NCBI RefSeq assembly: GCF_000219125.1
Contig: NZ_AFGF01000269.1
Coordinates: 1 to 64,000, forward strand
Direction of reading: 5' to 3'
Origin: Acetonema longum DSM 6540
Lineage (GTDB): Bacteria; Bacillota; Negativicutes; Sporomusales; Acetonemataceae
Length of the DNA: 64,000 nucleotides
Both the position numbers and the translations under genes were made by a program. A model generated the notes under the pieces. It was not told the origin of the DNA, searched no databases, and was given only the letters and a program-made list of their open reading frames with translations. Each line of letters starts with the position of its first letter. Position 1 is the stretch's first letter. Shown piece by piece: positions 1 through 64,000 of the stretch.

Positions 1-31
1 GCGAAAAAAACTTTTTGTCGATTCATAGGCA

Positions 32-57
32 ACCGGACAAATTTGCCGTCATATACT
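32..57 (+). promoter_or_regulatory. possible SigK/SigE-type promoter of sigK
   Basis: AC at 32-33 and CATATACT at 50-57 are separated by 16 bases. This resembles the AC-N16-CATANNNTA pattern known for sigma-K promoters and lies about 35 bases before the sigK start, so autoregulation is possible. The match is short and could be chance. Confidence 0.25.
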
Positions 58-91
58 GAATCGACAGGAGTTGTGTCGCGGGGGTGATGAC

Positions 92-796
92 TTGTTTTCT
101 TTTTTTGCCATAGTATCCACTTTTATCATTAAAATGATATCGGTACTGGTCGCCTATATATCCAATAACACCTTCCCCTTGCCGTTATCGGAGAAGGAAG
201 AACAGGTGTATTTGGAACGGTTAAAAAATGGTGACGAAATGGCAAAAAATATTCTGGTGGAAAGAAATTTACGATTAGTGGCCCATATTGTCAAAAAATT
301 TGATAACTCAGGAGAAGAAATTGATGATTTGATTTCTATTGGAACGATCGGATTAATTAAAGCGATTAACACCTATGACCAAGGGAAAAAAACCAGATTG
401 GCCACTTATGCCGCCCGGTGCATCGAGAATGAAATTCTGATGCATTTTCGCAGCACCCGGCGCATCCGTTCGGAAGTAAGTCTCTATGATCCGATCGGGG
501 TTGATAAGGAAGGCAACGAGATTACCTTGATCGATGTCTTAGGAACGGCGCCTGATGTGGTAGTGGAAGCTGTTGAGAGCCAATGTGAGCAGGAAAGATT
601 ATCAAAGCAGATCAGTCAACTGAGCGACCGGGAAAAATGGGTGTTGGAAATGCGTTTTGGCTGGCCGGACAGCAGTAAAAAGACCCAAAGGGATATTGCG
701 AAACTGCTGGGGATTTCCCGGTCCTATGTGTCGCGTATTGAGAAAAAGGCTGTGGCTAAGTTATCCAAAAGTTTTTCCCAGGAAGACTGCAACTAA
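92..796 (+). CDS. sigK: RNA polymerase sporulation sigma factor SigK (pro-form)
   Basis: Late mother-cell sigma factor of sporulation. The sequence contains the typical region 2 (NLRLVAHIVKKF, then DLISIGTIGLIKAI and TYAARCIENEILMH) and a region 4 helix-turn-helix ending GISRSYVSRIEKKA. I chose the TTG at 92 because GGGGGTGATG lies 5 bases upstream. This start also gives exactly 26 residues up to the NN of the mature N-terminus, as in Bacillus subtilis pro-SigK, so a hydrophobic pro-sequence of about 20 residues (FSFFAIVSTFIIK) is present. An in-frame TTG at 71 is possible but its Shine-Dalgarno is too close. The gene is intact and not split by a skin-type element. Length 234 residues is normal. 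Confidence 0.9.
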   Translation: MFSFFAIVSTFIIKMISVLVAYISNNTFPLPLSEKEEQVYLERLKNGDEMAKNILVERNLRLVAHIVKKFDNSGEEIDDLISIGTIGLIKAINTYDQGKKTRLATYAARCIENEILMHFRSTRRIRSEVSLYDPIGVDKEGNEITLIDVLGTAPDVVVEAVESQCEQERLSKQISQLSDREKWVLEMRFGWPDSSKKTQRDIAKLLGISRSYVSRIEKKAVAKLSKSFSQEDCN

Positions 797-830
797 CAGG
801 AGCCCTTTTCGATCCGAATACAGTGGCAAA

Positions 831-864
831 GGCCCGCCTTCCGGTTTGATGCCGGGAAGCGGGC
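831..864. terminator. hairpin between convergent sigK and satP
   Basis: GGCCCGC-CTTCCGG pairs with CCGGGAAGCGGGCC around a short loop. It lies between the converging ends of sigK and satP. There is no clear U-run, so it may act as a bidirectional stop or processing hairpin. Confidence 0.5.
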
Positions 865-899
865 CTCGCCCTGCAATCAGGGAGTCCTGACTAAAGACT

Positions 900-1505
900 T
901 TACTTGAAAATACCGAAAGGCTTACCCATTGGCAGGAACGGTTTACCGAAAAAGGTATTCAACACTGCGGCAGAGCATGCATAGAAAGAAAGCAAGGCAG
1001 TGATGAGTTCCGCCCAGGCGGCGACAGCATGGGAAGCATGGGGGGCGATGTTCAGCGCGTTCAATGCCAGACCGGCTAAAAGAATGTCGATCATTACCAT
1101 GATGATAAATATCATCTTGCTGACTTCCATAGCGCCAATTGTCATGAACACAGAAAAAATCAGGTAGCCAAGAAAAGCAAAACCAAGCTGTCTTGTATCG
1201 GCGGCGGCAGCCAGCTCGGGACCGAAAACTCCCATTTTCATCAACCAGCAGACGGCTATTGCATACCAGAAAAACGCATAGGCGCCAAATACAGTACCGC
1301 CCCAAACGTTTTCATGAATAAAATCCAGAATGGAGGCTACTAACTGAGCGGTTGCTCCCAGAAATATGGCATAAACAATGACATAAGACAAGCCGGTAGT
1401 AATTCCTAATTTTTGCGAGGCTGCTACAAAGGTAACCATAGCCAGTCCGAAAAGCCCTAACCCTGTAGGATTGGCCACTGTCAGTTTCATTTTTTGCGTT
1501 TCCAT
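900..1505 (-). CDS. satP: acetate/succinate uptake transporter, GPR1/FUN34/YaaH (SatP) family
   Basis: Inner-membrane transporter of 201 residues that in this family takes up acetate or succinate with protons. The family signature NPTGLGLFGLAMVTF lies at residues 12-26, followed by six hydrophobic segments. The C-terminus has the usual GKPFLPMGKP motif. AGGAGG is located 8 bases before the ATG. It is transcribed toward sigK and appears monocistronic. Its upstream region contains a hairpin with a U-run (1630-1680, minus strand) that could attenuate it. Acetate is the family's usual substrate; nothing in the sequence separates it from succinate. Confidence 0.85.
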   Translation of the reverse strand: METQKMKLTVANPTGLGLFGLAMVTFVAASQKLGITTGLSYVIVYAIFLGATAQLVASILDFIHENVWGGTVFGAYAFFWYAIAVCWLMKMGVFGPELAAAADTRQLGFAFLGYLIFSVFMTIGAMEVSKMIFIIMVMIDILLAGLALNALNIAPHASHAVAAWAELITALLSFYACSAAVLNTFFGKPFLPMGKPFGIFK

Positions 1506-1892
1506 GATGAATACCTCCTCAATGAATAGTGAATGATCGCGATATTGCCGGGAAAATACCTGCCTGAGCGTATGATTTTATTGACTCATCTCCTTTCCTA
1601 AAAGAAAGCTACTGTCGTAAACAGACTATTGCGAAAAATACACCAGGATTGATTTACTCAACGCAAAACAATCCTGGTGTAGCCTACTAACTATTTGCGG
1701 CGGTAAAGGCCGCAAACCGTAAACCTCAGCAGGTCAATGCCGTACTTCCAGCCTGGCGGGATTTGCCTCCCTGTCCATACTTTGTTTTGGCATATACACA
1801 TGTGATATAAATAATATAAATGACATATCTATTTAAGTCAATATATTCTCTATATCTATAATAAATCCTTTTTTCTAATGAAGAAAAACCGC
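1506..1892. other. intergenic region between divergent satP and serA leader
   Basis: No convincing protein gene is seen. On the minus strand it contains a second strong hairpin (TTTGCGGC/GCCGCAAA within about 1690-1715) upstream of the 1640-1680 terminator-like stem, which suggests a structured satP leader or a small RNA. I could not match it to a known riboswitch class. Confidence 0.4.
1630..1680 (-). terminator. 12-bp hairpin with U-run upstream of satP
   Basis: ACACCAGGATTG at 1640-1651 pairs perfectly with CAATCCTGGTGT at 1669-1680. Read on the minus strand it is followed by ATTTTTCG. It therefore looks like an intrinsic terminator for a minus-strand transcript about 130 bases before the satP start, either attenuating a leader or ending a small RNA. 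Confidence 0.45.
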
Positions 1893-1921
1893 TTGACTTA
1901 TGATAAGCGATGCAGTAATAT
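1893..1921 (+). promoter_or_regulatory. sigma-A type promoter of the serA leader
   Basis: TTGACT (1893-1898) and TAATAT (1916-1921) are separated by 17 bases. This would start transcription near 1928, directly before the T-box leader. Confidence 0.6.
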
Positions 1922-2120
1922 TTATATCAACTTCACATTTAACACGAGGAACAGGAAACCGAATAAAAGGTATTCAGAGAGACGGCGGTTGGTGCGAGCC
2001 GTACACCGGACAGAAAGGTTCCGCCTGGGAGTGGCTGATGAAGAATCAGAACGGGATTCGCCCGCTACAGCGACTAAAAGTTGGCCGGAAGGCAACATGG
2101 GTGGCAACGCGGGAATAAGT

Positions 2121-2153
2121 TCTCGTCCCTATAGGGGACAAGAGCTTTTTTTA
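2121..2153 (+). terminator. first T-box terminator
   Basis: CTC-GTCCC pairs with GGGAC-GAG and is followed by seven to eight T. It competes with the first T-box antiterminator. Confidence 0.7.
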
Positions 2154-2214
2154 TTTCCCGGAAGAAAATCCATTGGTCCTTCGGTCTAAGCTGGGTGGCA
2201 ACGCGGCTTAATAG

Positions 2215-2249
2215 CTCGCCCCAATATGGAGGCGAGTTTTTGCTTTTTT
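2215..2249 (+). terminator. second T-box terminator
   Basis: CTCGCC at 2215-2220 pairs with GGCGAG at 2231-2236, followed by TTTTTGCTTTTTT. It is the last stop before serA. Confidence 0.7.
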
Positions 2250-2366
2250 AGAATGACTTGTGAAAGTAGGGGATAAAGTAATTGTTGTTTATCGTTAAAT
2301 TTTTACACTGGCAGGGCTAAAGAACTCACAATTTTGATCGCCGAAAAAGAGCGGGAGGAAAGATTT

Positions 2367-3947
2367 ATGCATGTATTAATTACTGAGCCGATAGCCCAGA
2401 AGGGGTTGGAAAAACTGGTCCAAGAAGGGGCTAAAGTAGATGTAAAGACTGATCTGAGCCGTAAAGAGCTGCTGGAAGTGATCCGAGACTACGACGCGCT
2501 GATTGTCCGCAGCAATACTAAAGTTAATGAAGAATTGTATCAAAAAGCCACCCGGCTAAAAGTGGTTGGGCGGGCCGGCAATGGCGTAGATAATATTGAC
2601 ATGGATGGAGCGACTAATCGCGGCATTATTGTAGTCAATACCCCTGAATCTAATGTGGTGTCGGCGGCGGAACTTACTATCGGCCTTTTAATCGCATCTT
2701 GCCGCAACATTCCCCAGCTTCATACTCGGCTGAAAGGCAAGGTGTGGGACCGCTCCGGCTTAAAAGGGATGGAACTGCAGGGAAAAACAGTAGGTATCGT
2801 AGGATTGGGGCGCATTGGATCTTTAGTGGCAACCCGATTGAAATCCTTTGGTATGAAAATCGTTGCCTATGATCCTTATGTCAATGAAACCCGGTTTAAG
2901 AACCTGGGAGTGGAAAGAAGGGAGAAATTGGAGGACCTGATGGCAGAGGCCGATATCCTTACCATCCACACCCCAAAAACCAAGGAAACATACGGCATGA
3001 TCGGCAAGGAACAATTCAAGGGGGCGAAAAAGGGTATCAGGGTCATCAATTGCGCCCGGGCCGGCCTTATCAACGAAGAGGCGCTCATTGAGGCCATCAA
3101 GGAGAAGATTGTCGCCAGTGTCGGAATTGATGTCCCCGACGGAGAACCGCAAGCCACTTCACCGCTGCTGGAACTTGATAATGTGGTGGTAACGCCCCAT
3201 GCCGGCGCTGATACGGTAGAAGCCCAGGACAACGTTGGAGTTACGATAGCTCAGGAAGTGGCGGCGGCGCTGCGAGGGGAAATGGCGCCCAACTCTGTGA
3301 ATCTTCCCACACTGCAGGCACAGGAACTGAGCTCGGTCAAAATCTATTTGAAATTAGGCGAAACCCTAGGCAAAATATATTATCAGCTGGAAAAAGAGGC
3401 TGTGGAAAAAGTGGAGATCATCTACCGGGGCGAGGTAGCGGAATTGGAGACATCCATGATCTCCCTGGCAATTTTGAAAGGCTTGTTTGAGCCTGTTCTC
3501 AAGGAACGGGTGAATTATGTCAATGCCAGTCTTATCGCCAAAAACAGAGGGGTGGTTGTAACCGAGAGCAAAGAGTCCACGGTGGATAATTACCTTACTT
3601 TGGTCACTGTCAAGATCATCTCCAAAAATAAAACCTTTAGCATCAGCGGCACTATTTTTGGCAAAGCCGAAGTACGAATAGTGGAAATCAACGGTTATGA
3701 ATTTGACGTTCATCCGGCGCCTTATATGCTGATAGGGGAGAATATCGATAAACCGGGCGTTATTGGTCAAATGGGAACCTTATTGGGTGTAGGCAAAGTA
3801 AATATTGCCACCATGCAGGTTGGCCGGAAAATTAGTGATAAACGGGCCATGATGGTTTTAACAGCAGACTCGGAAGTATCTCAGGAAACTTTGGAATTCC
3901 TGGGGGGCATCGAGGGGATTTTACGAGTTCATTTTGTGAAGCTATGA
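2367..3947 (+). CDS. serA: D-3-phosphoglycerate dehydrogenase
   Basis: First step of serine synthesis from 3-phosphoglycerate, NAD-dependent, cytosolic. The 526 residues fit the long SerA form: a substrate-binding domain, the Rossmann domain with VGIVGLGRIG near residue 145, the catalytic Arg in NCARAG and His in TPHAGAD, an intervening domain, and a C-terminal ACT domain (about 450-526, with DKPGVIGQMGTLLG) that usually gives serine feedback. The ATG at 2367 has GGGAGG 8 bases upstream; an ATT-type extension to 2334 lacks support. It is preceded by a T-box leader, so expression should rise when tRNA-Ser is uncharged. Confidence 0.93.
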   Translation: MHVLITEPIAQKGLEKLVQEGAKVDVKTDLSRKELLEVIRDYDALIVRSNTKVNEELYQKATRLKVVGRAGNGVDNIDMDGATNRGIIVVNTPESNVVSAAELTIGLLIASCRNIPQLHTRLKGKVWDRSGLKGMELQGKTVGIVGLGRIGSLVATRLKSFGMKIVAYDPYVNETRFKNLGVERREKLEDLMAEADILTIHTPKTKETYGMIGKEQFKGAKKGIRVINCARAGLINEEALIEAIKEKIVASVGIDVPDGEPQATSPLLELDNVVVTPHAGADTVEAQDNVGVTIAQEVAAALRGEMAPNSVNLPTLQAQELSSVKIYLKLGETLGKIYYQLEKEAVEKVEIIYRGEVAELETSMISLAILKGLFEPVLKERVNYVNASLIAKNRGVVVTESKESTVDNYLTLVTVKIISKNKTFSISGTIFGKAEVRIVEINGYEFDVHPAPYMLIGENIDKPGVIGQMGTLLGVGKVNIATMQVGRKISDKRAMMVLTADSEVSQETLEFLGGIEGILRVHFVKL

Positions 3948-4016
3948 TGAAGCCACCATCTTTCGCCGGCATTTCATGGCGTTAGCAAAAATCATGCAGG
4001 AAATGAAAAAAGAAGA

Positions 4017-4045
4017 TTGACAGCGACATTACATCCTGATATAGT
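4017..4045 (+). promoter_or_regulatory. sigma-A promoter of the amt leader
   Basis: TTGACA (4017-4022) and TATAGT (4040-4045) are separated by 17 bases, close to consensus. It lies about 60 bases before the first leader hairpin. Confidence 0.65.
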
Positions 4046-4102
4046 ATATTCATAGTTTGACATTCATCCTTACACAGGTGATTTTAATAAGAGGACATAG
4101 GC

Positions 4103-4139
4103 GTCCTGAGATGCAACATCTCAGGACCTTTCTGTTTTC
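4103..4139 (+). terminator. leader hairpin 1 upstream of amt
   Basis: GTCCTGAGATG pairs perfectly with CATCTCAGGAC (11 bp, 3-base loop), followed by a T-rich stretch. It lies in the untranslated leader after the promoter at 4017-4045, so it may be an attenuator rather than the serA terminator. Confidence 0.55.
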
Positions 4140-4207
4140 TGCCGGACTTTGCCTGATTTGTTAGAGCCAACTCAAAAAGCACAGGCATGCAATTATTTTT
4201 GGACAAA

Positions 4208-4243
4208 GACGTCCTGAGAGAATTTCTCAGGGCGTCTTTCTGC
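4208..4243 (+). terminator. leader hairpin 2 upstream of amt
   Basis: GACGTCCTGAGA pairs with TCTCAGGGCGTC, followed by TTTCTGCCTTT. It shares the core GTCCTGAGA and CTCAGG halves with hairpin 1, so the two are copies of one element. Paired similar hairpins before nitrogen genes are typical targets of ANTAR antiterminators; no ANTAR gene is in this window. Confidence 0.55.
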
Positions 4244-4315
4244 CTTTAAAAGGCGTTGCCGGAAAATGCGTCTGTGCAAGGGATGAATTCATTCGTATTG
4301 GAAAGGATGATGAAC

Positions 4316-5629
4316 ATGAAAAAAAGACTTGGAAAAATTCTGTGCCTGTCACTCCTGTTTGTCGCCATGGCTTTGCCGGCATTAGCCGCGGGCGAACCGC
4401 CTGCCATTGATACGGGTGATACCGCTTTTGTATTGATCAGCGCGGCTCTCGTCATGTTGATGACTCCTGGACTGGCTTTATTTTACGGTGGCATGGTACG
4501 TAGCAAGAATGTATTGAGCACGATTATGCAAAGTTTCTTTATTCTCGGCCTGATTTCGGTGCAATGGGCGCTGTTTGGCTATTCACTGGCATTCGGTCCG
4601 GATATTGGCAGTTTAATTGGCGATCTTTCCTGGTTTGGCTTAAACGGCGTCGGGCAAGAGCCTAACGCTGACTATGCCGGAACGATTCCACAATTCGCCT
4701 TTATGATTTTCCAGGGTATGTTTGCTGTTATCACACCTGCTCTGCTTACCGGTTCCTTTGCTGAAAGAATGAGATTTCCGGCTTTGGTCGTCTTCACTCT
4801 GCTTTGGGCCACTCTCGTGTATGATCCCCTGGCTCACTGGGTGTGGGGTGTAGGCGGCTGGCTGCGTAATTTAGGCGCACTTGATTTTGCCGGCGGCACC
4901 GTAGTCCATATCAGCTCCGGTGTATCCGGACTGGTCATAGCCCTGCTGCTTGGCAAGCGTAAAGGTTATGGATCAGAGGTTATACTGCCTCATCATTTGC
5001 CCATGACTGTACTAGGCGCCGCCTTGCTCTGGTTCGGATGGTTTGGATTTAACGCCGGCAGCGCTCTGGGGGCTAATGGCCTTGCTGCCAGCGCCTTCGT
5101 GACAACTCATATTGCCGCTGCTGCGGCAACTGTATCCTGGGTGCTTACCGAATGGCTCGATCATGGCAAACCTACCCTTTTGGGCGCTGCCAGCGGCTGC
5201 GTAGCAGGGTTGGTCGCAATTACCCCGGGCGCCGGTTTTGTTAATGTTCCCTCAGCCCTGATCATCGGTCTCCTTGGCGGCGTTGTGTGCTACCTGGCGG
5301 TAAGCAAGCTTAAGGCAAAGCTGGGCTATGACGATTCCCTGGATGTCTTTGGCGTACATGGCATCGGCGGTACCTGGGGCGCCCTGGCTACTGGCCTGTT
5401 TGCTTCTAAAGCGGTTAATTCTGCCGGTGCAGACGGATTGTTCTTCGGTAATCCGGAACAGTTACTCTTGCAGGCTTATGGCGTCTTGGCCGGATGGATT
5501 TTTGCGGCAGTGATGACCTTTATCATCATCAAGGTTGTGGGATTATTTATGAAGCTCCGCGCTAAGGAGGACCAGGAAGTTCAAGGTCTTGATATTTCGG
5601 ACCATGGCGAGAGAGGGTACATGTCCTAA
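4316..5629 (+). CDS. amtB: ammonium transporter AmtB
   Basis: Ammonium/ammonia channel of the inner membrane, 437 residues. A cleavable signal peptide (MKKRLGKILCLSLLFVAMA, cut near LAAG) is followed by the family start DTAFVLISAALVMLMTPGLALF and eleven membrane segments. The pore twin histidines are in DPLAHWVWG and DVFGVHGIGG. The ATG at 4316 is favoured because GGATGATG precedes it and it begins the signal peptide. It is followed by a P-II gene, its usual regulator, forming an amtB-glnK pair. Confidence 0.92.
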   Translation: MKKRLGKILCLSLLFVAMALPALAAGEPPAIDTGDTAFVLISAALVMLMTPGLALFYGGMVRSKNVLSTIMQSFFILGLISVQWALFGYSLAFGPDIGSLIGDLSWFGLNGVGQEPNADYAGTIPQFAFMIFQGMFAVITPALLTGSFAERMRFPALVVFTLLWATLVYDPLAHWVWGVGGWLRNLGALDFAGGTVVHISSGVSGLVIALLLGKRKGYGSEVILPHHLPMTVLGAALLWFGWFGFNAGSALGANGLAASAFVTTHIAAAAATVSWVLTEWLDHGKPTLLGAASGCVAGLVAITPGAGFVNVPSALIIGLLGGVVCYLAVSKLKAKLGYDDSLDVFGVHGIGGTWGALATGLFASKAVNSAGADGLFFGNPEQLLLQAYGVLAGWIFAAVMTFIIIKVVGLFMKLRAKEDQEVQGLDISDHGERGYMS

Positions 5630-5752
5630 TCGATGCGATGCGCTACCCGGTTGGGACAGTGCTTTAAAAGCTGTTCTGTCTGATACAGGAAAATCCAAAG
5701 GAAAGCCTGAAGATTTAACCATGGAGAGATCATAAGATTGGGGGGGACATTT

Positions 5753-6121
5753 ATGAGAAAAATGACTAAAATTGATATTATCACCCGGCCGGCTAAACTG
5801 GAGGAACTGAAGGAAGCCATGAACGTTATCGGGGTAACCGGCATGACGGTTACCCAGGTTTATGGCTGCGGCCTGCAAAAAGGTCATACTGAGGTATACA
5901 GAGGAAAAGAATATACGATCAATCTTTTGCCTAAAGTCAAAGTGGAAATTGTGGTCTGTGAAGTGCCGGTGGAAAAAGTTTTGGAGGCCGCTAAAAAAGC
6001 CTGTCACACCGGACAGATCGGCGATGGCAAAATCTTTGTCTATCCCATTGAGAATGCCATCCGGATCCGGACCGGCGAAGAAGGCGATATCGCCATTATG
6101 GATCCATCCGATATTAAGTAG
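5753..6121 (+). CDS. glnK: nitrogen regulatory protein P-II (GlnK/GlnB)
   Basis: Signal protein of 122 residues that senses 2-oxoglutarate, ATP and ADP, and gates AmtB. The T-loop is intact with EVYRGKEY, containing both the Tyr46- and Tyr51-type residues. The B-loop TGQIGDGKIFV and C-loop IRIRTGEEG are present. The ATG at 5753 follows a GGGGGGG Shine-Dalgarno at good distance. The position directly behind amtB supports the GlnK role. A terminator follows at 6138-6170. Confidence 0.92.
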   Translation: MRKMTKIDIITRPAKLEELKEAMNVIGVTGMTVTQVYGCGLQKGHTEVYRGKEYTINLLPKVKVEIVVCEVPVEKVLEAAKKACHTGQIGDGKIFVYPIENAIRIRTGEEGDIAIMDPSDIK

Positions 6122-6137
6122 TTTCTCTTAATGACAG

Positions 6138-6170
6138 AACCCGCACTGGTTTTCCGGTAGCGGGTTTTGT
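6138..6170 (+). terminator. terminator of amtB-glnK
   Basis: AACCCGC pairs with GCGGGTT across a 16-base loop and is followed by a T-rich tail. Confidence 0.6.
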
Positions 6171-6249
6171 CTCGCTTTGCCGTCGGAATATCAAAACCGC
6201 TGAATTGTGATATAATAGACTTGACAGAACACTAAAAAGGGGAGGTCAT

Positions 6250-6753
6250 ATGCTAAAGTATCTGTGTCCTGGAACCATTGTTAATTCATTATATGAAATT
6301 GATATACAGGCATTGCGGAAAAACGGTATTAAGGGAATGATTCTTGATCTGGACAATACGATTATTCCCTGGGACAGTTCCATATTAGGGCCGGAAGTGC
6401 TTCTATGGCTGGAGAGCGTGTTGGCTTTTGGGATGGGTATCGGTTTGGTATCCAACAATCGCCAAAAAAGAGTGGGTGAAATTGCCCGGATATTGAATGT
6501 ACCCTATGTGGCACGAGCTTTTAAACCAGCCAAAAAGGGATTTTTAAGCATCATGGGCACCATGAGCTTATTGCCCCATGAAGTGGCAGTGGTAGGCGAT
6601 CAATTGTACACTGATGTGTTGGGGGGCAACCGCTTGGGTTCTTACACTATTTGGGTTAAACCGCTAAGTACCCAGGAATTTATTGGTACCAAAGTTACCA
6701 GGTTCATCGAAAAAATGACGATTGAACTTTTGCAGGCAAAAAAATTATTGTAG
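6250..6753 (+). CDS. yqeG: YqeG family HAD IIIA-type phosphatase
   Basis: Small HAD-superfamily phosphatase of 167 residues. The nucleophile motif is DLDNT near residues 34-38 and the C-terminal acidic motif is GDQLYTDVLGGNRLG. Members are related to mitochondrial phosphatidylglycerophosphate phosphatase; in Firmicutes the gene usually stands near folate or ribosome-associated genes. GGGGAGG lies 6 bases before the ATG. A following amidohydrolase starts 20 bases downstream and is probably cotranscribed. The true substrate cannot be read from the sequence. Confidence 0.85.
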   Translation: MLKYLCPGTIVNSLYEIDIQALRKNGIKGMILDLDNTIIPWDSSILGPEVLLWLESVLAFGMGIGLVSNNRQKRVGEIARILNVPYVARAFKPAKKGFLSIMGTMSLLPHEVAVVGDQLYTDVLGGNRLGSYTIWVKPLSTQEFIGTKVTRFIEKMTIELLQAKKLL

Positions 6754-6773
6754 GATTTTAAGGAGTGACCAAT

Positions 6774-7556
6774 TTGCAGATTGCGATGGTTCAGATGGAA
6801 GTAGTGTCCGGGAATATTCAAGCTAACCGGGAGCGCGGTATCCGCATGGCGGAGGAAGCGGCGGATAAGGCCCGGACAGTGGTATTGCCGGAAATATGGA
6901 CAACAGGCTATGGGCTGAAAAATGTAGAGCAATGGGCGGAAGACCCGGAAGGTCCCGTTATCCAAGAGATGCGCCGGATTGCCAAAACCAAGGGCGTATA
7001 CATTGTGGCGGGCTCTATGCCGGTTAAGCGGGATGACCGGATATTTAACGAAACCATTGTTTTTGACCCTCAAGGACAAATCGTGACTACGTATCAAAAG
7101 GTTCATATGTTTAGCCTGTATGGCGAGGAGAAATTCTTTTCACCGGGGAACCGCCGCGCCAGCTTTCAACTGGGGGAAATTACCGCCGGTTTGACTATCT
7201 GCTACGATTTAAGATTTCCGGAGCTGTACCGGTCACTGGCCTTAGACGGCGCCCAAATGATCTTTGTGGTTGCAGAATGGCCCCGGGAACGGCTTCAACA
7301 CTGGATTACCCTTAACCAGGCCAGAGCTATTGAAAATCAGGTCTACCTTTGCTCCGTAAATTGCGTCGGCGAACATCGCGGCATTCGGTTTCCCGGACAT
7401 TCCTTGTTTATTGATCCTAATGGCCGGATAACAACTGAAGGAACTGATGCAGAATCAATCATTTATGCCCAATATGATGCAAGCATGGTGCCCCACAGCC
7501 GTGAAGGGCTCACGGTCTGGCAAGACAGAAAGTGCGGGGTATATCGAATGGAGTAG
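6774..7556 (+). CDS. carbon-nitrogen hydrolase (nitrilase superfamily, omega-amidase-like)
   Basis: Cytosolic amidase of 260 residues. The catalytic Glu is in VVLPEIW, the Lys in YQKVHMF and the Cys in ICYDLRFPE. Members close to this type hydrolyse omega-amides such as 2-oxoglutaramate, but substrate is not provable here. I prefer the TTG at 6774, eight bases after AAGGAG, to the GTG at 6765 that overlaps the Shine-Dalgarno. It is likely cotranscribed with yqeG and is followed by a terminator. Confidence 0.85.
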   Translation: MQIAMVQMEVVSGNIQANRERGIRMAEEAADKARTVVLPEIWTTGYGLKNVEQWAEDPEGPVIQEMRRIAKTKGVYIVAGSMPVKRDDRIFNETIVFDPQGQIVTTYQKVHMFSLYGEEKFFSPGNRRASFQLGEITAGLTICYDLRFPELYRSLALDGAQMIFVVAEWPRERLQHWITLNQARAIENQVYLCSVNCVGEHRGIRFPGHSLFIDPNGRITTEGTDAESIIYAQYDASMVPHSREGLTVWQDRKCGVYRME

Positions 7557-7562
7557 ATTATA

Positions 7563-7596
7563 AAACACCTGCGGGTAGGTTGCGGGTGTTTTTTTC
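7563..7596 (+). terminator. terminator after the amidohydrolase
   Basis: ACACCTGC pairs with GCGGGTGT, followed by TTTTTTT. Confidence 0.75.
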
Positions 7597-7717
7597 ATTT
7601 TCTTGATTTATTTAACAAAAAATTTCGGAAGATTCTAGCGTAATAGTGCGAATTATAATATAATAATGGTAATACTGTAAAATTTTTCTGTATAAAGCGA
7701 TTGTTGGATGTGAGCAG

Positions 7718-8947
7718 ATGCATAGAGAGTTTGGTGGGCAAGCAGTTTCTGAGGACAAGACTCAAGGGTTTCCTCAGTCTTTGGGTGAAGAATCCTCAGT
7801 GGTTCACTTTGTCAATAGCATAGTAAGTCATGCCATCAGGAAGCGGGCCAGCGATATACACTTCGAGCCCGGCGGGGCAAAATTCAGAGTGCGCTGCCGG
7901 ATTGACGGATTCTTGCTGGAAGTGGGCACTTATGTTCAGCCCAATTATCCTGCCGTAGCAGCGAGAATCAAAGTGATGGCGGATATGGACATTGCTGAGA
8001 AACGATTGCCTCAGGACGGGAGAATTCATATTGCTGAATTTGATGGCAGAAGGATTGATATTCGGGTCGCCACCCTGCCAACTATCTTTGGCGAAAAAGT
8101 GGTTATGAGGATTCTGGATAAAAAGGCCATCATGACCAATATTCATCAATTAGGATTTTCCGCCGAATGCCTCGCCGGCTTTCGACGTTTATATTCTCAG
8201 GCATACGGTATGGTGCTGGTGACAGGTCCCACTGGATCAGGGAAAACGACCACCCTCTATTCGGTTTTGACTGAGATTAACAGCGTCACGAAAAATATTA
8301 TTACGATTGAGGACCCGGTTGAGTATCGTATAGACGGTACCAATCAGATCCAGGTCAATACTAAATCCGGCATGACCTTCGCCAACGGACTCCGTTCGAT
8401 TTTGCGCCAGGATCCCGATGTGATCATGGTCGGAGAAATACGGGACAAAGATACGGCAGACATTGCGGTACGCGCTGCGTTGACTGGGCATTTGGTTTTG
8501 ACAACCCTGCATACCAATGATGCTGCCGGCGCGATTACCCGCTTGATTGATATGGGCATTGAGCCGTACTTGGTTGCCTCATCGGTACTGGGAGTTTTAG
8601 CGCAGCGTCTGGTTAGGCTGGTCTGCCCGGAGTGTCGTACGGTTTATCAACCGGCTCAGACTGAAAGAGAACTTCTACAACTGGCTGACACAGAGGTGCG
8701 GTACCGGGCAACCGGGTGTAATTTCTGCGGTCAGACCGGCTATTACAACCGGACGGCGATCTATGAAGTCCTGCCGTTAACGGCTGAATTACGCGAAACG
8801 GTGAAAAACCGGGTATCCAGCGAGGCAATACGTCGCGCCGCCATCAGGCAGGGAATGACTACCATGCAGCAGGACGGCATGGCAAAAGTAGGCGGCGGAC
8901 AAACCACGCTGGAAGAAGTAATGCGGGTTGTTCACTGTTTTGAATAG
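7718..8947 (+). CDS. pilB: type IV pilus/type II secretion assembly ATPase (PilB/GspE family)
   Basis: Hexameric ATPase that powers pseudopilus or pilus assembly at the cytoplasmic face. Walker A GPTGSGKTTTLYS is near residue 169, an Asp box ITIEDPVEY follows, Walker B is DPDVIMVGEIRD, and a His box LTTLHTNDA. A zinc-type tetracysteine CPEC...CNFC is at the C-terminal third. At 409 residues it is short: the N1 domain of full PilB/GspE is missing and it begins with the N2 domain. The operon of 13 genes starts here. Weak Shine-Dalgarno (GATGTGAG). Confidence 0.88.
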   Translation: MHREFGGQAVSEDKTQGFPQSLGEESSVVHFVNSIVSHAIRKRASDIHFEPGGAKFRVRCRIDGFLLEVGTYVQPNYPAVAARIKVMADMDIAEKRLPQDGRIHIAEFDGRRIDIRVATLPTIFGEKVVMRILDKKAIMTNIHQLGFSAECLAGFRRLYSQAYGMVLVTGPTGSGKTTTLYSVLTEINSVTKNIITIEDPVEYRIDGTNQIQVNTKSGMTFANGLRSILRQDPDVIMVGEIRDKDTADIAVRAALTGHLVLTTLHTNDAAGAITRLIDMGIEPYLVASSVLGVLAQRLVRLVCPECRTVYQPAQTERELLQLADTEVRYRATGCNFCGQTGYYNRTAIYEVLPLTAELRETVKNRVSSEAIRRAAIRQGMTTMQQDGMAKVGGGQTTLEEVMRVVHCFE

Positions 8948-8987
8948 GATTTGCCGACGGGAAAATGATGGCTGTGGCAGAGGAGTT

Positions 8988-10211
8988 ATGAATAAGACTT
9001 TTTCTTATCAAGCAAAAAGTTATAGCGGAGAAACCCACCGAGGCCTGCTGTTGGCTTCAAGCCCTGCCGAAGCAGTCTATGCGCTGAAAAACCAGGGATT
9101 ATACGCACTGGATATAAAAGAAGCGCCTCCTGGGCTATTGGACGGAATACTAGCCAGAGTGCTGCATCCCATTGGAATGAAAGATATCGCCTTATTATGC
9201 CGGATGTTGTCTGTTACCTTACGGTCCGGCTTACCTCTGGTACAATGTTTGGCGATCATCGCCAATCAGGCTGGTAATGAACGGTTTCAATTGATTCTGC
9301 TTGAGATACGGCGCAAGGTGGAGCAGGGGGAGATGCTGTCCCGGGCATTACAAAGTTTCCCGCAGGTTTTCCCATTGATGATGATCGGACTCATCGAAAC
9401 AGGAGAACTAGGCGCTGATCTTGACCATATTTTGGACAGGCTGGCTGTCTATTTTGAAAAGGGCTACAAGCTGAAAGAAAAGATGAAATCGGCTATGACC
9501 TATCCTTTGATTGTTTTGTGCTTTGCCCTGGGGTCTCTTGCCTTTCTCTTTGTCTATGTATTACCGGTTTTTGATAGTTTATTTACTGATTTAAAGATAG
9601 AATTGCCCCTCCTGACCCAATGGATATTCCAGAGCAGCCGAATCGTTGCTCAATATTTTGTTTATTTGCTATTTGCTGCTGCACTGATTATTTTGGCATT
9701 TGTTTTCCTTGCCAGGTGTCATCACCGTTTCCGGTCTATCCTGGATCACATCAGCCTTCATATACCGGTATACGGCCCTTTGCTTGCCAAAAGCGGGGTG
9801 GGCAGGTTCTGCCGCACGCTGGGCATGCTGCTTCGGGGCGGAGTTCCCTTATTGACCGCTGTGAACATCCTAAAAGGAACTATTGACAGCTATCAGATGG
9901 CTCAAATTCTCATGGTGGTTGTAACTGATTTGCGCAATGGCATCAGTTTATCGGCATCTCTGGGGAAAAGCCGCATTTTCCCTCCTATGGCGCTCCAAAT
10001 GATGTCGGTAGGGGAAGAGACCGGCAAGCTGGGGGATATCCTGGAAACGGTGGCGGATTTTATCGAGACCGAACTTGATGAGACCATGGCTCGAATCAGC
10101 ACCGGCGTCGAACCGTTCATGATTGCCCTGATGGGTTTGATTGTCGGAGCTATTGTAAGTGCCACTATGTTGCCGCTATTTGAAATGATCGGCAGTGTGG
10201 GGAGCAGGTGA
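8988..10211 (+). CDS. pilC: type IV pilus/type II secretion inner-membrane platform protein (PilC/GspF)
   Basis: Polytopic platform protein of 407 residues on which the ATPase acts. Two GspF repeats are visible: the first around residues 60-190 (ALLCRMLSVTLRSGLPLVQ, then LIETGELG) and the second around 265-395 (GRFCRTLGMLLRGGVPLLTA, then SVGEETGKLG), with three transmembrane helices. The ATG at 8988 has AGAGGAG just upstream. It starts 40 bases after pilB. Confidence 0.88.
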   Translation: MNKTFSYQAKSYSGETHRGLLLASSPAEAVYALKNQGLYALDIKEAPPGLLDGILARVLHPIGMKDIALLCRMLSVTLRSGLPLVQCLAIIANQAGNERFQLILLEIRRKVEQGEMLSRALQSFPQVFPLMMIGLIETGELGADLDHILDRLAVYFEKGYKLKEKMKSAMTYPLIVLCFALGSLAFLFVYVLPVFDSLFTDLKIELPLLTQWIFQSSRIVAQYFVYLLFAAALIILAFVFLARCHHRFRSILDHISLHIPVYGPLLAKSGVGRFCRTLGMLLRGGVPLLTAVNILKGTIDSYQMAQILMVVVTDLRNGISLSASLGKSRIFPPMALQMMSVGEETGKLGDILETVADFIETELDETMARISTGVEPFMIALMGLIVGAIVSATMLPLFEMIGSVGSR

Positions 10212-10213
10212 GT

Positions 10214-11719
10214 ATGACCTTTAAGAGACAATACATCGTTTTTATTCTGGTTGTTCCTGTGCTGTTCCTGTATTTCTTCGACCGAACGGCCTTCAATGAT
10301 CCTTTGCACCCGGGAGCACCTGTAGCAGCTAATGCCGGGAAACCGGCAGGATCCTCGCCTAAACCGAGCAGTGAGATGCCGCGAGGTTACAGTCAAAATT
10401 ATGGTATCCGCAACCCTTTTTTGCCGGGGAAATCAACTGAACCGGATATAGCGGCGCAGCATCGGTCTGAATCTGCCGGAGGCCTTATCCGGCAAGGCAA
10501 TCTAACACTGAAGGGCATCGCTACAGTGACGATACATGCCGCTAATGCCGATATACGTGAAGTATTGGCTGGGATTGCCGGCGCCGTCGGGGCTAATGCC
10601 ATTATCGACGGTTCTGTCAGCGGCAAAATCACCGTTCATTTGGTGGATATCCCTTATGACCAAGCGTTGGAACAGGTTTCTTTGGCAAAAGGCCTGCGAT
10701 GCGTGAAAAAACAAGGGGTTTTTATTATTACTGCCGATAGTAAGTCAGGCAAAAATTTAGAAACGATCCGGGTTATTAAACTGCATTATATAAGAGCCGA
10801 ACAGGTAAAAAGTTCTCTGACGGCGATGATTCCGGAAGAGAACCTTAAAATCGACGAAAGCGGCAATTCCATCGCTTTCTTTGGATCGGACAGGGACGCC
10901 GAACTGATGCAGCGCGCGATAGCCATGCTGGATGTCAGGCCGCAGCAGATCACCCTGGAGGCGCAGATTCTGTCGGTCAATAAAAATAATACGCGGCAGC
11001 TGGGGGTTGAGTGGCAATGGGCTACTACGCCGGCGGTCCCCACTAGTGGGGACGGTGATGTTGTGAGCCGCGAATTTGCCGGCGCTATTCAATATGGGCG
11101 AAATCCGGAGAACCGCCCCTATGAGTTTCAGTTTCAAAGCCGAATTAATGCCCTTTTGACCCGGGGGGAGGCTAAACTTTTGTCCCGCCCCAACGTGACC
11201 ACCTTAGACGGACAACAGGCAAAAATTATGATTGGCGACCGAATCCCCGTCCCGGTTGAACGAGACGACAGCGGCGGCAGAACGACGATAACGACCGAAT
11301 ACGTGGATGCCGGTATCAAATTGATCTATACCCCCAGGGTCAGCAAGGACGGATTTATTACCGCTGTGGTGAAAACCGAAGTGAGTACGCCGTTTTATGT
11401 TGCCGAGATGAAGGCTTTTCGTATTACAACCCGGGAAGCGGAAACTCAAGTCATTATGCGGGACGGGGAGACCATTGTAATTGGCGGCTTAATTGGTAGT
11501 GAGCATATTTCAAACCGCAGTCGGATTCCCTTTGTCAGCGATCTTCCCCTTGTCGGACATTTGTTTCGTAATTCCCAGCGAGATGGAAGCGATACCGAGA
11601 TTCTGATCTTTATTACGGCGCGGATCGTTCCGGTAAAGAAAGGTGAGCAGAGTCATGGGACTGAAGACAAAAAGACGGATAGAACAAACGATGAGCCAGT
11701 CAGCCTTTACCCTGATTGA
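10214..11719 (+). CDS. pilQ: secretin (PilQ/GspD family)
   Basis: Outer-membrane secretin of 501 residues. An N-terminal hydrophobic segment (IVFILVVPVLFLYFF) acts as signal, then a low-complexity stretch, a secretin_N/STN-type domain (about 100-180) and the C-terminal secretin domain with KLLSRPNVTTLDGQQAKI, VIGGLIGSE and FVSDLPLVGHLFR. Presence of a secretin is direct evidence for an outer membrane. It overlaps the pilin gene that follows. GTG at 10208 is an alternative start. No pilotin is seen nearby. Confidence 0.87.
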   Translation: MTFKRQYIVFILVVPVLFLYFFDRTAFNDPLHPGAPVAANAGKPAGSSPKPSSEMPRGYSQNYGIRNPFLPGKSTEPDIAAQHRSESAGGLIRQGNLTLKGIATVTIHAANADIREVLAGIAGAVGANAIIDGSVSGKITVHLVDIPYDQALEQVSLAKGLRCVKKQGVFIITADSKSGKNLETIRVIKLHYIRAEQVKSSLTAMIPEENLKIDESGNSIAFFGSDRDAELMQRAIAMLDVRPQQITLEAQILSVNKNNTRQLGVEWQWATTPAVPTSGDGDVVSREFAGAIQYGRNPENRPYEFQFQSRINALLTRGEAKLLSRPNVTTLDGQQAKIMIGDRIPVPVERDDSGGRTTITTEYVDAGIKLIYTPRVSKDGFITAVVKTEVSTPFYVAEMKAFRITTREAETQVIMRDGETIVIGGLIGSEHISNRSRIPFVSDLPLVGHLFRNSQRDGSDTEILIFITARIVPVKKGEQSHGTEDKKTDRTNDEPVSLYPD

Positions 11720-12065
11720 ACTGATTGTCGTCATTTCCATTATTGGCATATTAGCTGCCATTGCGGTTCCCAGATTTACTTCGGCGATTAATACATCAAA
11801 AATCGTTAAAATTCAGGCGGATTTGAAAGCCATTGAGGGAGCGGTGATCTTGTATAACGCAGATGTAGGAGGATATCCGTCCTCTGTGGCAGCGCTAAGT
11901 TCCCAGGTTAACGGCAAAGGCCCCTGGCTCAACGCCGAACCTATACCGCCTTTGGATGTCAAGTTGACAGCCACCACGTTGGAGAATACTTCCGACATCA
12001 AATATGAAATTAACAGCGCCGGGCAGGCCACCTATCGGGGGCTTACGGCTGAGCAAATCAAGTGA
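11655..12065 (+). CDS. type IV major pilin/pseudopilin (GspG-like)
   Basis: Prepilin of 136 residues with leader MGLKTKRRIEQTMSQSA followed by FTLIELIVVISIIGILAAIAVPRF, the class III signal with Glu5 of the mature protein. The residue before the cleavage site is Ala, not the usual Gly. The body resembles GspG (SDIKYEINSAGQATYRG). AAGGTGA precedes the ATG at 11655. The gene overlaps the secretin end by 65 bases in another frame, pointing to translational coupling. Confidence 0.82.
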   Translation: MGLKTKRRIEQTMSQSAFTLIELIVVISIIGILAAIAVPRFTSAINTSKIVKIQADLKAIEGAVILYNADVGGYPSSVAALSSQVNGKGPWLNAEPIPPLDVKLTATTLENTSDIKYEINSAGQATYRGLTAEQIK

Positions 12066-12089
12066 AAAAATTACGGGTGTGGTGGTAGC

Positions 12090-12563
12090 ATGACAGAATA
12101 TATACCCTTTTGCCGAACAGCGTTATTTGTATATTTCGGTCTGATCATCAGTTATACGGACTATAAACAGCAGCTCATTTTCAATAAAACCTTGCTGTGG
12201 ATGTTTGTCGCGGGTATTATCTTTAATTTTTCTGCAGTTGGCCTAAAAGATTGCCTGCTATCGGTTCTGACAGGAGGAGGGATTTTAATGGCAGTTTTTT
12301 TGGCCAGTCACGGTAAAATGGGAATGGGGGACATCAAGCTGGCAATGGCACTGGGAGTCTGGCTGGACTGGCAGGCACAAATCGTTGGCTTGTTTATGGC
12401 CTTTGTTTTCGGCGGATTAGCCGGGATGACGTTGTACATGGCCGGGAAAAAATCCCTTACCGACGCGATACCCTTTGGACCATTTATGATGCTGGGGGCA
12501 TTCATCAGTCATTTATACGGAAAATTGATTTTGCAGTGGTATCTCAGCCTCTGGTATCTTTAG
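12090..12563 (+). CDS. prepilin peptidase, A24 family, short form
   Basis: Membrane aspartyl protease that processes the pseudopilins of this operon. The two catalytic Asp residues are in SYTDYKQQLI and GMGDIKLAMALG. At 157 residues the N-terminal methyltransferase domain of the classical PilD is absent, as in short archaeal-type or TadV/CpaA-type enzymes. Confidence 0.82.
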   Translation: MTEYIPFCRTALFVYFGLIISYTDYKQQLIFNKTLLWMFVAGIIFNFSAVGLKDCLLSVLTGGGILMAVFLASHGKMGMGDIKLAMALGVWLDWQAQIVGLFMAFVFGGLAGMTLYMAGKKSLTDAIPFGPFMMLGAFISHLYGKLILQWYLSLWYL

Positions 12564-12585
12564 AAAGGAGATTAGTCATGAGACC

Positions 12586-13047
12586 ATGAAAATCGGCAAC
12601 GGATTTACTTTTATCGAAATGATGGTTGTGATCAGTATCTTGAGTATTGTCTCTCTTTTTGCTCTGCCGGCCATCCATCACTCGCTGCGGCAGGCGGAAT
12701 TGGATCATGCGGCGCTGAATTTGCAGGCGGACCTGCGTTGGATTCAGCAAATGGCCCTGGATGAACCGGCAATATCGGACAATTTTCAGTTAATCTTTGA
12801 TGCGGCTGCTTTAAATCAATATTGGGTCATGAAGGGTACCCAAGTTTTAAAAAAAGTGCGATTCCCGGAGGGGGTCCGTTTGTCTTATCAGCCTGTCCCT
12901 GCTGCTGTTTACTTTCAGGTCAGCGGGGCGCCGGGTAAGGGTGGGCAGACCCTTTCACTTACCAATCGCCGCAGCATACTGTATGTGATCATTGAAGGAG
13001 CCGTGGGGCGGGTGAGGATTAGTGATACCAGACCAGAACGAAAATAA
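12586..13047 (+). CDS. pseudopilin (GspH/FimT-like)
   Basis: Minor pseudopilin of 153 residues with a short leader MKIGNG followed by FTFIEMMVVISILSIVSLFALP, with Glu at mature position 5. The GspH-like body includes LNLQADLRWIQQMALDE. Its end overlaps the next pseudopilin start by 26 bases. Confidence 0.78.
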   Translation: MKIGNGFTFIEMMVVISILSIVSLFALPAIHHSLRQAELDHAALNLQADLRWIQQMALDEPAISDNFQLIFDAAALNQYWVMKGTQVLKKVRFPEGVRLSYQPVPAAVYFQVSGAPGKGGQTLSLTNRRSILYVIIEGAVGRVRISDTRPERK

Positions 13048-13405
13048 AGGATATTTACTGCTGGAAATGCTGGTGGCAGTAGCAATGATGTGCGGTATGC
13101 TGGCCGCCATTGGAGGGGCATTAAACCAAGCCGCACAGGATGTTCGGCTGGCCGGTGAATATACGGCAGCCACCGGCCTGGTGCAAAAAACGCTGCAAAC
13201 ACTGGAAATTAAACAGCATCCTTGGGCGACCAACCCCTTTTCCTATGAAATGAACCATATTCTCTATCATATCTCTTGGAACGGCCGCACAGTCCTACCC
13301 GGCCTGCAGGCAAATCAGGCTTTTGTTTCCTGGCGCAGCCGCGGCAGAGAATATTCCGTGCAGGCTGAAACTTATCACTTTGTCAGTCCTGATCCATACG
13401 AATAG
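13022..13405 (+). CDS. pseudopilin (GspI-like)
   Basis: 127 residues starting at GTG with GGTGAGGATTA upstream. Leader ends NKG, followed by YLLLEMLVAVAMMCGMLAAIGGAL. The Tyr at mature position 1 is unusual but the Glu5 is kept. Position third among the minor pilins matches GspI order. Confidence 0.72.
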   Translation: MIPDQNENKGYLLLEMLVAVAMMCGMLAAIGGALNQAAQDVRLAGEYTAATGLVQKTLQTLEIKQHPWATNPFSYEMNHILYHISWNGRTVLPGLQANQAFVSWRSRGREYSVQAETYHFVSPDPYE

Positions 13406-13425
13406 CGGATGACGGAGGTGAACTC

Positions 13426-13917
13426 ATGTCTTTGAATGCCGGAAGACAGGCCGGGAAATCGCAGCAAGGCTTTACCTTGGTAGAACTAATGGTTGCCGTT
13501 ATGCTGGCGATTATGATGATCACTGTCATGGCAGGGATTATGAGGGTCAGTGTCAAACTCTATAACAGTTCGGTGCATCAATTGCAAATACAGCAGAATG
13601 CGCGGCTGGCCGCGGAATATATGGTGCGGGATTTTCGTTATGCCCGACAGATTGGGGCGGTGGATACGGGGTCCGCCCGGCTGCAGGACAAGACTGGCGC
13701 CGAAGTGATGTATCGCTTGGGAACAAACCATGTGTTATACAGGGTAAGAAATGGGGGGATCAATGCCCTTACCGATGAAAAATACGCAGTGTCAGATCTG
13801 ATTTTTCAGTGGAGAGATTCCGGAATCATGCACATTTCCTTTGCTGTTCAAAACCCTGCTACCGGTGATTCTTTTAGGATTGACACCGGCGTTGCTCCAT
13901 TGAACCTCTCCGATTAA
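13426..13917 (+). CDS. pseudopilin (GspJ/PilW-like)
   Basis: 163 residues. Leader ends QQG, then FTLVELMVAVMLAIMMITVMAGI. A long C-terminal globular part has ARLAAEYMVRDFRYARQIG, typical of the GspJ/PilW group. GGAGGTGAACTC precedes the ATG. Confidence 0.78.
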   Translation: MSLNAGRQAGKSQQGFTLVELMVAVMLAIMMITVMAGIMRVSVKLYNSSVHQLQIQQNARLAAEYMVRDFRYARQIGAVDTGSARLQDKTGAEVMYRLGTNHVLYRVRNGGINALTDEKYAVSDLIFQWRDSGIMHISFAVQNPATGDSFRIDTGVAPLNLSD

Positions 13918-13937
13918 ATCAAAATGGGGGATAGGGG

Positions 13938-14345
13938 ATGGTTAAGCTCTTTGCCAAACAAGGCGGCAGCTTTTCGATCATCAGTATCTGGACGGTCCTG
14001 GCTGTTAGCTTGTTAACGCTGATGCTGTACTCCTTGGCTCAGTCCGAAGTTCGCATGGCAGTGAGTTTCCGTGATGGCGTCCAGGCCCGGTTTACCGCCG
14101 AAGCAGGAACCAGATACGCCATATACAAATTGGCGGAAAACCCGAACTGGCAGCCAGCAACCGGAGGATATCTCCAAACCATAGACTTGCCTGCGGTAAC
14201 CGGAAAGTATACCATCACTGTCAAAAGTTTGCCGGATCGAACGATTGAGATCCAAACCATCGGGCAGGTAAATCAATCAAAGCGTAAAGTGTCGGCCACG
14301 TTCAATATGGATGATAAGACCGTCGCGATATGGGATAGTAACTGA
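13938..14345 (+). CDS. minor pilin/pseudopilin (GspK/PilX-like)
   Basis: 135 residues with one N-terminal transmembrane segment (FSIISIWTVLAVSLLTLMLYSLA) and then QSEVRMAVSFRDGVQARFTAEAG, which resembles the start of GspK/PilX tip pseudopilins. The family Glu5 is not evident. It lies at the end of the pseudopilin set, as GspK does, but is shorter than GspK. Confidence 0.62.
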   Translation: MVKLFAKQGGSFSIISIWTVLAVSLLTLMLYSLAQSEVRMAVSFRDGVQARFTAEAGTRYAIYKLAENPNWQPATGGYLQTIDLPAVTGKYTITVKSLPDRTIEIQTIGQVNQSKRKVSATFNMDDKTVAIWDSN

Positions 14346-14374
14346 CTTTCCAAATAAAAAGAGAGGTTGATACT

Positions 14375-14647
14375 ATGCAACTGCGTAATTATATGGAAGA
14401 TTTGGTTTGGCAAAGACTGGATGAATTGTTGGAAGCCAATCCGAAGTTTTGTCAATGTGAACAGTGCCGTTATGACGTAGCTTCTCTGGCGTTGAACTCT
14501 CTGCCGCCCCAATATGTGGTGACAAATCAGGGAGAAGCCTATGCAAAGGTGAAATCATTAGAGCAGCAGTTTACCGTCGATGTTATTGCGGCTATTGTCA
14601 ACGGCATTAAGATCGTAAGCGCCAAACCCCATCATGGTAAGGCGTAA
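14375..14647 (+). CDS. comFB: late competence development protein ComFB family
   Basis: Small protein of 90 residues matching the ComFB pattern: LRNYMEDLVWQRLDELL, FCQCEQCRYDVASLALN with three cysteines likely binding zinc, LPPQYVVTNQGEAYAK, and VDVIAAIVNGI. ComFB-like proteins in cyanobacteria have been linked to cyclic dinucleotides and pilus control. Its place inside a pilus operon fits that. Shine-Dalgarno AGAGAGG. Confidence 0.8.
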   Translation: MQLRNYMEDLVWQRLDELLEANPKFCQCEQCRYDVASLALNSLPPQYVVTNQGEAYAKVKSLEQQFTVDVIAAIVNGIKIVSAKPHHGKA

Positions 14648-14660
14648 TAAACCGTAAAAG

Positions 14661-15578
14661 ATGTGGAATCTGGCTAACGTTTTCAGGTACCCTGACCCTG
14701 GGATGCTGGGAGTGGATTTTGCGTCGGATGCGATTCACATTGCTGAAATTTGCCGGGGCCAAAAAGAACCCGTATTACGTTTTGCCGCGGGTATTGACAT
14801 AGTTCAAAAACAGAGTGACCCCAGTCAGGTTGCGGCGGAACTGAAGCGCCTGACCACCGGTGTCGCCGGCGGCAAAAAAACGGTCATTGCCGCTGAAGCA
14901 AGCGGCGTTGCGATTCGCAGCGCACTGTATCCGGTTATGTCTATGAAGGAATTACGTCGGGCTATAGCTTGGGATATAACATCGTTGGTCCCCTATGAAC
15001 AGGGGACTTATTACTATGATTTTGCCGTCGCGGGCAACCAGATTCCGGGACTGAAAGTTTTGGTGGTGGCAGTTCGCAAAGAGTCGGTGGACGCCCGGAT
15101 CCGGATTCTCCGGCAGGCGGGATTGACGCCGGCAGCGGTTGATATTGAACCTCTGGCAGTGTATCGTACACTGAACATGCCGGGCAACCTGCTGATCATG
15201 GCCATTGGGTCCTGCAGTTCCTGGATTGCGATATTCGAAAAGCATGTACCGGTTATTTACCGGCATATAGCCCATCAGCAGGGCTTCTGCCGCTCCTCGT
15301 CTATGCCGGATTTATATGAGGCTGTTTTATTGCCGGAAATTCATCGAACGCTTGAATCTTATCATACTTTGAGTCCCGGAACCCCCATCAGCTTGGTATG
15401 CCTGGAAAAACAGCCTGATCCGGTTTCATTCGCGGCATTTATGGCGAATAAGACCGGAATGACTGCCAAACGGCATGATTCGTTGCATGGTCTTCACATT
15501 AACCGGAAAATTCCTCCTGTGAACAACCTCTCGAGTCTGGACATTGCGGTTGGCTTGGCACTTTATGACGGAGAATGA
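14661..15578 (+). CDS. pilM: type IV pilus assembly protein PilM
   Basis: Actin-like ATPase-fold protein of 305 residues at the cytoplasmic face, partner of PilN. LGVDFASDAIHIAEI at the N-terminus and MSMKELRRAIAWDITSLVPYE near residue 95 match the family. It starts 13 bases after comFB and is followed by pilN 6 bases later. Confidence 0.8.
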   Translation: MWNLANVFRYPDPGMLGVDFASDAIHIAEICRGQKEPVLRFAAGIDIVQKQSDPSQVAAELKRLTTGVAGGKKTVIAAEASGVAIRSALYPVMSMKELRRAIAWDITSLVPYEQGTYYYDFAVAGNQIPGLKVLVVAVRKESVDARIRILRQAGLTPAAVDIEPLAVYRTLNMPGNLLIMAIGSCSSWIAIFEKHVPVIYRHIAHQQGFCRSSSMPDLYEAVLLPEIHRTLESYHTLSPGTPISLVCLEKQPDPVSFAAFMANKTGMTAKRHDSLHGLHINRKIPPVNNLSSLDIAVGLALYDGE

Positions 15579-15584
15579 TAGGAC

Positions 15585-16142
15585 ATGATGAATAGAATTC
15601 GGATCAACTTACTGCCGGAGACAGATAAACCTAGCCGGTTTCATTATCCCTCATGGTTTGGTTGCCTACTGGGGGGATGTTTTTTTGCTTTGCTGTGGTT
15701 TTATCTGGCAGCGGCATACCGGATTCATACCCTGGAGACCGGAATCATGGAACTAAGGGTTCATAAAACATTGCTGCAGCCAACAGAACTCAATTATCAG
15801 CTCTATCATCAGAAACAACAGGCGGTACGGCAAAAGGAAGACCTGCTCATTAAGCTGACCCGGGAACGGACTTTGTTTTATACGCCGATTGCTCAGTTGA
15901 GCCACCTTATCCCCAAGGGGGTTTGGCTGAATTCGGTTTCCGTCGCCGGCACCGGCACCGGTCAGGATCCGGCAACATTTCGGATCCTGGGGATTACTGA
16001 ATCCTATATCCAGTTAAATCTTTTCCTACAGAATCTGCATAGTGATCCTATGTTTGAAAGTACCTTAAATAAGGTTGACTTAGATGACCAATCGACATAC
16101 TATCGATTTGAAATAATCGGAAAAATCAAGGAAATACAATAA
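15585..16142 (+). CDS. pilN: type IV pilus assembly protein PilN
   Basis: Bitopic inner-membrane protein of 185 residues. The N-terminal RIRINLLPE motif binds PilM. One membrane helix (about 27-47) and a periplasmic part with LSHLIPKGVWLNSVS follow. ATG at 15585 and 15588 are both possible. Confidence 0.82.
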   Translation: MMNRIRINLLPETDKPSRFHYPSWFGCLLGGCFFALLWFYLAAAYRIHTLETGIMELRVHKTLLQPTELNYQLYHQKQQAVRQKEDLLIKLTRERTLFYTPIAQLSHLIPKGVWLNSVSVAGTGTGQDPATFRILGITESYIQLNLFLQNLHSDPMFESTLNKVDLDDQSTYYRFEIIGKIKEIQ

Positions 16143-16144
16143 AT

Positions 16145-16678
16145 ATGCTGTTATCTGACAAATTTAGAGGAAAAAATGCCGCTATTCTAGTTGGCTTCAT
16201 AATCTTTATCCTGCCGCTGCTTTACTGTTTTCTGATTCAGCCGCAGCAATGGCAAATAGAAACGTTACTGCGTGAATATGACACAGAGGAACACAATGTC
16301 CGCATTCTGGAGCAGTTTGGCCGGGATTATCCTGATATTGATCAGCGGCTGTCTCTGTTAGATAAAAAAACAAAGGAACTGAATCGGATTCTGCCTAATG
16401 AGCCGGACCTGGAGAACCTGCTGCTGTATATCGAGGAAAATATGGCAAAGCACCGGCTGAAGCTGCTTTCTTTAATCCCCGGCAAAACAATCGGTAAGAC
16501 GTCATACCGGGAAATTAAAATAGAAATCCTGTTACAGGGAGAATATTTTGACGTCATGAACTTTATTAAAAATTTGGAGGACGGCCCTCGTCTTATTTCG
16601 ATGCAGGGAATTTCTTTAATCGAACGGGAAGGACAGACGGAGGTAAAACTGGAAATAACAGTGTTCAGTCTGAAATAA
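16145..16678 (+). CDS. pilO: type IV pilus assembly protein PilO
   Basis: 177 residues with one membrane helix (AAILVGFIIFILPLLYCFLI), a coiled coil and a ferredoxin-like C-terminal part with EILLQGEYFDVMNFIKNLE typical of PilO. It pairs with PilN in the alignment complex. No pilP follows. It ends the recognisable pilus operon. Confidence 0.8.
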   Translation: MLLSDKFRGKNAAILVGFIIFILPLLYCFLIQPQQWQIETLLREYDTEEHNVRILEQFGRDYPDIDQRLSLLDKKTKELNRILPNEPDLENLLLYIEENMAKHRLKLLSLIPGKTIGKTSYREIKIEILLQGEYFDVMNFIKNLEDGPRLISMQGISLIEREGQTEVKLEITVFSLK

Positions 16679-16757
16679 AAAAAGGCATGACCAAAAACTA
16701 AACATAATGTGTTAAAACGGAATATGATGTATTAGAAATAGAAAGATAGGAAGCAGC

Positions 16758-16832
16758 TTGGGTAAAGAGGAAGATCAGTTACTTTTCGGGGATGATTCTC
16801 CGAGTCTACAGAGCCAGTATGGGGGTGTATAG
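16758..16832 (+). CDS. possible 24-residue acidic leader ORF
   Basis: A TTG at 16758 preceded by AGGAAG opens a short frame (starts MGKEEDQLLFGDDSP) whose TAG stop directly abuts the ATG of the next gene. This arrangement would allow translational coupling. The start codon is weak and the frame may be chance. Confidence 0.25.
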   Translation: MGKEEDQLLFGDDSPSLQSQYGGV

Positions 16833-17315
16833 ATGGCGGAAGTTTCATACATGCCAATTGCTGCCGCAAACGATCCGGGTATACAGGATATTTTATCATT
16901 GCTGCAGGTGCAGAATGCATATATAAACCAGCTGCATAAGATGATTATTGTGTCATCCTTGGATTCACAGGTGTATGATCACGATGAATTTCAAGAATTT
17001 GTAAACCATTTTTTTGTATTTATGCAGCATCATTTTAGCAGCATTGGGTTCAGTAAAGCCATTGGAGTGATCCAGGTATATTGTGCTACCTTATTTGAAT
17101 TCTTGTTGGATGATCAGGTGGTAGCGGCAGCGGAACAGTTAGAGATTGCAATCAGCCATCTGGAGATATTGTCCAGTTATTCGGAAATGCGTATCAATCC
17201 CAAAATGGTATTGTTAAATTATGGGTTGGGACTTCTGGAAGAAACTCAGCTGAAAATCATCGAAGTGCTGGAGGAGCTGATCCAGGACTCGCGGAAGAAT
17301 CAGCTGCCCAATTAA
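16833..17315 (+). CDS. hypothetical helical protein
   Basis: Protein of 160 residues with no family I recognise. It is predicted mostly alpha-helical, with no signal peptide or membrane segment, and is rich in hydrophobic heptads (for example EQLEIAISHLEILSSYSEM). Two His-rich stretches (NHFFVFMQHHF) stand near the middle. GGGGGTG lies at good distance upstream of the ATG. It follows the pilus operon by 155 bases and is ended by a terminator at 17388-17432, so it could be the last gene of that unit or a separate one. Confidence 0.7.
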   Translation: MAEVSYMPIAAANDPGIQDILSLLQVQNAYINQLHKMIIVSSLDSQVYDHDEFQEFVNHFFVFMQHHFSSIGFSKAIGVIQVYCATLFEFLLDDQVVAAAEQLEIAISHLEILSSYSEMRINPKMVLLNYGLGLLEETQLKIIEVLEELIQDSRKNQLPN

Positions 17316-17387
17316 TTGTCCCGCGCAGGGAGTGCCTGTCTTGAGGTATCTGTGAATACGTGGTAATATATATATGACTCAAATGTC

Positions 17388-17432
17388 ATGAAGACATTGA
17401 TTCTTTGGGAATCCTTGTCTTCATTGCTTTTT
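17388..17432 (+). terminator. terminator before larB
   Basis: ATGAAGACA at 17388-17396 pairs with TGTCTTCAT at 17416-17424, followed by TGCTTTTT. Confidence 0.6.
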
Positions 17433-17499
17433 ACGGTTCAGTTTTGCACATTTCGCATGCGATCATCTTGTTTACGATATAAGGAGACGATGGAGATTT

Positions 17500-18252
17500 A
17501 TGAATACCAAGACAATCAGCGACGTTCTGCAGGCCTTTCGTCAGGAAGAAATATCTTTAGATGAAGCTTTGGAAAAACTTAAATTTCTGCCTTATGAAGA
17601 CTTGTCTTTTGCCAAGTTAGATCATCACCGGGCCATCCGGCAAGGCTTTCCGGAAGTGGTGTTTTGTCAGGGTAAAACAGTGGAGCAGGTAGCAACGATT
17701 GTAGAACGGTTAGCCGAGCGGAATAAGAGTGTTCTAGCCACCCGCGCTTCGAAAGAAATGTATGAAGCGGTTCGCCGCCTGGTACCGGACTCCATCTATT
17801 ATGAACTGCCCCGCCTTATTGTGGTGAACCGGGAAGAAGCCAGGCAAGACGACGACAGGTACATCCTGGTCATGACTGCCGGCACCAGCGATATCCCGGT
17901 GGCGGAAGAAGCGGCTATTACGGCTGAATTGATGGGGAATAGGGTAACACGGGTGTTTGATGTGGGCGTTGCCGGCATTCATCGGCTGCTTGCCCAGCAT
18001 GAGATCATCCAGCAGGCCAATGTATTGATTGTTGTAGCCGGAATGGAAGGAGCCCTGGCCAGTGTGGTAGGGGGAATGGTAGATAAACCGGTCATCGCCG
18101 TTCCTACCAGTGTCGGTTATGGCGCCAATTTCGGCGGCCTGGCAGCTTTGCTGGCCATGCTGAACAGCTGTGCCGCCGGTATTGCCGTGGTGAATATTGA
18201 CAATGGTTTTGGCGCCGGCAGGATGGCCAGTATTATAAATCATATGAGGTGA
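17500..18252 (+). CDS. larB: nickel pincer cofactor biosynthesis protein LarB
   Basis: Pyridinium-3,5-biscarboxylic acid mononucleotide synthase, which carboxylates nicotinate adenine dinucleotide on the way to the Ni-pincer cofactor. 250 residues; the C-terminal PurE-like (AIR carboxylase) domain shows TAGTSDIPVAEEAAITAELMG and PTSVGYGANFGGLAALLAML. The larC gene follows 4 bases later. larE and larA are not in the window. Confidence 0.9.
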   Translation: MNTKTISDVLQAFRQEEISLDEALEKLKFLPYEDLSFAKLDHHRAIRQGFPEVVFCQGKTVEQVATIVERLAERNKSVLATRASKEMYEAVRRLVPDSIYYELPRLIVVNREEARQDDDRYILVMTAGTSDIPVAEEAAITAELMGNRVTRVFDVGVAGIHRLLAQHEIIQQANVLIVVAGMEGALASVVGGMVDKPVIAVPTSVGYGANFGGLAALLAMLNSCAAGIAVVNIDNGFGAGRMASIINHMR

Positions 18253-18256
18253 ACCG

Positions 18257-19441
18257 ATGAGTGCAATCTATTTAGACTGTTTTTCCGGCATTAGCGGCAA
18301 TATGATCCTGGGAGCACTGCTGGACGCAGGGTTGCCGGAGGACAAACTGCGCGGCGCGATTGCAAAACTGTCGCTGTCAGGCTTTGAAATAAGCATCAAA
18401 TCGGTTGAGAAAAAAGGAATTCATGCTGTTTATGTGGACGTGCGGCTGGGAAGATTCCAACGCCAGCACAGACATTTGCCGGATATCATCGAGATTATTC
18501 ACCGGGCCGATTTGCCGGAACCTGTGAAGGCTGACAGCGTCAAAGTTTTTCAACGCCTGGCCGAGGCGGAAGCGAAAGTGCACAGCGCTCCGGTGGACCA
18601 TATTCACTTTCATGAGGTGGGAGCTGCCGATGCGATCATTGATATTGTCGGTTCTGTTTACGGCTTTCATTTTTTAGGAATCAGCGAAATTTATTGCTCC
18701 AGGTTGCACGTAGGTTCCGGTTTCGTGAAATGCAGCCATGGTGTGATGCCTGTGCCTGCTCCGGCTACTGCCGAACTGCTGCATGGCATACCTTACTATA
18801 GCGGCGATGTGGCTAAAGAATTGGTAACTCCAACCGGCGCGGCGATTGTCGCCACGCTGGGAACCGGATTCGGCGGCATGCCGGCTGATTTTATCAGTCG
18901 CAGCACCGGCTACGGCGCCGGGACATGGGACCTGGAGATCCCCAATGTTTTGCGTCTGCATCTGGGAGAACGAAATGTCCGGACCCATATAGGGACGGAA
19001 GGGCTGTACGTGCTGGAAACCAATATTGACGATATGAATCCGCAATACTATAACTATGTCATGGACAAAGTGTTTGCCCTTGGCGCTTTGGATGTGTGGC
19101 TTACGCCCATCATAATGAAGAAGGGACGACCGGCCAATACACTGTCGATGCTGATTTCCGCTGATTTGCTTGAGACAGTTTCCGCTTTGGTGCTGCAAGA
19201 AACTTCATCCATCGGGATGCGATATTATCCTGTCCGGAGATCTATTGCCTCCCGGACGATTCATGACGTACCCACACCCTGGGGCAGGGTAAGACTCAAA
19301 GTCAGCCGGCATGAAGGCAGGATCTGCAATATTTCTCCCGAATATGAAGACTGCCGTCAACTGGCTCTGCAGCAGAATGTGCCCCTTAAGGCAGTCGCTC
19401 AGGCTGCGCTGCAGGCAGCCTATGATTCAGATTCAGTATAG
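18257..19441 (+). CDS. larC: nickel insertion protein LarC
   Basis: CTP-dependent nickel insertase/cyclometallase finishing the Ni-pincer nucleotide. 394 residues in one uninterrupted frame, unlike Lactobacillus plantarum where larC is split by a programmed frameshift. The N-terminal DCFSGISGNMILGALLDAG and the His-rich DHIHFHEVGAADAIIDIVG are characteristic. The substrate user would be lactate racemase or another LarA homologue elsewhere. AGGTGA precedes the ATG. Confidence 0.9.
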   Translation: MSAIYLDCFSGISGNMILGALLDAGLPEDKLRGAIAKLSLSGFEISIKSVEKKGIHAVYVDVRLGRFQRQHRHLPDIIEIIHRADLPEPVKADSVKVFQRLAEAEAKVHSAPVDHIHFHEVGAADAIIDIVGSVYGFHFLGISEIYCSRLHVGSGFVKCSHGVMPVPAPATAELLHGIPYYSGDVAKELVTPTGAAIVATLGTGFGGMPADFISRSTGYGAGTWDLEIPNVLRLHLGERNVRTHIGTEGLYVLETNIDDMNPQYYNYVMDKVFALGALDVWLTPIIMKKGRPANTLSMLISADLLETVSALVLQETSSIGMRYYPVRRSIASRTIHDVPTPWGRVRLKVSRHEGRICNISPEYEDCRQLALQQNVPLKAVAQAALQAAYDSDSV

Positions 19442-19475
19442 AATCTCCCGGGGACAGTGAGGAGAAGGTATCGCT

Positions 19476-20435
19476 ATGATTGAAAATCAACTGGTAAAAG
19501 CAAAAGTAGATCTTTTATCCGTTCAGTTTAGAAACATGGGTCTTACTGTTAAGGAAATAAGGCCGATTGATTACGGGGCGCAGATAAGAGTGACCGATGA
19601 AACGGCGGTAGTCACCGTAAATGTTTATCACGGCAAAAAAGGGATTTCCCTTACGGTCGGCGGCAGTTCCGGTCAGCCATTGACCGCCAGGGTCCGGTCC
19701 GCTGTTTTAGGACAGCCGGAATCTGCTGCCTGCCCGCTCCCTGTCCCCGGCCAGACTGCACGGCCAACCGGATTTGAAACTGTGCCGGATTTTGATTTCC
19801 GCTGGATCGGCAGTGATGAGTCGGGTAAGGGAGATTTCTTCGGTCCGTTGGTGGTCGCTGCGGTTATGGTGGATGAAACTACCGCGGCTCAATTGACCGA
19901 ATGCGGCATAAAGGATTGCAAACTGCTGTCGGATGACAAAGTTCGGGCATTTGCTGTCCGAATCCGGGCAATTTGCCGCGAGAGGTTTGTTGAGCTTGAA
20001 TTGGCGCCGGAGAGATATAACGCTCTGTATCAGGAATTTCAGGCCGTAGGCAAAAATTTAAACCAGCTTTTAGCCTGGGGCCATGCCCGGGTGCTGGAGG
20101 AGCTGCTAGGGAAAGTTCCCTGCCGTTTTGCCATTGCCGACCAATTTGCCGCGGAACATCAGCTGATCACTCAGTTGATGGAAAAGGGCAGGCAAGTGAC
20201 GCTGGTGCAAATACCGCGGGCCGAACGGAATATTGCTGTTGCCGCGGCTTCAGTTTTGGCCAGAGACCGGTTTTTAGCCTGCCTCGCAGCTTTAGAGGAA
20301 CAGTTTGATATGAAGTTCCCCAAGGGAGCTTCGTCATTAGTTGTGACGGCCGGGCGACAGTTTGCGGACAGGTATGACAGGGCCTCTTTGCCTGAAGTGT
20401 GCAAACTGCATTTCAGGACTGTATCCCAAATATAG
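19476..20435 (+). CDS. rnhC: ribonuclease HIII
   Basis: Cleaves RNA in RNA/DNA hybrids. 319 residues: an N-terminal TBP-like domain (about 1-85) and a catalytic domain starting at WIGSDESGKGDFFGPLVVAA, whose Asp-Glu-Ser-Gly-Lys-Gly motif is typical of HIII. Later acidic residues are in GIKDCKLLSDDKV and FAIADQFA. AGGAGAAGG precedes the ATG. A terminator follows immediately. Confidence 0.92.
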   Translation: MIENQLVKAKVDLLSVQFRNMGLTVKEIRPIDYGAQIRVTDETAVVTVNVYHGKKGISLTVGGSSGQPLTARVRSAVLGQPESAACPLPVPGQTARPTGFETVPDFDFRWIGSDESGKGDFFGPLVVAAVMVDETTAAQLTECGIKDCKLLSDDKVRAFAVRIRAICRERFVELELAPERYNALYQEFQAVGKNLNQLLAWGHARVLEELLGKVPCRFAIADQFAAEHQLITQLMEKGRQVTLVQIPRAERNIAVAAASVLARDRFLACLAALEEQFDMKFPKGASSLVVTAGRQFADRYDRASLPEVCKLHFRTVSQI

Positions 20436-20464
20436 CATGAGGCAGGAAAACTCCTGCCTCATGC
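20435..20464 (+). terminator. terminator of rnhC
   Basis: GCATGAGGCAGGA pairs perfectly with TCCTGCCTCATGC around AAAC; no strong U-run follows. Confidence 0.55.
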
Positions 20465-20518
20465 CAAAACATCATAAATAAATGAGTCGTATACATTACA
20501 AATAAAGGGCGTGGATCC

Positions 20519-21304
20519 ATGAAAGACGTACAGAATACTTCCGACCAGAGGGGCATTGCGATTCAAAAAGTCGGAGTCAATGATGTCCATCTTCCATTGA
20601 TGATTAAAACAAAATACGGATCGTATCAGTCGGTTTTAGCGAAAATACGCCTGACGGTAGATTTGCCTCAGGAATATAAAGGAACCCATATGAGCCGGTT
20701 TATCGAGGTATTAAGCGAATGGCGGCAAAAACCCATCTCCAATAAAGAAATGGAACAAATCTTGATTGATATCCTCCATCGCTTACAGGCTCAAAAGGCT
20801 CATATTGATATCCAGTTTAAATATTTCATTGAAAAAACCGCTCCGGTCAGCGGTCTGCCCAGCATGTTGGATTATGACTGCATCTTCAGCGGTGATATGG
20901 TAACAGGCGGCCGGTTGAATTTTGTCATGGGGGTCTCGGTCCCGTTTACTTCTCTTTGTCCCTGCAGCAAGGAAATATCCTGCTATGGCGCCCATAATCA
21001 GCGGGGCGTCATGCGGGTTCAGGTCAGGCACCGGCCAGGCAGTTATTTATGGATTGAGGATCTGGTGACATTGATGGAAGAGCAGGGAAGCTGCCCGGTC
21101 TATCCTCTGTTAAAGCGGGAAGACGAAAAATATGTAACCGAGAAAGCCTATGAAAATCCCAAATTTGTGGAAGACGTTTTACGGGACTTGGTACTGGTGT
21201 TACGCCGGACTCAGGGAATAAGCTGGTTCAAAATTGAATGCGAAAATTTCGAGAGCATTCATAATCACAGCGCTTATGCGTATCATATGGAACAATTGGA
21301 TTAA
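20519..21304 (+). CDS. folE2: GTP cyclohydrolase FolE2 (type IB)
   Basis: Converts GTP to dihydroneopterin triphosphate for folate or queuosine. 261 residues with the family motifs GVNDVHLPL, the metal-binding TSLCPCSKEISCYGAHNQRG and the C-terminal FESIHNHSAYAYH. The FolE2 type works with metals other than zinc and often replaces FolE under zinc limitation. Stands alone between rnhC and an opposite-strand gene. Confidence 0.92.
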   Translation: MKDVQNTSDQRGIAIQKVGVNDVHLPLMIKTKYGSYQSVLAKIRLTVDLPQEYKGTHMSRFIEVLSEWRQKPISNKEMEQILIDILHRLQAQKAHIDIQFKYFIEKTAPVSGLPSMLDYDCIFSGDMVTGGRLNFVMGVSVPFTSLCPCSKEISCYGAHNQRGVMRVQVRHRPGSYLWIEDLVTLMEEQGSCPVYPLLKREDEKYVTEKAYENPKFVEDVLRDLVLVLRRTQGISWFKIECENFESIHNHSAYAYHMEQLD

Positions 21305-21311
21305 CCCCGGT

Positions 21312-21683
21312 TCACTGGGGCATTGTCATATCAGAGTCTAAGGTTTCCGTTAAGTGGGGATAAAAGAACTGACAATACTCGGGGGTTAGGTTCAGCTTGG
21401 TTAGTTCGGCCAGTAAAGCTTGGGATACGGCGGTTTCAAACTCAATGATGGTATCGTTGGTCAGAGAGACGGCATCTTCAACCAAGATGATTACATAGGA
21501 TTTTACCTCCGGAGCATTGTCCGGGACTTCGCTCCGGGCCAGAGGAATTTCAGGGATGATCCGGATGGTGCCAAAATAGTCGCCGGCTGCATCCAAAACC
21601 AGGCCGCGGTAGGTATTAAACCAAAGGGTACGAGTCAATTTTACGCTGACAGTTACAGATATTTGTTCAGATGTTTCTTCCAT
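21312..21683 (-). CDS. hypothetical acidic protein
   Basis: Protein of 123 residues from the ATG at 21683 (GGAAAGG nine bases upstream); a start at 21710 is also open but less supported. No recognised family. It is acidic, has no signal peptide or membrane segment, and contains an alternating beta-like stretch (ISVTVSVKLTRTLWFNTYRG) with a C-terminal region LTPEYCQFFYPHLTETL. It converges with folE2, whose stop lies 8 bases away. Confidence 0.65.
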   Translation of the reverse strand: MEETSEQISVTVSVKLTRTLWFNTYRGLVLDAAGDYFGTIRIIPEIPLARSEVPDNAPEVKSYVIILVEDAVSLTNDTIIEFETAVSQALLAELTKLNLTPEYCQFFYPHLTETLDSDMTMPQ

Positions 21684-21826
21684 GTTGTTTTCGTCCTTTC
21701 CATCATTCATTGTATCTTTGCCATTATATCATTCTTTTGCTCTGTTACAAAATAGTTCAGGCCTATATTTAAGCATAATTTATGAAAAAGAGACGGCTTT
21801 TTTATCGATATTCCCGATTAATGGAG

Positions 21827-21855
21827 TTGACAAAAAGTCTGACTTCTGATAAGTT
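21827..21855 (+). promoter_or_regulatory. promoter of cobalamin riboswitch unit 1
   Basis: TTGACA (21827-21832), 17 bases, TAAGTT (21850-21855). The -35 is consensus, the -10 weak. Confidence 0.4.
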
Positions 21856-21899
21856 ACAAACAGTACTTCACAATGATGTATCGAGAATTTCATATGGAT

Positions 21900-22097
21900 G
21901 GACAGGCGCCCTACGGGGCTTAATAGGGAAGACCGGTGTAAGGCCGGCGCGGTCCCGCCACTGTAATGGGGAGCGAATCCAAATAACGCCACTGAGATAT
22001 ATGCTTGGGAAGGCTTGGATGAGCGAGGAACCAGAGCCAGGAGAACTGCCTGTTTTAAAATCACCGTTTTACCTACGAGCGATAGGGAGGGGATTTC
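21900..22097 (+). promoter_or_regulatory. cobalamin riboswitch 1 (cbiL-cbiK-ABC)
   Basis: Canonical cobalamin aptamer: AGGCGCC hairpin, TTAATAGGGAAG, the CCGGTG...GCCGGCGCGGTCCCGCCACTGTAA core and the B12 box GCCAGGAGAACTGCC at 22036-22050, then ACGAGCGATAGGGAGGGG. A terminator follows before cbiL, so the expected action is premature termination when cobalamin is bound. Confidence 0.95.
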
Positions 22098-22143
22098 GCG
22101 CATCAAGCGCTTAATCTATCCCGACTGTGGTCGGGATATTTAA

Positions 22144-22185
22144 CAAAAGCCCGTCTGTCTGGTTGCGGACGGACTTTTGTTTTTG
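22144..22185 (+). terminator. expression-platform terminator of riboswitch 1
   Basis: AAAAG-CCGTC pairs with GACGG-CTTTT and is followed by GTTTTT. Confidence 0.7.
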
Positions 22186-22343
22186 GCACTCAATTCAGGG
22201 AGAAAGGAGAAGGTGGTAATCGATGATACTTTATCCTTAACTATTGAGGCGGCGTATCAGCTTTAAGGCGACTGCGAGGCCGGTCAGCCCTGGAAGAGGA
22301 CATGAGGAAATATAGAAATTTTATACATAGGAGAGATCATTAC

Positions 22344-23052
22344 ATGACAGGAACATTTTACGGTGTGGGTGTCGGTCCAGGAGACCCGGATTTGTTGACC
22401 TTAAAAGCAGTGGAAGTCATCCGCAGCGCTGATGTGCTCATTGCCCCGAAAACGGAAAAAACGGGAAAGTCTGGCTTTTTCCATTGTGAAACGCCATATT
22501 CAGCCCCATACGCAGGTTGTGGACATGGTATTCCCGATGATCAAAGATACCCAAGCCTTAGGCGGGAGCTGGGCAGATAACAAGAAGAAAATTCTGGAGT
22601 TTCTGCAGGAAGGTAAAAAGGTAGTTTTTATCACTCTGGGCGATCCCATGCTGTACAGCACTTATATCTATGTGTTTAAACTCTTGCAGGATTTAGGGCA
22701 TCAGGTAGTCAACATACCGGGCATCCCGGCGTTTTGCGCCATTACCAGTCATACCGGCTTCCCCATAGCCGAGTGGACGGATGTAGTGGCAATTGTACCT
22801 GCTACCGCTGCCCCGGATAAAATAGAGAAGGTGCTGGACATCTGCGATGCGGCCGTCTTGATGAAGGTGTATAAAAACAGCAGCCAGATCATTGGAATGC
22901 TCCAGGAAAAAGGTTTTGCGGCTAATGCCGTATTGGCAAGTGATGTAGGGACTGAACGCGAAATGATCGTCCGCAATATCAGCGAGGCCAAAGACCAGCC
23001 TTGCAGCTATCTGTCCACTATTGTTGCCAGGCGTGCTGCGCAGAACAGATAG
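22344..23052 (+). pseudogene. cbiL: precorrin-2/cobalt-factor-2 C20-methyltransferase CbiL, frameshifted
   Basis: Methylates C20 in corrin ring synthesis. The ATG at 22344 (GGAGA upstream) begins [20 protein letters not shown], the SAM-binding start of the family. The frame stops at 22580, but from about 22470 the +1 frame continues as [20 protein letters not shown] through ITLGDPMLYSTYIYV to 23052. Removing one A from the six-A run at 22456-22461 restores a 235-residue CbiL of normal length. All other motifs are intact, so it is a recent mutation, a sequencing error, or an A-run where slippage could partly restore the product. Confidence 0.85.
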
Positions 23053-23094
23053 GGTCAAAAATACAAAAAAATACAAGATGAAGGGATGACTAAG

Positions 23095-23991
23095 ATGACC
23101 ATGCAAAAACTAATGAGCTTAGGAGTTGTGATGATTTTGGCGGTAATGATGGTTGCCGGCGCTTTCCAGGGCGTTGACGCCGCCCCTGCAAAAAAAGCCA
23201 TTTTGGTTGTAAGCTTCGGGACTACCTTTGCCGAAACTCGTCAAAATACCATTGAGGCCATTGAAAAGAAAGTTCAGCAAACCTTCCCCGACTATGAAGT
23301 CCGCCGGGTATTTACCTCTAATATTGTCAGAAAGAACCTGGCTGCAAACGATAACCTGCATGTGGATGATCTGGTGACTGCCCTGAATAAATTGAAGAAT
23401 GAAGGCTTTACCCATGTAGTTGTGCAGTCCACCCATATCATTCCCGGTGAAGAATTCGAGCACAAAATAGTGGATACCGTTGCTAAATATAAAAATAGTT
23501 TCCAAGAGATCGTGATTGGGCGTCCGATGCTCTACTTCGAAGGACAGAACCCTGATGACTATCAGCTGGCGGTGAAAGCATTGCAACAGCAACTGCCGAA
23601 ACTCAAAAAAGGTGAAGCTGTTGTTTTAATGGGCCATGGAACTCCCGAGCACAAGGCTAATGCCAACTACCAGGCCTTCCAGGATAAACTGAAAGCGAAC
23701 AAATTACCGGTATATATCGGAACGGTAGAGGCAGCACCTACTCTGGAAGATGTGGAAGAAGCACTGCGCGCCAATAAGATTAAGAAAGTAATCCTCATGC
23801 CGTTTATGATCGTTGCCGGCGACCATGCCAACAATGATATGGCGGGTGATGAGTCTGATTCCTGGAAATCGATTTTGACTGAAAAAGGCTACAAAGTGGA
23901 AGTATACTTGACTGGGCTGGGTGCTAATCCGGCTGTTCAGGATATTTATGTCCAGCACGTTAAGGATGCTATCGCCGGCATGAAGCTCTAA
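23095..23991 (+). CDS. cbiK: exported sirohydrochlorin cobaltochelatase CbiK
   Basis: Inserts Co2+ (or Fe2+) into sirohydrochlorin. 298 residues with a clear signal peptide (LGVVMILAVMMVAGAFQGVDA, cut before APAKK), so the enzyme acts outside the cytoplasmic membrane. CbiK motifs are ILVVSFGTTFAETRQNTI, the His motifs QSTHIIPGEEFEH and LMGHGTPEHKANA, and PFMIVAGDHANNDMAG. It resembles the periplasmic CbiK-P of Desulfovibrio vulgaris, which as I recall also sits with cbiL and an ABC importer. The ATG at 23095 is 9 bases after AAGGG; 23086 is too close. Confidence 0.9.
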   Translation: MTMQKLMSLGVVMILAVMMVAGAFQGVDAAPAKKAILVVSFGTTFAETRQNTIEAIEKKVQQTFPDYEVRRVFTSNIVRKNLAANDNLHVDDLVTALNKLKNEGFTHVVVQSTHIIPGEEFEHKIVDTVAKYKNSFQEIVIGRPMLYFEGQNPDDYQLAVKALQQQLPKLKKGEAVVLMGHGTPEHKANANYQAFQDKLKANKLPVYIGTVEAAPTLEDVEEALRANKIKKVILMPFMIVAGDHANNDMAGDESDSWKSILTEKGYKVEVYLTGLGANPAVQDIYVQHVKDAIAGMKL

Positions 23992-24005
23992 GAGCGGCGA
24001 GGTAA

Positions 24006-24077
24006 GCCCGTCAATGGCGTTGGGCGCCATGACGGGCGGCCGAAAATGCCCTTCAGTAATCCTGAAGGGCATTTTCG
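24006..24077 (+). terminator. double hairpin after cbiK
   Basis: A hairpin at about 24007-24036 (CCCGTCA/TGACGGG) is followed by a perfect 16-bp stem, CGAAAATGCCCTTCAG at 24041-24056 with its complement at 24062-24077 ending in ATTTTCG. Confidence 0.65.
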
Positions 24078-24200
24078 ACGAGATCATAAACCTCTGCATT
24101 ATCCGGAAAAATCGATTTGTCCCATACCCGTATAGAAAAAGCTAATGGGCGATTGAACAGGAGTCTGGTCAAGCCTGATACAGCAAAAAGGGGAATGACT

Positions 24201-25175
24201 GTGAAAATACATAGAATAGGGGCGGGCGTCTGCCTGGCAGTATTGCTTATCTTACATCTGACCGGCTGCTCCTTCCGGTCTGCCGGACCTTTGCCCTCAG
24301 CTGCACCTGACAATGCCTATCTAACAGTGGTTGATGATGCCGGCCGCACAGTTATTTTAGCCAAAAAACCGGAACGGGTTGTCATATTGTCGGCCAGTCT
24401 GGTGGATTTATATTACGCAGTAGGAGGCAGGGCTGTGGGCCGGCTGGATTCCAAAACCCTGGCCTTGTCACCGGAAGCTCAGGCATTGCCGTTAGTGGGA
24501 ATGGTCGGCAATGTGAACCTGGAAGCCTTAATCTCTCTGCAGCCGGATCTGGTGATTGGCCTACAGGGCGCCGGCGAGCAGTTGATCCCGGTTATGGAGA
24601 GCAGCAGGATACCCTATTTGCTGCTGCGCATGAAAACTTATGAAGATGTGCGGCAGAAAATGAAACTGTTTGGCGATATCGCCGGAACCGGGCCGCAGGC
24701 CGGTGAAAAAGCGGCGGATTTGGACAGCCGGGTTCAGGCCACGATTCAACAGCTTCCCGTTGCGTCAAAAAAAGTCGTTATTCTGCACGCCACCGCCAAA
24801 ACCGTTACGGTGGAGCTGGAGAATACCATTGCCGGCGATGTGGCCAAGATGCTGCGGCTGAACAACATTGCCGCCGGCAGCAGAGCCCTTGACGGAAATC
24901 CGGATATGACTCCCTACAGCATGGAAAAATTGATCGAAGCCGATCCGGACTTGGTCATGATTACCCTGATGGGTAACCATGAATCGATTGAACGCCGGCT
25001 GCGGGCTGATGTGGAGAGCAATCCGGCCTGGACCAGCCTTCGGGCGGTAAAAAGCAAACAGATCTTTTTTCTGCCCACCGGCCTTTATTGGCTGAATCCG
25101 GGGATTCGCTATGATGAGGCAGTGCTCCAGATGGCCCGGATTGTATATCCGGAGGTATTTAAACATGGAAAATAA
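24201..25175 (+). CDS. ABC transporter substrate-binding lipoprotein (FecB/BtuF family)
   Basis: Periplasmic binding protein of about 324 residues anchored as a lipoprotein: MKIHRIGAGVCLAVLLILHLTGC ends in the lipobox LTGC. A Fe-siderophore/cobalamin-type fold is shown by GRTVILAKKPERVVILSASLVDLYYAVGG and LEALISLQPDLVIG. I chose the GTG at 24201, seven bases after AGGGGA; the ATG at 24195 is too close. The next gene overlaps by 11 bases. With cbiK and cbiL it may import a corrinoid, a cobalt-porphyrinoid precursor or an iron chelate; substrate is not visible. Confidence 0.85.
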   Translation: MKIHRIGAGVCLAVLLILHLTGCSFRSAGPLPSAAPDNAYLTVVDDAGRTVILAKKPERVVILSASLVDLYYAVGGRAVGRLDSKTLALSPEAQALPLVGMVGNVNLEALISLQPDLVIGLQGAGEQLIPVMESSRIPYLLLRMKTYEDVRQKMKLFGDIAGTGPQAGEKAADLDSRVQATIQQLPVASKKVVILHATAKTVTVELENTIAGDVAKMLRLNNIAAGSRALDGNPDMTPYSMEKLIEADPDLVMITLMGNHESIERRLRADVESNPAWTSLRAVKSKQIFFLPTGLYWLNPGIRYDEAVLQMARIVYPEVFKHGK

Positions 25176-26190
25176 CAGGAAACCTTGGCGGCAGGAATGG
25201 CAGCGCGGACGGGAAAAACGTCTTTGGCGGCTGCTGTGCCTTATCCTGCTGCTGTTCCTGGCAGCGGCAGGGCTGATCATCAGCCTGGCTAGAGGCGCTA
25301 TGGATATCTCCGCCGGTGAGATTATCGCCATTCTCTCATCCGGACTGATTGAGGACGCTAAGGCGCAGGTCATCTGGAACATCCGCCTGCCCCGCACCTT
25401 GGTCGGAGCCTTGGTGGGCATGAATTTGGCCCTGGCCGGAGGTGTTTTGCAGGGTGTCATGAAAAATCCTTTGGCAGACCCGCATATCATCGGCATATCG
25501 GCAGGAGCGGGTTTGGCAGGGGTGTCTGTTCTGATTCTGTTCCCCCATATGGAATATTTGGTTGTGCCGGTGGCTTTTCTGGGCGCTATGGGAGCCGCAG
25601 CTCTGATCTATATCCTAGCCTGGAAAGGCGGCATCCAGCCTATGAGGATTGTTCTGGCCGGCGTTGCCGTGTCGGCATTTTTGGGAGCCGGCATTTCCGC
25701 TTTGCTGGTTTTCTACAGCGACCGGGTCCATGGGGCTCTCATGTGGATGGTAGGCGGGCTGTCGGCCCGCAGCTGGCCTCATGTCAGCATTATTTCCCCC
25801 TATACCCTGCTGGCTGGCAGCCTGGCTCTTTTAGGCGCCCGCAGGTTGAATCTCCTGGTATTGGGTGATGATGTGGCCAGGGGACTCGGCCTGCCGGTAG
25901 AACAGACCCGTTTGTTTCTGACGGCCGTTGCCGCTCTGCTGGCTGCCAGCGCTGTAAGCGTGGTAGGGCTGCTGGGCTTTGTTGGTCTGATTGTGCCCCA
26001 CACGGCGCGGCTTCTGATCGGCTCCGACTTTCGCTATCTGCTGCCGGCTTCGGCTTTGCTGGGAGCATCTGTGGTTACCCTGAGCGACACGGTGGCCAGG
26101 ACCCTGTTTGCTCCGGTGGAAATACCGGTGGGCATTATCATGGCTTTTTTAGGCGCGCCGTTTTTCCTGTATTTACTGAGGAGGGGATAG
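25165..26190 (+). CDS. FecCD-type ABC transporter permease
   Basis: Inner-membrane permease of 341 residues with about ten helices. Family motifs include IRLPRTLVGALVGMNLALAG, GVLQGVMKNPLADPHIIGIS and LLGFVGLIVPHTARLLIG. The ATG at 25165 has GGAGG nine bases upstream and lies inside the end of the binding-protein gene. Forms one importer with its neighbours. Confidence 0.88.
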   Translation: MENNRKPWRQEWQRGREKRLWRLLCLILLLFLAAAGLIISLARGAMDISAGEIIAILSSGLIEDAKAQVIWNIRLPRTLVGALVGMNLALAGGVLQGVMKNPLADPHIIGISAGAGLAGVSVLILFPHMEYLVVPVAFLGAMGAAALIYILAWKGGIQPMRIVLAGVAVSAFLGAGISALLVFYSDRVHGALMWMVGGLSARSWPHVSIISPYTLLAGSLALLGARRLNLLVLGDDVARGLGLPVEQTRLFLTAVAALLAASAVSVVGLLGFVGLIVPHTARLLIGSDFRYLLPASALLGASVVTLSDTVARTLFAPVEIPVGIIMAFLGAPFFLYLLRRG

Positions 26191-26191
26191 G

Positions 26192-27103
26192 ATGTCTGTT
26201 TTGGCGGCAGAGCGGCTGCAACTTGGTTTTGGCAGCCGCGTCGTTTTAGACAATCTACATTTACAAATCAGCCAAGGCGATGTCCTCAGTATTCTCGGCC
26301 CCAACGGTTCAGGCAAAAGCACCCTGCTGAAAGGACTCTCCCGGCTGCTGCCACCGCTTGGCGGCATAATTTACCTGAATGGGAGGGACATCCAGCAGCA
26401 ATCTTCCCGGCTGGTTGCCCGGCAGCTGGCGGTTTTGCCCCAAACCCATCAGGCGCCCGGCGATGTAACCGTGCGGGAACTGGTGGAATATGGCCGCTTT
26501 CCCCACCAAAAATGGTGGCGTGGGCCCAGCCGGGAAGACGATGCGATTATTACCTTGGCTATGGCACAAACTGGTGTAGCCGAGTTTGCCGACCGTCCGG
26601 TGCTTACCTTGTCCGGCGGTGAACTGCAGCGGGCCTGGATGGCCATGGCCATTGCCCAGAAACCGGCTACCCTCTTGCTGGATGAGCCGACCACTTATCT
26701 GGATATCGCCCATCAGCTGGAGATTATGGAACTGGTGTCGGCATTGAACCGGGAACAAGGCATCACCGTTGTTATGGTACTGCATGATATTAACCATGCG
26801 GCCAGGTATTCCAAGCGCATTCTTGTCCTAAACCGGGGAGCTCTGTTTGCTCTGGGCACGCCGGCGGAAGTGATTAACCGGGAAATGCTGGATGAGGTCT
26901 TTGGCGTGGATGCCGCCATATTGTCCGATCCGGATGGCGTACCCGTCTTTATAACCCGCGGCTTATACCCAAAAGCGAAAGCCGGCGGGCTAAGACCGTC
27001 AAAATTGAGACATTTTTCAGCCAATAATTGTATAAAGCGAGACAGGTGCCGCAAGGGCTTAATAGGATGGGCTTCTGATCTGTCAGCCTTAGCGGCTGAT
27101 TGA
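26192..27103 (+). CDS. FecE/BtuD-type ABC transporter ATP-binding protein
   Basis: ATPase of 303 residues. Walker A LGPNGSGKSTLL, signature LSGGELQRAWMA, Walker B LLLDEPTTYLD and the switch His in VLHDINHA are all present. The last 25 or so residues are not part of the family: they are translated from a truncated cobalamin riboswitch (27040-27067) and following sequence, so the original stop was probably lost in a rearrangement. Translation stops at 27103. Confidence 0.88.
   Translation: MSVLAAERLQLGFGSRVVLDNLHLQISQGDVLSILGPNGSGKSTLLKGLSRLLPPLGGIIYLNGRDIQQQSSRLVARQLAVLPQTHQAPGDVTVRELVEYGRFPHQKWWRGPSREDDAIITLAMAQTGVAEFADRPVLTLSGGELQRAWMAMAIAQKPATLLLDEPTTYLDIAHQLEIMELVSALNREQGITVVMVLHDINHAARYSKRILVLNRGALFALGTPAEVINREMLDEVFGVDAAILSDPDGVPVFITRGLYPKAKAGGLRPSKLRHFSANNCIKRDRCRKGLIGWASDLSALAAD
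27040..27067 (+). promoter_or_regulatory. truncated cobalamin riboswitch remnant
   Basis: GACAGGTGCCGCAAGGGCTTAATAGGA matches the first 27 bases of the neighbouring cobalamin aptamers and then breaks off. No core or B12 box follows. It lies inside the 3' end of the ATPase gene and cannot be functional. Confidence 0.75.
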
Positions 27104-27129
27104 CAAGTGTCAACCAGCCGTGATAAAAT
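27100..27129 (+). promoter_or_regulatory. promoter of riboswitch 2
   Basis: TTGACA (27100-27105), 18 bases, TGATAAAAT with -10 TAAAAT at 27124-27129 and extended -10 TG. The -35 is part of an inverted repeat TTGACA-AG-TGTCAA. Confidence 0.55.
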
Positions 27130-27162
27130 AAACGTAGAAATTTTATATGCCTGATGAAGGCG

Positions 27163-27362
27163 AAGCAGGTGCCCTACGGGGCTTAATAGGGAAGACCGGT
27201 GAAAGACCGGCGCGGTCCCGCCACTGTAACGGGGAGTAAACCCAAGAGATGCCACTGGGAGGAATAATCCTGGGAAGGTTTGGGCGAACGAGGAACCGGA
27301 GTCAGGAGAACTGCCTGTTTGACGATCACCGTTTTTACCCACGAGTGATGGGAAGGGGATTA
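27163..27362 (+). promoter_or_regulatory. cobalamin riboswitch 2 (orphan, no gene behind it)
   Basis: Complete canonical aptamer with CAGGTGCCCTACGGGGC, TTAATAGGGAAG, CCCGCCACTGTAACGGGG and B12 box GTCAGGAGAACTGCC (27301-27315). It is followed by a terminator at 27424-27460 but by no gene; the next element is riboswitch 3. Confidence 0.93.
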
Positions 27363-27423
27363 TGGACGCCAACTGATCTGAAGCGGCTTGCTTTTGGCTG
27401 TATTAGGTTGGGTTTAAATCATT

Positions 27424-27460
27424 TACTCTCTTCGCATCATGGGAAGAGAGTTTTTTTATT
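27424..27460 (+). terminator. terminator of riboswitch 2
   Basis: ACTCTCTT pairs with AAGAGAGT, followed by TTTTTTATT. Confidence 0.75.
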
Positions 27461-27702
27461 CATCCCTCCCTGCACTTGTTCATTGTGCTGCAGCAGGAGC
27501 GCACTTGCAAACAGCCGGCGACCTAACGGATAGGGTCCGGATGTTGAGGCGCTTACTGTATTTTTTATCCGTTAGGCTTGAGAAGTGGTTAGACATAGAA
27601 CCAATGAGGAGGAAGAACAACGCGCTGCAGGCCGTCTTCCTCCAGGCTCAGGTCGGACGGCGAATCCATAAAAGCGTTCTTCTATCTTCATTTCTCCGTG
27701 AA
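27461..27702 (+). other. gene-free stretch between riboswitches 2 and 3
   Basis: No recognisable protein. Two inverted repeats are visible: CCTAACGGATA (27522-27532) with TATCCGTTAGG (27566-27576), and GGAGGAAGA (27608-27616) with TCTTCCTCC (27635-27643). An open frame runs through it but resembles nothing and lacks a good start. It probably is what is left after loss of the gene once controlled by riboswitch 2. Confidence 0.4.
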
Positions 27703-27731
27703 TTGACAGAATGATCGGCGTTTGTTAAAAT
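27703..27731 (+). promoter_or_regulatory. promoter of riboswitch 3
   Basis: TTGACA (27703-27708), 17 bases, TAAAAT (27726-27731). Confidence 0.6.
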
Positions 27732-27762
27732 AAAACAGGCAATTTATATAATTACATAAAAT

Positions 27763-27957
27763 GAGACAGGTGCCCTAGAGGCTTAATAGGGAAGCCGGTG
27801 AAAAACCGGTGCGGTCCCGCCACTGTAATGGGGAGCAAACCCAAGGAATACCACTGAGACTCCGTCTTGGGAAGGTTTGGGCGAGTGATGAGCCAGAGCC
27901 AGGAGAACTGCCTGTTTGACAGTCACCGTTTTACCCACGAGCGATGGGGAGGGGATT
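27763..27957 (+). promoter_or_regulatory. cobalamin riboswitch 3 (before decayed receptor)
   Basis: Canonical aptamer with ACAGGTGCCCTAGAGGC, TTAATAGGGAAG, CCCGCCACTGTAATGGGG and B12 box GCCAGGAGAACTGCC (27898-27912). Terminator follows at 28020-28050. Confidence 0.94.
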
Positions 27958-28019
27958 TCAGCACAGGCTATCCTTCTCGGCTATTTTTTTGCCGGGATTT
28001 TTTATTAGCTGACTGCCAA

Positions 28020-28050
28020 AAAACCCTTCTGATTTTTTCAGAAGGGTTTT
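28020..28050 (+). terminator. terminator of riboswitch 3
   Basis: AAAACCCTTCTGA pairs with TCAGAAGGGTTTT, a 13-bp perfect stem ending in a T-run. Confidence 0.8.
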
Positions 28051-28179
28051 ATATATACCTGGCACGGACATCATTGCAAGCGGCTCCGGACAAGCCGGCA
28101 GATTCAGCCGACTGGGAAGGGATACTGCCCGCAGGGCGAATCTGATGCAGCGGGATGAGATGAATGGAGGATGTTATAA

Positions 28180-29108
28180 ATGGGAATCCGGAAGCAACGG
28201 GAGAAAAGACTGGCCGCCGCTTTGCTGACCGCATGCTGTACGCTCAGTCCGCTTACGGCTATGGCGGAGGAGACCGATGAGACGGGCAGTGTCGACTGGA
28301 GCATCAGCGCCGGCCGACATGAACCGCAACCTCATAGAGTTTTAGACAAAAACGGTAAATTAATAACCGACAACTATTATGGCGAGGAAACCCCTATTGC
28401 CTTGAGCGCCGCCTGGAGAACGGAAAACGGCAACCAGTGGAAAGTGGACTACAGCAAGCTATGGGAAGAAACCGCTATGGATTCCATTTTTTTCTATGAG
28501 GTGCCGCTATGCAGTTACCGCAAATCACCCAGAACGACAATACCCGCACTGACTGGTCAGTGGAATATAGCGGCAAAGATGAACAGCAGGATTGGCAGAT
28601 TCGTGCCTATCGGTCAGAATATTACAAGGATTACCACTCAGCTTATCTTTCCTCTACTGGATGGAAACTAAACTCATTTGACGTGGTAGAGAGAACTCTG
28701 TCGGTAGTGGAAGGCAAAAGTTCTTGGCAGGCCGGCGATAATCAGAGACTAACCGCCGGTTGGGAATGGCGCAAGGATGAATCCTGGGGAACGCGTATCC
28801 GCAAGCCGGGCAGCGAAGGCACGCCGGTGACCTACTACTGGGAGAACGGCTATGATGACACCAAAAAAGCCGAGAAGCCTCGTTGGAATACCGCGCCGTA
28901 TATCTGCAGGATGCATGGAAGGCTGGTAACAAGCTGCTAGTGATTCCCTCGATGCGGTACGACTGGAGCGATCAGTTTAGTTCCGAAGTCACGCCGCGTC
29001 TCGGCCTGACTTATAAAGCTCAGGAAGATTTACGCATCAAGGCTGTGGTTGGCGCAGGATACAAAACACCAACGGTAAATGAGTTATATCATTATTTCCA
29101 CATGTTCA
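28180..29108 (+). pseudogene. TonB-dependent receptor remnant (BtuB-like), plug deleted and frameshifted
   Basis: Begins with an intact signal peptide (KRLAAALLTACCTLSPLTAMA), but then passes directly into barrel sequence (SVDWSISAGRHEP, PIALSAAWRTENGNQW): the plug domain is missing. The frame shifts near 28490-28510 (continues as TDWSVEYSGKDEQQDWQIRAY) and again near 28885 (continues as YRAVYLQDAWKAGNKLLVIP to GAGYKTPTVNELYHYF). Barrel sequence ends abruptly at about 29108 where CobN sequence begins. By its riboswitch it was probably a cobalamin receptor. It cannot give a working product. Confidence 0.85.
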
Positions 29109-29589
29109 AAACCACTATGAATACTTCGGCGGGCTGGCTAAAGCGGTGGAAACCGCCAAAGGAGAGCAAGCCGCCGTCTATATCACGGATACTACTGGGG
29201 AAAAGGTCGAAACCGAGTCCGTGGACCGCTCCATTGCCCGCGGCGTTCGAACCCGCCTCTTAAACCCCAAATGGATTCAGGCCATGCTGATTCACCCCTA
29301 TCACGGGACACAAAAGATTCGGGACCGGTTTGAAAACATCCTGGGGCTGGCGGCCACCACCAACCGGGTGGATAACTGGATCTTCAGCGGCCTTTTCCAG
29401 ACCTATGTGGCGGATGAAATACTGCGCCAGAAGCTGGCGGAAAACAACCGCTGGGCATACTTCAGCATACTGGAACACCTGCTGGAATGCAACCAGCGGG
29501 GATATTGGCAGGCCACGAAAGAAGATCTGGAGCAATTGCGCCGGACCTATTTGGAGATGGAAGGCGATATTGAGGAAGGTACGGACTAA
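29109..29589 (+). pseudogene. cobN: 3' fragment of cobaltochelatase CobN-like gene
   Basis: About 160 codons in one frame, starting NHYEYFGGLAKAVETAKG and containing LLNPKWIQAMLIHPYHGT, RVDNWIFSGLFQTYV and the end LRRTYLEMEGDIEEG, which match the C-terminus of CobN/BchH-type large chelatase subunits. The first thousand or so residues are absent. It is joined without a gap to receptor barrel sequence, so one deletion removed the receptor 3' end and the 5' part of cobN. Confidence 0.85.
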
Positions 29590-29610
29590 TACTCTAATTA
29601 AAACACCGCC

Positions 29611-29820
29611 TTATTGCAGGCGGTGTTGGTAGCATACCGGGTATTGGACGGATTTTCCTTCACAATAATAACCGAATAACTTTTTAAGCTTGCCGCAATT
29701 CAGGTCATCGGCAATTTCGTATACAATGGCTGGATTAGCTTGTTGCACGGCTTGCCGATTCATTTTCAGCAACTTTTTCTGGACAAAACGCTCCCAACTT
29801 CTACTGAGTGATATAAACAT
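29611..29820 (-). CDS. small hypothetical basic protein
   Basis: 69 residues from an ATG at 29820 preceded by a perfect AGGAGG six bases upstream. Sequence is basic (SWERFVQKKLLKMNRQAV) with three cysteines near the end (LNCGKLKKLFGYYCEGKSV, then VCYQ). No family recognised. It converges with the cobN fragment. The strong ribosome-binding site makes it likely real. Confidence 0.55.
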   Translation of the reverse strand: MFISLSRSWERFVQKKLLKMNRQAVQQANPAIVYEIADDLNCGKLKKLFGYYCEGKSVQYPVCYQHRLQ

Positions 29821-30030
29821 TTTTCTACCTCCTATGATATGGGTAAGCTTTACTATGCGGTTTACAGCTAGATTATATAAAAATACTGGCTCCTTTGTGA
29901 AATACCGGTATTTTATGCGGAGATAGTCCTGCTCTATGGCAAAGTTGTCCCCGGAATATACCACGACGAAAGAGGAAATAAATACTGGAAGCTAGAATAA
30001 CACTAAAATAACAGTAAAATATAAATATAG

Positions 30031-30229
30031 GAATAGGTGCCCTACAGGGCTTAATAGGGAAGTCCGGTGCGATGCCGGCGCGGTCCCGCCACTGTAACGG
30101 GGAGTAAATTCGCAATATGTCACTGGAGCGTTTCGCTTTGGGAAGGCGCGAAGAAGCAATGATCCGGAGCCAGGAGAACTGCCTGTTCAGCAATCACTGC
30201 TTGACCCACGAGCGATGGGGAGGGGATTA
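30031..30229 (+). promoter_or_regulatory. cobalamin riboswitch 4 (before a LysR gene)
   Basis: Canonical aptamer with AGGTGCCCTACAGGGC, CCCGCCACTGTAACGGGG and B12 box GCCAGGAGAACTGCC (30169-30183). The terminator at 30269-30292 lies about 30 bases before the LysR start. Confidence 0.94.
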
Positions 30230-30268
30230 TACGGACGCACTTTCGCAGCGTCATATTTTGTATTCTCA

Positions 30269-30292
30269 CTCCCGAAAACCGGGAGTTTTTTC
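30269..30292 (+). terminator. terminator of riboswitch 4
   Basis: ACTCCCG pairs with CGGGAGT around AAAAC, followed by TTTTTC. Confidence 0.75.
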
Positions 30293-30320
30293 ATTGTTAT
30301 TAATATAAAAGAGGGATACT

Positions 30321-31199
30321 GTGGAATTACGACAATTAAAATATTTCCAGACAATCGGCAGGTTAAACAGTATTACCAAAGCGGCGGTACAATTAAATGT
30401 TTCACAGCCTTCACTGACGGTGGCCATGCAAAACCTGGAAGAAGAACTCGGGGTGCTTTTGTTTGAGCGAAGTTATCGAAATATCAGCCTGACATCGGCA
30501 GGCGCCATGTTTCTGAAGCATGTGGATGATATTTTGCTGCGTGTTGATGATTCGGTCAGGGAAATAACCGATTACCGAACCAAGCGGGCCGGTACGATAA
30601 AAATTGGCATTCCGCCCATGATCGGGGTGTTTGTGTTTTCTTATATCCTTGGCCAATTCCGTAAGTTACACCCGGAGTTTGAGCTCACCATTGTAGAACG
30701 AGGAAGTCTCTCTGTTTTGCGGTTATTGGAGAAAGGAAAACTGGATGTTGGCTTCGTGGTGCTTGGGGATGCATTAGACGGTGTCGAGGTGATGCCTGTT
30801 ACCTGCAGCGAAATCAAAGTGTGCATGAGAAGGGAGCATCCTTTGAGCGGGTTATCAGCCGTACCTATTGCAGCGCTTCGGGAGGAGGCTTTTATTTTAT
30901 TGAAAGAGGATACCTATAACCGTCGACTCATCATTGAAGAATGCAAAAAGAATCAATACTCGCCAAATATCATTTTCTCCACCCGGCAAGTTCAAACGAT
31001 TATAAACATGGTCGAACAGGGTGTCGGTATTTCATTTCTCATTGATGCTGTCTCAGACAAACAGCAAAATATTATCAGCCGTCCCCTCTGCCGCCCGCTT
31101 GTGATTGAGGCAGGGCTTGCCTGGCGTAAAGACAGATATATAACAAATGCTTTGCGTATTTTTATCAACTTTATAGAAAAGGCTTTTAACAATTTATAA
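30321..31199 (+). CDS. LysR-family transcriptional regulator
   Basis: 292 residues. N-terminal winged helix MELRQLKYFQTIGRLNSITKAAVQLNVSQPSLTVAMQNLEEELG with LFERSYRNISLTSAG; substrate-binding domain from about residue 90 (TIKIGIPPMIGVFVFSYIL). GTG start with AGAGGGA upstream. It directly follows a cobalamin riboswitch, so its own level should fall when cobalamin is plentiful. Targets and ligand are unknown; nearby corrinoid genes are possible. Confidence 0.88.
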   Translation: MELRQLKYFQTIGRLNSITKAAVQLNVSQPSLTVAMQNLEEELGVLLFERSYRNISLTSAGAMFLKHVDDILLRVDDSVREITDYRTKRAGTIKIGIPPMIGVFVFSYILGQFRKLHPEFELTIVERGSLSVLRLLEKGKLDVGFVVLGDALDGVEVMPVTCSEIKVCMRREHPLSGLSAVPIAALREEAFILLKEDTYNRRLIIEECKKNQYSPNIIFSTRQVQTIINMVEQGVGISFLIDAVSDKQQNIISRPLCRPLVIEAGLAWRKDRYITNALRIFINFIEKAFNNL

Positions 31200-31234
31200 A
31201 TAGGCGGAATGGAAAGACCGATTTGAGAAGGTAT

Positions 31235-31264
31235 TTGACATTTCACCGCAAATGATGGTAGTAT
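31235..31264 (+). promoter_or_regulatory. promoter of the mutA-mutB-meaB leader
   Basis: TTGACA (31235-31240), 18 bases, TAGTAT (31259-31264), followed within 60 bases by the first of two tandem riboswitches. Confidence 0.6.
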
Positions 31265-31315
31265 GAATACGAATTAGTATGAACTTATAGATTTCATTGA
31301 AAATAAATATTATTG

Positions 31316-31512
31316 AGACAGGTGCCCATAGGGCTTAATAGGGAAGTCCGGTGCAATGCCGGCGCGGTCCCGCCACTGTAACGGGGAGCAAACCCAAACG
31401 ATGTCACTGGGATGGAATGTCCTGGGAAGGCTGGGGGAGCGAGGAACCGGAGTCAGGAGAACTGCCTGTCTGACAGTCACCGCTATACCCACGAGTGATG
31501 GGGAGGGGATTT
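31316..31512 (+). promoter_or_regulatory. cobalamin riboswitch 5 (first of tandem pair)
   Basis: Canonical aptamer with GACAGGTGCCCATAGGGC, CCCGCCACTGTAACGGGG and B12 box GTCAGGAGAACTGCC (31452-31466). Its 3' GGGGAGGGG can pair with the CCCTCCC of the terminator that follows, a possible antiterminator. Confidence 0.95.
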
Positions 31513-31573
31513 TACGTGCTACAGTTTCCGGATGGCAACATCGACGGGAAACTTGTTTGACGGTTGTTAGCAT

Positions 31574-31602
31574 AGCCCTCCCTGCCATTGCGGGGAGGGC
31601 AT
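31574..31602 (+). terminator. terminator of riboswitch 5
   Basis: GCCCTCCCTGC pairs with GCGGGGAGGGC, followed by ATTTATATTT. Confidence 0.65.
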
Positions 31603-31634
31603 TTATATTTAATAAAAACAACATAAACGGAAAC

Positions 31635-31832
31635 GGAACAGGTGCCCCATGGGGCTTAATAGGGAAGTCCGGTACAATGCCGGCGCGGTCCCGCCACTGT
31701 AACGGGGAGCAAACCCAAACGATGTCACTGGGATAAAATGTCCTGGGAAGACTGGGGGAGCGAGGAACCGGAGCCAGGAGAACTGCCTGTTTAACGGTCA
31801 CCGCTATACCCACGAGCGATGGGGAGGAGATC
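31635..31832 (+). promoter_or_regulatory. cobalamin riboswitch 6 (second of tandem pair)
   Basis: Nearly a copy of riboswitch 5, differing at roughly a dozen positions, with B12 box GCCAGGAGAACTGCC (31773-31787). CAGGAG of the B12 box can pair with CTCCTG of the downstream terminator, which would couple aptamer folding to termination. Confidence 0.95.
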
Positions 31833-31871
31833 TGCGCAGCCGATGGCAAAGTGTCCGTTGCGTAAGATCAT

Positions 31872-31903
31872 AAACTCCTGACTGAGTCAGGAGTTTTTTT
31901 TAA
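31872..31903 (+). terminator. terminator of riboswitch 6
   Basis: AAACTCCTGAC pairs with GTCAGGAGTTT around TGA and is followed by TTTTT. Confidence 0.8.
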
Positions 31904-32063
31904 GAAAAAAGCTCTGCCAAGCAGACTTTTTTCTTGCCATACATGGGTTTGCCGAAAGGCCGAGGCAGAGACTCACTCATGGGACACAGGCTTTTAACCG
32001 GGCCGGTGGGGAGTCGGTTCAAGCCCTATATAATAAACAATGTACACAAGGAGGAACATGAGA

Positions 32064-32405
32064 ATGTTTATGAACCGGAGTACGAATGTTCCGGAAGACC
32101 GGGAAGAACCCATCATGATGCCGGCTTCCGATTCACTCCAAGTCGAACCATTCACACCGCTGTCCGCCAGAGTAGCCTCGGATCAGCCGGAGTTGGTTCA
32201 GGGATTAAAAGCATTGCAGCAGGGACTGGGACAGGAACATTTTGACCGGTATATCGAAAATCTGGTTTCTCTGCAGCTGCGGGAAGGGATCCTATGGATG
32301 GTTACCCGCCGGGCCATGCACCGTTCTCTGCTGGAACGCGACTTTCTGCCGCAGATTAAGCAGGCCTTCGGAGTCGGCAGTATACGAATCATCAGTCAGG
32401 GATAG
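32064..32405 (+). CDS. small protein with possible DnaA-N-like domain, first gene of the mutase operon
   Basis: 113 residues from the ATG at 32064, nine bases after AAGGAGG. The first 40 residues look disordered. Residues about 45-113 (LVQGLKALQQGLGQEHFDRYI, a short strand region, then LERDFLPQIKQAFGVGSIRII) resemble in pattern the small KH-like N-terminal domain of DnaA. This is a weak, pattern-level similarity. It lies between the riboswitches and mutA, 11 bases before mutA, so it is expected to be cotranscribed and may serve mutase expression or assembly. Confidence 0.6.
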   Translation: MFMNRSTNVPEDREEPIMMPASDSLQVEPFTPLSARVASDQPELVQGLKALQQGLGQEHFDRYIENLVSLQLREGILWMVTRRAMHRSLLERDFLPQIKQAFGVGSIRIISQG

Positions 32406-32416
32406 GGGGAAAAGGA

Positions 32417-34594
32417 ATGAAAGAAGAACAGGCAGAACCGATGGCCGCCGAAGAAAAACTATTCGCCGAGTTCGCGGCGCCGACATATGAGTCCTGGCAA
32501 AGCGAGGCTGAGAAAGCTCTCAAAGGCGCTCCCTTTGAAAGCAGGCTGATCACCAAAACCTATGAGGAAATTGATTTGAAACCAATTTACCGGCAGAACG
32601 ACTTGGAGTCAGAGGGCGTTCACCTCAGTTTGCCGGGCAGCGAGCCCTTTGTCAGGGGAATCCATGCCGGCGGCTATCTGACAAAATCCTGGCTGGTTGC
32701 CCAGGAATGCGACCAGCCGCTGGCCGCTGAACTTAACCAAACATTAAAGAACGAACTCAGCCGCGGCCTACAGAGCCTCCATATCCGCCTGGATACCGCG
32801 ACCTGCTTGGGGCTTGATCCGGACATTGCCGATGCCGGCCAGGTAGGGGACCGGGGTTTTTCGCTGGCCTGCCTGCAGGACCTGACGAAAGCCCTGGACG
32901 ATATTTCCCTGCAGCAATGGTCTGTAATGGTGCCCGCCGGCGCCCGCTCGCTGCCGGTGGTGGCCCTGTTTGCGGCTCTGGCCCGGTCCAGGGGAATGGA
33001 TCCCGGTGAGCTTTCCGGCTCGATTGTAGCCGATCCCCTGGGCGCTTTGGCGTTGCAGGGACAATTGACGGCATCCCTGCCGTCCGTTTATGACGAATTG
33101 GCTGCTGTGACCGCCTGGGCGGAAACCCGTACCCCTTATCTGAAAACCATCCGGGCCGACGGTTGCCCCTATCATGACGCCGGCGCCAATGCCGTGCAGG
33201 AACTGGCTTACGCCCTGGCGACCGCTGTGGAATACGTGCGGGAGCTGCAGCAGCGCGGCCTGGAATTCCCGGTGATTTCCCGTCATATGCAGTTTTCTTT
33301 TGCCCTGGGCGCCAATATGTTCATGGAACTGGCCAAAATCCGCGCCGCGAGACTGCTGTGGAGTCAGGCGGCGCGGGCTTTCGGCGGTAAGGGGGAAGAA
33401 TGCGCTGCAGTTATTCACGGTCGGACATCCCGCTTTACAAAAACCGGTTATGATCCCTATGTCAATATGCTGCGGACGACAACCGAAGCCTTCGCCGGTG
33501 TGGTGGCCGGCCTGGACAGCCTGCACGTCGGTCCTTTCGACGAGGCGGTTCGGCCGGGGGATGAGTTTTCCCGCCGGATTGCCCGCAACACGCAGATCAT
33601 CCTGCAGCAGGAATGCGGCCTGATGCAGCCGGCGGATCCAGCCGGCGGGTCCTGGTATGTGGAGACGCTTACCGCCGACCTGGCCCGCCGGGCCTGGGAA
33701 ATCTTTCAACAAGTGGAAATGAAGGGAGGAATGTTTCTGGCCCTGCAGGCCGGCCTGCCGCAAAGCCAAAGCGCAAAAACGGCGCAAAACCGGTTTGCCA
33801 ATTTGGCCAAACGGCGGGATGTGATCGTGGGAACCAATATGTATGCCAACTTGGCGGAACATCCCCTGGCGGCGTCAGAAATTGACTGCCAGGCGATACA
33901 GGCCCGGCGGGCAGAACAACTGACGGCTTACCGCCAAAACAGGGCGACGCAGGAGCAGCAGCGGCTGCTGACCAGCCTGGCAGCCAGTCGCCAGCGCACG
34001 GGGGCGGAGCTGGTGGAGGCTGCCATCGACGCGGCCATTGCCGGCGGTTCCGTGGGTGAAATTTTCCTTGCCCTGCGCCGGGAAGAAACAGAGCCCTTAA
34101 GCATCACTCCTCTTCAGCCGAGCCGGTTGTCCGAACCCTATGAGGCCCTGCGGCGGAACACCGAAAAGTTCAAAGCGGAAACCGGCGGCAATGTGCGCAT
34201 TTTTTCGGCCGATATAGGGCCGATCCCCCAGCACAAGCCCAGAGCCGATTTCAGCCGGGGCTTTTTTGAGGTTGGTGCATTTGAAGTACTGTCCAACAAC
34301 GGCTTTGCATCTGTGGACGAGGCTGCCGATACAGCCGCGGCTTCCGGCGCCGATGCGGTGGTGATCTGCTCTACTGATGCCACCTATCCCGAAATCGTGC
34401 CGCCGCTGGCCCGGCTGATCAAGGAAAAGATGCCGGGAGTGTGGCTGGTTCTGGCCGGCCTGCCGCCGGAAGACCTGCAGGCCGTATACCGGGAAGCCGG
34501 CGTGGATGAGTTCATTCATGTCCGGGCCGACTGCTATGAAAGTTTATCCAGGCTGCAGCGCAGAAAGGGGATGCATGATGATTCTCAAGCCTGA
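32417..34594 (+). CDS. mutA: methylmalonyl-CoA mutase small subunit
   Basis: Non-catalytic partner of MutB in the interconversion of succinyl-CoA and methylmalonyl-CoA. 725 residues. The TIM-barrel part includes [18 protein letters not shown] and [28 protein letters not shown]; the C-terminal flavodoxin-like domain (about 580-725) lacks the DxHxxG cobalamin motif, as is usual for the small subunit. Its end overlaps mutB by about 20 bases. Confidence 0.92.
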
Positions 34595-36764
34595 TTTCAC
34601 GACCTTGGCCTTTCAGGCCTCTCACGGCAGCGCCGGCTATAAGGATTGGCGGCGCAACCTGGAGCGGGAAACGGGGGAACCGATGGAAGATCTCGTCCAC
34701 CGCACCATGGAGCAGATAGATATTCAGCCTCTGTACAGTGAGGCCGACATGGCCGAGGTGGAACATCTCGCCTTTCTGGCGGGAATTCCGCCGTTTTTAC
34801 GCGGACCTTATCCCAATATGTACGTGACCCAGCCCTGGACAGTCCGCCAATATGCCGGCTTTTCCACCGCCGAGGAAAGCAACGCCTTTTACAAACGAAA
34901 CCTGGCCATGGGCCAGAAGGGATTGTCCATTGCCTTTGACCTGGCGACCCACCGGGGCTATGACTCCGACCATCCCCGGGTGGTAGGCGACGTGGGCAAG
35001 GCCGGCGTGGCTGTCGACTCGATTTTGGATATGAAGATTCTGTTTGACGGAATTCCTCTGGACAAAATGTCGGTATCCATGACGATGAACGGCGCAGTGC
35101 TGCCGATCATGGCCTTCTACATCGTAGCGGCCGAAGAACAGGGCGTACCGGCCGAAGTTCTGACTGGCACGATCCAGAACGATATTTTAAAGGAATTCAT
35201 GGTTCGCAACACCTATATTTATCCCCCGGAACCGTCCATGCGGATCATCGGCGATATTTTCGCCTATACCTCTAAAAACATGCCCAAATTCAACAGCATC
35301 AGTATTTCCGGCTATCATATGCAGGAAGCGGGCGCCACGGCCGATATCGAGCTGGGTTATACCCTGGCCGACGGTCTGGAATACGTCAAGACCGGCTTGA
35401 AGGCCGGCCTGGACATCGACGCTTTTGCTCCTCGCTTTGCTTTTTTCTGGGCCATCGGCAAGAACTACTTCATGGAAGTGGCAAAAATGCGGGCCGGGCG
35501 CCTGCTGTGGGCCAAACTGATCAAACAGTTCAACCCGAAGAATCCTAAATCCATGGCATTGCGGACTCATTCCCAGACTTCAGGCTGGAGTCTGACCGAG
35601 CAGGATCCGTTCAACAATGTGGTTCGCACCTGCATCGAAGCCCTGGCAGCCTCATTGGGGCATACCCAGTCGCTTCATACTAACGCCCTGGATGAAGCCA
35701 TCGCCCTGCCAACGGACTTTTCCGCCCGGATTGCCCGCAACACTCAGTTATATCTACAGGATGAGACCTATATTTGCAAGGTTATTGATCCATGGGGCGG
35801 CTCATACTATGTGGAAGCCCTGACCCGGGAATTGGCCCGCAAAGCCTGGCAGCACATCCAGGAGGTGGAACAGCTGGGAGGCATGGCCAAGGCCATTGAT
35901 ACCGGCCTGCCCAAGATGAGAATCGAGGAAGCCGCCGCCCGGCGTCAGGCTCAAATCGACTCGGCAAAAGAGACCATCGTCGGCGTCAACCGTTTCCGCC
36001 TCGTCAAAGAAGATCCTTTGGAAATCCTGGAGGTCGACAACACGGCTGTGCGGCAGGCGCAGCTCCGCCGCCTGGAGCAATTAAAAGCCAACCGCAACGA
36101 GGACGAGGTGCAATCGTCCTTAGAAGCCATTACCAAGGCTATGGAAAGCGGCGCAGGCAACGTGCTGGACCTGGCGGTAAAAGCTGCCAGACTCAGAGCC
36201 AGCCTGGGTGAAATATCCTATGCCGTGGAAAAAGTGGCCGGCCGGCACAAAGCTGTCATCCGTTCCATTTCCGGCGTCTACAGCAGCGAGTTTAACGATG
36301 AGCAGGAAATCGGAACCGTGCGGAAAATGGCCGATGAATTTGAAAAACTGGAAGGCCGCCGGCCTCGTATCCTTATGGCTAAAATGGGTCAGGACGGACA
36401 TGACCGGGGAGCAAAGGTCGTATCCACCGCCTTTGCCGACATGGGCTTCGACGTGGATATCGGGCCGTTGTTCCAAACGCCGGAGGAAACCGCCCAACAG
36501 GCCGTGGACAATGACGTGCACGTGGTCGGGATGAGTTCGCTGGCAGCCGGACATAAGACGCTGCTGCCGCAGCTGGTAGAGGAACTGGCCAAGCGGGGCC
36601 GGAGCGATATTCTCGTGGTCGCCGGCGGCGTCATTCCTGCTCAGGACTATGACTTTTTGCGGGCCCATGGCGCAGCGGCCATCTTTGGGCCGGGAACGGT
36701 AATTCCGGTGGCGGCGCAGCGGATTCTGGAAGTATTATTACGCCGGGGCCAGGTGGCAGGCTGA
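34575..36764 (+). CDS. mutB: methylmalonyl-CoA mutase large (catalytic) subunit
   Basis: Adenosylcobalamin-dependent catalytic subunit, 729 residues. [27 protein letters not shown] and [20 protein letters not shown] near the N-terminus are family hallmarks of the substrate-binding barrel. The C-terminal B12-binding domain has [14 protein letters not shown] with the base-off His (DGHDRG) and [13 protein letters not shown] at 34575 or 34578 are both possible after AAAGGGG. It needs B12, yet the operon lies behind two cobalamin riboswitches. Adjacent meaB overlaps by one base. Confidence 0.95.
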
Positions 36765-37903
36765 TGGAGCGGCGGGGAGAGAGACTGCCGGAGTGGGCCT
36801 GCGGCAGCGATGACGGTTTTGCCAGCCGCGTAATGGAGGGGGTGGCCACCACCCACGACGGCATGCCCGGAGTCGCCGGAAAAATGGCGGCTCCGGCCGC
36901 CCGGCCGCGCCAACTGGAAGTAGCGGACTACTATCAGGGGATCATGCAGGGAGACCGGGGGATTTTGGCCCGGGCTATCACCCTAGTGGAAAGCAACCAT
37001 CCCAAACATGCCGTCATGGCGCAGGCCCTACTGCAGGAACTGCTGCCTCATACCGGCGGCGCTATGCGGGTTGGCATCACAGGCGTTCCCGGAGCGGGGA
37101 AAAGCACCTTTATCGAATCGCTTGGCTGCCGGCTGTGCGAACGGGGACATAAAGTCGCCGTGCTGGCAGTAGACCCCAGCAGCACGGTCACCCGCGGCAG
37201 CATCCTTGGCGACAAAACCAGGATGGAACAGCTTACCCGCCAACCCAACGCCTTCATTCGTCCCTCACCCTCCGGCGGCACCCTGGGCGGCGTGGCCCGC
37301 AAAAGCCGGGAAACCATGCTGCTGTGTGAAGCAGCCGGTTATGATATCATTCTGGTAGAGACCGTCGGTGTCGGCCAAAGCGAAGTAACTGTGCGGTCTA
37401 TGGTGGACTTCTTTTTGCTCGTCGTCCTGACCGGCGCCGGCGATGAGCTGCAAGGCATGAAAAAAGGCGTTATGGAGCTGGCTGATCTCATCGCGGTCAA
37501 TAAGGCCGACGGGGATAACCGGCTCCGGGCCCTGGCTGCCAGGGCCGATTACGAGCGCATTCTGCATTATATCCGTCCGGCCACCGAAGGCTGGCGTACC
37601 CAGTCAGTGACCTGCTCGGCCATGACCGGCGATGGTATTGACGCCCTCTGGGCCACGGTGGAGTCCTTCTTTGCTCAGGTCAGGGCATCCGGCGCTTTTG
37701 CCACCCGGCGCCAAAACCAGGTATTGGCCTGGATGCGATCCATGGTGGAAGAACACCTGTACCGGAGCTTTTTCGACCATCCCGCCGTGACAGCCTGCCT
37801 GCCCCGTATCGAGCAGGAAGTGGCCAGCGGCACGCTGGTCACCACCCGGGCTGTCCAGGAACTGCTGTCTGCCTATGAAGGGGCAAACAGCAGCAAAGCG
37901 TAG
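36764..37903 (+). CDS. meaB: methylmalonyl-CoA mutase-associated GTPase MeaB
   Basis: G3E-family P-loop GTPase that protects and reloads the mutase with adenosylcobalamin. 379 residues. Walker A GVPGAGKSTFIE is near residue 110, then DPSSTVTRGSILGDKTRM, ETVGVGQSE and the specificity motif VNKAD. The start overlaps the mutB stop (ATGA arrangement). The first 50 residues are extra compared with many homologues. Last gene of the operon; terminator at 37921-37958. Confidence 0.93.
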   Translation: MERRGERLPEWACGSDDGFASRVMEGVATTHDGMPGVAGKMAAPAARPRQLEVADYYQGIMQGDRGILARAITLVESNHPKHAVMAQALLQELLPHTGGAMRVGITGVPGAGKSTFIESLGCRLCERGHKVAVLAVDPSSTVTRGSILGDKTRMEQLTRQPNAFIRPSPSGGTLGGVARKSRETMLLCEAAGYDIILVETVGVGQSEVTVRSMVDFFLLVVLTGAGDELQGMKKGVMELADLIAVNKADGDNRLRALAARADYERILHYIRPATEGWRTQSVTCSAMTGDGIDALWATVESFFAQVRASGAFATRRQNQVLAWMRSMVEEHLYRSFFDHPAVTACLPRIEQEVASGTLVTTRAVQELLSAYEGANSSKA

Positions 37904-37920
37904 ATAAAGGGCCATGAAGC

Positions 37921-37958
37921 AGGGCTGTTAAAGCGCGAACCAGCGCTTTAACAGCCCT
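37921..37958 (+). terminator. terminator of mutA-mutB-meaB
   Basis: AGGGCTGTTAAAGCGC pairs perfectly with GCGCTTTAACAGCCCT. A closely similar hairpin occurs at 39999-40034. Confidence 0.7.
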
Positions 37959-38101
37959 GCTGTGCATAAAAATCCCACAGACTTGCTACCCCGGAATTTG
38001 TATGATTCTCTAATTGCAGGAAAAATGACGTTTTTGGTGGGGGCAAGATGTATATATTTGTTTAATCTTCTTGATTTAATAATTGAATGGGAGGACTATC
38101 C

Positions 38102-39958
38102 ATGAGAAAAGAATCGGTTTTGACACGGAAAATTCTAGCTGCTACAGCGGCTGCCGGCATGCTTTTAGGCGGACAGGCTGCCGGATTGGCGGCCGAAGGC
38201 GAGGCGCAGGACTTTGAATTGGACCAGGTCATTGTTACCGCCCAGCGCTATGAAAAGCGCGAAGTTGACGTCGCGGCCTCTACCGAGATTCTGACGCAGC
38301 AGGATCTTTTGAATACCGGCGCCAGTAATTTGTATAACGCCCTGAGTTTTTCCACCGGCATTGCACTGCATCAGTACGGTACGGGAGGCTCTTCCATGGG
38401 CAATATGACCAGTAAGATCGTCATGCGGGGAAACTCCGGCGGTACGCTGGTCCTGATCAACGGCATGCCGCTGAATATCCGCGGCACCTATGATTTGAAC
38501 GACATTCCGGTGGAAAATATAGAACGGGTCGAGATCGTCCGCGGCGGCGGCTCCGTACTGTACGGCAGCGAGGCCACCGGCGGCGTCATCAATATCATTA
38601 CCAAGAAGCAGCGGGAGAATTACTTTAAGACCGGCTGGGGCAATTACGGACAGCAAGAGTATACTGTCGGCCTGCAGGCCGACAGGCTGGGCCTCAGCTA
38701 TCAATACTCCGACTGGGGCACCCGGGAAAACGTCGCCAGCGACGGGAAAAAATGGAAAGGTCCGGACAATAATAATTTGAGCTTGAACTATGCGTTCAAT
38801 GATAACTGGAGCCTTTCACTCAATCATGTGGAGTCGAATTATCATTATATTACCAGCAAAGCAGACACTGAGCAGAATATCAACAGAAACAATATTCAAT
38901 TGACTTATCGCGATAATCATCTTCAATCCACATTTTATTATGTTGACAGGACGCGGGAGAAGGATGCGTTGACCTTTTCTAAAGGAACCTATGAAATTGA
39001 CGAAGAAAAGAACCGCAATTACGGATTGGACATGCAGAAAGATTGGGAGATAAAGGATACCAGGCTGTTGTTCGGCGGATCGTTTCAGCGTGAAGAGTTT
39101 ACGAAGAATGCTAAAATCAGCACTAGCGATAGCGTTAAGCATTCCAGAAACGATTTTTCTGCCTATGGGCAGTATGAAAAGCCTATCAGCAAACGGGACA
39201 CGCTGATACTGAGTGCCCGTGAGTCCTGGACAACCGGTGCGCCCAACGATTATGACGAAACGAACTTCAGCGGCCAAGCACAGATGATCCACAAGTTGCA
39301 AGAGAATGAGAATTTGTACATCAGTGCGGGACAGTCCTTTAAAATGCCGGAGTTGCATCAAATCTATAATACGGCTCCCGGCGCAGATTTGAAGGCGCAA
39401 GTTGGTGCCCATTACGAGGCGGGCTGGAAAAAGGATATCGGTGGTCATAAGTGGCGGGTTGCCTTATTTCATTATGATATTGATGACAACATAACCGCTA
39501 AATATGTTGCCCCAGACTTTATCTATGAGAATGAGAATTTAAAAAATAGCGGCATTGAATTGGAATGCAAGATTAAAACCGCTGCCAGCCCGTTCGGCTT
39601 TCATTATGCTGTCAGCTATGGTAATCCCAAAACTGAAACCATAGATGAAGGCGGCTCCTCGGGCTGGCAGCGCGATTATTCCCGGTGGCAGCTTAATGGC
39701 GGCGTGACCTATCAGCAGGATAAATGGAGTGCCGCCCTGAATGCGTCTTACATGGCGGAACGGGTACTGAACAACGTCGACACCAAACCGTATCTGCTTA
39801 CTAACTTGAACGTGAATTATGCCATGACGCAGAACAGCAGCCTGTTTTTGACCATCAACAACCTGCTGGATAGGGATGATATTACCTATCGAGCAACATC
39901 TGCAGACTATTATTTCACGCCCTGTAATTACATGATGGGATATAAGATGAATTTCTAA
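38102..39958 (+). CDS. TonB-dependent outer-membrane receptor
   Basis: Receptor of 618 residues. Signal peptide (RKILAATAAAGMLLGGQAAGLAA), TonB box region ELDQVIVTAQRYEK, plug domain with VMRGNSGGTLVLINGMPLN and VERVEIVRGGGSVLYGSEATGGVINIITKK, then a 22-strand type barrel ending MGYKMNF with C-terminal Phe. GGGAGG precedes the ATG. No riboswitch or clear iron box is seen in its leader, so the ligand (corrinoid, heme, siderophore) is open. It follows the mutase operon by a terminator. Confidence 0.9.
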   Translation: MRKESVLTRKILAATAAAGMLLGGQAAGLAAEGEAQDFELDQVIVTAQRYEKREVDVAASTEILTQQDLLNTGASNLYNALSFSTGIALHQYGTGGSSMGNMTSKIVMRGNSGGTLVLINGMPLNIRGTYDLNDIPVENIERVEIVRGGGSVLYGSEATGGVINIITKKQRENYFKTGWGNYGQQEYTVGLQADRLGLSYQYSDWGTRENVASDGKKWKGPDNNNLSLNYAFNDNWSLSLNHVESNYHYITSKADTEQNINRNNIQLTYRDNHLQSTFYYVDRTREKDALTFSKGTYEIDEEKNRNYGLDMQKDWEIKDTRLLFGGSFQREEFTKNAKISTSDSVKHSRNDFSAYGQYEKPISKRDTLILSARESWTTGAPNDYDETNFSGQAQMIHKLQENENLYISAGQSFKMPELHQIYNTAPGADLKAQVGAHYEAGWKKDIGGHKWRVALFHYDIDDNITAKYVAPDFIYENENLKNSGIELECKIKTAASPFGFHYAVSYGNPKTETIDEGGSSGWQRDYSRWQLNGGVTYQQDKWSAALNASYMAERVLNNVDTKPYLLTNLNVNYAMTQNSSLFLTINNLLDRDDITYRATSADYYFTPCNYMMGYKMNF

Positions 39959-39998
39959 AAGAAAAATAGAGGAAAGAGCAGCGGGAGCCCAGGCCGCA

Positions 39999-40047
39999 GA
40001 GCCGTTAAAACGCGAACCGGCGCTTTAACGGCTCTTGTTCTTGTTAT
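39999..40047 (+). terminator. terminator of the TonB-dependent receptor
   Basis: GAGCCGTTAAA-CGC pairs with GCG-TTTAACGGCTC, followed by TTGTTCTTGTT. Loop and inner stem (CGCGAACC-GGCG) repeat those of the meaB terminator. Confidence 0.75.
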
Positions 40048-40081
40048 TAGTGTGCAGGCATGTCAATATGATTTTTACGAC

Positions 40082-40888
40082 TCAATTATATACATAAGGA
40101 TTAGGCAGAGGTTCTATGCGGGAAACCGCAGTTGCTTTCAGCAAGGGAATGACAACTCCGTTATAGTCTCCCTGCTGAATTTTTCCGTGTACTTCTACCC
40201 ATGTGTCGTTTTTATACAGAGAGCTGTCAGGCCATTCTATGATTAAGCCACTGGGCATTGCATCAGCGGCACAGCAGGCAATTTCAAATCGTACCACCAT
40301 GCACTGATTATCCTTGAGACCCGCTGGCCTATAGACAAAGCCTTTTAAATTGACTTCCCGGTTGATAAAATTCGCAGTAGCTTCGTACATGATGGTAATC
40401 CAGCGGATATGGTTTGTATCGTCAATATAAATAACCGGAGTTTGTTTTGGATTAACTGGTTGAATCTGCTGCATTGCGTCGAACGGAATGGCGGGTGTGT
40501 TGTTTTCAGACATGGAGGATGCGGCGATACCGGGATTGTTGGAAAGATACTTCATGCTCCTGTTGTCAGCGGTTATGGAGCCCAGTGATTTGGCAGGGAT
40601 GAGAAAACAGATGGCAATGGTCCCGATGAAAACATAATAAAAATAGCTGGAGAACGTATGATCTCGTTTTGTCGGATTGACTGACAGCATATCACTCACT
40701 AGCCGTATGGTTTGCACGATAACCAGCAGGAAAAGGATGGTCAAGCCAACTTGGGCATTAAGAGTGAATTGCGGGTGTATTAATTGCAGCAGATTGCCCT
40801 GGGTTATCACCCGGTAAAATAAAAGAGTAAAACAAATAAGAATCAAGAGCTGCAGTAGATTCTCGACTGCCTGTGAAAATCTATACAA
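40082..40888 (-). CDS. TIGR03943/YcgQ-like membrane protein
   Basis: 268 residues: four hydrophobic segments in the first 130 residues (LLQLLILICFTLLFYRVI, VGLTILFLLVIVQTI, YYVFIGTIAICFLI) and a C-terminal soluble domain with VNLKGFVYRPAGLKDNQCMVVRFEIACCAADAMP and WVEVHGKIQQGDYNG, typical of the YcgQ/TIGR03943 family. It overlaps its partner permease gene by 8 bases; such pairs occur together in Firmicutes, often near metal regulation genes. Confidence 0.8.
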   Translation of the reverse strand: MYRFSQAVENLLQLLILICFTLLFYRVITQGNLLQLIHPQFTLNAQVGLTILFLLVIVQTIRLVSDMLSVNPTKRDHTFSSYFYYVFIGTIAICFLIPAKSLGSITADNRSMKYLSNNPGIAASSMSENNTPAIPFDAMQQIQPVNPKQTPVIYIDDTNHIRWITIMYEATANFINREVNLKGFVYRPAGLKDNQCMVVRFEIACCAADAMPSGLIIEWPDSSLYKNDTWVEVHGKIQQGDYNGVVIPLLKATAVSRIEPLPNPYVYN

Positions 40889-41936
40889 ACCCGAACACCT
40901 CCCTGAAATAAGGAAGACAATTGATCAGCAGTGACAGCAGAAATACGCTGATCGTAATCAGGAGAACAAGCTTCATTACGTATGATACTCTAAATGCATT
41001 GAGCATCATAATTACATTTTTAATATCCAGCATAGGCCCATAGATCAGGAACGAGGCAATTGCGCCCGGGGTAAAAGAGGCGGCGAACGGCGCAGCAATA
41101 AACGCGTCTGCCTGTGAGCAGACGGAAAGAATGAAAGCAAAACCCATCATGCCCCAGATGGAAACAACAGGCTCCTGGCCTACGCTTAACAGCAGAGTCC
41201 GTGGTACGGTTATCTGAATGACTGCGGCGAGAAATGAGCCGATTAGCAGGAAGCGTCCCATATCAAAGAACTCGTCGCAAGTGTGGTACAGCATCTCGCG
41301 CAATCGCATCAGAAGTCCCGGATGATGATGCTCGTGTCCGCAGCCGCACCCCTGGTGACAGCCGCAGCCAGGGTCTGCCGTGTAGGGATTGAGTATCTTA
41401 GAGTTTACGTTGCTGCTATATAACAGAATTCCGATAAGATTGGCGCAGATAAAAACGCCGGCAAACCGATAAACCAGCATAGAGGGAGACGAGTTAAAAG
41501 CAAGGTATGTGGAAAAGCCGACTAAGGGGTTAATAACCGGAGCCGATAACATGAAGGGGACGGCGATATACGCAGGGACCCCCTTTTGAATGAGCCGGCG
41601 TACGATAGGGATAATGCCGCACTCACATAAGGGGAAGAAGATTCCCAGCAAGCTGCCGCAGACGATGCCAATCATGCTGTTTCTCGGCAACAGACGATGA
41701 ATTGTTGTATCGGAAATAAAGACGTGAATAAACGAGGAAATAATCACTCCCAGCAATACTAAGGGAAAGGCTTCGATGATAATACTGAGAAAGATAGAAG
41801 TCAATTCCTGCAAAAAATCTGTTTGATTTCCGGGCAGTGCTTCAAGAAACCAAATATCAGGATGCAACACACTCATGATGAGCAGAATGGATAGAATTGA
41901 AAGCTTTCCCAGGTTGGATTTTGCGCCTGTCTCCAT
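40881..41936 (-). CDS. DUF318/YcgR-like permease
   Basis: Membrane protein of 351 residues with about eight helices and the motifs FFPLCECGIIPIVRRLI, VPFMLSAPVINPL and CSQADAFIAAPFAASFTPG of the YraQ/YcgR (DUF318) permease family. The cytoplasmic loop contains a Cys/His cluster, CGCHQGCGCGHEHHH, a probable metal-binding site. The ATG at 41936 has GGAGG five bases upstream. Family members are thought to move metal or organo-metal compounds; the substrate is unknown. Confidence 0.82.
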   Translation of the reverse strand: METGAKSNLGKLSILSILLIMSVLHPDIWFLEALPGNQTDFLQELTSIFLSIIIEAFPLVLLGVIISSFIHVFISDTTIHRLLPRNSMIGIVCGSLLGIFFPLCECGIIPIVRRLIQKGVPAYIAVPFMLSAPVINPLVGFSTYLAFNSSPSMLVYRFAGVFICANLIGILLYSSNVNSKILNPYTADPGCGCHQGCGCGHEHHHPGLLMRLREMLYHTCDEFFDMGRFLLIGSFLAAVIQITVPRTLLLSVGQEPVVSIWGMMGFAFILSVCSQADAFIAAPFAASFTPGAIASFLIYGPMLDIKNVIMMLNAFRVSYVMKLVLLITISVFLLSLLINCLPYFREVFGFV

Positions 41937-42132
41937 GACAACCTCCATTTGGATATTCATACCATTACTATAACGTGTTGAAAAAGTTTTGGCAATTATT
42001 GTTTTCCCTTTACTATTTTACCGCGCCACGGCAATTACGGAGAGGCTTTTCTTTACGAAAAAAGATCGAAATTAGGGAGGGTTATGGCATCATTTTCGAG
42101 AATTCTGTGCATAGATAATAAAATGGAGACGT

Positions 42133-43119
42133 ATGATGCTGCAACTGGTAAACCTATCGAACTACAGCACTGACCTGGTCCTGATCCGCAACGACGCGGC
42201 TGAACTTCAAGCATTCTTACAGCGGAACGGTCTGGACGGCCTGGAAATGATGTTTTGTGATTCCTGGGACCCTTCTATTCATCGCCTGGAGTGGATCCAC
42301 GGGGTGCATCTGCAGTTTTGGCCCAGTTGGCTGGATTTTTGGCGGGGGGATTATCAGGAGTTGCTGCGCCAGTTTGGCAGCCGGGCGAATATCATTGCCA
42401 GTTACGGCGGGCTGAAACGTGAGGACTGGCTGAACCGGCAGCGGGCCAATATCCGCCAGGCCAGAGAAGCTCAGGCTAAGTATCTGGTATGGCATGTCTG
42501 CCACAATCGTTTGGAAGAAATCTTTGACTGGCGGTTCAGCGCCTCGGACCGGGAGGTGGTGGATGGGGCCATTGAGGTAATCAATGAAGTGGCTGATGAA
42601 ATTCCCGCTGACATGACCCTTCTGCTGGAAAATTTGTGGTGGCCTGGCATGACACTGCGGGACCCTGGCATAATTGCCCGTCTCCTTGAGAAGATCAGGC
42701 ATCCCCGGCTAGGGATTATGCTGGACACCGGACACTTGATGAATACGAATCAAGACTTGAGAAGCCAAGCGGAAGGAATTGAGTATGTCCTGCATACCAT
42801 TGACAGCCTTGGCGAATATAGCCGCTCTATCCACGGTATTCACCTGCACTACTCCTTGTCGGGACCCTATATCCGGCAAACCAGGGGCTGGAACCGTCAG
42901 TCTTGCAGCTTGGAAGAAAGCATCAGCCATGTGCTGAAAATCGACCAGCATCTTCCCTTCACCGACTCTCAAGTCTGCCGGATCTTGGACCGGGTTCGCC
43001 CCGAATGGCTGGTGCACGAATTTGTCCAGAAATCGGCCGGGGACTGGGAAGAAAAAGTGGTCAGGCAGCAGCGGGCTTTGGGCCTGCGACACCTGAAAGG
43101 AGATGAGACCCATGAATAA
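42133..43119 (+). CDS. TIM-barrel protein, xylose isomerase/AP endonuclease-2 superfamily
   Basis: 328 residues. The pattern of metal ligands fits the superfamily: LLLENLWWPG (Glu), GIMLDTGHLMNT (Asp, His), GIHLHYS (His) and WLVHEFV (Glu). It is a sugar-phosphate isomerase/epimerase-like or endonuclease-like enzyme; reaction unknown. The next gene starts inside its last codons, so both are cotranscribed and followed by a B12-riboswitch operon. Confidence 0.78.
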   Translation: MMLQLVNLSNYSTDLVLIRNDAAELQAFLQRNGLDGLEMMFCDSWDPSIHRLEWIHGVHLQFWPSWLDFWRGDYQELLRQFGSRANIIASYGGLKREDWLNRQRANIRQAREAQAKYLVWHVCHNRLEEIFDWRFSASDREVVDGAIEVINEVADEIPADMTLLLENLWWPGMTLRDPGIIARLLEKIRHPRLGIMLDTGHLMNTNQDLRSQAEGIEYVLHTIDSLGEYSRSIHGIHLHYSLSGPYIRQTRGWNRQSCSLEESISHVLKIDQHLPFTDSQVCRILDRVRPEWLVHEFVQKSAGDWEEKVVRQQRALGLRHLKGDETHE

Positions 43120-43918
43120 AAAATGGATGATTCGTTCGTTGATCTGCATAATCATCGGGCTGTCCTGCTTTGCTGGCACCGCAGCGGAGGTCCGGGCGGA
43201 AAGCAGGACTTTGACAAAAGATACGAAATTTCAGCCACAGGGCTGGAGCGTCGGTAACTTCATCAAGTTCCGGAAAGATACTGCCGTTCGCCTGAATGAA
43301 CGGGAAGAAGTCGTTGCCGGGACTCTTGCCGAGGATACGCTGCTTCCGTTCCGGGGCTGGGACCGGGCGGCGGATGAAACGTATTATGTGGATGTTTACA
43401 GTGATGTAGGCTTTTACCGCTTTCACCGTTATCCGTTTGCTAACCGGAATTATACCGTAACCATCTCCGGCAGCAGTTATTTACTGTATAAAGGCGGTGC
43501 GGAGGTAATCTTCAGCGAGCAGGGAGATGTTATTGCCGGAACAATCGCTGAACGGGCAGCCATTCGTCTGGCCGCCGGCAAGTACGGTTTTGTTACACTC
43601 AAGAGCAATACTGAACTTGTATTTTATCCGTCGGGTGCGGTTTTAACCGGCACCTTGGATGAAGATACCTATCTTCGTCCGGTTGGCTGGGAAAAGCTTC
43701 TGTCAGGCGACGGTACCGCCGGATATGTCAAATTCAGCAAGGGCAAAACCGTGAAATTTAATGAAGCCGGCGAAGTAACCGCCGGCACGCTGAAAGAGGC
43801 TGCCGCCTTAATCGTTGAAACGGGAAGCCGCAAAACGTTTTCGCCCGGAACAAAGGTGGAATTCAGCCCTGCAGGCGCGGCGGCCAAAAGCGACAAACTT
43901 GAGATGACGATGCCTTGA
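43112..43918 (+). CDS. exported repeat protein of unknown function
   Basis: 268 residues with a signal peptide (WMIRSLICIIIGLSCFAGTAAEVRA). The mature part has about four degenerate repeats of the kind F/V-x-F-x-x-G-x-V-x-A-G-T-L-x-E-D-T-x-L, for example REEVVAGTLAEDTLLPFRGW, GAVLTGTLDEDTYLRPVGW and AGEVTAGTLKEAAALI, suggesting a MORN/YwqK-like beta-hairpin array. No catalytic motif. It overlaps the TIM-barrel gene by 8 bases. Confidence 0.7.
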   Translation: MNKKWMIRSLICIIIGLSCFAGTAAEVRAESRTLTKDTKFQPQGWSVGNFIKFRKDTAVRLNEREEVVAGTLAEDTLLPFRGWDRAADETYYVDVYSDVGFYRFHRYPFANRNYTVTISGSSYLLYKGGAEVIFSEQGDVIAGTIAERAAIRLAAGKYGFVTLKSNTELVFYPSGAVLTGTLDEDTYLRPVGWEKLLSGDGTAGYVKFSKGKTVKFNEAGEVTAGTLKEAAALIVETGSRKTFSPGTKVEFSPAGAAAKSDKLEMTMP

Positions 43919-43943
43919 CGGGCTCACGTCAGGATGATACTAT
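43915..43943 (+). promoter_or_regulatory. promoter of riboswitch 7
   Basis: TTGACG (43915-43920), 17 bases, TACTAT (43938-43943); overlaps the end of the preceding gene. Confidence 0.5.
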
Positions 43944-43985
43944 AAATCCAAAGAGTCGTTTCATTAACCGCAACCGCATAGGAAG

Positions 43986-44181
43986 AACAGGTGCCCTTGG
44001 GGCTTAATAGGGAAGACCGGTGTGATGCCGGCGCGGTCCCGCCACTGTAATGGGGAGCGAGTCCAGACGATGCCACTGGGATGCAAAGTCCTGGGAAGGC
44101 CTGGAGGAGCGAGGAACCAGAGCCAGGAGAACTGCCTGTTTGAAAATCACCGTTTTACCTACGAGCGATAGGGAGGGGATT
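43986..44181 (+). promoter_or_regulatory. cobalamin riboswitch 7 (btuFCD-exbBD)
   Basis: Canonical aptamer with ACAGGTGCCCTTGGGGC, TTAATAGGGAAG, CCCGCCACTGTAATGGGG and B12 box GCCAGGAGAACTGCC (44122-44136). Terminator at 44199-44236 precedes btuF. Confidence 0.95.
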
Positions 44182-44198
44182 GAACAGGATGTCTGTTT

Positions 44199-44236
44199 CA
44201 TCCCGTCCGGATTGCCGGTCGGGATGTTTATTTTTC
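44199..44236 (+). terminator. terminator of riboswitch 7
   Basis: CATCCCG pairs with CGGGATG across a 14-base loop, followed by TTTATTTTTC. Confidence 0.7.
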
Positions 44237-44251
44237 TTCGGAGGTTATGGG

Positions 44252-45190
44252 TTGAAGAAATACCTGTGGCTTGTTTCCCTGACACTAAGCTGCCTGTTTA
44301 CTGCATATATGCTGATACAGCCGCCGGAGGCAATCCGCCTCCGGCAGACTGGTGGCGAAAGAAAGATCCGTGACTTTCTCGGACGTGAGGTATGGCTGCC
44401 GGTCAAAGCGCCCCAGCGGATTATTTCCCTGTCCCCCAGCAATACGGAAATTCTCTATGCCATTCAGGCCGCTGCGGCCCTGACCGCAGTAACCGAATAC
44501 AGCGATTATCCGCCGGAAGCTCAAAGCAAGCCGCGAATCGGCAGCTATCACAGTCCCGATGTGGAGCGGATCATTGCCTTGCAGCCGGATGTGGTGCTGT
44601 CGGGAGGAAATTTTCATTACCGGACGATTCAGCAGCTGGAGCAGGCTGGCATTCCGGTGGTGGCGGTGGAACCCGGTACGATGCAGGAAGTGCTGGAGGC
44701 CATTCGATTAATCGGCGATGTGGCCGGCCGGTCCGGCGAGGCTGAGCGCGTAGTAGCGGCTTTGACCGGGAAAATGACCGGGATCCATCAGCTGATCCGT
44801 AGAGAACCGGCGAAAACCGTTTTCGTGGAGGTTTGGGATGAGCCGTTTATGACCATCGGGGGTAAATCCTATTTAAGCGATATTATCTCACAGGCAGGCG
44901 GCCTCAACGTGACCCGCAACAAACCTTACGATTATATGGCTTGCGATTTTGAAATGCTTTATGGCTTTAACCCTGACATCTATATCGCCGTCAGCCATGG
45001 CGGGCTGGGCAGAAAACTCAGGATGAGCCGGCATCCCTGGGTGCAGCGGTTGAATGCCATACAGGAACAGCGGATGTACTATATTTCCGACGACATCTTA
45101 TCCCGGCCCGGCCCCCGCAGCTTTGACGGCTTGGAAGAGTTGGCTTTCATATTGCATCCGGACCTCATGAAGGATTGGAAACGTAAATGA
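44252..45190 (+). CDS. btuF: cobalamin ABC transporter substrate-binding protein
   Basis: 312 residues from the TTG at 44252, seven bases after GGAGG. N-terminal hydrophobic segment (YLWLVSLTLSCLFTAYMLI) acts as signal or anchor; the LTLSC there is only a partial lipobox. BtuF fold is shown by PQRIISLSPSNTEILYAIQ, DVERIIALQPDVVLSGG and FVEVWDEPFMTIGGKSYLSDII. The cobalamin riboswitch upstream supports corrinoid as the ligand. btuC overlaps by 4 bases. Confidence 0.9.
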   Translation: MKKYLWLVSLTLSCLFTAYMLIQPPEAIRLRQTGGERKIRDFLGREVWLPVKAPQRIISLSPSNTEILYAIQAAAALTAVTEYSDYPPEAQSKPRIGSYHSPDVERIIALQPDVVLSGGNFHYRTIQQLEQAGIPVVAVEPGTMQEVLEAIRLIGDVAGRSGEAERVVAALTGKMTGIHQLIRREPAKTVFVEVWDEPFMTIGGKSYLSDIISQAGGLNVTRNKPYDYMACDFEMLYGFNPDIYIAVSHGGLGRKLRMSRHPWVQRLNAIQEQRMYYISDDILSRPGPRSFDGLEELAFILHPDLMKDWKRK

Positions 45191-46197
45191 TGACAGCGGC
45201 AAAAAATTATTGGATTCTGGCCGGATCTTTCCTGGCCCTCGCAATGGTAGTCCTGCTGGTCTTGATGATCGGCTCCGCCCGGATTCCGGCGGGTGAGGTA
45301 TATGCCGTAGTGATGCACCGGATATTCGGATTGGTAACCGCAACCGTGGACCCCTCCCTGGAAGTGATTGTCTGTGATATCCGCTGGCCCCGTCTGGCCC
45401 TGGCCATAGTGGCCGGCAGCGCTTTGGCGGCTTCCGGCGCCGTATATCAGACCTTATTCCGCAATCCTTTGGCCGATCCGTATATACTCGGCGTTTCTTC
45501 CGGCGCCGCCTTGGGGGCTGCTTTGTCCATTGCCTTTTTTCAGTCGGCCTTTCTGACGGTGTTCGCGTTTATGGGCGGCTGCGGGGCGGTGGCGGTGGTA
45601 TATGCCCTGGGACAGCGCTGGCATAGCCGGGATTCCCGGCAGCTTCTGCTGGCGGGGATTGCCCTAGGAGCCATGCTGAACGCTTTTCTCAGCTGTATTA
45701 TGGCGGTGTTTACCCAGCAGCTCCATGCCATCGTTTTCTGGCTGATGGGCAGTCTGGCCAATCCGGTGGACAACCTGGCAGCCCTGGCAGGTTTGGTGCT
45801 GTGCGGCATACTGGTTTTAATGATTTTTGCCGGTGATCTGGACGTGCTGTTGACCGGGGAAGAATCAGCCAAGCTCCTGGGTGTGAATGTAACTCAGGTA
45901 CGGGCTGTATCTCTGGCGGCCACTACTCTTTTAACCAGCATTGTGGTGGCGGTCATCGGTATCATCGGCTTTGTGGGACTGATCGTGCCGCATCTGGCCC
46001 GCAGCTTTGTCGGGCCGGGGCATAAACTGCTGCTGCCGGTCAGTGCTGTCTGGGGCGCTATTCTTCTGCTGACAGCCGATGCCATAACCCGGTACTTTAC
46101 CAGCTTGGTGACGATTCCGGTAGGAGTGGTGACCGCCATGCTGGGCGGACCCTTCTTTTTATATGTACTATTATCCCTGGGCGATAGCAAGAGGTGA
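45187..46197 (+). CDS. btuC: cobalamin ABC transporter permease
   Basis: 336 residues, about ten membrane helices. FecCD/BtuC motifs IRWPRLALAIVAGSALAASG, LFRNPLADPYILGVSSGAALGA and IIGFVGLIVPHLARSFVGP. Overlaps btuF by 4 bases and is followed by btuD. Confidence 0.9.
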   Translation: MMTAAKNYWILAGSFLALAMVVLLVLMIGSARIPAGEVYAVVMHRIFGLVTATVDPSLEVIVCDIRWPRLALAIVAGSALAASGAVYQTLFRNPLADPYILGVSSGAALGAALSIAFFQSAFLTVFAFMGGCGAVAVVYALGQRWHSRDSRQLLLAGIALGAMLNAFLSCIMAVFTQQLHAIVFWLMGSLANPVDNLAALAGLVLCGILVLMIFAGDLDVLLTGEESAKLLGVNVTQVRAVSLAATTLLTSIVVAVIGIIGFVGLIVPHLARSFVGPGHKLLLPVSAVWGAILLLTADAITRYFTSLVTIPVGVVTAMLGGPFFLYVLLSLGDSKR

Positions 46198-46202
46198 TGA
46201 AC

Positions 46203-47003
46203 ATGACGGATAAGCTGCTGACAGTTGATGACTTGAGCGCCGGCTATGGCAATCAGCCGCTGCTGCACAATATCTCCTTTTCCTTGGAACCGGGGGAGAC
46301 TTTAAGCATCATTGCGCCTAACGGCGCCGGCAAGTCCACCCTGTTAAAATGTATCACCGGCCTGCTGCCGCTCATGGCGGGCGGCATCCAGCTAAAGGGG
46401 AAGCCTATGACTGCCTGGTCCCGGCGAGAGCTGGCCCGGATGATAGCCATGGTGCGGACCGAAGAAACTGAAAATCCCTTTCCAGCGGAGCAAGTGGTGC
46501 TTATGGGCCGCTACGCCCATATTCCCCGCTTTTCACCGCCATCATCCGATGACTGGGCGATTGTCCGGACGGCCATGGAACAAACCGGCATCTGGCACAA
46601 GCGTCAGGCTGTCATGGCTGAACTGAGCCAGGGTGAAAAACAGAAAGTTCTGATCGCCCGGGCCATTGCCCAGTGCCCGGACATCCTGCTCCTGGATGAA
46701 CCTACGTCCCACCTGGACGTGGCCAATCAGTACATTATCCTGTCCATGATCAAAAAGCTGGCCCAAGAGAGGCGGACGGCCATCCTGGCTGTAATCCACG
46801 ATATCAACCTGGCCTTGCAGTTCAGCACACGGCTGATGATCATCCATAACGGACAAATCGCAGCTATAGGCAGCGGTGATGAGATATTGGCCAGCAATGT
46901 GCTGGAGTCTGTTTACGGCATTCCGTTTCAAATTTTGCGGCATAACCGGGTGGCTTATGTCCACGCCTATAGTGAAATGAATTATGGGGGAATAGGCTCA
47001 TGA
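46203..47003 (+). CDS. btuD: cobalamin ABC transporter ATP-binding protein
   Basis: 266 residues. Walker A APNGAGKSTLLK, signature LSQGEKQKVLIA, Walker B LLLDEPTSHLD and VIHDINLAL. The ATG at 46203 has AGAGGTGA six bases upstream; GTG and ATG at 46194 and 46197 overlap this site. Overlaps exbB by 4 bases. Confidence 0.9.
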   Translation: MTDKLLTVDDLSAGYGNQPLLHNISFSLEPGETLSIIAPNGAGKSTLLKCITGLLPLMAGGIQLKGKPMTAWSRRELARMIAMVRTEETENPFPAEQVVLMGRYAHIPRFSPPSSDDWAIVRTAMEQTGIWHKRQAVMAELSQGEKQKVLIARAIAQCPDILLLDEPTSHLDVANQYIILSMIKKLAQERRTAILAVIHDINLALQFSTRLMIIHNGQIAAIGSGDEILASNVLESVYGIPFQILRHNRVAYVHAYSEMNYGGIGS

Positions 47004-47758
47004 GAAAATTAAACCTGGGAAGTTTATATCTGGGAAAACTAAACTGGAAAAAACTCAATTGGAGAGAGCTAAACCGCCTACAACGCTGCGGAATTCTGGC
47101 TTTTGCCGCTCTAATAGTCACGGGCATCGTTTTTACTGACTTTTTTATACAGATATTTACCGTATTTCACAAAGGCGGCCTGGTGATGTATCCGCTCTTG
47201 CTATGTTCCATCCTGACGGTGGCCATTGCGGTAGAACGTTATTACCCTTATAAGCGAGCATCTGACGACGGGGCGGTTTTTCGCAAGGCACTGGCGACGC
47301 TGGTGATGGCAGAACAGTGGGAACAGGCGGCAGAGCTTTGTCGGTCTGACTCAAGCGCCGGCGCTTACATCGCCAAAACCGCGATTTCCCTCCGTCACAG
47401 CCGGCATCTGGTGGAAGGCAGCCTGGAAAAGGTTGCGGCTCAGCAAGCCGCTAAACTGCGGGAGAGATTAAGCTATCTGGAGACCATTGTAACCATGTCG
47501 CCGTTGTTGGGGCTTTTAGGCACAGTTGTGGGTATGATCCAGTCCTTTAGCGTAATGAATATCCGGGAGGGACAACCCTATGCCATTACCGGCGGCGTAG
47601 GGGAAGCTCTGATCGCCACGGCCACCGGCCTGTGCGTGGCCATCCTGGCCCTGGTGGTGCATACAGTCTACCAGCAGTGGCTGGACCAGGTGATTACCGA
47701 CATGGAAGAAACCGGCTGGCTGGTCCTTGAGGCTCTCCAACGGGAGGGATCAGAGTGA
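47000..47758 (+). CDS. exbB: ExbB/TolQ/MotA-family proton channel subunit
   Basis: Energises TonB by the proton-motive force. 252 residues with three membrane helices: one near residue 35, one near 62-75 (GGLVMYPLLLCSILTVAIAVER) and a last pair region MSPLLGLLGTVVGMIQSF, GGVGEALIATATGLCVAI. The N-terminus carries a repeated basic stretch LNLG-LYLG-LNWK-LNWR. In the BtuFCD operon it links inner- and outer-membrane uptake. Confidence 0.9.
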   Translation: MRKLNLGSLYLGKLNWKKLNWRELNRLQRCGILAFAALIVTGIVFTDFFIQIFTVFHKGGLVMYPLLLCSILTVAIAVERYYPYKRASDDGAVFRKALATLVMAEQWEQAAELCRSDSSAGAYIAKTAISLRHSRHLVEGSLEKVAAQQAAKLRERLSYLETIVTMSPLLGLLGTVVGMIQSFSVMNIREGQPYAITGGVGEALIATATGLCVAILALVVHTVYQQWLDQVITDMEETGWLVLEALQREGSE

Positions 47759-48192
47759 GATTACGCTCTCAGCGCCAGGAAGGACAGCCAAAGCTGATGA
47801 TCATTCCCATGATTGACATCATGTTTTTTCTGTTGGTATTTTTCATGCTCAGCACCCTCTACATGGTAGAACAGCGTATTTTTCCGGTGTCATTGCCTCA
47901 GGCCACCACGGCCAAACTGGATATGCAGAAGCAAATACCCATTACCGTTGCCGCTGACGGCAGAATTTGGCTGGAGCAGGAAGAGATTCCCCGGTCTCTT
48001 TTGGGTGAGCGTGTTAAAGTGGAAATAGGCCGCAACCCGGAGACTCTGTTTATTCTGCGGGCCGACAAAAAAGCGGAATACGGCGAGGTTGTCAGTGTCC
48101 TGGATGAATTAAAGCATCATGGCGTCAGACGGGTCAGTGTGGCTACCGAAGCCAAGCCGGGGACCGCTGAAACGGCCCCTGACCGGACGTAA
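47755..48192 (+). CDS. exbD: ExbD/TolR-family protein
   Basis: 145 residues, one membrane helix with the proton-carrying Asp in IPMIDIMFFLLVFFML. Periplasmic domain ends with LFILRADKKAEYGEVVSVLDELK. GTG start overlapping the exbB stop by 4 bases. Last gene of the btu-exb operon. Confidence 0.9.
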   Translation: MRLRSQRQEGQPKLMIIPMIDIMFFLLVFFMLSTLYMVEQRIFPVSLPQATTAKLDMQKQIPITVAADGRIWLEQEEIPRSLLGERVKVEIGRNPETLFILRADKKAEYGEVVSVLDELKHHGVRRVSVATEAKPGTAETAPDRT

Positions 48193-48214
48193 ATATTCGA
48201 TCTCTGATCCAACG

Positions 48215-50011
48215 TCAAGTGCGTGAAAGTGAACAGTTCCTGCGGCAATCATTGTTTAACGCCGGACGCAGCCCAAATTCGGACCGAGTTTCTGTACTCG
48301 ATCCGAATTTGTCTATGGGAGCGAGCCGCCAGCCGCCGGCGCTGTCGACAGTCAGGTTAAGGGTATGATAAGAGCGCAGCGCCTCCCGGTGGCCGACACT
48401 GACTACTGTAAGGCCGGCAATGTTTTCTTCCAGCGATAGGTAGAGATGCCGCTCGGTTTGCAGGTCCAGGCTTGCCGTGGCTTCATCCAGAAACAGCCAG
48501 GCTGGGCGGCGGAGCAGTGCCCGGGCAAAGGACAGGCATTGCTGCTCACCTAAAGACATGATTTTACCCCAATCATCCGCCTTGTCCAAATGACCAATCA
48601 ACCGTGACAGGCGACAGATATCCAATATTTCATACAGCCTGGCATCAGACGCCGCTAACGCCGGCGCGGGATAGAGCAGCGCCGCCCGCAGGGAACCCGG
48701 CGGGATGTAAGGCTTTTGCGGCAAAAACAGCATGGTATGATTCTCCGGTTTAATGATGGCGCCTGTGAGATAGGGCCAGACACCGGCTATCGCCCGAATT
48801 AGAGTGGTTTTGCCGCAGCCGGCCGGCCCGCTGATCAAAAGGCGGTCCTGAGGCTGCAAGTCCAGAGTTAAATTTTTCAATACAGCTTGATTCGATTGAG
48901 ACCATATTGTGAGGTTTTTCAGTTTTAGATGATTCTTCGGCGTATAGGTGATAACGCCGCAAGGCCTGGTTGAATGACGCACCTCAGACATTTTCCGACT
49001 GAATGTTTCCAGGCGGGAAGCAACCGCCTTCCAGCGGGCGAATGTCCCGAAACTGTCGATCAGATAGGACAAGGCAGAGTGGACGTACCAGTAGGCCCCC
49101 GATATTTCAAACAACTGGCCGAGCTGGATTTCATGGTTAAAATAGCGGGGAGAGGCTGCCAAAAAGGCAAAGACCACAGAGATTTGCATATATGCCGCCG
49201 ATACCAGGGTCACTGACCGGGTAGAATCTGTGATACGGCGATAATTTCGCATAATCTCCTGAAAATGGAAGATGAGACTCGTTCTCTCACTGACTTCTCC
49301 CTGGTATAAAGCCACACTTTCATCGTATTCCTTAATGCGGCCGAGACAAGAACGAAATTCGGCCTCATGGGTTTGCTGCCTGATATTGTAAACGAAAAGC
49401 GGCCGCCCGATGCGTACGGTCAGACAGGTGCCGGCAATGGAGTACAGCAGGGCCAGCCAAAAGAGATAACCGGATAAATGAATAGTATAATGGGCGATGG
49501 CAAGCGTCACCACCCCTGACAATTGCCAGAGAATCGCCGAAAAAACCAGCAGCGTCACCAGATGGCGCAGCAGACCCGCCGCTAAATCCAGGCTATGGGT
49601 GACAAAAAGCTGGATATCCTCGCTGATATGCTGCTCGGGATTAGGTGTGGAGCCTGCCAGATTTAACTGGTAATAAGTAAGATTGCGCAGCCACAGGTCA
49701 ATATACTTGTCAGTAAGCCAGCGGCGCCAGCGGATGTTGAGCAGCATCCGCATATAACTTTGGTAACCGGAGGCCATAACCAAGACGGCCGAGAAGCCGA
49801 GAAACTGCAGTAAACTTTTTATAAATCCCGGCAAATCATATTGCTGCAGGCAGTCGTAGAAGCTGGCCTGCCATTTATTTAAGAGCATATTCAGTACGAC
49901 AAGAATGATAGTACAGGCTGTAACGAGAAAAGTCAGCGCCCATGCCTGCAGTCGATTGCCGCCAAGCCAGTAGGATAAAGCTAAACGACTGATCCGCGGT
50001 TCTGCCGGCAA
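48215..50011 (-). CDS. ABC transporter with fused SbmA/BacA-type membrane domain and ATPase (ABC-D family)
   Basis: About 598 residues. The membrane domain (1-330) has six helices with LNIRWRRWLTDKYIDLWL and NPEQHISEDIQLFV, typical of YddA/BacA/ABCD transporters. The ATPase has Walker A GPAGCGKTTLIRAI, signature SLGEQQCLSFARALL and Walker B WLFLDEATASLD. I prefer the TTG at 50011 (AAGGGGGG eight bases upstream); the open frame reaches 50140 but overlaps the opposite promoter. Mycobacterium Rv1819c of this family carries vitamin B12, so corrinoid traffic is plausible here. The last 30 residues run through a hairpin at 48274-48311. Confidence 0.85.
   Translation of the reverse strand: MPAEPRISRLALSYWLGGNRLQAWALTFLVTACTIILVVLNMLLNKWQASFYDCLQQYDLPGFIKSLLQFLGFSAVLVMASGYQSYMRMLLNIRWRRWLTDKYIDLWLRNLTYYQLNLAGSTPNPEQHISEDIQLFVTHSLDLAAGLLRHLVTLLVFSAILWQLSGVVTLAIAHYTIHLSGYLFWLALLYSIAGTCLTVRIGRPLFVYNIRQQTHEAEFRSCLGRIKEYDESVALYQGEVSERTSLIFHFQEIMRNYRRITDSTRSVTLVSAAYMQISVVFAFLAASPRYFNHEIQLGQLFEISGAYWYVHSALSYLIDSFGTFARWKAVASRLETFSRKMSEVRHSTRPCGVITYTPKNHLKLKNLTIWSQSNQAVLKNLTLDLQPQDRLLISGPAGCGKTTLIRAIAGVWPYLTGAIIKPENHTMLFLPQKPYIPPGSLRAALLYPAPALAASDARLYEILDICRLSRLIGHLDKADDWGKIMSLGEQQCLSFARALLRRPAWLFLDEATASLDLQTERHLYLSLEENIAGLTVVSVGHREALRSYHTLNLTVDSAGGWRLAPIDKFGSSTETRSEFGLRPALNNDCRRNCSLSRT
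48274..48311. repeat. large inverted repeat at the 3' end of the ABC gene
   Basis: CAAATTCGGA-CGAGT pairs with ACTCG-TCCGAATTTG around TTCTGT (one mismatch). It stands between the converging exbD and ABC genes but inside the ABC reading frame, so it may be a bidirectional terminator that the frame has come to read through. Confidence 0.5.
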
Positions 50012-50133
50012 GCGTTGGTCCCCCCTTCGCAAATGTGGAAGCATGTAATTATATGGTGGACGACGCCGTGGTAGAACGGGCCGATGCCAGACGGTATTGC
50101 CAAGTATCGGACTGATTGGAGAAACTGTCGAGA

Positions 50134-50162
50134 TTGACAAAATTATCCACGTGTGTTATCAT
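50134..50162 (+). promoter_or_regulatory. promoter of riboswitch 8
   Basis: TTGACA (50134-50139), 17 bases, TATCAT (50157-50162). Confidence 0.55.
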
Positions 50163-50223
50163 TACATTTAGAAAATACAGAAAAATTTTTGGCTTTCAAC
50201 AAAAACAGAATATTACTATTTTG

Positions 50224-50424
50224 ATACAGGTGCCCGCAAGGGCCTAACAGAAAAGCCGGTTCAAAACCGGCGCGGTCCCGCCACTGTAACGGGGAGCAAA
50301 GCCATGATTGAGCCACTGAGACCGATTGTCTTGGGAAGGTATTGGCAGAGTGATGATCCGGAGCCAGGAGAACTGCCTGTATAGCAATCACCGTTTGACC
50401 TGCGAGCGACAAGGGAGGGGATTC
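50224..50424 (+). promoter_or_regulatory. cobalamin riboswitch 8 (before papain-like protease)
   Basis: Canonical aptamer with ACAGGTGCCCGCAAGGGC, CCTAACAGAAAAG (a variant of TTAATAGGGAAG), CCCGCCACTGTAACGGGG and B12 box GCCAGGAGAACTGCC (50363-50377). Terminator at 50468-50508. Confidence 0.92.
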
Positions 50425-50467
50425 CGATAGACTTTTGCTGCACATATGCCGGCAGCTGCCGGACAGC

Positions 50468-50508
50468 AAGAAACCTTCCTTTAAGCAATCAAGGGAAGGT
50501 TTCTTTTA
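50468..50508 (+). terminator. terminator of riboswitch 8
   Basis: AAGAAACCTTCC pairs with GGAAGGTTTCTT across a 14-base loop and runs into TTTATT. Confidence 0.75.
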
Positions 50509-50528
50509 TTGAGAGGAGAGGGTATTGC

Positions 50529-51425
50529 ATGAAACTAAAAGTCATCCTGCCTGACGGCAGAAGGGTGGGGACGGGCTGGCTGCCGTCCCTGCCGGACCTG
50601 CGGGATTATACCGAGTGCCACCCCAAGCTGGCCAAACCGCTGCACAAGTTAAGGGTGGATGATGTCACACCCCTGCCGGATAAGGCGGATCTCAGGCAGT
50701 GGTGCTCCCCGGTGCAGAATCAGGGCGAACTGGGGTCTTGCACCGCCCAGGCAGCGGCGGGTATCATCGAATATTTTCAGAAGCGGGCCTTTGGCAAATA
50801 TCTTACCGCATCCCGGTTGTTTATCTATAAAAACGCCCGCAATCTTCAGGGAGTGACCGGCGACACCGGCTCCTACATCAGGGATACTATGGGCGCCCTG
50901 GCCTTGTGCGGCGTACCGCCGGAAAACTACTGGCCCTATACCGACCGGGACCCGGCCTTTGACCGGGAGCCCACCTCTTTTGTCTATGCGGTAGCCGACA
51001 ACTATGAGGCTCTGCAGTACTTTTGCCATGACGCTGTAGGTACGAATGTCTCAACCGCCGATGTGCTGTGCAGCGTGAAAAAATATCTGACTGCCGGCGT
51101 GCCGGCCATGTTCGGTTTTTACGGCTTCGCCTCCTTCGACAAGACAGACCTGCCCGGCGGCATTCCCTACCCCGGTCCGGACGAGCAGGCCCAGTGGGGT
51201 CATGCTATTACTGCCGTTGGCTATGACGATGCCAAGATCATCAAAAATAACCGCTATGACCAGGAAACCCGCGGGGCGCTCCTGATCCGCAACTCCTGGG
51301 GCAGCGCCTGGGGCGAAGATGGATACGGCTGGCTGCCCTATGCCTATGTGCTGAATAAGCTGGCCACGGATTTCTGGTCGCTGTTGAATATGGAGTGGCT
51401 GGAAACCGGCCAGTTCGGCCTGTAG
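50529..51425 (+). CDS. C1A-family (papain-like) cysteine peptidase
   Basis: 298 residues. Catalytic regions are QNQGELGSCTAQAAAG (oxyanion Gln and nucleophile Cys), WGHAITAVGYDD (His) and IRNSWGSAWGEDGYGWLPY (Asn). There is a short pro-like N-terminus (LPSLPDLRDY) but no signal peptide or membrane segment, so it is cytosolic or exported by another route. It is the first gene after a cobalamin riboswitch, an unexpected regulon member. The next gene starts 107 bases downstream without a terminator between. Confidence 0.88.
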   Translation: MKLKVILPDGRRVGTGWLPSLPDLRDYTECHPKLAKPLHKLRVDDVTPLPDKADLRQWCSPVQNQGELGSCTAQAAAGIIEYFQKRAFGKYLTASRLFIYKNARNLQGVTGDTGSYIRDTMGALALCGVPPENYWPYTDRDPAFDREPTSFVYAVADNYEALQYFCHDAVGTNVSTADVLCSVKKYLTAGVPAMFGFYGFASFDKTDLPGGIPYPGPDEQAQWGHAITAVGYDDAKIIKNNRYDQETRGALLIRNSWGSAWGEDGYGWLPYAYVLNKLATDFWSLLNMEWLETGQFGL

Positions 51426-51532
51426 GGATTGGCCGGGCAGAAGCGGGAAGTAAGCTGACCAGGGAGGAAAGGCTGTAAATATGGCCGGCGAGGGAAAACA
51501 GCTTTGCTATCAGGCGGCAGGAGGGGAATTCT

Positions 51533-52654
51533 ATGAGCTTGGTTGACTGGTTCGCCAATTTGTTTGTACAAGAAGCCAAACATTATGTTTTTACGCCGGT
51601 GGTCTCCGATGCGGAAAAGCTTGTATTCCGGGAAGGGCAGCACTATTTTCGCCTGCGCCTGGCCGAAATGTTCCTGAAAGATGACCGGAAGCTCTTTCGC
51701 AAGGCTGTGCCAGTGGTTTCCTCGGTCGTCAGCCTGCAGTTCGGCGCCAGCGCCGCTCAACAGCTGCCCAACGTGGCCGGCCCGTTGGCCTTGAATCTGA
51801 ATGAAAACTCTCTGGGAAAAGGGGTGCAGCTTAATTACTCCCTGACCAACCTGGTGCCCTATCGCGGCGGCAATGTGTCGATCAGCGCCGCTTTGCTGGC
51901 CTATGTCAGCAAAGATTATTTTTCCGCCTTCCTCAACCTGGCCAACAGCATTGCCGGACAACTGACCATCGGCCAGCTGTCTGCCGCTCTCAAAGTGGTG
52001 GGCAGTGTGGCCGGCGCGCTGCAGGACCTCCTGGACAGCGGCGACAAGGAGGTCCGCCTGGTGTACCATAATGAATACGCCGGTACGGACGATTTGGGGG
52101 GAGTCTCGCTGCAAAGCGGCTACTTTGCCGTCATTGGCGCCCAGGCCGGCAAATTTAACCCGGAAAAGCTGCTGGTAAAGAATTCGCAGCTTTATATCGG
52201 CGATGACCGGCAATCGGCCAAGCCCCTCGCCGGCTATGATTATATGCTGTTCGGCGTGGAAGCGGCCCTGTACCGGGACGATTTCCGCTATTTCAGTGAA
52301 TACAACAGTCTGCTTTATGCCGCCATCGAAAAGGGCATGCTCGACAAAGCCGAGGGTGATGCCGTGATTCGGGCCGGCATGTTGGCTGTATTTAAATCAG
52401 ATGATCTGACCTATGTGGACAAAACGCGGGTAGCGGCCGCGCTCAAAGCCGAGTATGAGGAGCGGCTCTCCCAACTGCTCAAAGCGAAAAACCTGCTTAT
52501 CCCGGATGATCAATGGCTGAACAGCCGGGCCCTGGCGATCAATCCGGAAGCGACTGAACGGAAGATTGCTCCCGTGCTGGCCAACAAGCAATTGGATGAT
52601 GTCGCCATTGCCGATACTATTTTAGAGATGGTCGTGAAAGGCGAAATAAGCTGA
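51533..52654 (+). CDS. hypothetical protein cotranscribed with the papain-like peptidase
   Basis: 373 residues, no recognised family, no signal peptide. An N-terminal mixed part (VDWFANLFVQEAKHYVFTP, VVSSVVSLQFGASAAQQLPNVAGPLAL) is followed by a helix with small residues (AFLNLANSIAGQLTIGQLSAALKVVGSVAGAL) that may touch a membrane, then a helical C-terminal third with DDLTYVDKTRVAAALKAEYEERLSQLL. GGAGGGG precedes the ATG. It could be a substrate or partner of the peptidase; this is context only. Confidence 0.75.
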   Translation: MSLVDWFANLFVQEAKHYVFTPVVSDAEKLVFREGQHYFRLRLAEMFLKDDRKLFRKAVPVVSSVVSLQFGASAAQQLPNVAGPLALNLNENSLGKGVQLNYSLTNLVPYRGGNVSISAALLAYVSKDYFSAFLNLANSIAGQLTIGQLSAALKVVGSVAGALQDLLDSGDKEVRLVYHNEYAGTDDLGGVSLQSGYFAVIGAQAGKFNPEKLLVKNSQLYIGDDRQSAKPLAGYDYMLFGVEAALYRDDFRYFSEYNSLLYAAIEKGMLDKAEGDAVIRAGMLAVFKSDDLTYVDKTRVAAALKAEYEERLSQLLKAKNLLIPDDQWLNSRALAINPEATERKIAPVLANKQLDDVAIADTILEMVVKGEIS

Positions 52655-52756
52655 TCAACGAAATATATCGAAATCATCCCTGAAGGCAGCTCGGACCAGG
52701 ATGACGCCAACTCAGGAAGAAATCGAACGAACGCGCTGGTCGCTAGTATTTACTAA

Positions 52757-52943
52757 TTCAGGCATCCGGCGTCAGGCCGGATTAAAAGGGCAGTCCGGTG
52801 TGATTCCGGCACTGCCTTGCAGCTTTGAAGGAGAGCCATATTTCTGCAAGCCTGCCAGGGAGGAATATGGCAATGACCCTAAGTCAGAGTACTGCCTGAT
52901 TTTTAGTATCCGTACAGCCTGCGATGAACAGGTCTGGGATTAA
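52757..52943 (+). promoter_or_regulatory. divergent cobalamin-type riboswitch 9
   Basis: The order of elements equals a cobalamin aptamer: TCAGGC, a hairpin ATCCGGC-GTCAGGCCGGAT, TTAAAAGGGCAG, CCGGTG...CCGGCACTGCCTTGCAGCTTTGAAGGAG, then GTCAGAGTACTGCC at 52883-52896 as a B12 box variant, and CCTGCGATGAACAGG...GGGATT. CAGGC and GCCTG can close the outer stem. Several bases conserved in the other eleven copies differ, so ligand or affinity may differ. A terminator follows at 53075-53118 with no gene in between. Confidence 0.72.
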
Positions 52944-53074
52944 GAACACTCGCAGGCGTAAGACAGCTATGAGCTGGGATATGACTGGAGACTGGTTAAG
53001 GTGAGTTTTTCTACCCGACAGCCTAAGGGGGATTCTTGACCCGGCACTGACAGCAGGCAGCTTTAGTAAAAGAT

Positions 53075-53118
53075 AAAGCGTCGATTGTTCCGCCGGACGG
53101 AATCGTCGACGCTTTTAT
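53075..53118 (+). terminator. terminator after riboswitch 9
   Basis: AAAGCGTCGATTGTTCCG pairs with CGGAAT-CGTCGACGCTTT, followed by TATTC. Confidence 0.7.
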
Positions 53119-53176
53119 TCTATCTGCGTCGTATATCGCATATCATGAGAAAGTGATGATAAATGAATATCGTTGG

Positions 53177-53375
53177 GATAGGCGCCCTACGGGGCTTAAT
53201 AGGGAAGACCGGTGAAAAACCGGCGCGGTCCCGCCACTGTAACGGGGAGTGATTTCGCAGTATGCCACTGGAGCCTTTGGCTTTGGGAAGGCGCGGGATT
53301 GCTATGAACCGGAGCCAGGAGAACTGCCTTATCCAGCAATCGCCGTTTTACCCACGAGGTATGGGGAGGAGATTA
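53177..53375 (+). promoter_or_regulatory. cobalamin riboswitch 10 (propeller and double-barrel unit)
   Basis: Canonical aptamer with ATAGGCGCCCTACGGGGC, TTAATAGGGAAG, CCCGCCACTGTAACGGGG and B12 box GCCAGGAGAACTGCC (53314-53328). Together with riboswitch 9 it forms a tandem of unlike aptamers. Confidence 0.94.
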
Positions 53376-53416
53376 CGCAAAGACCAAGGCCGGATTCTGC
53401 TGGGCTAGCGTAACCC

Positions 53417-53447
53417 TACTCCCTAAAAGGGAGTTTTTTTATTACAG
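53417..53447 (+). terminator. terminator of riboswitch 10
   Basis: ACTCCCT pairs with AGGGAGT around AAA, followed by TTTTTT. Confidence 0.75.
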
Positions 53448-53653
53448 AACGCAATTGACGCACCACTATCATCGGCGCAGGCGTTGTAGTCTCGACGACG
53501 GTATTGACATTACCGTCCATGTGATAGCGAAAATAAAACAATAAGCAGCAACGGGGACAGCACAATTGAGCCTGTTCGTCTTGGCCGGACGTGATAAGGA
53601 TGTCCGGGCAGGCTGCAATAGGAATTCGTACCAGGGAGGTGGGGGATTTTCCA
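53448..53653 (+). other. untranslated stretch with hairpin
   Basis: No gene seen. An extended hairpin is formed by AGCCTG (53569-53574) with CAGGCT (53609-53614) and CCGGAC (53585-53590) with GTCCGG (53602-53607). It has no U-run and may be a leader structure or a remnant of another aptamer. Confidence 0.4.
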
Positions 53654-53710
53654 ATGGACAATAAGGAAAAGTCCTCAGCAGCCGACAGGCTGTTGAAGGT
53701 CGCAAGGTAA
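53654..53710 (+). CDS. possible 18-residue leader peptide
   Basis: ATG at 53654 has GGGAGGTGGGGG upstream and encodes MDNKEKSSAADRLLKVAR, ending 29 bases before the next start. The strong ribosome-binding site suggests real translation; no function is known, and it may be the surviving start of a lost gene. Confidence 0.35.
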   Translation: MDNKEKSSAADRLLKVAR

Positions 53711-53739
53711 GAAAATAAAAATAGAAAGAGGTGTTTAGT

Positions 53740-55137
53740 GTGTCAACGGTAATCGCAACGTTTTACAATTTTGGCATAAGTCCTGCAGCCGGCCGTGTCA
53801 GATTAATTTCCTCATCCGGCTCTACGCCGGCCGTTGTCAGTGGCTCGGGTGCGAACCTTGCCACTACTGACCCTATCGCTTTTTATTTCAATGGCGGCAG
53901 CAGCATCGGTACTAGGGTATTGATAGTAGAAAGGCGCTATGATTCAAGCTTTGTGCAGATTTTCTGCTATCTGTCCGTATATGATCCCAGCAATTGGACG
54001 CAGACAGTAGCGCCTAATTTAACAACGCCCTATCAATACAGCGATAATACAGACCTACTTAATATTTACAGCATCAACTCCCCAGATGGTGCTAACGCGG
54101 GTACGCTCTTTGGTGCTGACTATTCTGCCGGCAGAGTGTTCAAACTTGTGCATGGTGTGAGCGGCGCTGCGGAAACCCTGACGCTAGCTTCCGATTATTA
54201 TCAACTTACCGCAACAGGATCAGGCGCTTCAGCTTATAGCGTAGATACGGTGTTCAATACCGAATCATCGGTCGATTATATTTACGCCGTAGCTCAGCAA
54301 TATGCGGTTTCGCCTCCTGGCAGTTCTGATCCCAGTGATTACACTTATTTCAATAGCATTATCGTTAAACTCAGCGCTTCTAATTTAGCTAGTGTAGTCG
54401 ATGGACCGGATGCAACCCTAGCGCCGAATGTTTTCGAGCTTCAGCTTTACGGTGGCAATCTTTATGCAGCCGCTCTGGGCGGGCCGCAATGGAATAGCAC
54501 CCCCATTGTATGGAATCAGGCATCCCGCATTCAAAGAGTGACTCCCGCAAACCTTGCGGTAACCAATCTTGTCCGTCCAGCCAATTCTTCGGAAACTACT
54601 GCTAATGACGACAAATTCGATATCCGTTCGCTGGCGATTCTTTCCGATGGCACTGCCTATATTTTGACTGGTTCCTATAATGGATCTTTTGCTTTTTCCG
54701 GTCGTTTGTGGGTAGCTGAAATAGGTGATTTGACCGGAGATGCACTATTGTCGAATGTTGCGCAGCTACTCACGAATAATGCTAATATTTCAAACGTTTT
54801 TGGCTATTTGTGGGCGTTGTTGCCTGCTGATGACATTAGCAAAGTTTGGGGCATGCTGGGGGACAATCTTGGCATCTATGATGTAGATGGTATTGCTTCC
54901 GGTACAAGTGCAGTTTCGGCGGGTACGGCATCTGAATGGGGTGCTGCCGGCAGTCCGACATTCAACGCGATTGCGTTGGCGATGCCAGCCATTACGCGCC
55001 GCCTAAAAGCAGGGACTGCGCCTGCTTCCATCAAATCGGTGCGGGGTTTTGTACATCCGCTGCTGGTTTCCCGCGCTGGCGTGAAACCGGAAGATTTTGA
55101 AGCATTTGTTAAAGCGTATACTGCTAAAAAATATTAA
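53740..55137 (+). CDS. probable beta-propeller protein of unknown function
   Basis: 465 residues from the GTG at 53740 (AGAGGTG upstream). Rich in Ser, Thr, Gly, Asn, Tyr and poor in Cys and Lys. Several blade-like repeats alternate strands and turns: FKLVHGVSGAAETLTLASDY, YIYAVAQQYAV, IVKLSASNLASVVDG with ELQLYGGNLYAAALGG, and IQRVTPANLAVTNLV with RSLAILSDGTAYILTGS. No signal peptide or lipobox is visible, although the composition is that of a secreted protein. It lies directly upstream of the outer-membrane fusion receptor, in the position of a surface ligand-binding partner such as BtuG of Bacteroides; that analogy is inference. Confidence 0.7.
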   Translation: MSTVIATFYNFGISPAAGRVRLISSSGSTPAVVSGSGANLATTDPIAFYFNGGSSIGTRVLIVERRYDSSFVQIFCYLSVYDPSNWTQTVAPNLTTPYQYSDNTDLLNIYSINSPDGANAGTLFGADYSAGRVFKLVHGVSGAAETLTLASDYYQLTATGSGASAYSVDTVFNTESSVDYIYAVAQQYAVSPPGSSDPSDYTYFNSIIVKLSASNLASVVDGPDATLAPNVFELQLYGGNLYAAALGGPQWNSTPIVWNQASRIQRVTPANLAVTNLVRPANSSETTANDDKFDIRSLAILSDGTAYILTGSYNGSFAFSGRLWVAEIGDLTGDALLSNVAQLLTNNANISNVFGYLWALLPADDISKVWGMLGDNLGIYDVDGIASGTSAVSAGTASEWGAAGSPTFNAIALAMPAITRRLKAGTAPASIKSVRGFVHPLLVSRAGVKPEDFEAFVKAYTAKKY

Positions 55138-55147
55138 GCTCTAATGC

Positions 55148-55174
55148 AAGGGGCGGAAACTCCGCCCCTTCTTT
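55148..55174 (+). terminator. hairpin between the propeller and fusion-receptor genes
   Basis: AAGGGGCGGA pairs with TCCGCCCCTT around AAC, then CTTTACC. It may reduce expression of the downstream gene relative to the propeller gene. Confidence 0.6.
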
Positions 55175-55197
55175 ACCGTTTAGGAGGAAGGATTTTT

Positions 55198-58100
55198 TTG
55201 AGCAGAAAGCATTGTAAAAAACGCATGGCCAACGCCCTTAAGGTATGTTCGTTCGCATTTATACTTCATCCTTTTTATACAGTGTCATGTTATGCTGCTT
55301 TAGAATTAGTTGGAGAAACGGCTAATTACACAAACTGGGGCAGCGGTGGCCCGTGGAAAGTTAAAGCTATCAGCGAAAATGAGCAGATTTATACCACCTA
55401 TGCTATCGCTAATCAGGGCAAAGCTATAGGACAAGCCCAATATAATGCGAATATTACGATTGACAATGGCGGCCTTTGGCGGCCTTTGGATCGTAACGGA
55501 ACGGTTAATGTGAATGCCTTAACCATGCTGTCGGGTTCGACGATTGATTTTGCTTATAAATACAGTGCCGCAAATAGTTATACTGAAGCAAACGGTTATG
55601 ACCCATGGTCTGTAGCCACTGCAAGCAGCACTGCTCGCATCCTAAAAATAAACAATGGAAATTTTGAAGGCAACATTAATTTCCGTATCAATCTAGGAAC
55701 CAGAACTTATGACCCGTCAACTGGCGGTTATGTTGGTGCTGGTGAAACTATCGTATTGAATAATCCGACAGTTATTAATCAGGAATCATATCCGACAGTA
55801 CATATTAATATTGAATATATTATGAACAAGGATTTTGGGGCAGGTAATGACAGTACTTTCTCTTGGGCAAATCAGACGGCGGCATTGCTGGAAGGTCAAG
55901 TTACTGGTGTATTTGAAATTTCTAATTCTGATACTGCGAATATGGATAAATTTGTTGTAGCAGGAGAAGCAATCAATCAAGTAGACGGAGCATTGAACAA
56001 ATATATCATTACAACTGAATTGTTAGATGATGGAAGCGGAAATGAATATAACAGAAGCTATTCCGTCTACTGGAGTGCCAAGCGCCAAGGATATTTATCC
56101 CAGGGGGCTTACTCCGCCGCCAACGCGGCCCTCTCGACGCGCAACCTGTGGCGGATTGAGGACGGCCTGTTCTGGAAGCGCGGCGACGACCGGCGGTTCG
56201 TCAACCGCAGCATAGCCAAGGACGATTTCGATCGGCGGGAAGGCGTGTGGGTCAATACCTGGCGGGGGAAATATACCTATGACGGTATTCAGGATTCCAC
56301 TTTCGGCCAGACCTACAGCGGCATTCAGGTCGGCTACGACAAGCTGCGGGACCGGGAACTGCTCGGCGGCAAGCTCTATACCGGGCTGTTCTTCAGCAAG
56401 ATGACCTCCGGCGCCGATTTCAGCGCTCAGAATGCCGGCGGCGCGGATTACAACAGCGGCAGAGGCGATTTGGACAGCGACGGGCTCGGCGCATACATGC
56501 TCTGGGTAGGCGACAAAGGACACTATTTGGATACCACTGTGCGCTGGAGCACCATCGATAATGCCAATACCTATACCGATTCCTTCGGTGACAGCTACAA
56601 GAAGGATTTTATCGCCCAAACCTACGGCATCGGCGCCCGTTACGGCCTGCGGATCGATAAAGGGAGCGGCTGGTTTATGGAACCGCAAGTCGGCCTTTCC
56701 TACGGTGTGATGCGCTCCTTCGACTTCCGTCTGGACAACGGTCTTCGCTATCAACAAGATAAAATGGATATGCTGCTTGGCCGCGCCGGACTGTCCATCG
56801 GTAAAAGCTATGGGCAGGGCGAGCACAAAGGTGAAGCGTATCTCAAGCTGTCGGCTAACCATGACTTCATGGACGGCGGCAACGCCATGTTCTATGCCAT
56901 GCAGAACAGCGCGAATCCAGACACTGCCCAGAATGTGTTGGCCTCGCAAAAGGTGGATACCCTGGCCGGCAAGGACACCTGGTATGATGTGACACTGGGT
57001 AGCAGTTTCAAGTTGAGCGGCAGCAGTGACGGCTGGCTGGAGGTCAACAGATCCTTCGGCGGCAAGGTCGATACCGACTGGCAGATCAACGGTGGCATCG
57101 CCTGGGGCTGGGGCGGCCCGTCCAAAGCCAAAAAATCGGAAGCAGTGAATGCTGCCGATCGAAGCTTGTTTACGGACACTGTAAACACCGCGGGTATCAC
57201 GGCTGCAGATGCTGCTGCCGGCAAAGAGACAACCAGCAATTTGCCTGAGGGTAATGCTCCACCGCAGCAGCCGAATGCAGCCAACCGTGCTAGTAGTAAT
57301 GCTGACACCGCAAACGCTGATGAAAACCCCGCGGTAGGCGGCACGAACAGTCCAGAGGCAGCCGGTGCGCTGCAGCAGGGAGATTTTGACGGGTTTACCT
57401 GGGCCCCGCTGGTCGTTGAAGCGGATCGCCCGGACTGGGAGAAAAAGCTGTCTCCGGGTACGGTATCCGTAATTGAACTACCCCAATACGAGGGTGAGCA
57501 CAAGACGCTGGGCGATCTGCTGCAGACGGTGCCGGGCATCCATATCGACAAGCTCTCCGGCGGCGCCGGCCACTACACAACGGTGCGGGTGCGCGGCTCT
57601 TCGGCCAGCCAGGTCAATATCTACGTGGATGGCGTTTTAGTGAATACCGGCAGCGAACAGGCCGTTAACCTCGAAAACCTCAACATCGACAATGTCGAGC
57701 GGATCGAAGTCTACCGCGGCTACATCCCGGCCCGCTTCGCCGGCGCGGCCATGGGCGGCGCGATCAACATTGTCACGAAAAAGCCGGACAAAACTGGCGG
57801 CAAGGTCAGCTATGGCCTGCGCTCATTTGGCGGGCAGAAATTCAACCTGGAAACAACGGCTCCGATGGGTGACGGCAGTCTGCTTTTCGCGATGAATCGG
57901 GAAGAGGCCACAGGTGACTTTAAGTATTATAAACTCTATACTACTTATGCTAATGACAGTCCAACCTATCCACGAAACCGTTGGCGTCAGAATAATGGTT
58001 ATGAAAACAACGATATCCTCGCCAAATGGCAGGATGACAACTGGTTTGTCAAGCTCAACTATATCAATAATTCGACCCATACGCCGCAAACCGTCGACTC

Positions 58101-59475
58101 CTATCTGGCGGATTTGCCGAAACAATACTGGCCGGATTCCTTTAATGATGAGCAACAGGCCATACGCAACGGCACGGTGGATACGGAAAAGACCGAGCTG
58201 TCCTTCGGCCACCGGCAAGAGACCGGCAATGTGGAATGGGGCTGGAAGCTGGGCACGGTACATCAGGACAAGCAAACGTTATGGACCAAATATGAGACCG
58301 GCAACCGGGGTTTCGTCCTTGGCACCAATACCTTTCGCAATGATTCCTATAGCGCTTCCGTTGACGGCACCTGGAAGATGGGTGAAAGTCACCTACTGGA
58401 ATTTCTGACCACCGCCAGCAAGGAAACTATGAAGGTAAATTTTTCAGCCGACCAGTATTCTGATCCAGAATGGAAAGGCTATGAGCATTTGTTCCTGCCG
58501 GAATACGATATGAGCAATTACTATTTCCAAGTTCAGGATACTATGAAACTGGACGACAGAGGCAGCTTGGCTTTTACGCCGCTGGTGCGGGCGCAAAAAT
58601 CGAATATCGGTATTGATGTCATGGAAGGGGAAGGCTGGCTGTACAGCTATAACCTTGGCCTTAAGAAAAAATGGAATGATCAGTGGACGACTTGGGCCAC
58701 CTATGGCACCTATCACAGACTGCCAAGCTGGTATGAGGTGTTTGGCGACGGTGTCAACCTTCAGAGCAGATGGTATAGGGGCAATAGAGGCAAAGGCGAA
58801 GCTTCATGGAGTCCGGAAGTTTTTGCGGAGCACGGTAAGAATTGGGATGTATCCGTCAATCGAAACGGCCAGCTGTTCGGCGTGGACAACGACACTACCT
58901 TGACTTATTTTAATCGCAAGTCAGAAAATCTGATGACCACCGCCTTTAATCCCTTGACCGGCGCGACCTGGTACACGAACTATGGCGCCGGCGAGATTCA
59001 GGGTTTTGAGCTCAGCAATGAGATGCATTGGCAACAATTTGATTTTACTTTAAGCACGACCTGGCAGGACTCCTTGATTACCAAAGGGTTTAAGGCTTAT
59101 GATAATACGAGCAATGCTGCATGGCAGGGACAGCCTTTCCCCTGGACACCGGAGTGGGCGGCCAACGCCAGGCTGGATTATCGGTTCCCCGGCGATAAAC
59201 TCAGCGTCTTTGGCGAATACAACTGGACGGACAAACTAAGCTGGCTTAATAATGCCGGTACGGCTGCGTACTATGAGCCAATGGGAATATTTAATATCGG
59301 TATGAAATATAGCTTTGATAAGCAGTTCAAACTAAGTACCGGTGTTAATGATATCGCCAATCAGGGACCTAAGCAGCTCATGCGTTATTTACAGAGTGAT
59401 CATTTTGACAAGGGCAATGTTGCCTATCCACAACAGGGAAGAACCTATTACATGACCGCGGAATACTCATTCTGA
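55198..59475 (+). CDS. autotransporter-TonB-dependent receptor fusion with two outer-membrane barrels
   Basis: 1425 residues from the TTG at 55198, after AGGAGG and AGGAAGG; a signal peptide ends near SCYA. Residues about 34-300 form a passenger-like, beta-rich, low-GC region (VLNNPTVINQESYPTV). Residues about 345-640 are a complete autotransporter beta-domain (GVWVNTWRGKYTYDG to INGGIAWGWGG). A Pro/Ala/Asn-rich linker spans 640-735. Then come a TonB box (APLVVEADRPD, about 735), a plug (TLGDLLQTVPGIHIDKLSGG, VERIEVYRGYIPARFAGAAMGGAINIVTKK) and a full receptor barrel ending TAEYSF. Both barrels look intact and in one frame. It lies behind B12 riboswitches and is thus a likely corrinoid receptor. 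The architecture is very unusual. Confidence 0.88.
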   Translation: MSRKHCKKRMANALKVCSFAFILHPFYTVSCYAALELVGETANYTNWGSGGPWKVKAISENEQIYTTYAIANQGKAIGQAQYNANITIDNGGLWRPLDRNGTVNVNALTMLSGSTIDFAYKYSAANSYTEANGYDPWSVATASSTARILKINNGNFEGNINFRINLGTRTYDPSTGGYVGAGETIVLNNPTVINQESYPTVHINIEYIMNKDFGAGNDSTFSWANQTAALLEGQVTGVFEISNSDTANMDKFVVAGEAINQVDGALNKYIITTELLDDGSGNEYNRSYSVYWSAKRQGYLSQGAYSAANAALSTRNLWRIEDGLFWKRGDDRRFVNRSIAKDDFDRREGVWVNTWRGKYTYDGIQDSTFGQTYSGIQVGYDKLRDRELLGGKLYTGLFFSKMTSGADFSAQNAGGADYNSGRGDLDSDGLGAYMLWVGDKGHYLDTTVRWSTIDNANTYTDSFGDSYKKDFIAQTYGIGARYGLRIDKGSGWFMEPQVGLSYGVMRSFDFRLDNGLRYQQDKMDMLLGRAGLSIGKSYGQGEHKGEAYLKLSANHDFMDGGNAMFYAMQNSANPDTAQNVLASQKVDTLAGKDTWYDVTLGSSFKLSGSSDGWLEVNRSFGGKVDTDWQINGGIAWGWGGPSKAKKSEAVNAADRSLFTDTVNTAGITAADAAAGKETTSNLPEGNAPPQQPNAANRASSNADTANADENPAVGGTNSPEAAGALQQGDFDGFTWAPLVVEADRPDWEKKLSPGTVSVIELPQYEGEHKTLGDLLQTVPGIHIDKLSGGAGHYTTVRVRGSSASQVNIYVDGVLVNTGSEQAVNLENLNIDNVERIEVYRGYIPARFAGAAMGGAINIVTKKPDKTGGKVSYGLRSFGGQKFNLETTAPMGDGSLLFAMNREEATGDFKYYKLYTTYANDSPTYPRNRWRQNNGYENNDILAKWQDDNWFVKLNYINNSTHTPQTVDSYLADLPKQYWPDSFNDEQQAIRNGTVDTEKTELSFGHRQETGNVEWGWKLGTVHQDKQTLWTKYETGNRGFVLGTNTFRNDSYSASVDGTWKMGESHLLEFLTTASKETMKVNFSADQYSDPEWKGYEHLFLPEYDMSNYYFQVQDTMKLDDRGSLAFTPLVRAQKSNIGIDVMEGEGWLYSYNLGLKKKWNDQWTTWATYGTYHRLPSWYEVFGDGVNLQSRWYRGNRGKGEASWSPEVFAEHGKNWDVSVNRNGQLFGVDNDTTLTYFNRKSENLMTTAFNPLTGATWYTNYGAGEIQGFELSNEMHWQQFDFTLSTTWQDSLITKGFKAYDNTSNAAWQGQPFPWTPEWAANARLDYRFPGDKLSVFGEYNWTDKLSWLNNAGTAAYYEPMGIFNIGMKYSFDKQFKLSTGVNDIANQGPKQLMRYLQSDHFDKGNVAYPQQGRTYYMTAEYSF

Positions 59476-59540
59476 TGGTTGCTTCGTGCGGCAGTGCTTT
59501 ATTTGCTGCCACACGGACAAATCAATAAGGAGTGGCTAGG

Positions 59541-60134
59541 ATGGATGCTAAGCGTAATTTGCTGATTCTTAAACTGGATCTTCTCGACAATATGCGGGAA
59601 TTTGATACGATCCGGCAAGCGGTTGCACAGGTGGCCGCAGGCCTGGTGACAGTGAGTGCTGCCGGCTGCGAACAGCCGGAGGACGTTATTGCAGCCGTTA
59701 CTGACGGCAAGCCGGACTGGGTCCACATCATTGGCCGCAGCAATGACAAGCAATTGATTTTTTCCGGCGGCAAAAAGGCGGAAAGCAAATGTGACCGCAT
59801 TCAGTTGGTAAAAAATTTGCGGGGGGCAACACCGGCTCTTCAATTAATTACGCTGAACAGTAAGCTGGACAATCGGGATTTGAGGAATATGGGCCGGCTC
59901 TATGTCATGATCGGTATGGAAAATGGCTATAATCCCATAGCTTCCCGCATGTTTATGCCGCGTTTTTACGCCAATATCTGTTCAGGCATGCCACTGGCGC
60001 CTGCCGCCAAAGCCGCCATTGAAGATACTCAGCAGGAAGTGGTTCAGCACGGCGGTATACCGTCCATGTGTTTCAGCCGCATTATTGATCCGGAAACGTT
60101 TACGTTTTTGCCGAGAGAAACTGTCATGAATTAG
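59541..60134 (+). CDS. CHAT-like (caspase fold) protein lacking catalytic residues
   Basis: 197 residues from the ATG at 59541 (AAGGAG eight bases upstream). The second half follows the CHAT caspase-like pattern: DWVHIIGRSNDKQLIFSG, then LQLITLNSKLDN, RLYVMIGMENGYNP and FMPRFYANICSGMPLAPAAKAAIED. In active CHAT proteases the first motif has HxxGH and the second ends in a catalytic Cys; here they read VHIIGR and LNSK, so both catalytic residues are replaced. A non-proteolytic role is expected. It follows the fusion receptor by 65 bases. Family assignment is by pattern only. Confidence 0.55.
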   Translation: MDAKRNLLILKLDLLDNMREFDTIRQAVAQVAAGLVTVSAAGCEQPEDVIAAVTDGKPDWVHIIGRSNDKQLIFSGGKKAESKCDRIQLVKNLRGATPALQLITLNSKLDNRDLRNMGRLYVMIGMENGYNPIASRMFMPRFYANICSGMPLAPAAKAAIEDTQQEVVQHGGIPSMCFSRIIDPETFTFLPRETVMN

Positions 60135-60190
60135 CAGCGGGCTGGTCGCCTGGCAGCAGCTATAAACATAACAGGCCCAGGGTTTGAGGA

Positions 60191-60219
60191 TTGACCGCTG
60201 TGCCCCGGTATGTTAGGAT
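60191..60219 (+). promoter_or_regulatory. promoter of riboswitch 11
   Basis: TTGACC (60191-60196), 17 bases, TAGGAT (60214-60219) with extended -10 TG. Confidence 0.5.
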
Positions 60220-60241
60220 AAAGCTGATAACCGAATATTCG

Positions 60242-60442
60242 GGATAGGTGTCCGCAAGGACTTAATAGGGAAGTTTGGTGCAAAGCCAGCACGGTCCCGC
60301 CACTGTAACGGGGAGCGATCCTGCGAAAACGCCACTGGAGCGTGGGCTCTGGGAAGGTGCAGGGGTGCTATGAACCGGAGTCAGGAGAACTGCCTGTCTG
60401 ACAATCACCGCTACAGACCTACGAGCGATAGGAAGGGGATTA
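60242..60442 (+). promoter_or_regulatory. cobalamin riboswitch 11 (before half-length cbiK)
   Basis: Aptamer with AGGTGTCCGCAAGGAC, TTAATAGGGAAG, TTTGGTGCAAAGCCAGCACGG, CCCGCCACTGTAACGGGG and B12 box GTCAGGAGAACTGCC (60380-60394). Covarying changes in stems compared with the other copies support the fold. Confidence 0.94.
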
Positions 60443-60504
60443 GCGACGCAATTTTTGCCGGTTGTTTTCGGCCGGGGCCGGGATATGGGTTCAGTATTTG
60501 CGTA

Positions 60505-60552
60505 AGGCGGCCTTTCCTGCGCGGTTCAGGGAGGGCCGCCTGTTTGTTTTTT
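60505..60552 (+). terminator. terminator of riboswitch 11
   Basis: GGCGGCC at 60506-60512 pairs with GGCCGCC at 60534-60540, followed by TGTTTGTTTTTT. Confidence 0.75.
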
Positions 60553-60616
60553 GCCGCTGTTGCGGCTATCGCTCCTTGCCTGTCTGTTTCCCAATAACTT
60601 TGAGAGGGATGATGCT

Positions 60617-61012
60617 TTGGAGAAGACAGAAAAAACCGCTTTTTTGATGGTGGGTATAGGCTCCACCTACCAGGAAGCCCGCCGCTTGGCGATGAACGGT
60701 ATGGATCATAGAATCCGGGCGGAGTTTCCTGACTATGAGGTGCGTCAAGCCTTCGCGTCCCGCGCCCTGATCGAAAAATTGGCGGAACACGACGGGATTC
60801 AGGTGGATAATGAGAAACAGGCCTTAGAACGCCTGCGGCAAGAAGGGTTTACCGAGGTAATCGTGCAGCCTTTTCAGATATTTGCCGGCGAAGAATATGA
60901 AGCCATCAGAAAAATAGTCCGGCTGCATGCAGCGGAAAACGGCTTTGGCAAAACCGAAATCCTGCCTTGTGTGACTGTGTGGGTGAAGCAGGAGCCCCAA
61001 ATAATCAATTAG
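60617..61012 (+). CDS. half-length CbiK-like protein, probably inactive
   Basis: 131 residues from the TTG at 60617 (GAGAGGG upstream). It matches the N-terminal half of CbiK: AFLMVGIGSTYQEARRLAMNGM, FPDYEVRQAFASRALIEKLAEHDGIQVD and GFTEVIVQPFQIFAGEEYE. In the cbiK at 23095 the last motif reads QSTHIIPGEEFE; the catalytic His is here replaced by Gln. The C-terminal half with the second His is missing, and the stop is 3 bases before a MITE-like element. It is more likely a decaying copy than a short CbiX-type enzyme. Confidence 0.65.
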   Translation: MEKTEKTAFLMVGIGSTYQEARRLAMNGMDHRIRAEFPDYEVRQAFASRALIEKLAEHDGIQVDNEKQALERLRQEGFTEVIVQPFQIFAGEEYEAIRKIVRLHAAENGFGKTEILPCVTVWVKQEPQIIN

Positions 61013-61014
61013 GA

Positions 61015-61240
61015 GACCGTTGAAAAAGGCCTATCTGCGTCACTTCATTCTCCTGCGGGCGTTCGACGCACCTTCCGAACGTACAGTCTCGCGCCCGTCC
61101 TCGTCGCGCTATCAGAATGTGACTTTTCGGGAAAAGGGTAATAGCGGCTGTTTTCTCATAAGCCGAAAAATCACCTAAATTCTTCAGTATGACAACGCAG
61201 GCGTTGCTTTTACCTAGCATCTGGACCTTTTTGAACGATC
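61015..61240. mobile_element. MITE-like element with terminal inverted repeats
   Basis: About 226 bases without coding capacity. The ends GACCGTTGAAAAAGG (from 61015) and CCTTTTTGAACGATC (to 61240) are inverted repeats with few mismatches. No transposase and no clear target duplication. It lies exactly where the cbiK-like frame is cut. Confidence 0.5.
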
Positions 61241-61289
61241 CCAGATTCGAGGCCACAGATGGGCTTTTCCGATCAGAAAGGAAGCGATC

Positions 61290-62097
<808 letters not shown>

Positions 62098-62211
62098 AGG
62101 TGAAGGAATGTTGAATTAATATGCAGTCGGTATGTTTTTCATTTTCTGAATTCGGACGGTATGAGATTAGAAATAAGAATCAAAAGACCGGATTAATTGC
62201 GATTTGACAGC

Positions 62212-62240
62212 TTGACAGAATTGTCATTCTTTGCTACAAT
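62212..62240 (+). promoter_or_regulatory. promoter of the tonB riboswitch unit
   Basis: TTGACA (62212-62217), 17 bases, TACAAT (62235-62240). The -35 overlaps an inverted repeat TGACA-GAAT-TGTCA. Confidence 0.65.
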
Positions 62241-62261
62241 AAAACAAAATTGAATAGTAAT

Positions 62262-62465
62262 GAGATAGGTGCCCGTAAGGGCTTAATAGGGAAGTCCGGT
62301 GTAATGCCGGCGCGGTCCCGCCACTGTAATGGGGAGCAAACCCAGAAAAGTGCCACTGAGACTTTGTGTCTTGGGAAGGTGTGGGTGAGCAAAGAACCAG
62401 AGCCAGGAGAACTGCCTGTCTAACAGTCACCGTTTTTTTTACCCACGAGCGATGGGGAGGGGATT
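62262..62465 (+). promoter_or_regulatory. cobalamin riboswitch 12 (tonB)
   Basis: Canonical aptamer with ATAGGTGCCCGTAAGGGC, TTAATAGGGAAG, CCCGCCACTGTAATGGGG and B12 box GCCAGGAGAACTGCC (62402-62416), ending ACGAGCGATGGGGAGGGG. Confidence 0.95.
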
Positions 62466-62532
62466 ATGGAGTAATCTACCTTCCCGGCTATTTTGGCCGG
62501 GATTGTCTGTTTCAATGGATTTCTCCGCTAAC

Positions 62533-62575
62533 AAGTCCCTTTCTGTATGCTTTTGCGGGAAGGGACTTTTATAAT
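62533..62575 (+). terminator. terminator of riboswitch 12
   Basis: AAGTCCCTT at 62533-62541 pairs with AAGGGACTT at 62560-62568, followed by TTATAATTTT. Confidence 0.65.
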
Positions 62576-62905
62576 TTTCGTCGAAAGGTTTCCACGCTAT
62601 TTTGGCTGGCGAGGAAAATTAGCCATATCTTAAATCCCTTATTGTTGTTGTATGGTGCGTTCGGCAGACGCACTGCCGTCCCCGCATGGGGACTTCCTTT
62701 TTTTTATATTTGCCCTCTGCTGTCACAAATTCCTTGGGAGCGGCCTATTATCATTTGCAGGAATTGTCCCACGATCATATTATCCGGATTATTAAAACGA
62801 TGGAATGATCCCTCGTACCGCCGCAGTCTATCCGGCGGCAATATGAGATAAAATAAAGCAGCGGATTGGCGCCGGCTTACCGGCCGACACCCGGGGAGGT
62901 ATCTG
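62576..62905 (+). other. leader region between riboswitch 12 and tonB
   Basis: No complete gene. A second terminator-like hairpin, GTCCCC-GCAT-GGGGAC at 62678-62693 followed by a T-run to 62706, lies in the path to tonB. From 62733 a short frame reads LGAAYYHLQELSHDHIIRII and stops at 62796; it may be a gene remnant. Confidence 0.4.
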
Positions 62906-63715
62906 ATGATTGCGGTGGAAAAAACAGACTGGGGCAAAGCGTTGACGATTTCTTTAGTGATCCATATCACCCTGCTGCTTGGCTTTGGCTTGATCATCGT
63001 CATGGCTCCGGAACAGTATATCGAATTGGAATTAGGCGGAGGCGGCGGCGGAGGAGGCAGCGGCGGCGGCAACGATGAAATAGCCGTGTTTGCCGCCGAT
63101 ACATCTGCTGCGGATACTTCGGCTGCATCGATTCCTTCTGTCCCTGAGACCCCCTCCACTTACCAGGAACAAGAAGAAGCGGTTGAAAGCGTTGAGGAGA
63201 ATATTTCGCAGCACCCGGAACAACCGCAACAGCCGAAAGAACCGCCGGCAAACGCCGTTTTTGCCGCTAAAAGGGATGATGATGCCAAACCTATGGATAA
63301 AAGTTCTGGCTCGGGTTCAGGCTTGGGAACCGGCTCCGGTTCCGGTGTGGGCTCGGGTTCTGGGTCGGGCTCCGGTTCCGGTGTAGGATCGGGTGCGGGT
63401 TCAGGGATTGGTCCGGGTTCCGGCCCAGGGTCCGGTGACTCGACTGCTCCCCGCATTTTGGCAGAGATCAAACCCTCCTATCCATTGGAGGCAAGAAAAG
63501 CGGGATGGGAAGGAACGGTTGTTTTGAGAATCCAAATTATGGAGAATGGCGCTCCGGGACAGGTAACTGTCTATCGGTCCAGCGGCTATGATCTGTTGGA
63601 TGAGGCGGCTATATCGGCTGTACGGCAATGGCGTTTTGTGCCGGCGAAAAATCGGTTTGGCCAGGTTATCCGATGTTCTACTACTCTGCCGGTGATTTTC
63701 AAGTTGCGGGCGTGA
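62906..63715 (+). CDS. tonB: TonB energy-transducing protein
   Basis: 269 residues. One N-terminal membrane helix ([22 protein letters not shown]), a poly-Gly run near 45, an acidic and Gln/Pro-rich stretch, a Gly-Ser repeat linker at about 133-172 and the C-terminal TonB domain ([43 protein letters not shown]). The usual Pro-Glu/Pro-Lys spacer is largely replaced by Gly-Ser repeats. GGGGAGG precedes the ATG. With its own cobalamin riboswitch it is likely dedicated to corrinoid receptors. Confidence 0.9.
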
Positions 63716-63821
63716 TTCGGGTTGCTCCACAAATATCGCTCCGCAGTGATTCACGCTCAAGAGGCCTTAAAAACGGCAAAGCTTCCAAAAAAGTCCATCG
63801 TATTTTTTAGGACTTTGGGAC

Positions 63822-63856
63822 ACTGCCACGGCAAACTGCGGCAGTCTTTTATTGAT
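63822..63856 (+). terminator. terminator of tonB
   Basis: ACTGCC at 63822-63827 pairs with GGCAGT at 63840-63845, followed by CTTTTATT. Confidence 0.55.
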
Positions 63857-63895
63857 AACCCCAGATATATACGCGTGTTAGCCGTCGATTTCCGG

Positions 63896-63928
63896 AATCC
63901 GCCCGTTTATGGCGGATTTTGGTTTTGG
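63896..63928 (+). terminator. second hairpin downstream of tonB
   Basis: AATCCGCC pairs with GGCGGATT around CGTTTAT, followed by a T/G-rich tail. Confidence 0.5.
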
Positions 63929-64000
63929 GTTTCACTGACCAGCGTTGTCAGGCGCATGGAGAGATTCGGCGTTAGCAAAGAGAAGTTATATCAGGCTTAT

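Follow-up and report, generated by a model that had tools for sequence, protein, structure and literature searches.

Whether one gene can encode two complete outer-membrane β-barrels, one from an autotransporter and one from a TonB-dependent transporter (TBDT), and what such a protein would do, is the question raised by a locus in Acetonema longum DSM 6540. It was studied within the window, a stretch of 64,000 nucleotides from a draft genome of 295 contigs. The earlier note on this DNA had described a single uninterrupted frame with both barrels; Pfam, NCBIfam and AlphaFold2 agree on this point, and the two-barrel architecture can be regarded as real with near certainty.

The open reading frame extends without an internal stop over 55144–59475 on the forward strand (Table 1). 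To judge from the sequence, its true start is very probably the TTG codon at 55198, as the earlier note had it. This codon is preferred because AGGAGG (55182–55187) lies 10 nt upstream, because the aligned N-termini of homologues match this position, and because the upstream ATG at 55144 has no ribosome-binding site and precedes a GC-rich hairpin. Residue numbers for the fusion domains are counted from the ATG at 55144, not from the TTG.

Table 1. Features of the fusion gene and its surroundings, in window coordinates.
Feature	Coordinates	Strand	Evidence and remarks
Papain-like C1 peptidase, no signal peptide	50529..51425	+	PF00112; neighbourhood shared with homologues
Conserved 373-aa protein, family unassigned	51533..52654	+	Synteny; shared neighbourhood
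Cobalamin riboswitch, weaker copy	52745..52913	+	RF00174, 56.4 bits
Cobalamin riboswitch 5´ of partner gene and fusion	53163..53345	+	RF00174, 110.3 bits
Partner gene p468, conserved, β-propeller-like, no signal peptide	53740..55137	+	HMM, synteny, model, Foldseek
GC-rich hairpin in the gap that separates p468 from the fusion	55150..55168	+	Seen in sequence
Autotransporter–TBDT fusion gene	55198..59475	+	TTG start (very probable), 1425 aa; open frame, AGGAGG, homologue N-termini
N-terminal signal peptide (approximate)	55198..55296	+	Basic start, then hydrophobic stretch; aligns with homologue signal peptides
Passenger domain	55297..56088	+	Alignments; fast-evolving, conserved core GGxWRPxD...IDLxYKY
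Long α-helix ahead of first barrel, as in autotransporters	56086..56211	+	AlphaFold2 helix, residues 315–356
Autotransporter β-barrel, about 12 strands	56239..57111	+	PF03797; modelled strands
Internal β-signal NGGIAWGW (residues 649–656)	57088..57111	+	Sequence; fits zeta-x-G-x-x-W-x-W
Disordered Ala/Asn/Thr/Pro/Ser linker	57112..57387	+	pLDDT about 25–30; no second signal peptide by hydropathy
TonB box PLVVEAD	57406..57426	+	Alignment; conserved RPxWExxLSPG follows
TonB-dependent receptor plug	57445..57762	+	PF07715
22-strand TBDT barrel, last residue Phe	57796..59472	+	PF00593; Foldseek to BtuB, PirA, PfeA, XusA
CHAT-like protein, conserved beside fusion	59532..60134	+	Profile match to 8tl0, E 4.2e-18; synteny

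The first part of the protein has the features of a type Va autotransporter. A signal peptide and a passenger stand N-terminal to a barrel that covers nearly the full PF03797 profile (residues 368–634, E 3.3e-33, profile positions 1–254 of 255), and the NCBIfam model TIGR01414 matches over residues 196–656. The extended signal peptide region specific to type V secretion (ESPR, PF13018) is found in 5 of the 18 aligned homologues. The passenger comprises about 260 residues; Pfam and PDB searches returned no match for it, and thus neither a known binding fold nor a detectable relative of known function, while a WRPxD-like core is present in every aligned passenger. A subfamily with large passengers also exists among the homologues. 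The helix behind the passenger is presumably lodged in the pore of the barrel, as is familiar from this family.

The first barrel ends in IAWGWGG. Its last strand fits the β-signal consensus quoted in PMC10945584 and, read as NGGIAWGW-GG, resembles the C-terminal strand of stand-alone autotransporters in related genomes, e.g., KTDWRVDGGFRFTF. A pattern search recovered a comparable last strand in 21 of 30 fused homologues. This barrel is followed by 787 residues, including a whole TBDT with all the features expected of a TonB-dependent receptor: TonB box, plug (PF07715 at residues 768–873, E 9.1e-19), 22-strand barrel (PF00593 at residues 972–1402, E 3.6e-20) and C-terminal Phe. All three Pfam matches exceed their curated cut-offs.

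The structure of residues 300–1443, leaving out the passenger, was predicted by AlphaFold2 from an alignment of 14 sequences (mean pLDDT 70.8, pTM 0.60). The model contains the long helix, about 12 strands, the low-confidence linker, the plug and about 22 strands, arranged as two separate barrels. Taken with the Pfam matches, the protein has two complete barrels in one chain, as multi-barrel outer-membrane proteins do, and the order is kept in homologues. Foldseek matched the TBDT part to PirA, PfeA, BtuB and XusA, and also to BtuB–BtuG entries; the best PDB sequence match of the fusion protein is XusA. A viral fold library gave a TBDT match and a separate autotransporter β-domain match, both of them generic barrel matches.

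The two barrels are joined by a linker of about 90 residues, with lengths of about 87–148 residues in the homologues measured. None of the 21 linkers measured, from those of 30 homologues that the barrel-end pattern recognised, contains a hydrophobic stretch suited to a second signal peptide (12-residue mean hydropathy ≤1.77), so that the processing into two proteins by such a peptide, raised in the earlier note, finds no counterpart in them.

The same domain order recurs in about 30 one-frame homologues from the Negativicutes (Sporomusa, Pelosinus, Phascolarctobacterium and others), among them Sporomusa acidovorans, Pelosinus propionicus and an uncultured Phascolarctobacterium. The full-length copies found in Negativicutes genome searches range in identity from 69–70% down to about 31%, and P. 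propionicus has two copies in tandem, of which one has its frame broken. The class-wide sample of 301 genomes includes about 23 with a fused copy, two of them deduced from copies truncated at contig ends. An assembly join or a missed frameshift between two genes could be suspected in a draft as fragmented as that of the window. This explanation was rejected, its probability being negligible: the three Pfam families share one protein, with the TBDT placed after the autotransporter barrel, in 18/18 aligned homologues, and one-frame copies occur in genomes of only one or two contigs (G007, G012 and G017). Pairwise dN/dS values are low in the first barrel (0.03–0.20), the plug (0.01–0.14) and the second barrel (0.11–0.27), and both barrels are therefore maintained by purifying selection. 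The linker (0.28–0.74) and the passenger (0.28–0.37 or saturated) evolve fast, the latter at a far higher rate than either barrel.

In trees built from the TBDT part, almost all fused TBDTs group together, with supports of 97/93 in a first tree and 89/70 in a second, from which the longest rows were left out. The TBDT of one locus, L046, groups with unfused TBDTs, and a single origin of all fused TBDTs was rejected on this account (AU test, p 1.5e-6). The autotransporter barrel of L046 sits among the fused ones (support 88/89 in the barrel tree); the autotransporter unit has therefore been joined to two TBDT lineages: either a second fusion took place or the unit was swapped. Two seemingly unfused copies, L049 and L166, are cut by contig ends and were not counted as unfused.

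Cobalamin riboswitches regularly accompany the fusion. RF00174 is found in the loci of fused homologues, upstream in nearly all those examined and directly 5´ of the fusion in six (L037, L039, L041, L043, L044 and L046). The window contains 12 of these riboswitches, and 13 of the 18 in the genome lie on this contig. The control by a B12 riboswitch claimed in the earlier note thus holds for the context and, directly, for several homologues; in the window it is indirect, with the partner gene p468 lying between riboswitch and fusion. The neighbourhood recurs with variations in the order partner gene, fusion, CHAT-like gene, C1 peptidase and 373-aa protein, and genes for TonB and ExbB/TolQ-like proteins lie within the window. 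The idea that the CHAT-like protein, the peptidase, the 373-aa protein and the partner form a defence system was dropped, as PADLOC gave no hit.

The partner adjoins nearly every TBDT examined in the TBDT family of the fusion, including unfused ones, as in Synergistaceae, a Deltaproteobacteria MAG and Sphingomonas. As modelled (mean pLDDT 64), the partner resembles β-propellers in Foldseek, XusB included. By simple hydropathy inspection, it has no signal peptide in 23 of the 24 fused loci that have it, the window included, and partners of this kind also adjoin unfused TBDTs. The copies of Synergistaceae do have signal peptides, and one of them (L060) carries a Synerg-CTERM tail above cut-off. 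Furthermore, in six Negativicutes loci with an unfused TBDT, a longer exported protein adjoins the TBDT and has the partner as its N-terminal domain. In L050, this protein has 2232 aa with an autotransporter barrel in the same frame and is a proven autotransporter. The five others are probably autotransporters as well. L158 and L157 cover overlapping parts of a single G027 gene; in L160, L163, L164 and L165 the protein continues beyond the end of the stretch, with any barrel outside the visible part. The barrels of the L050 protein and of its relative in L157 belong to a clade other than that of the fused barrels. The adjacent propeller-like protein is a likelier ligand-binding partner than the passenger. 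A BtuG-like surface role for it beside the fusions is at odds with the missing signal peptide.

The reading that we favour, with a probability of roughly 0.6, is that the fusion is a corrinoid-type TonB receptor holding an autotransported surface domain beside it in a single chain, an arrangement ancient in the Negativicutes. Sec would export the whole chain; the first barrel would be inserted by BAM like that of any autotransporter, by means of its intact internal β-signal, and would bring the N-terminal passenger out to the cell surface. From the periplasmic C-terminus of the first barrel, the chain would pass through the flexible linker to the TonB box, and the plug and the second barrel would fold independently into a TonB-energised transporter, whose ligand is most likely cobalamin or another corrinoid. 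The passenger would be kept on the surface next to the receptor in a fixed 1:1 stoichiometry, where it would probably capture the ligand or a ligand-bearing partner, or else serve as lid or shield. The domain layout is consistent with such a topology, with the N-terminus in the periplasm, the passenger outside and the C-terminus of the first barrel back in the periplasm, ahead of linker, TonB box, plug and second barrel. The ligand, the function of the passenger, the topology in vivo and the survival of one chain are what we infer in this proposal. On sequence grounds, the product quite probably stays one chain, and the fusion probably serves corrinoid uptake; against this, the BtuB model TIGR01779 scores 84 bits, far below its cut-off of 599.7, and its match is confined to the N-terminal part (residues 755–937). 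The architecture agrees with the suggestion in the earlier note that the receptor may bring along a capture domain of its own, but the capture role itself stays a guess with somewhat less than an even chance, the passenger having no known binding fold and a shield, a lid or a spacer being the alternatives. Only tentatively can the proposal be widened to an ancient, class-wide kind of type V-delivered receptor, in which a TonB transporter autotransports its own tethered capture domain and BAM inserts two unrelated barrels via an internal β-signal.

Other explanations accept the two barrels and differ in what becomes of them. The chain could be inserted whole and its linker then cut by a periplasmic protease, the fusion mainly ensuring the co-delivery and equal amounts of autotransporter and TBDT. 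A disordered, fast-evolving linker would suit this, as would the unfused loci in which the TBDT has an autotransporter of its own frame next to it. We consider it improbable: no conserved cleavage motif was seen in the linker alignment, the C1 peptidase of the operon has no signal peptide, and linker length is kept within its range where measured. It is less far-fetched, but still rather unlikely, that the passenger and the first barrel do an unrelated surface job with no role in uptake, such as adhesion, spacing or the shielding of the receptor from phages or bacteriocins. Autotransporter passengers are often adhesins, and both the rapid evolution of the passenger relative to the barrels and the large-passenger subfamily fit such a job; the fusion is nevertheless kept with riboswitch and operon across many Negativicutes families, and the WRPxD-like core persists in all aligned passengers.

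A very improbable alternative is that the first barrel exports or holds the neighbouring propeller partner. The lack of an export signal in the partner beside fusions invites this idea, and L050, with five further probable cases, provides a precedent in which an autotransporter beside a TBDT has the partner domain as its N-terminal passenger. However, autotransporters export their own passenger, we know of no mechanism by which a protein without a signal peptide reaches an autotransporter, and partners lacking this signal are found beside unfused TBDTs too.

The earlier note had also stated that no protein of this design was described. Single-chain multi-barrel outer-membrane proteins form a class known from the computational work of Solan et al. 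2021, as cited in PMC10745669 and PMC11494523, so the claim does not extend to the class. For the combination of autotransporter and TBDT, no description was found in the searched literature (mostly open-access papers, with Solan et al. 2021 outside its scope). The fusion would thus be a new variant within the published class. GfcD, modelled with barrels of 12 and 13 strands and a periplasmic domain and proposed to have a polysaccharide role (PMC11494523), is similar, as are multi-barrel proteins generally, in having more than one complete barrel per chain, a periplasmic joining segment and a first barrel that is not C-terminal, but differs from a type Va autotransporter joined to a TBDT under B12 riboswitches. 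Classical type Va autotransporters (e.g., EspP, BrkA and Hbp) share the signal peptide (with ESPR in some homologues), passenger, helix, 12-strand barrel and β-signal, whereas their barrel has no TBDT behind it. In the BtuB–BtuG systems of Bacteroides (PMC10404256 and PMC6143338), B12-riboswitch loci likewise pair a 22-strand TBDT with a propeller protein. The riboswitch and the adjoining propeller are both found here, but BtuG is a surface lipoprotein, whereas p468 lacks a signal peptide and the TBDT has an N-terminal autotransporter. XusA–XusB (PDB 9gbc and 9hqe), likewise from Bacteroides, provides the best PDB sequence match of the fusion with XusA and a match to the partner model with XusB, but serves siderophore piracy with a lipoprotein partner and without an autotransporter.

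If the product is one chain, it would be a natural test case of how BAM deals with a barrel that is internal and already completed when a second one follows; the proteins for which this is usually asked have their β-signal at the C-terminus. It would also be a receptor whose tethered surface domain was acquired through type V secretion, in contrast to the lipoprotein export used in Bacteroides, and this in a group of bacteria with a little-studied outer-membrane biology.

Twelve cobalamin riboswitches lie within the window, spanning 21887–62433, and 13 of the 18 found in the genome are carried by this single contig. A short CbiK-like frame of 153 aa lies 3´ of one of them; its match to PF06180 covers the first part of the profile only, and it is possibly a truncated copy of a 301-aa gene (23086–23991).

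Genes encoding a papain-like C1 peptidase, a CHAT-like protein and a 373-aa protein are found repeatedly near B12 riboswitches, both in the window and in loci L031, L038, L040 and L148. None of the three has an evident signal peptide or a match in PADLOC, and the cysteine position of the CHAT-like protein is apparently unconserved.

In the autotransporter–TonB-dependent receptor (TBDT) fusion of L046, the TBDT comes from the unfused lineage and the autotransporter barrel from the fused lineage, indicating a second fusion or a domain swap. The second tandem copy of the fusion in Pelosinus propionicus is broken across two frames, as a pseudogene or through a sequencing error. Furthermore, TBDTs of the same family from a deltaproteobacterial MAG (L054) and Sphingomonas (L059) carry around 300 additional C-terminal residues, with a PF13505 (OMP_b-brl) match under the cut-off in L054 (E 1.1e-5); both are possible further two-barrel fusions.

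Coordinates of the features discussed
Feature	Locus	Position
C1 peptidase and 373-aa protein	window	50529–52654
p468 (beta-propeller-like partner)	window	53740–55137 (+)
p468-family members	L050, L054, L055, L057–L060, L158, L160, L163–L165	
CHAT-like protein	window	59532–60134
CbiK-like frame	window	60551–61012
Mixed-lineage fusion	L046	5554–9945
Frame-split fusion	L052	14976–19360
C-terminally extended TBDT	L054	5598–8753
C-terminally extended TBDT	L059	9620–13207

The TBDT family of the fusion is paired with the p468 family in several phyla. Members of the latter are found as autotransporter passengers, with a signal peptide and a Synerg-CTERM tail, or without any signal peptide. The p468 family looks like an undescribed counterpart of BtuG and XusB, the surface lipoprotein partners of BtuB and XusA.
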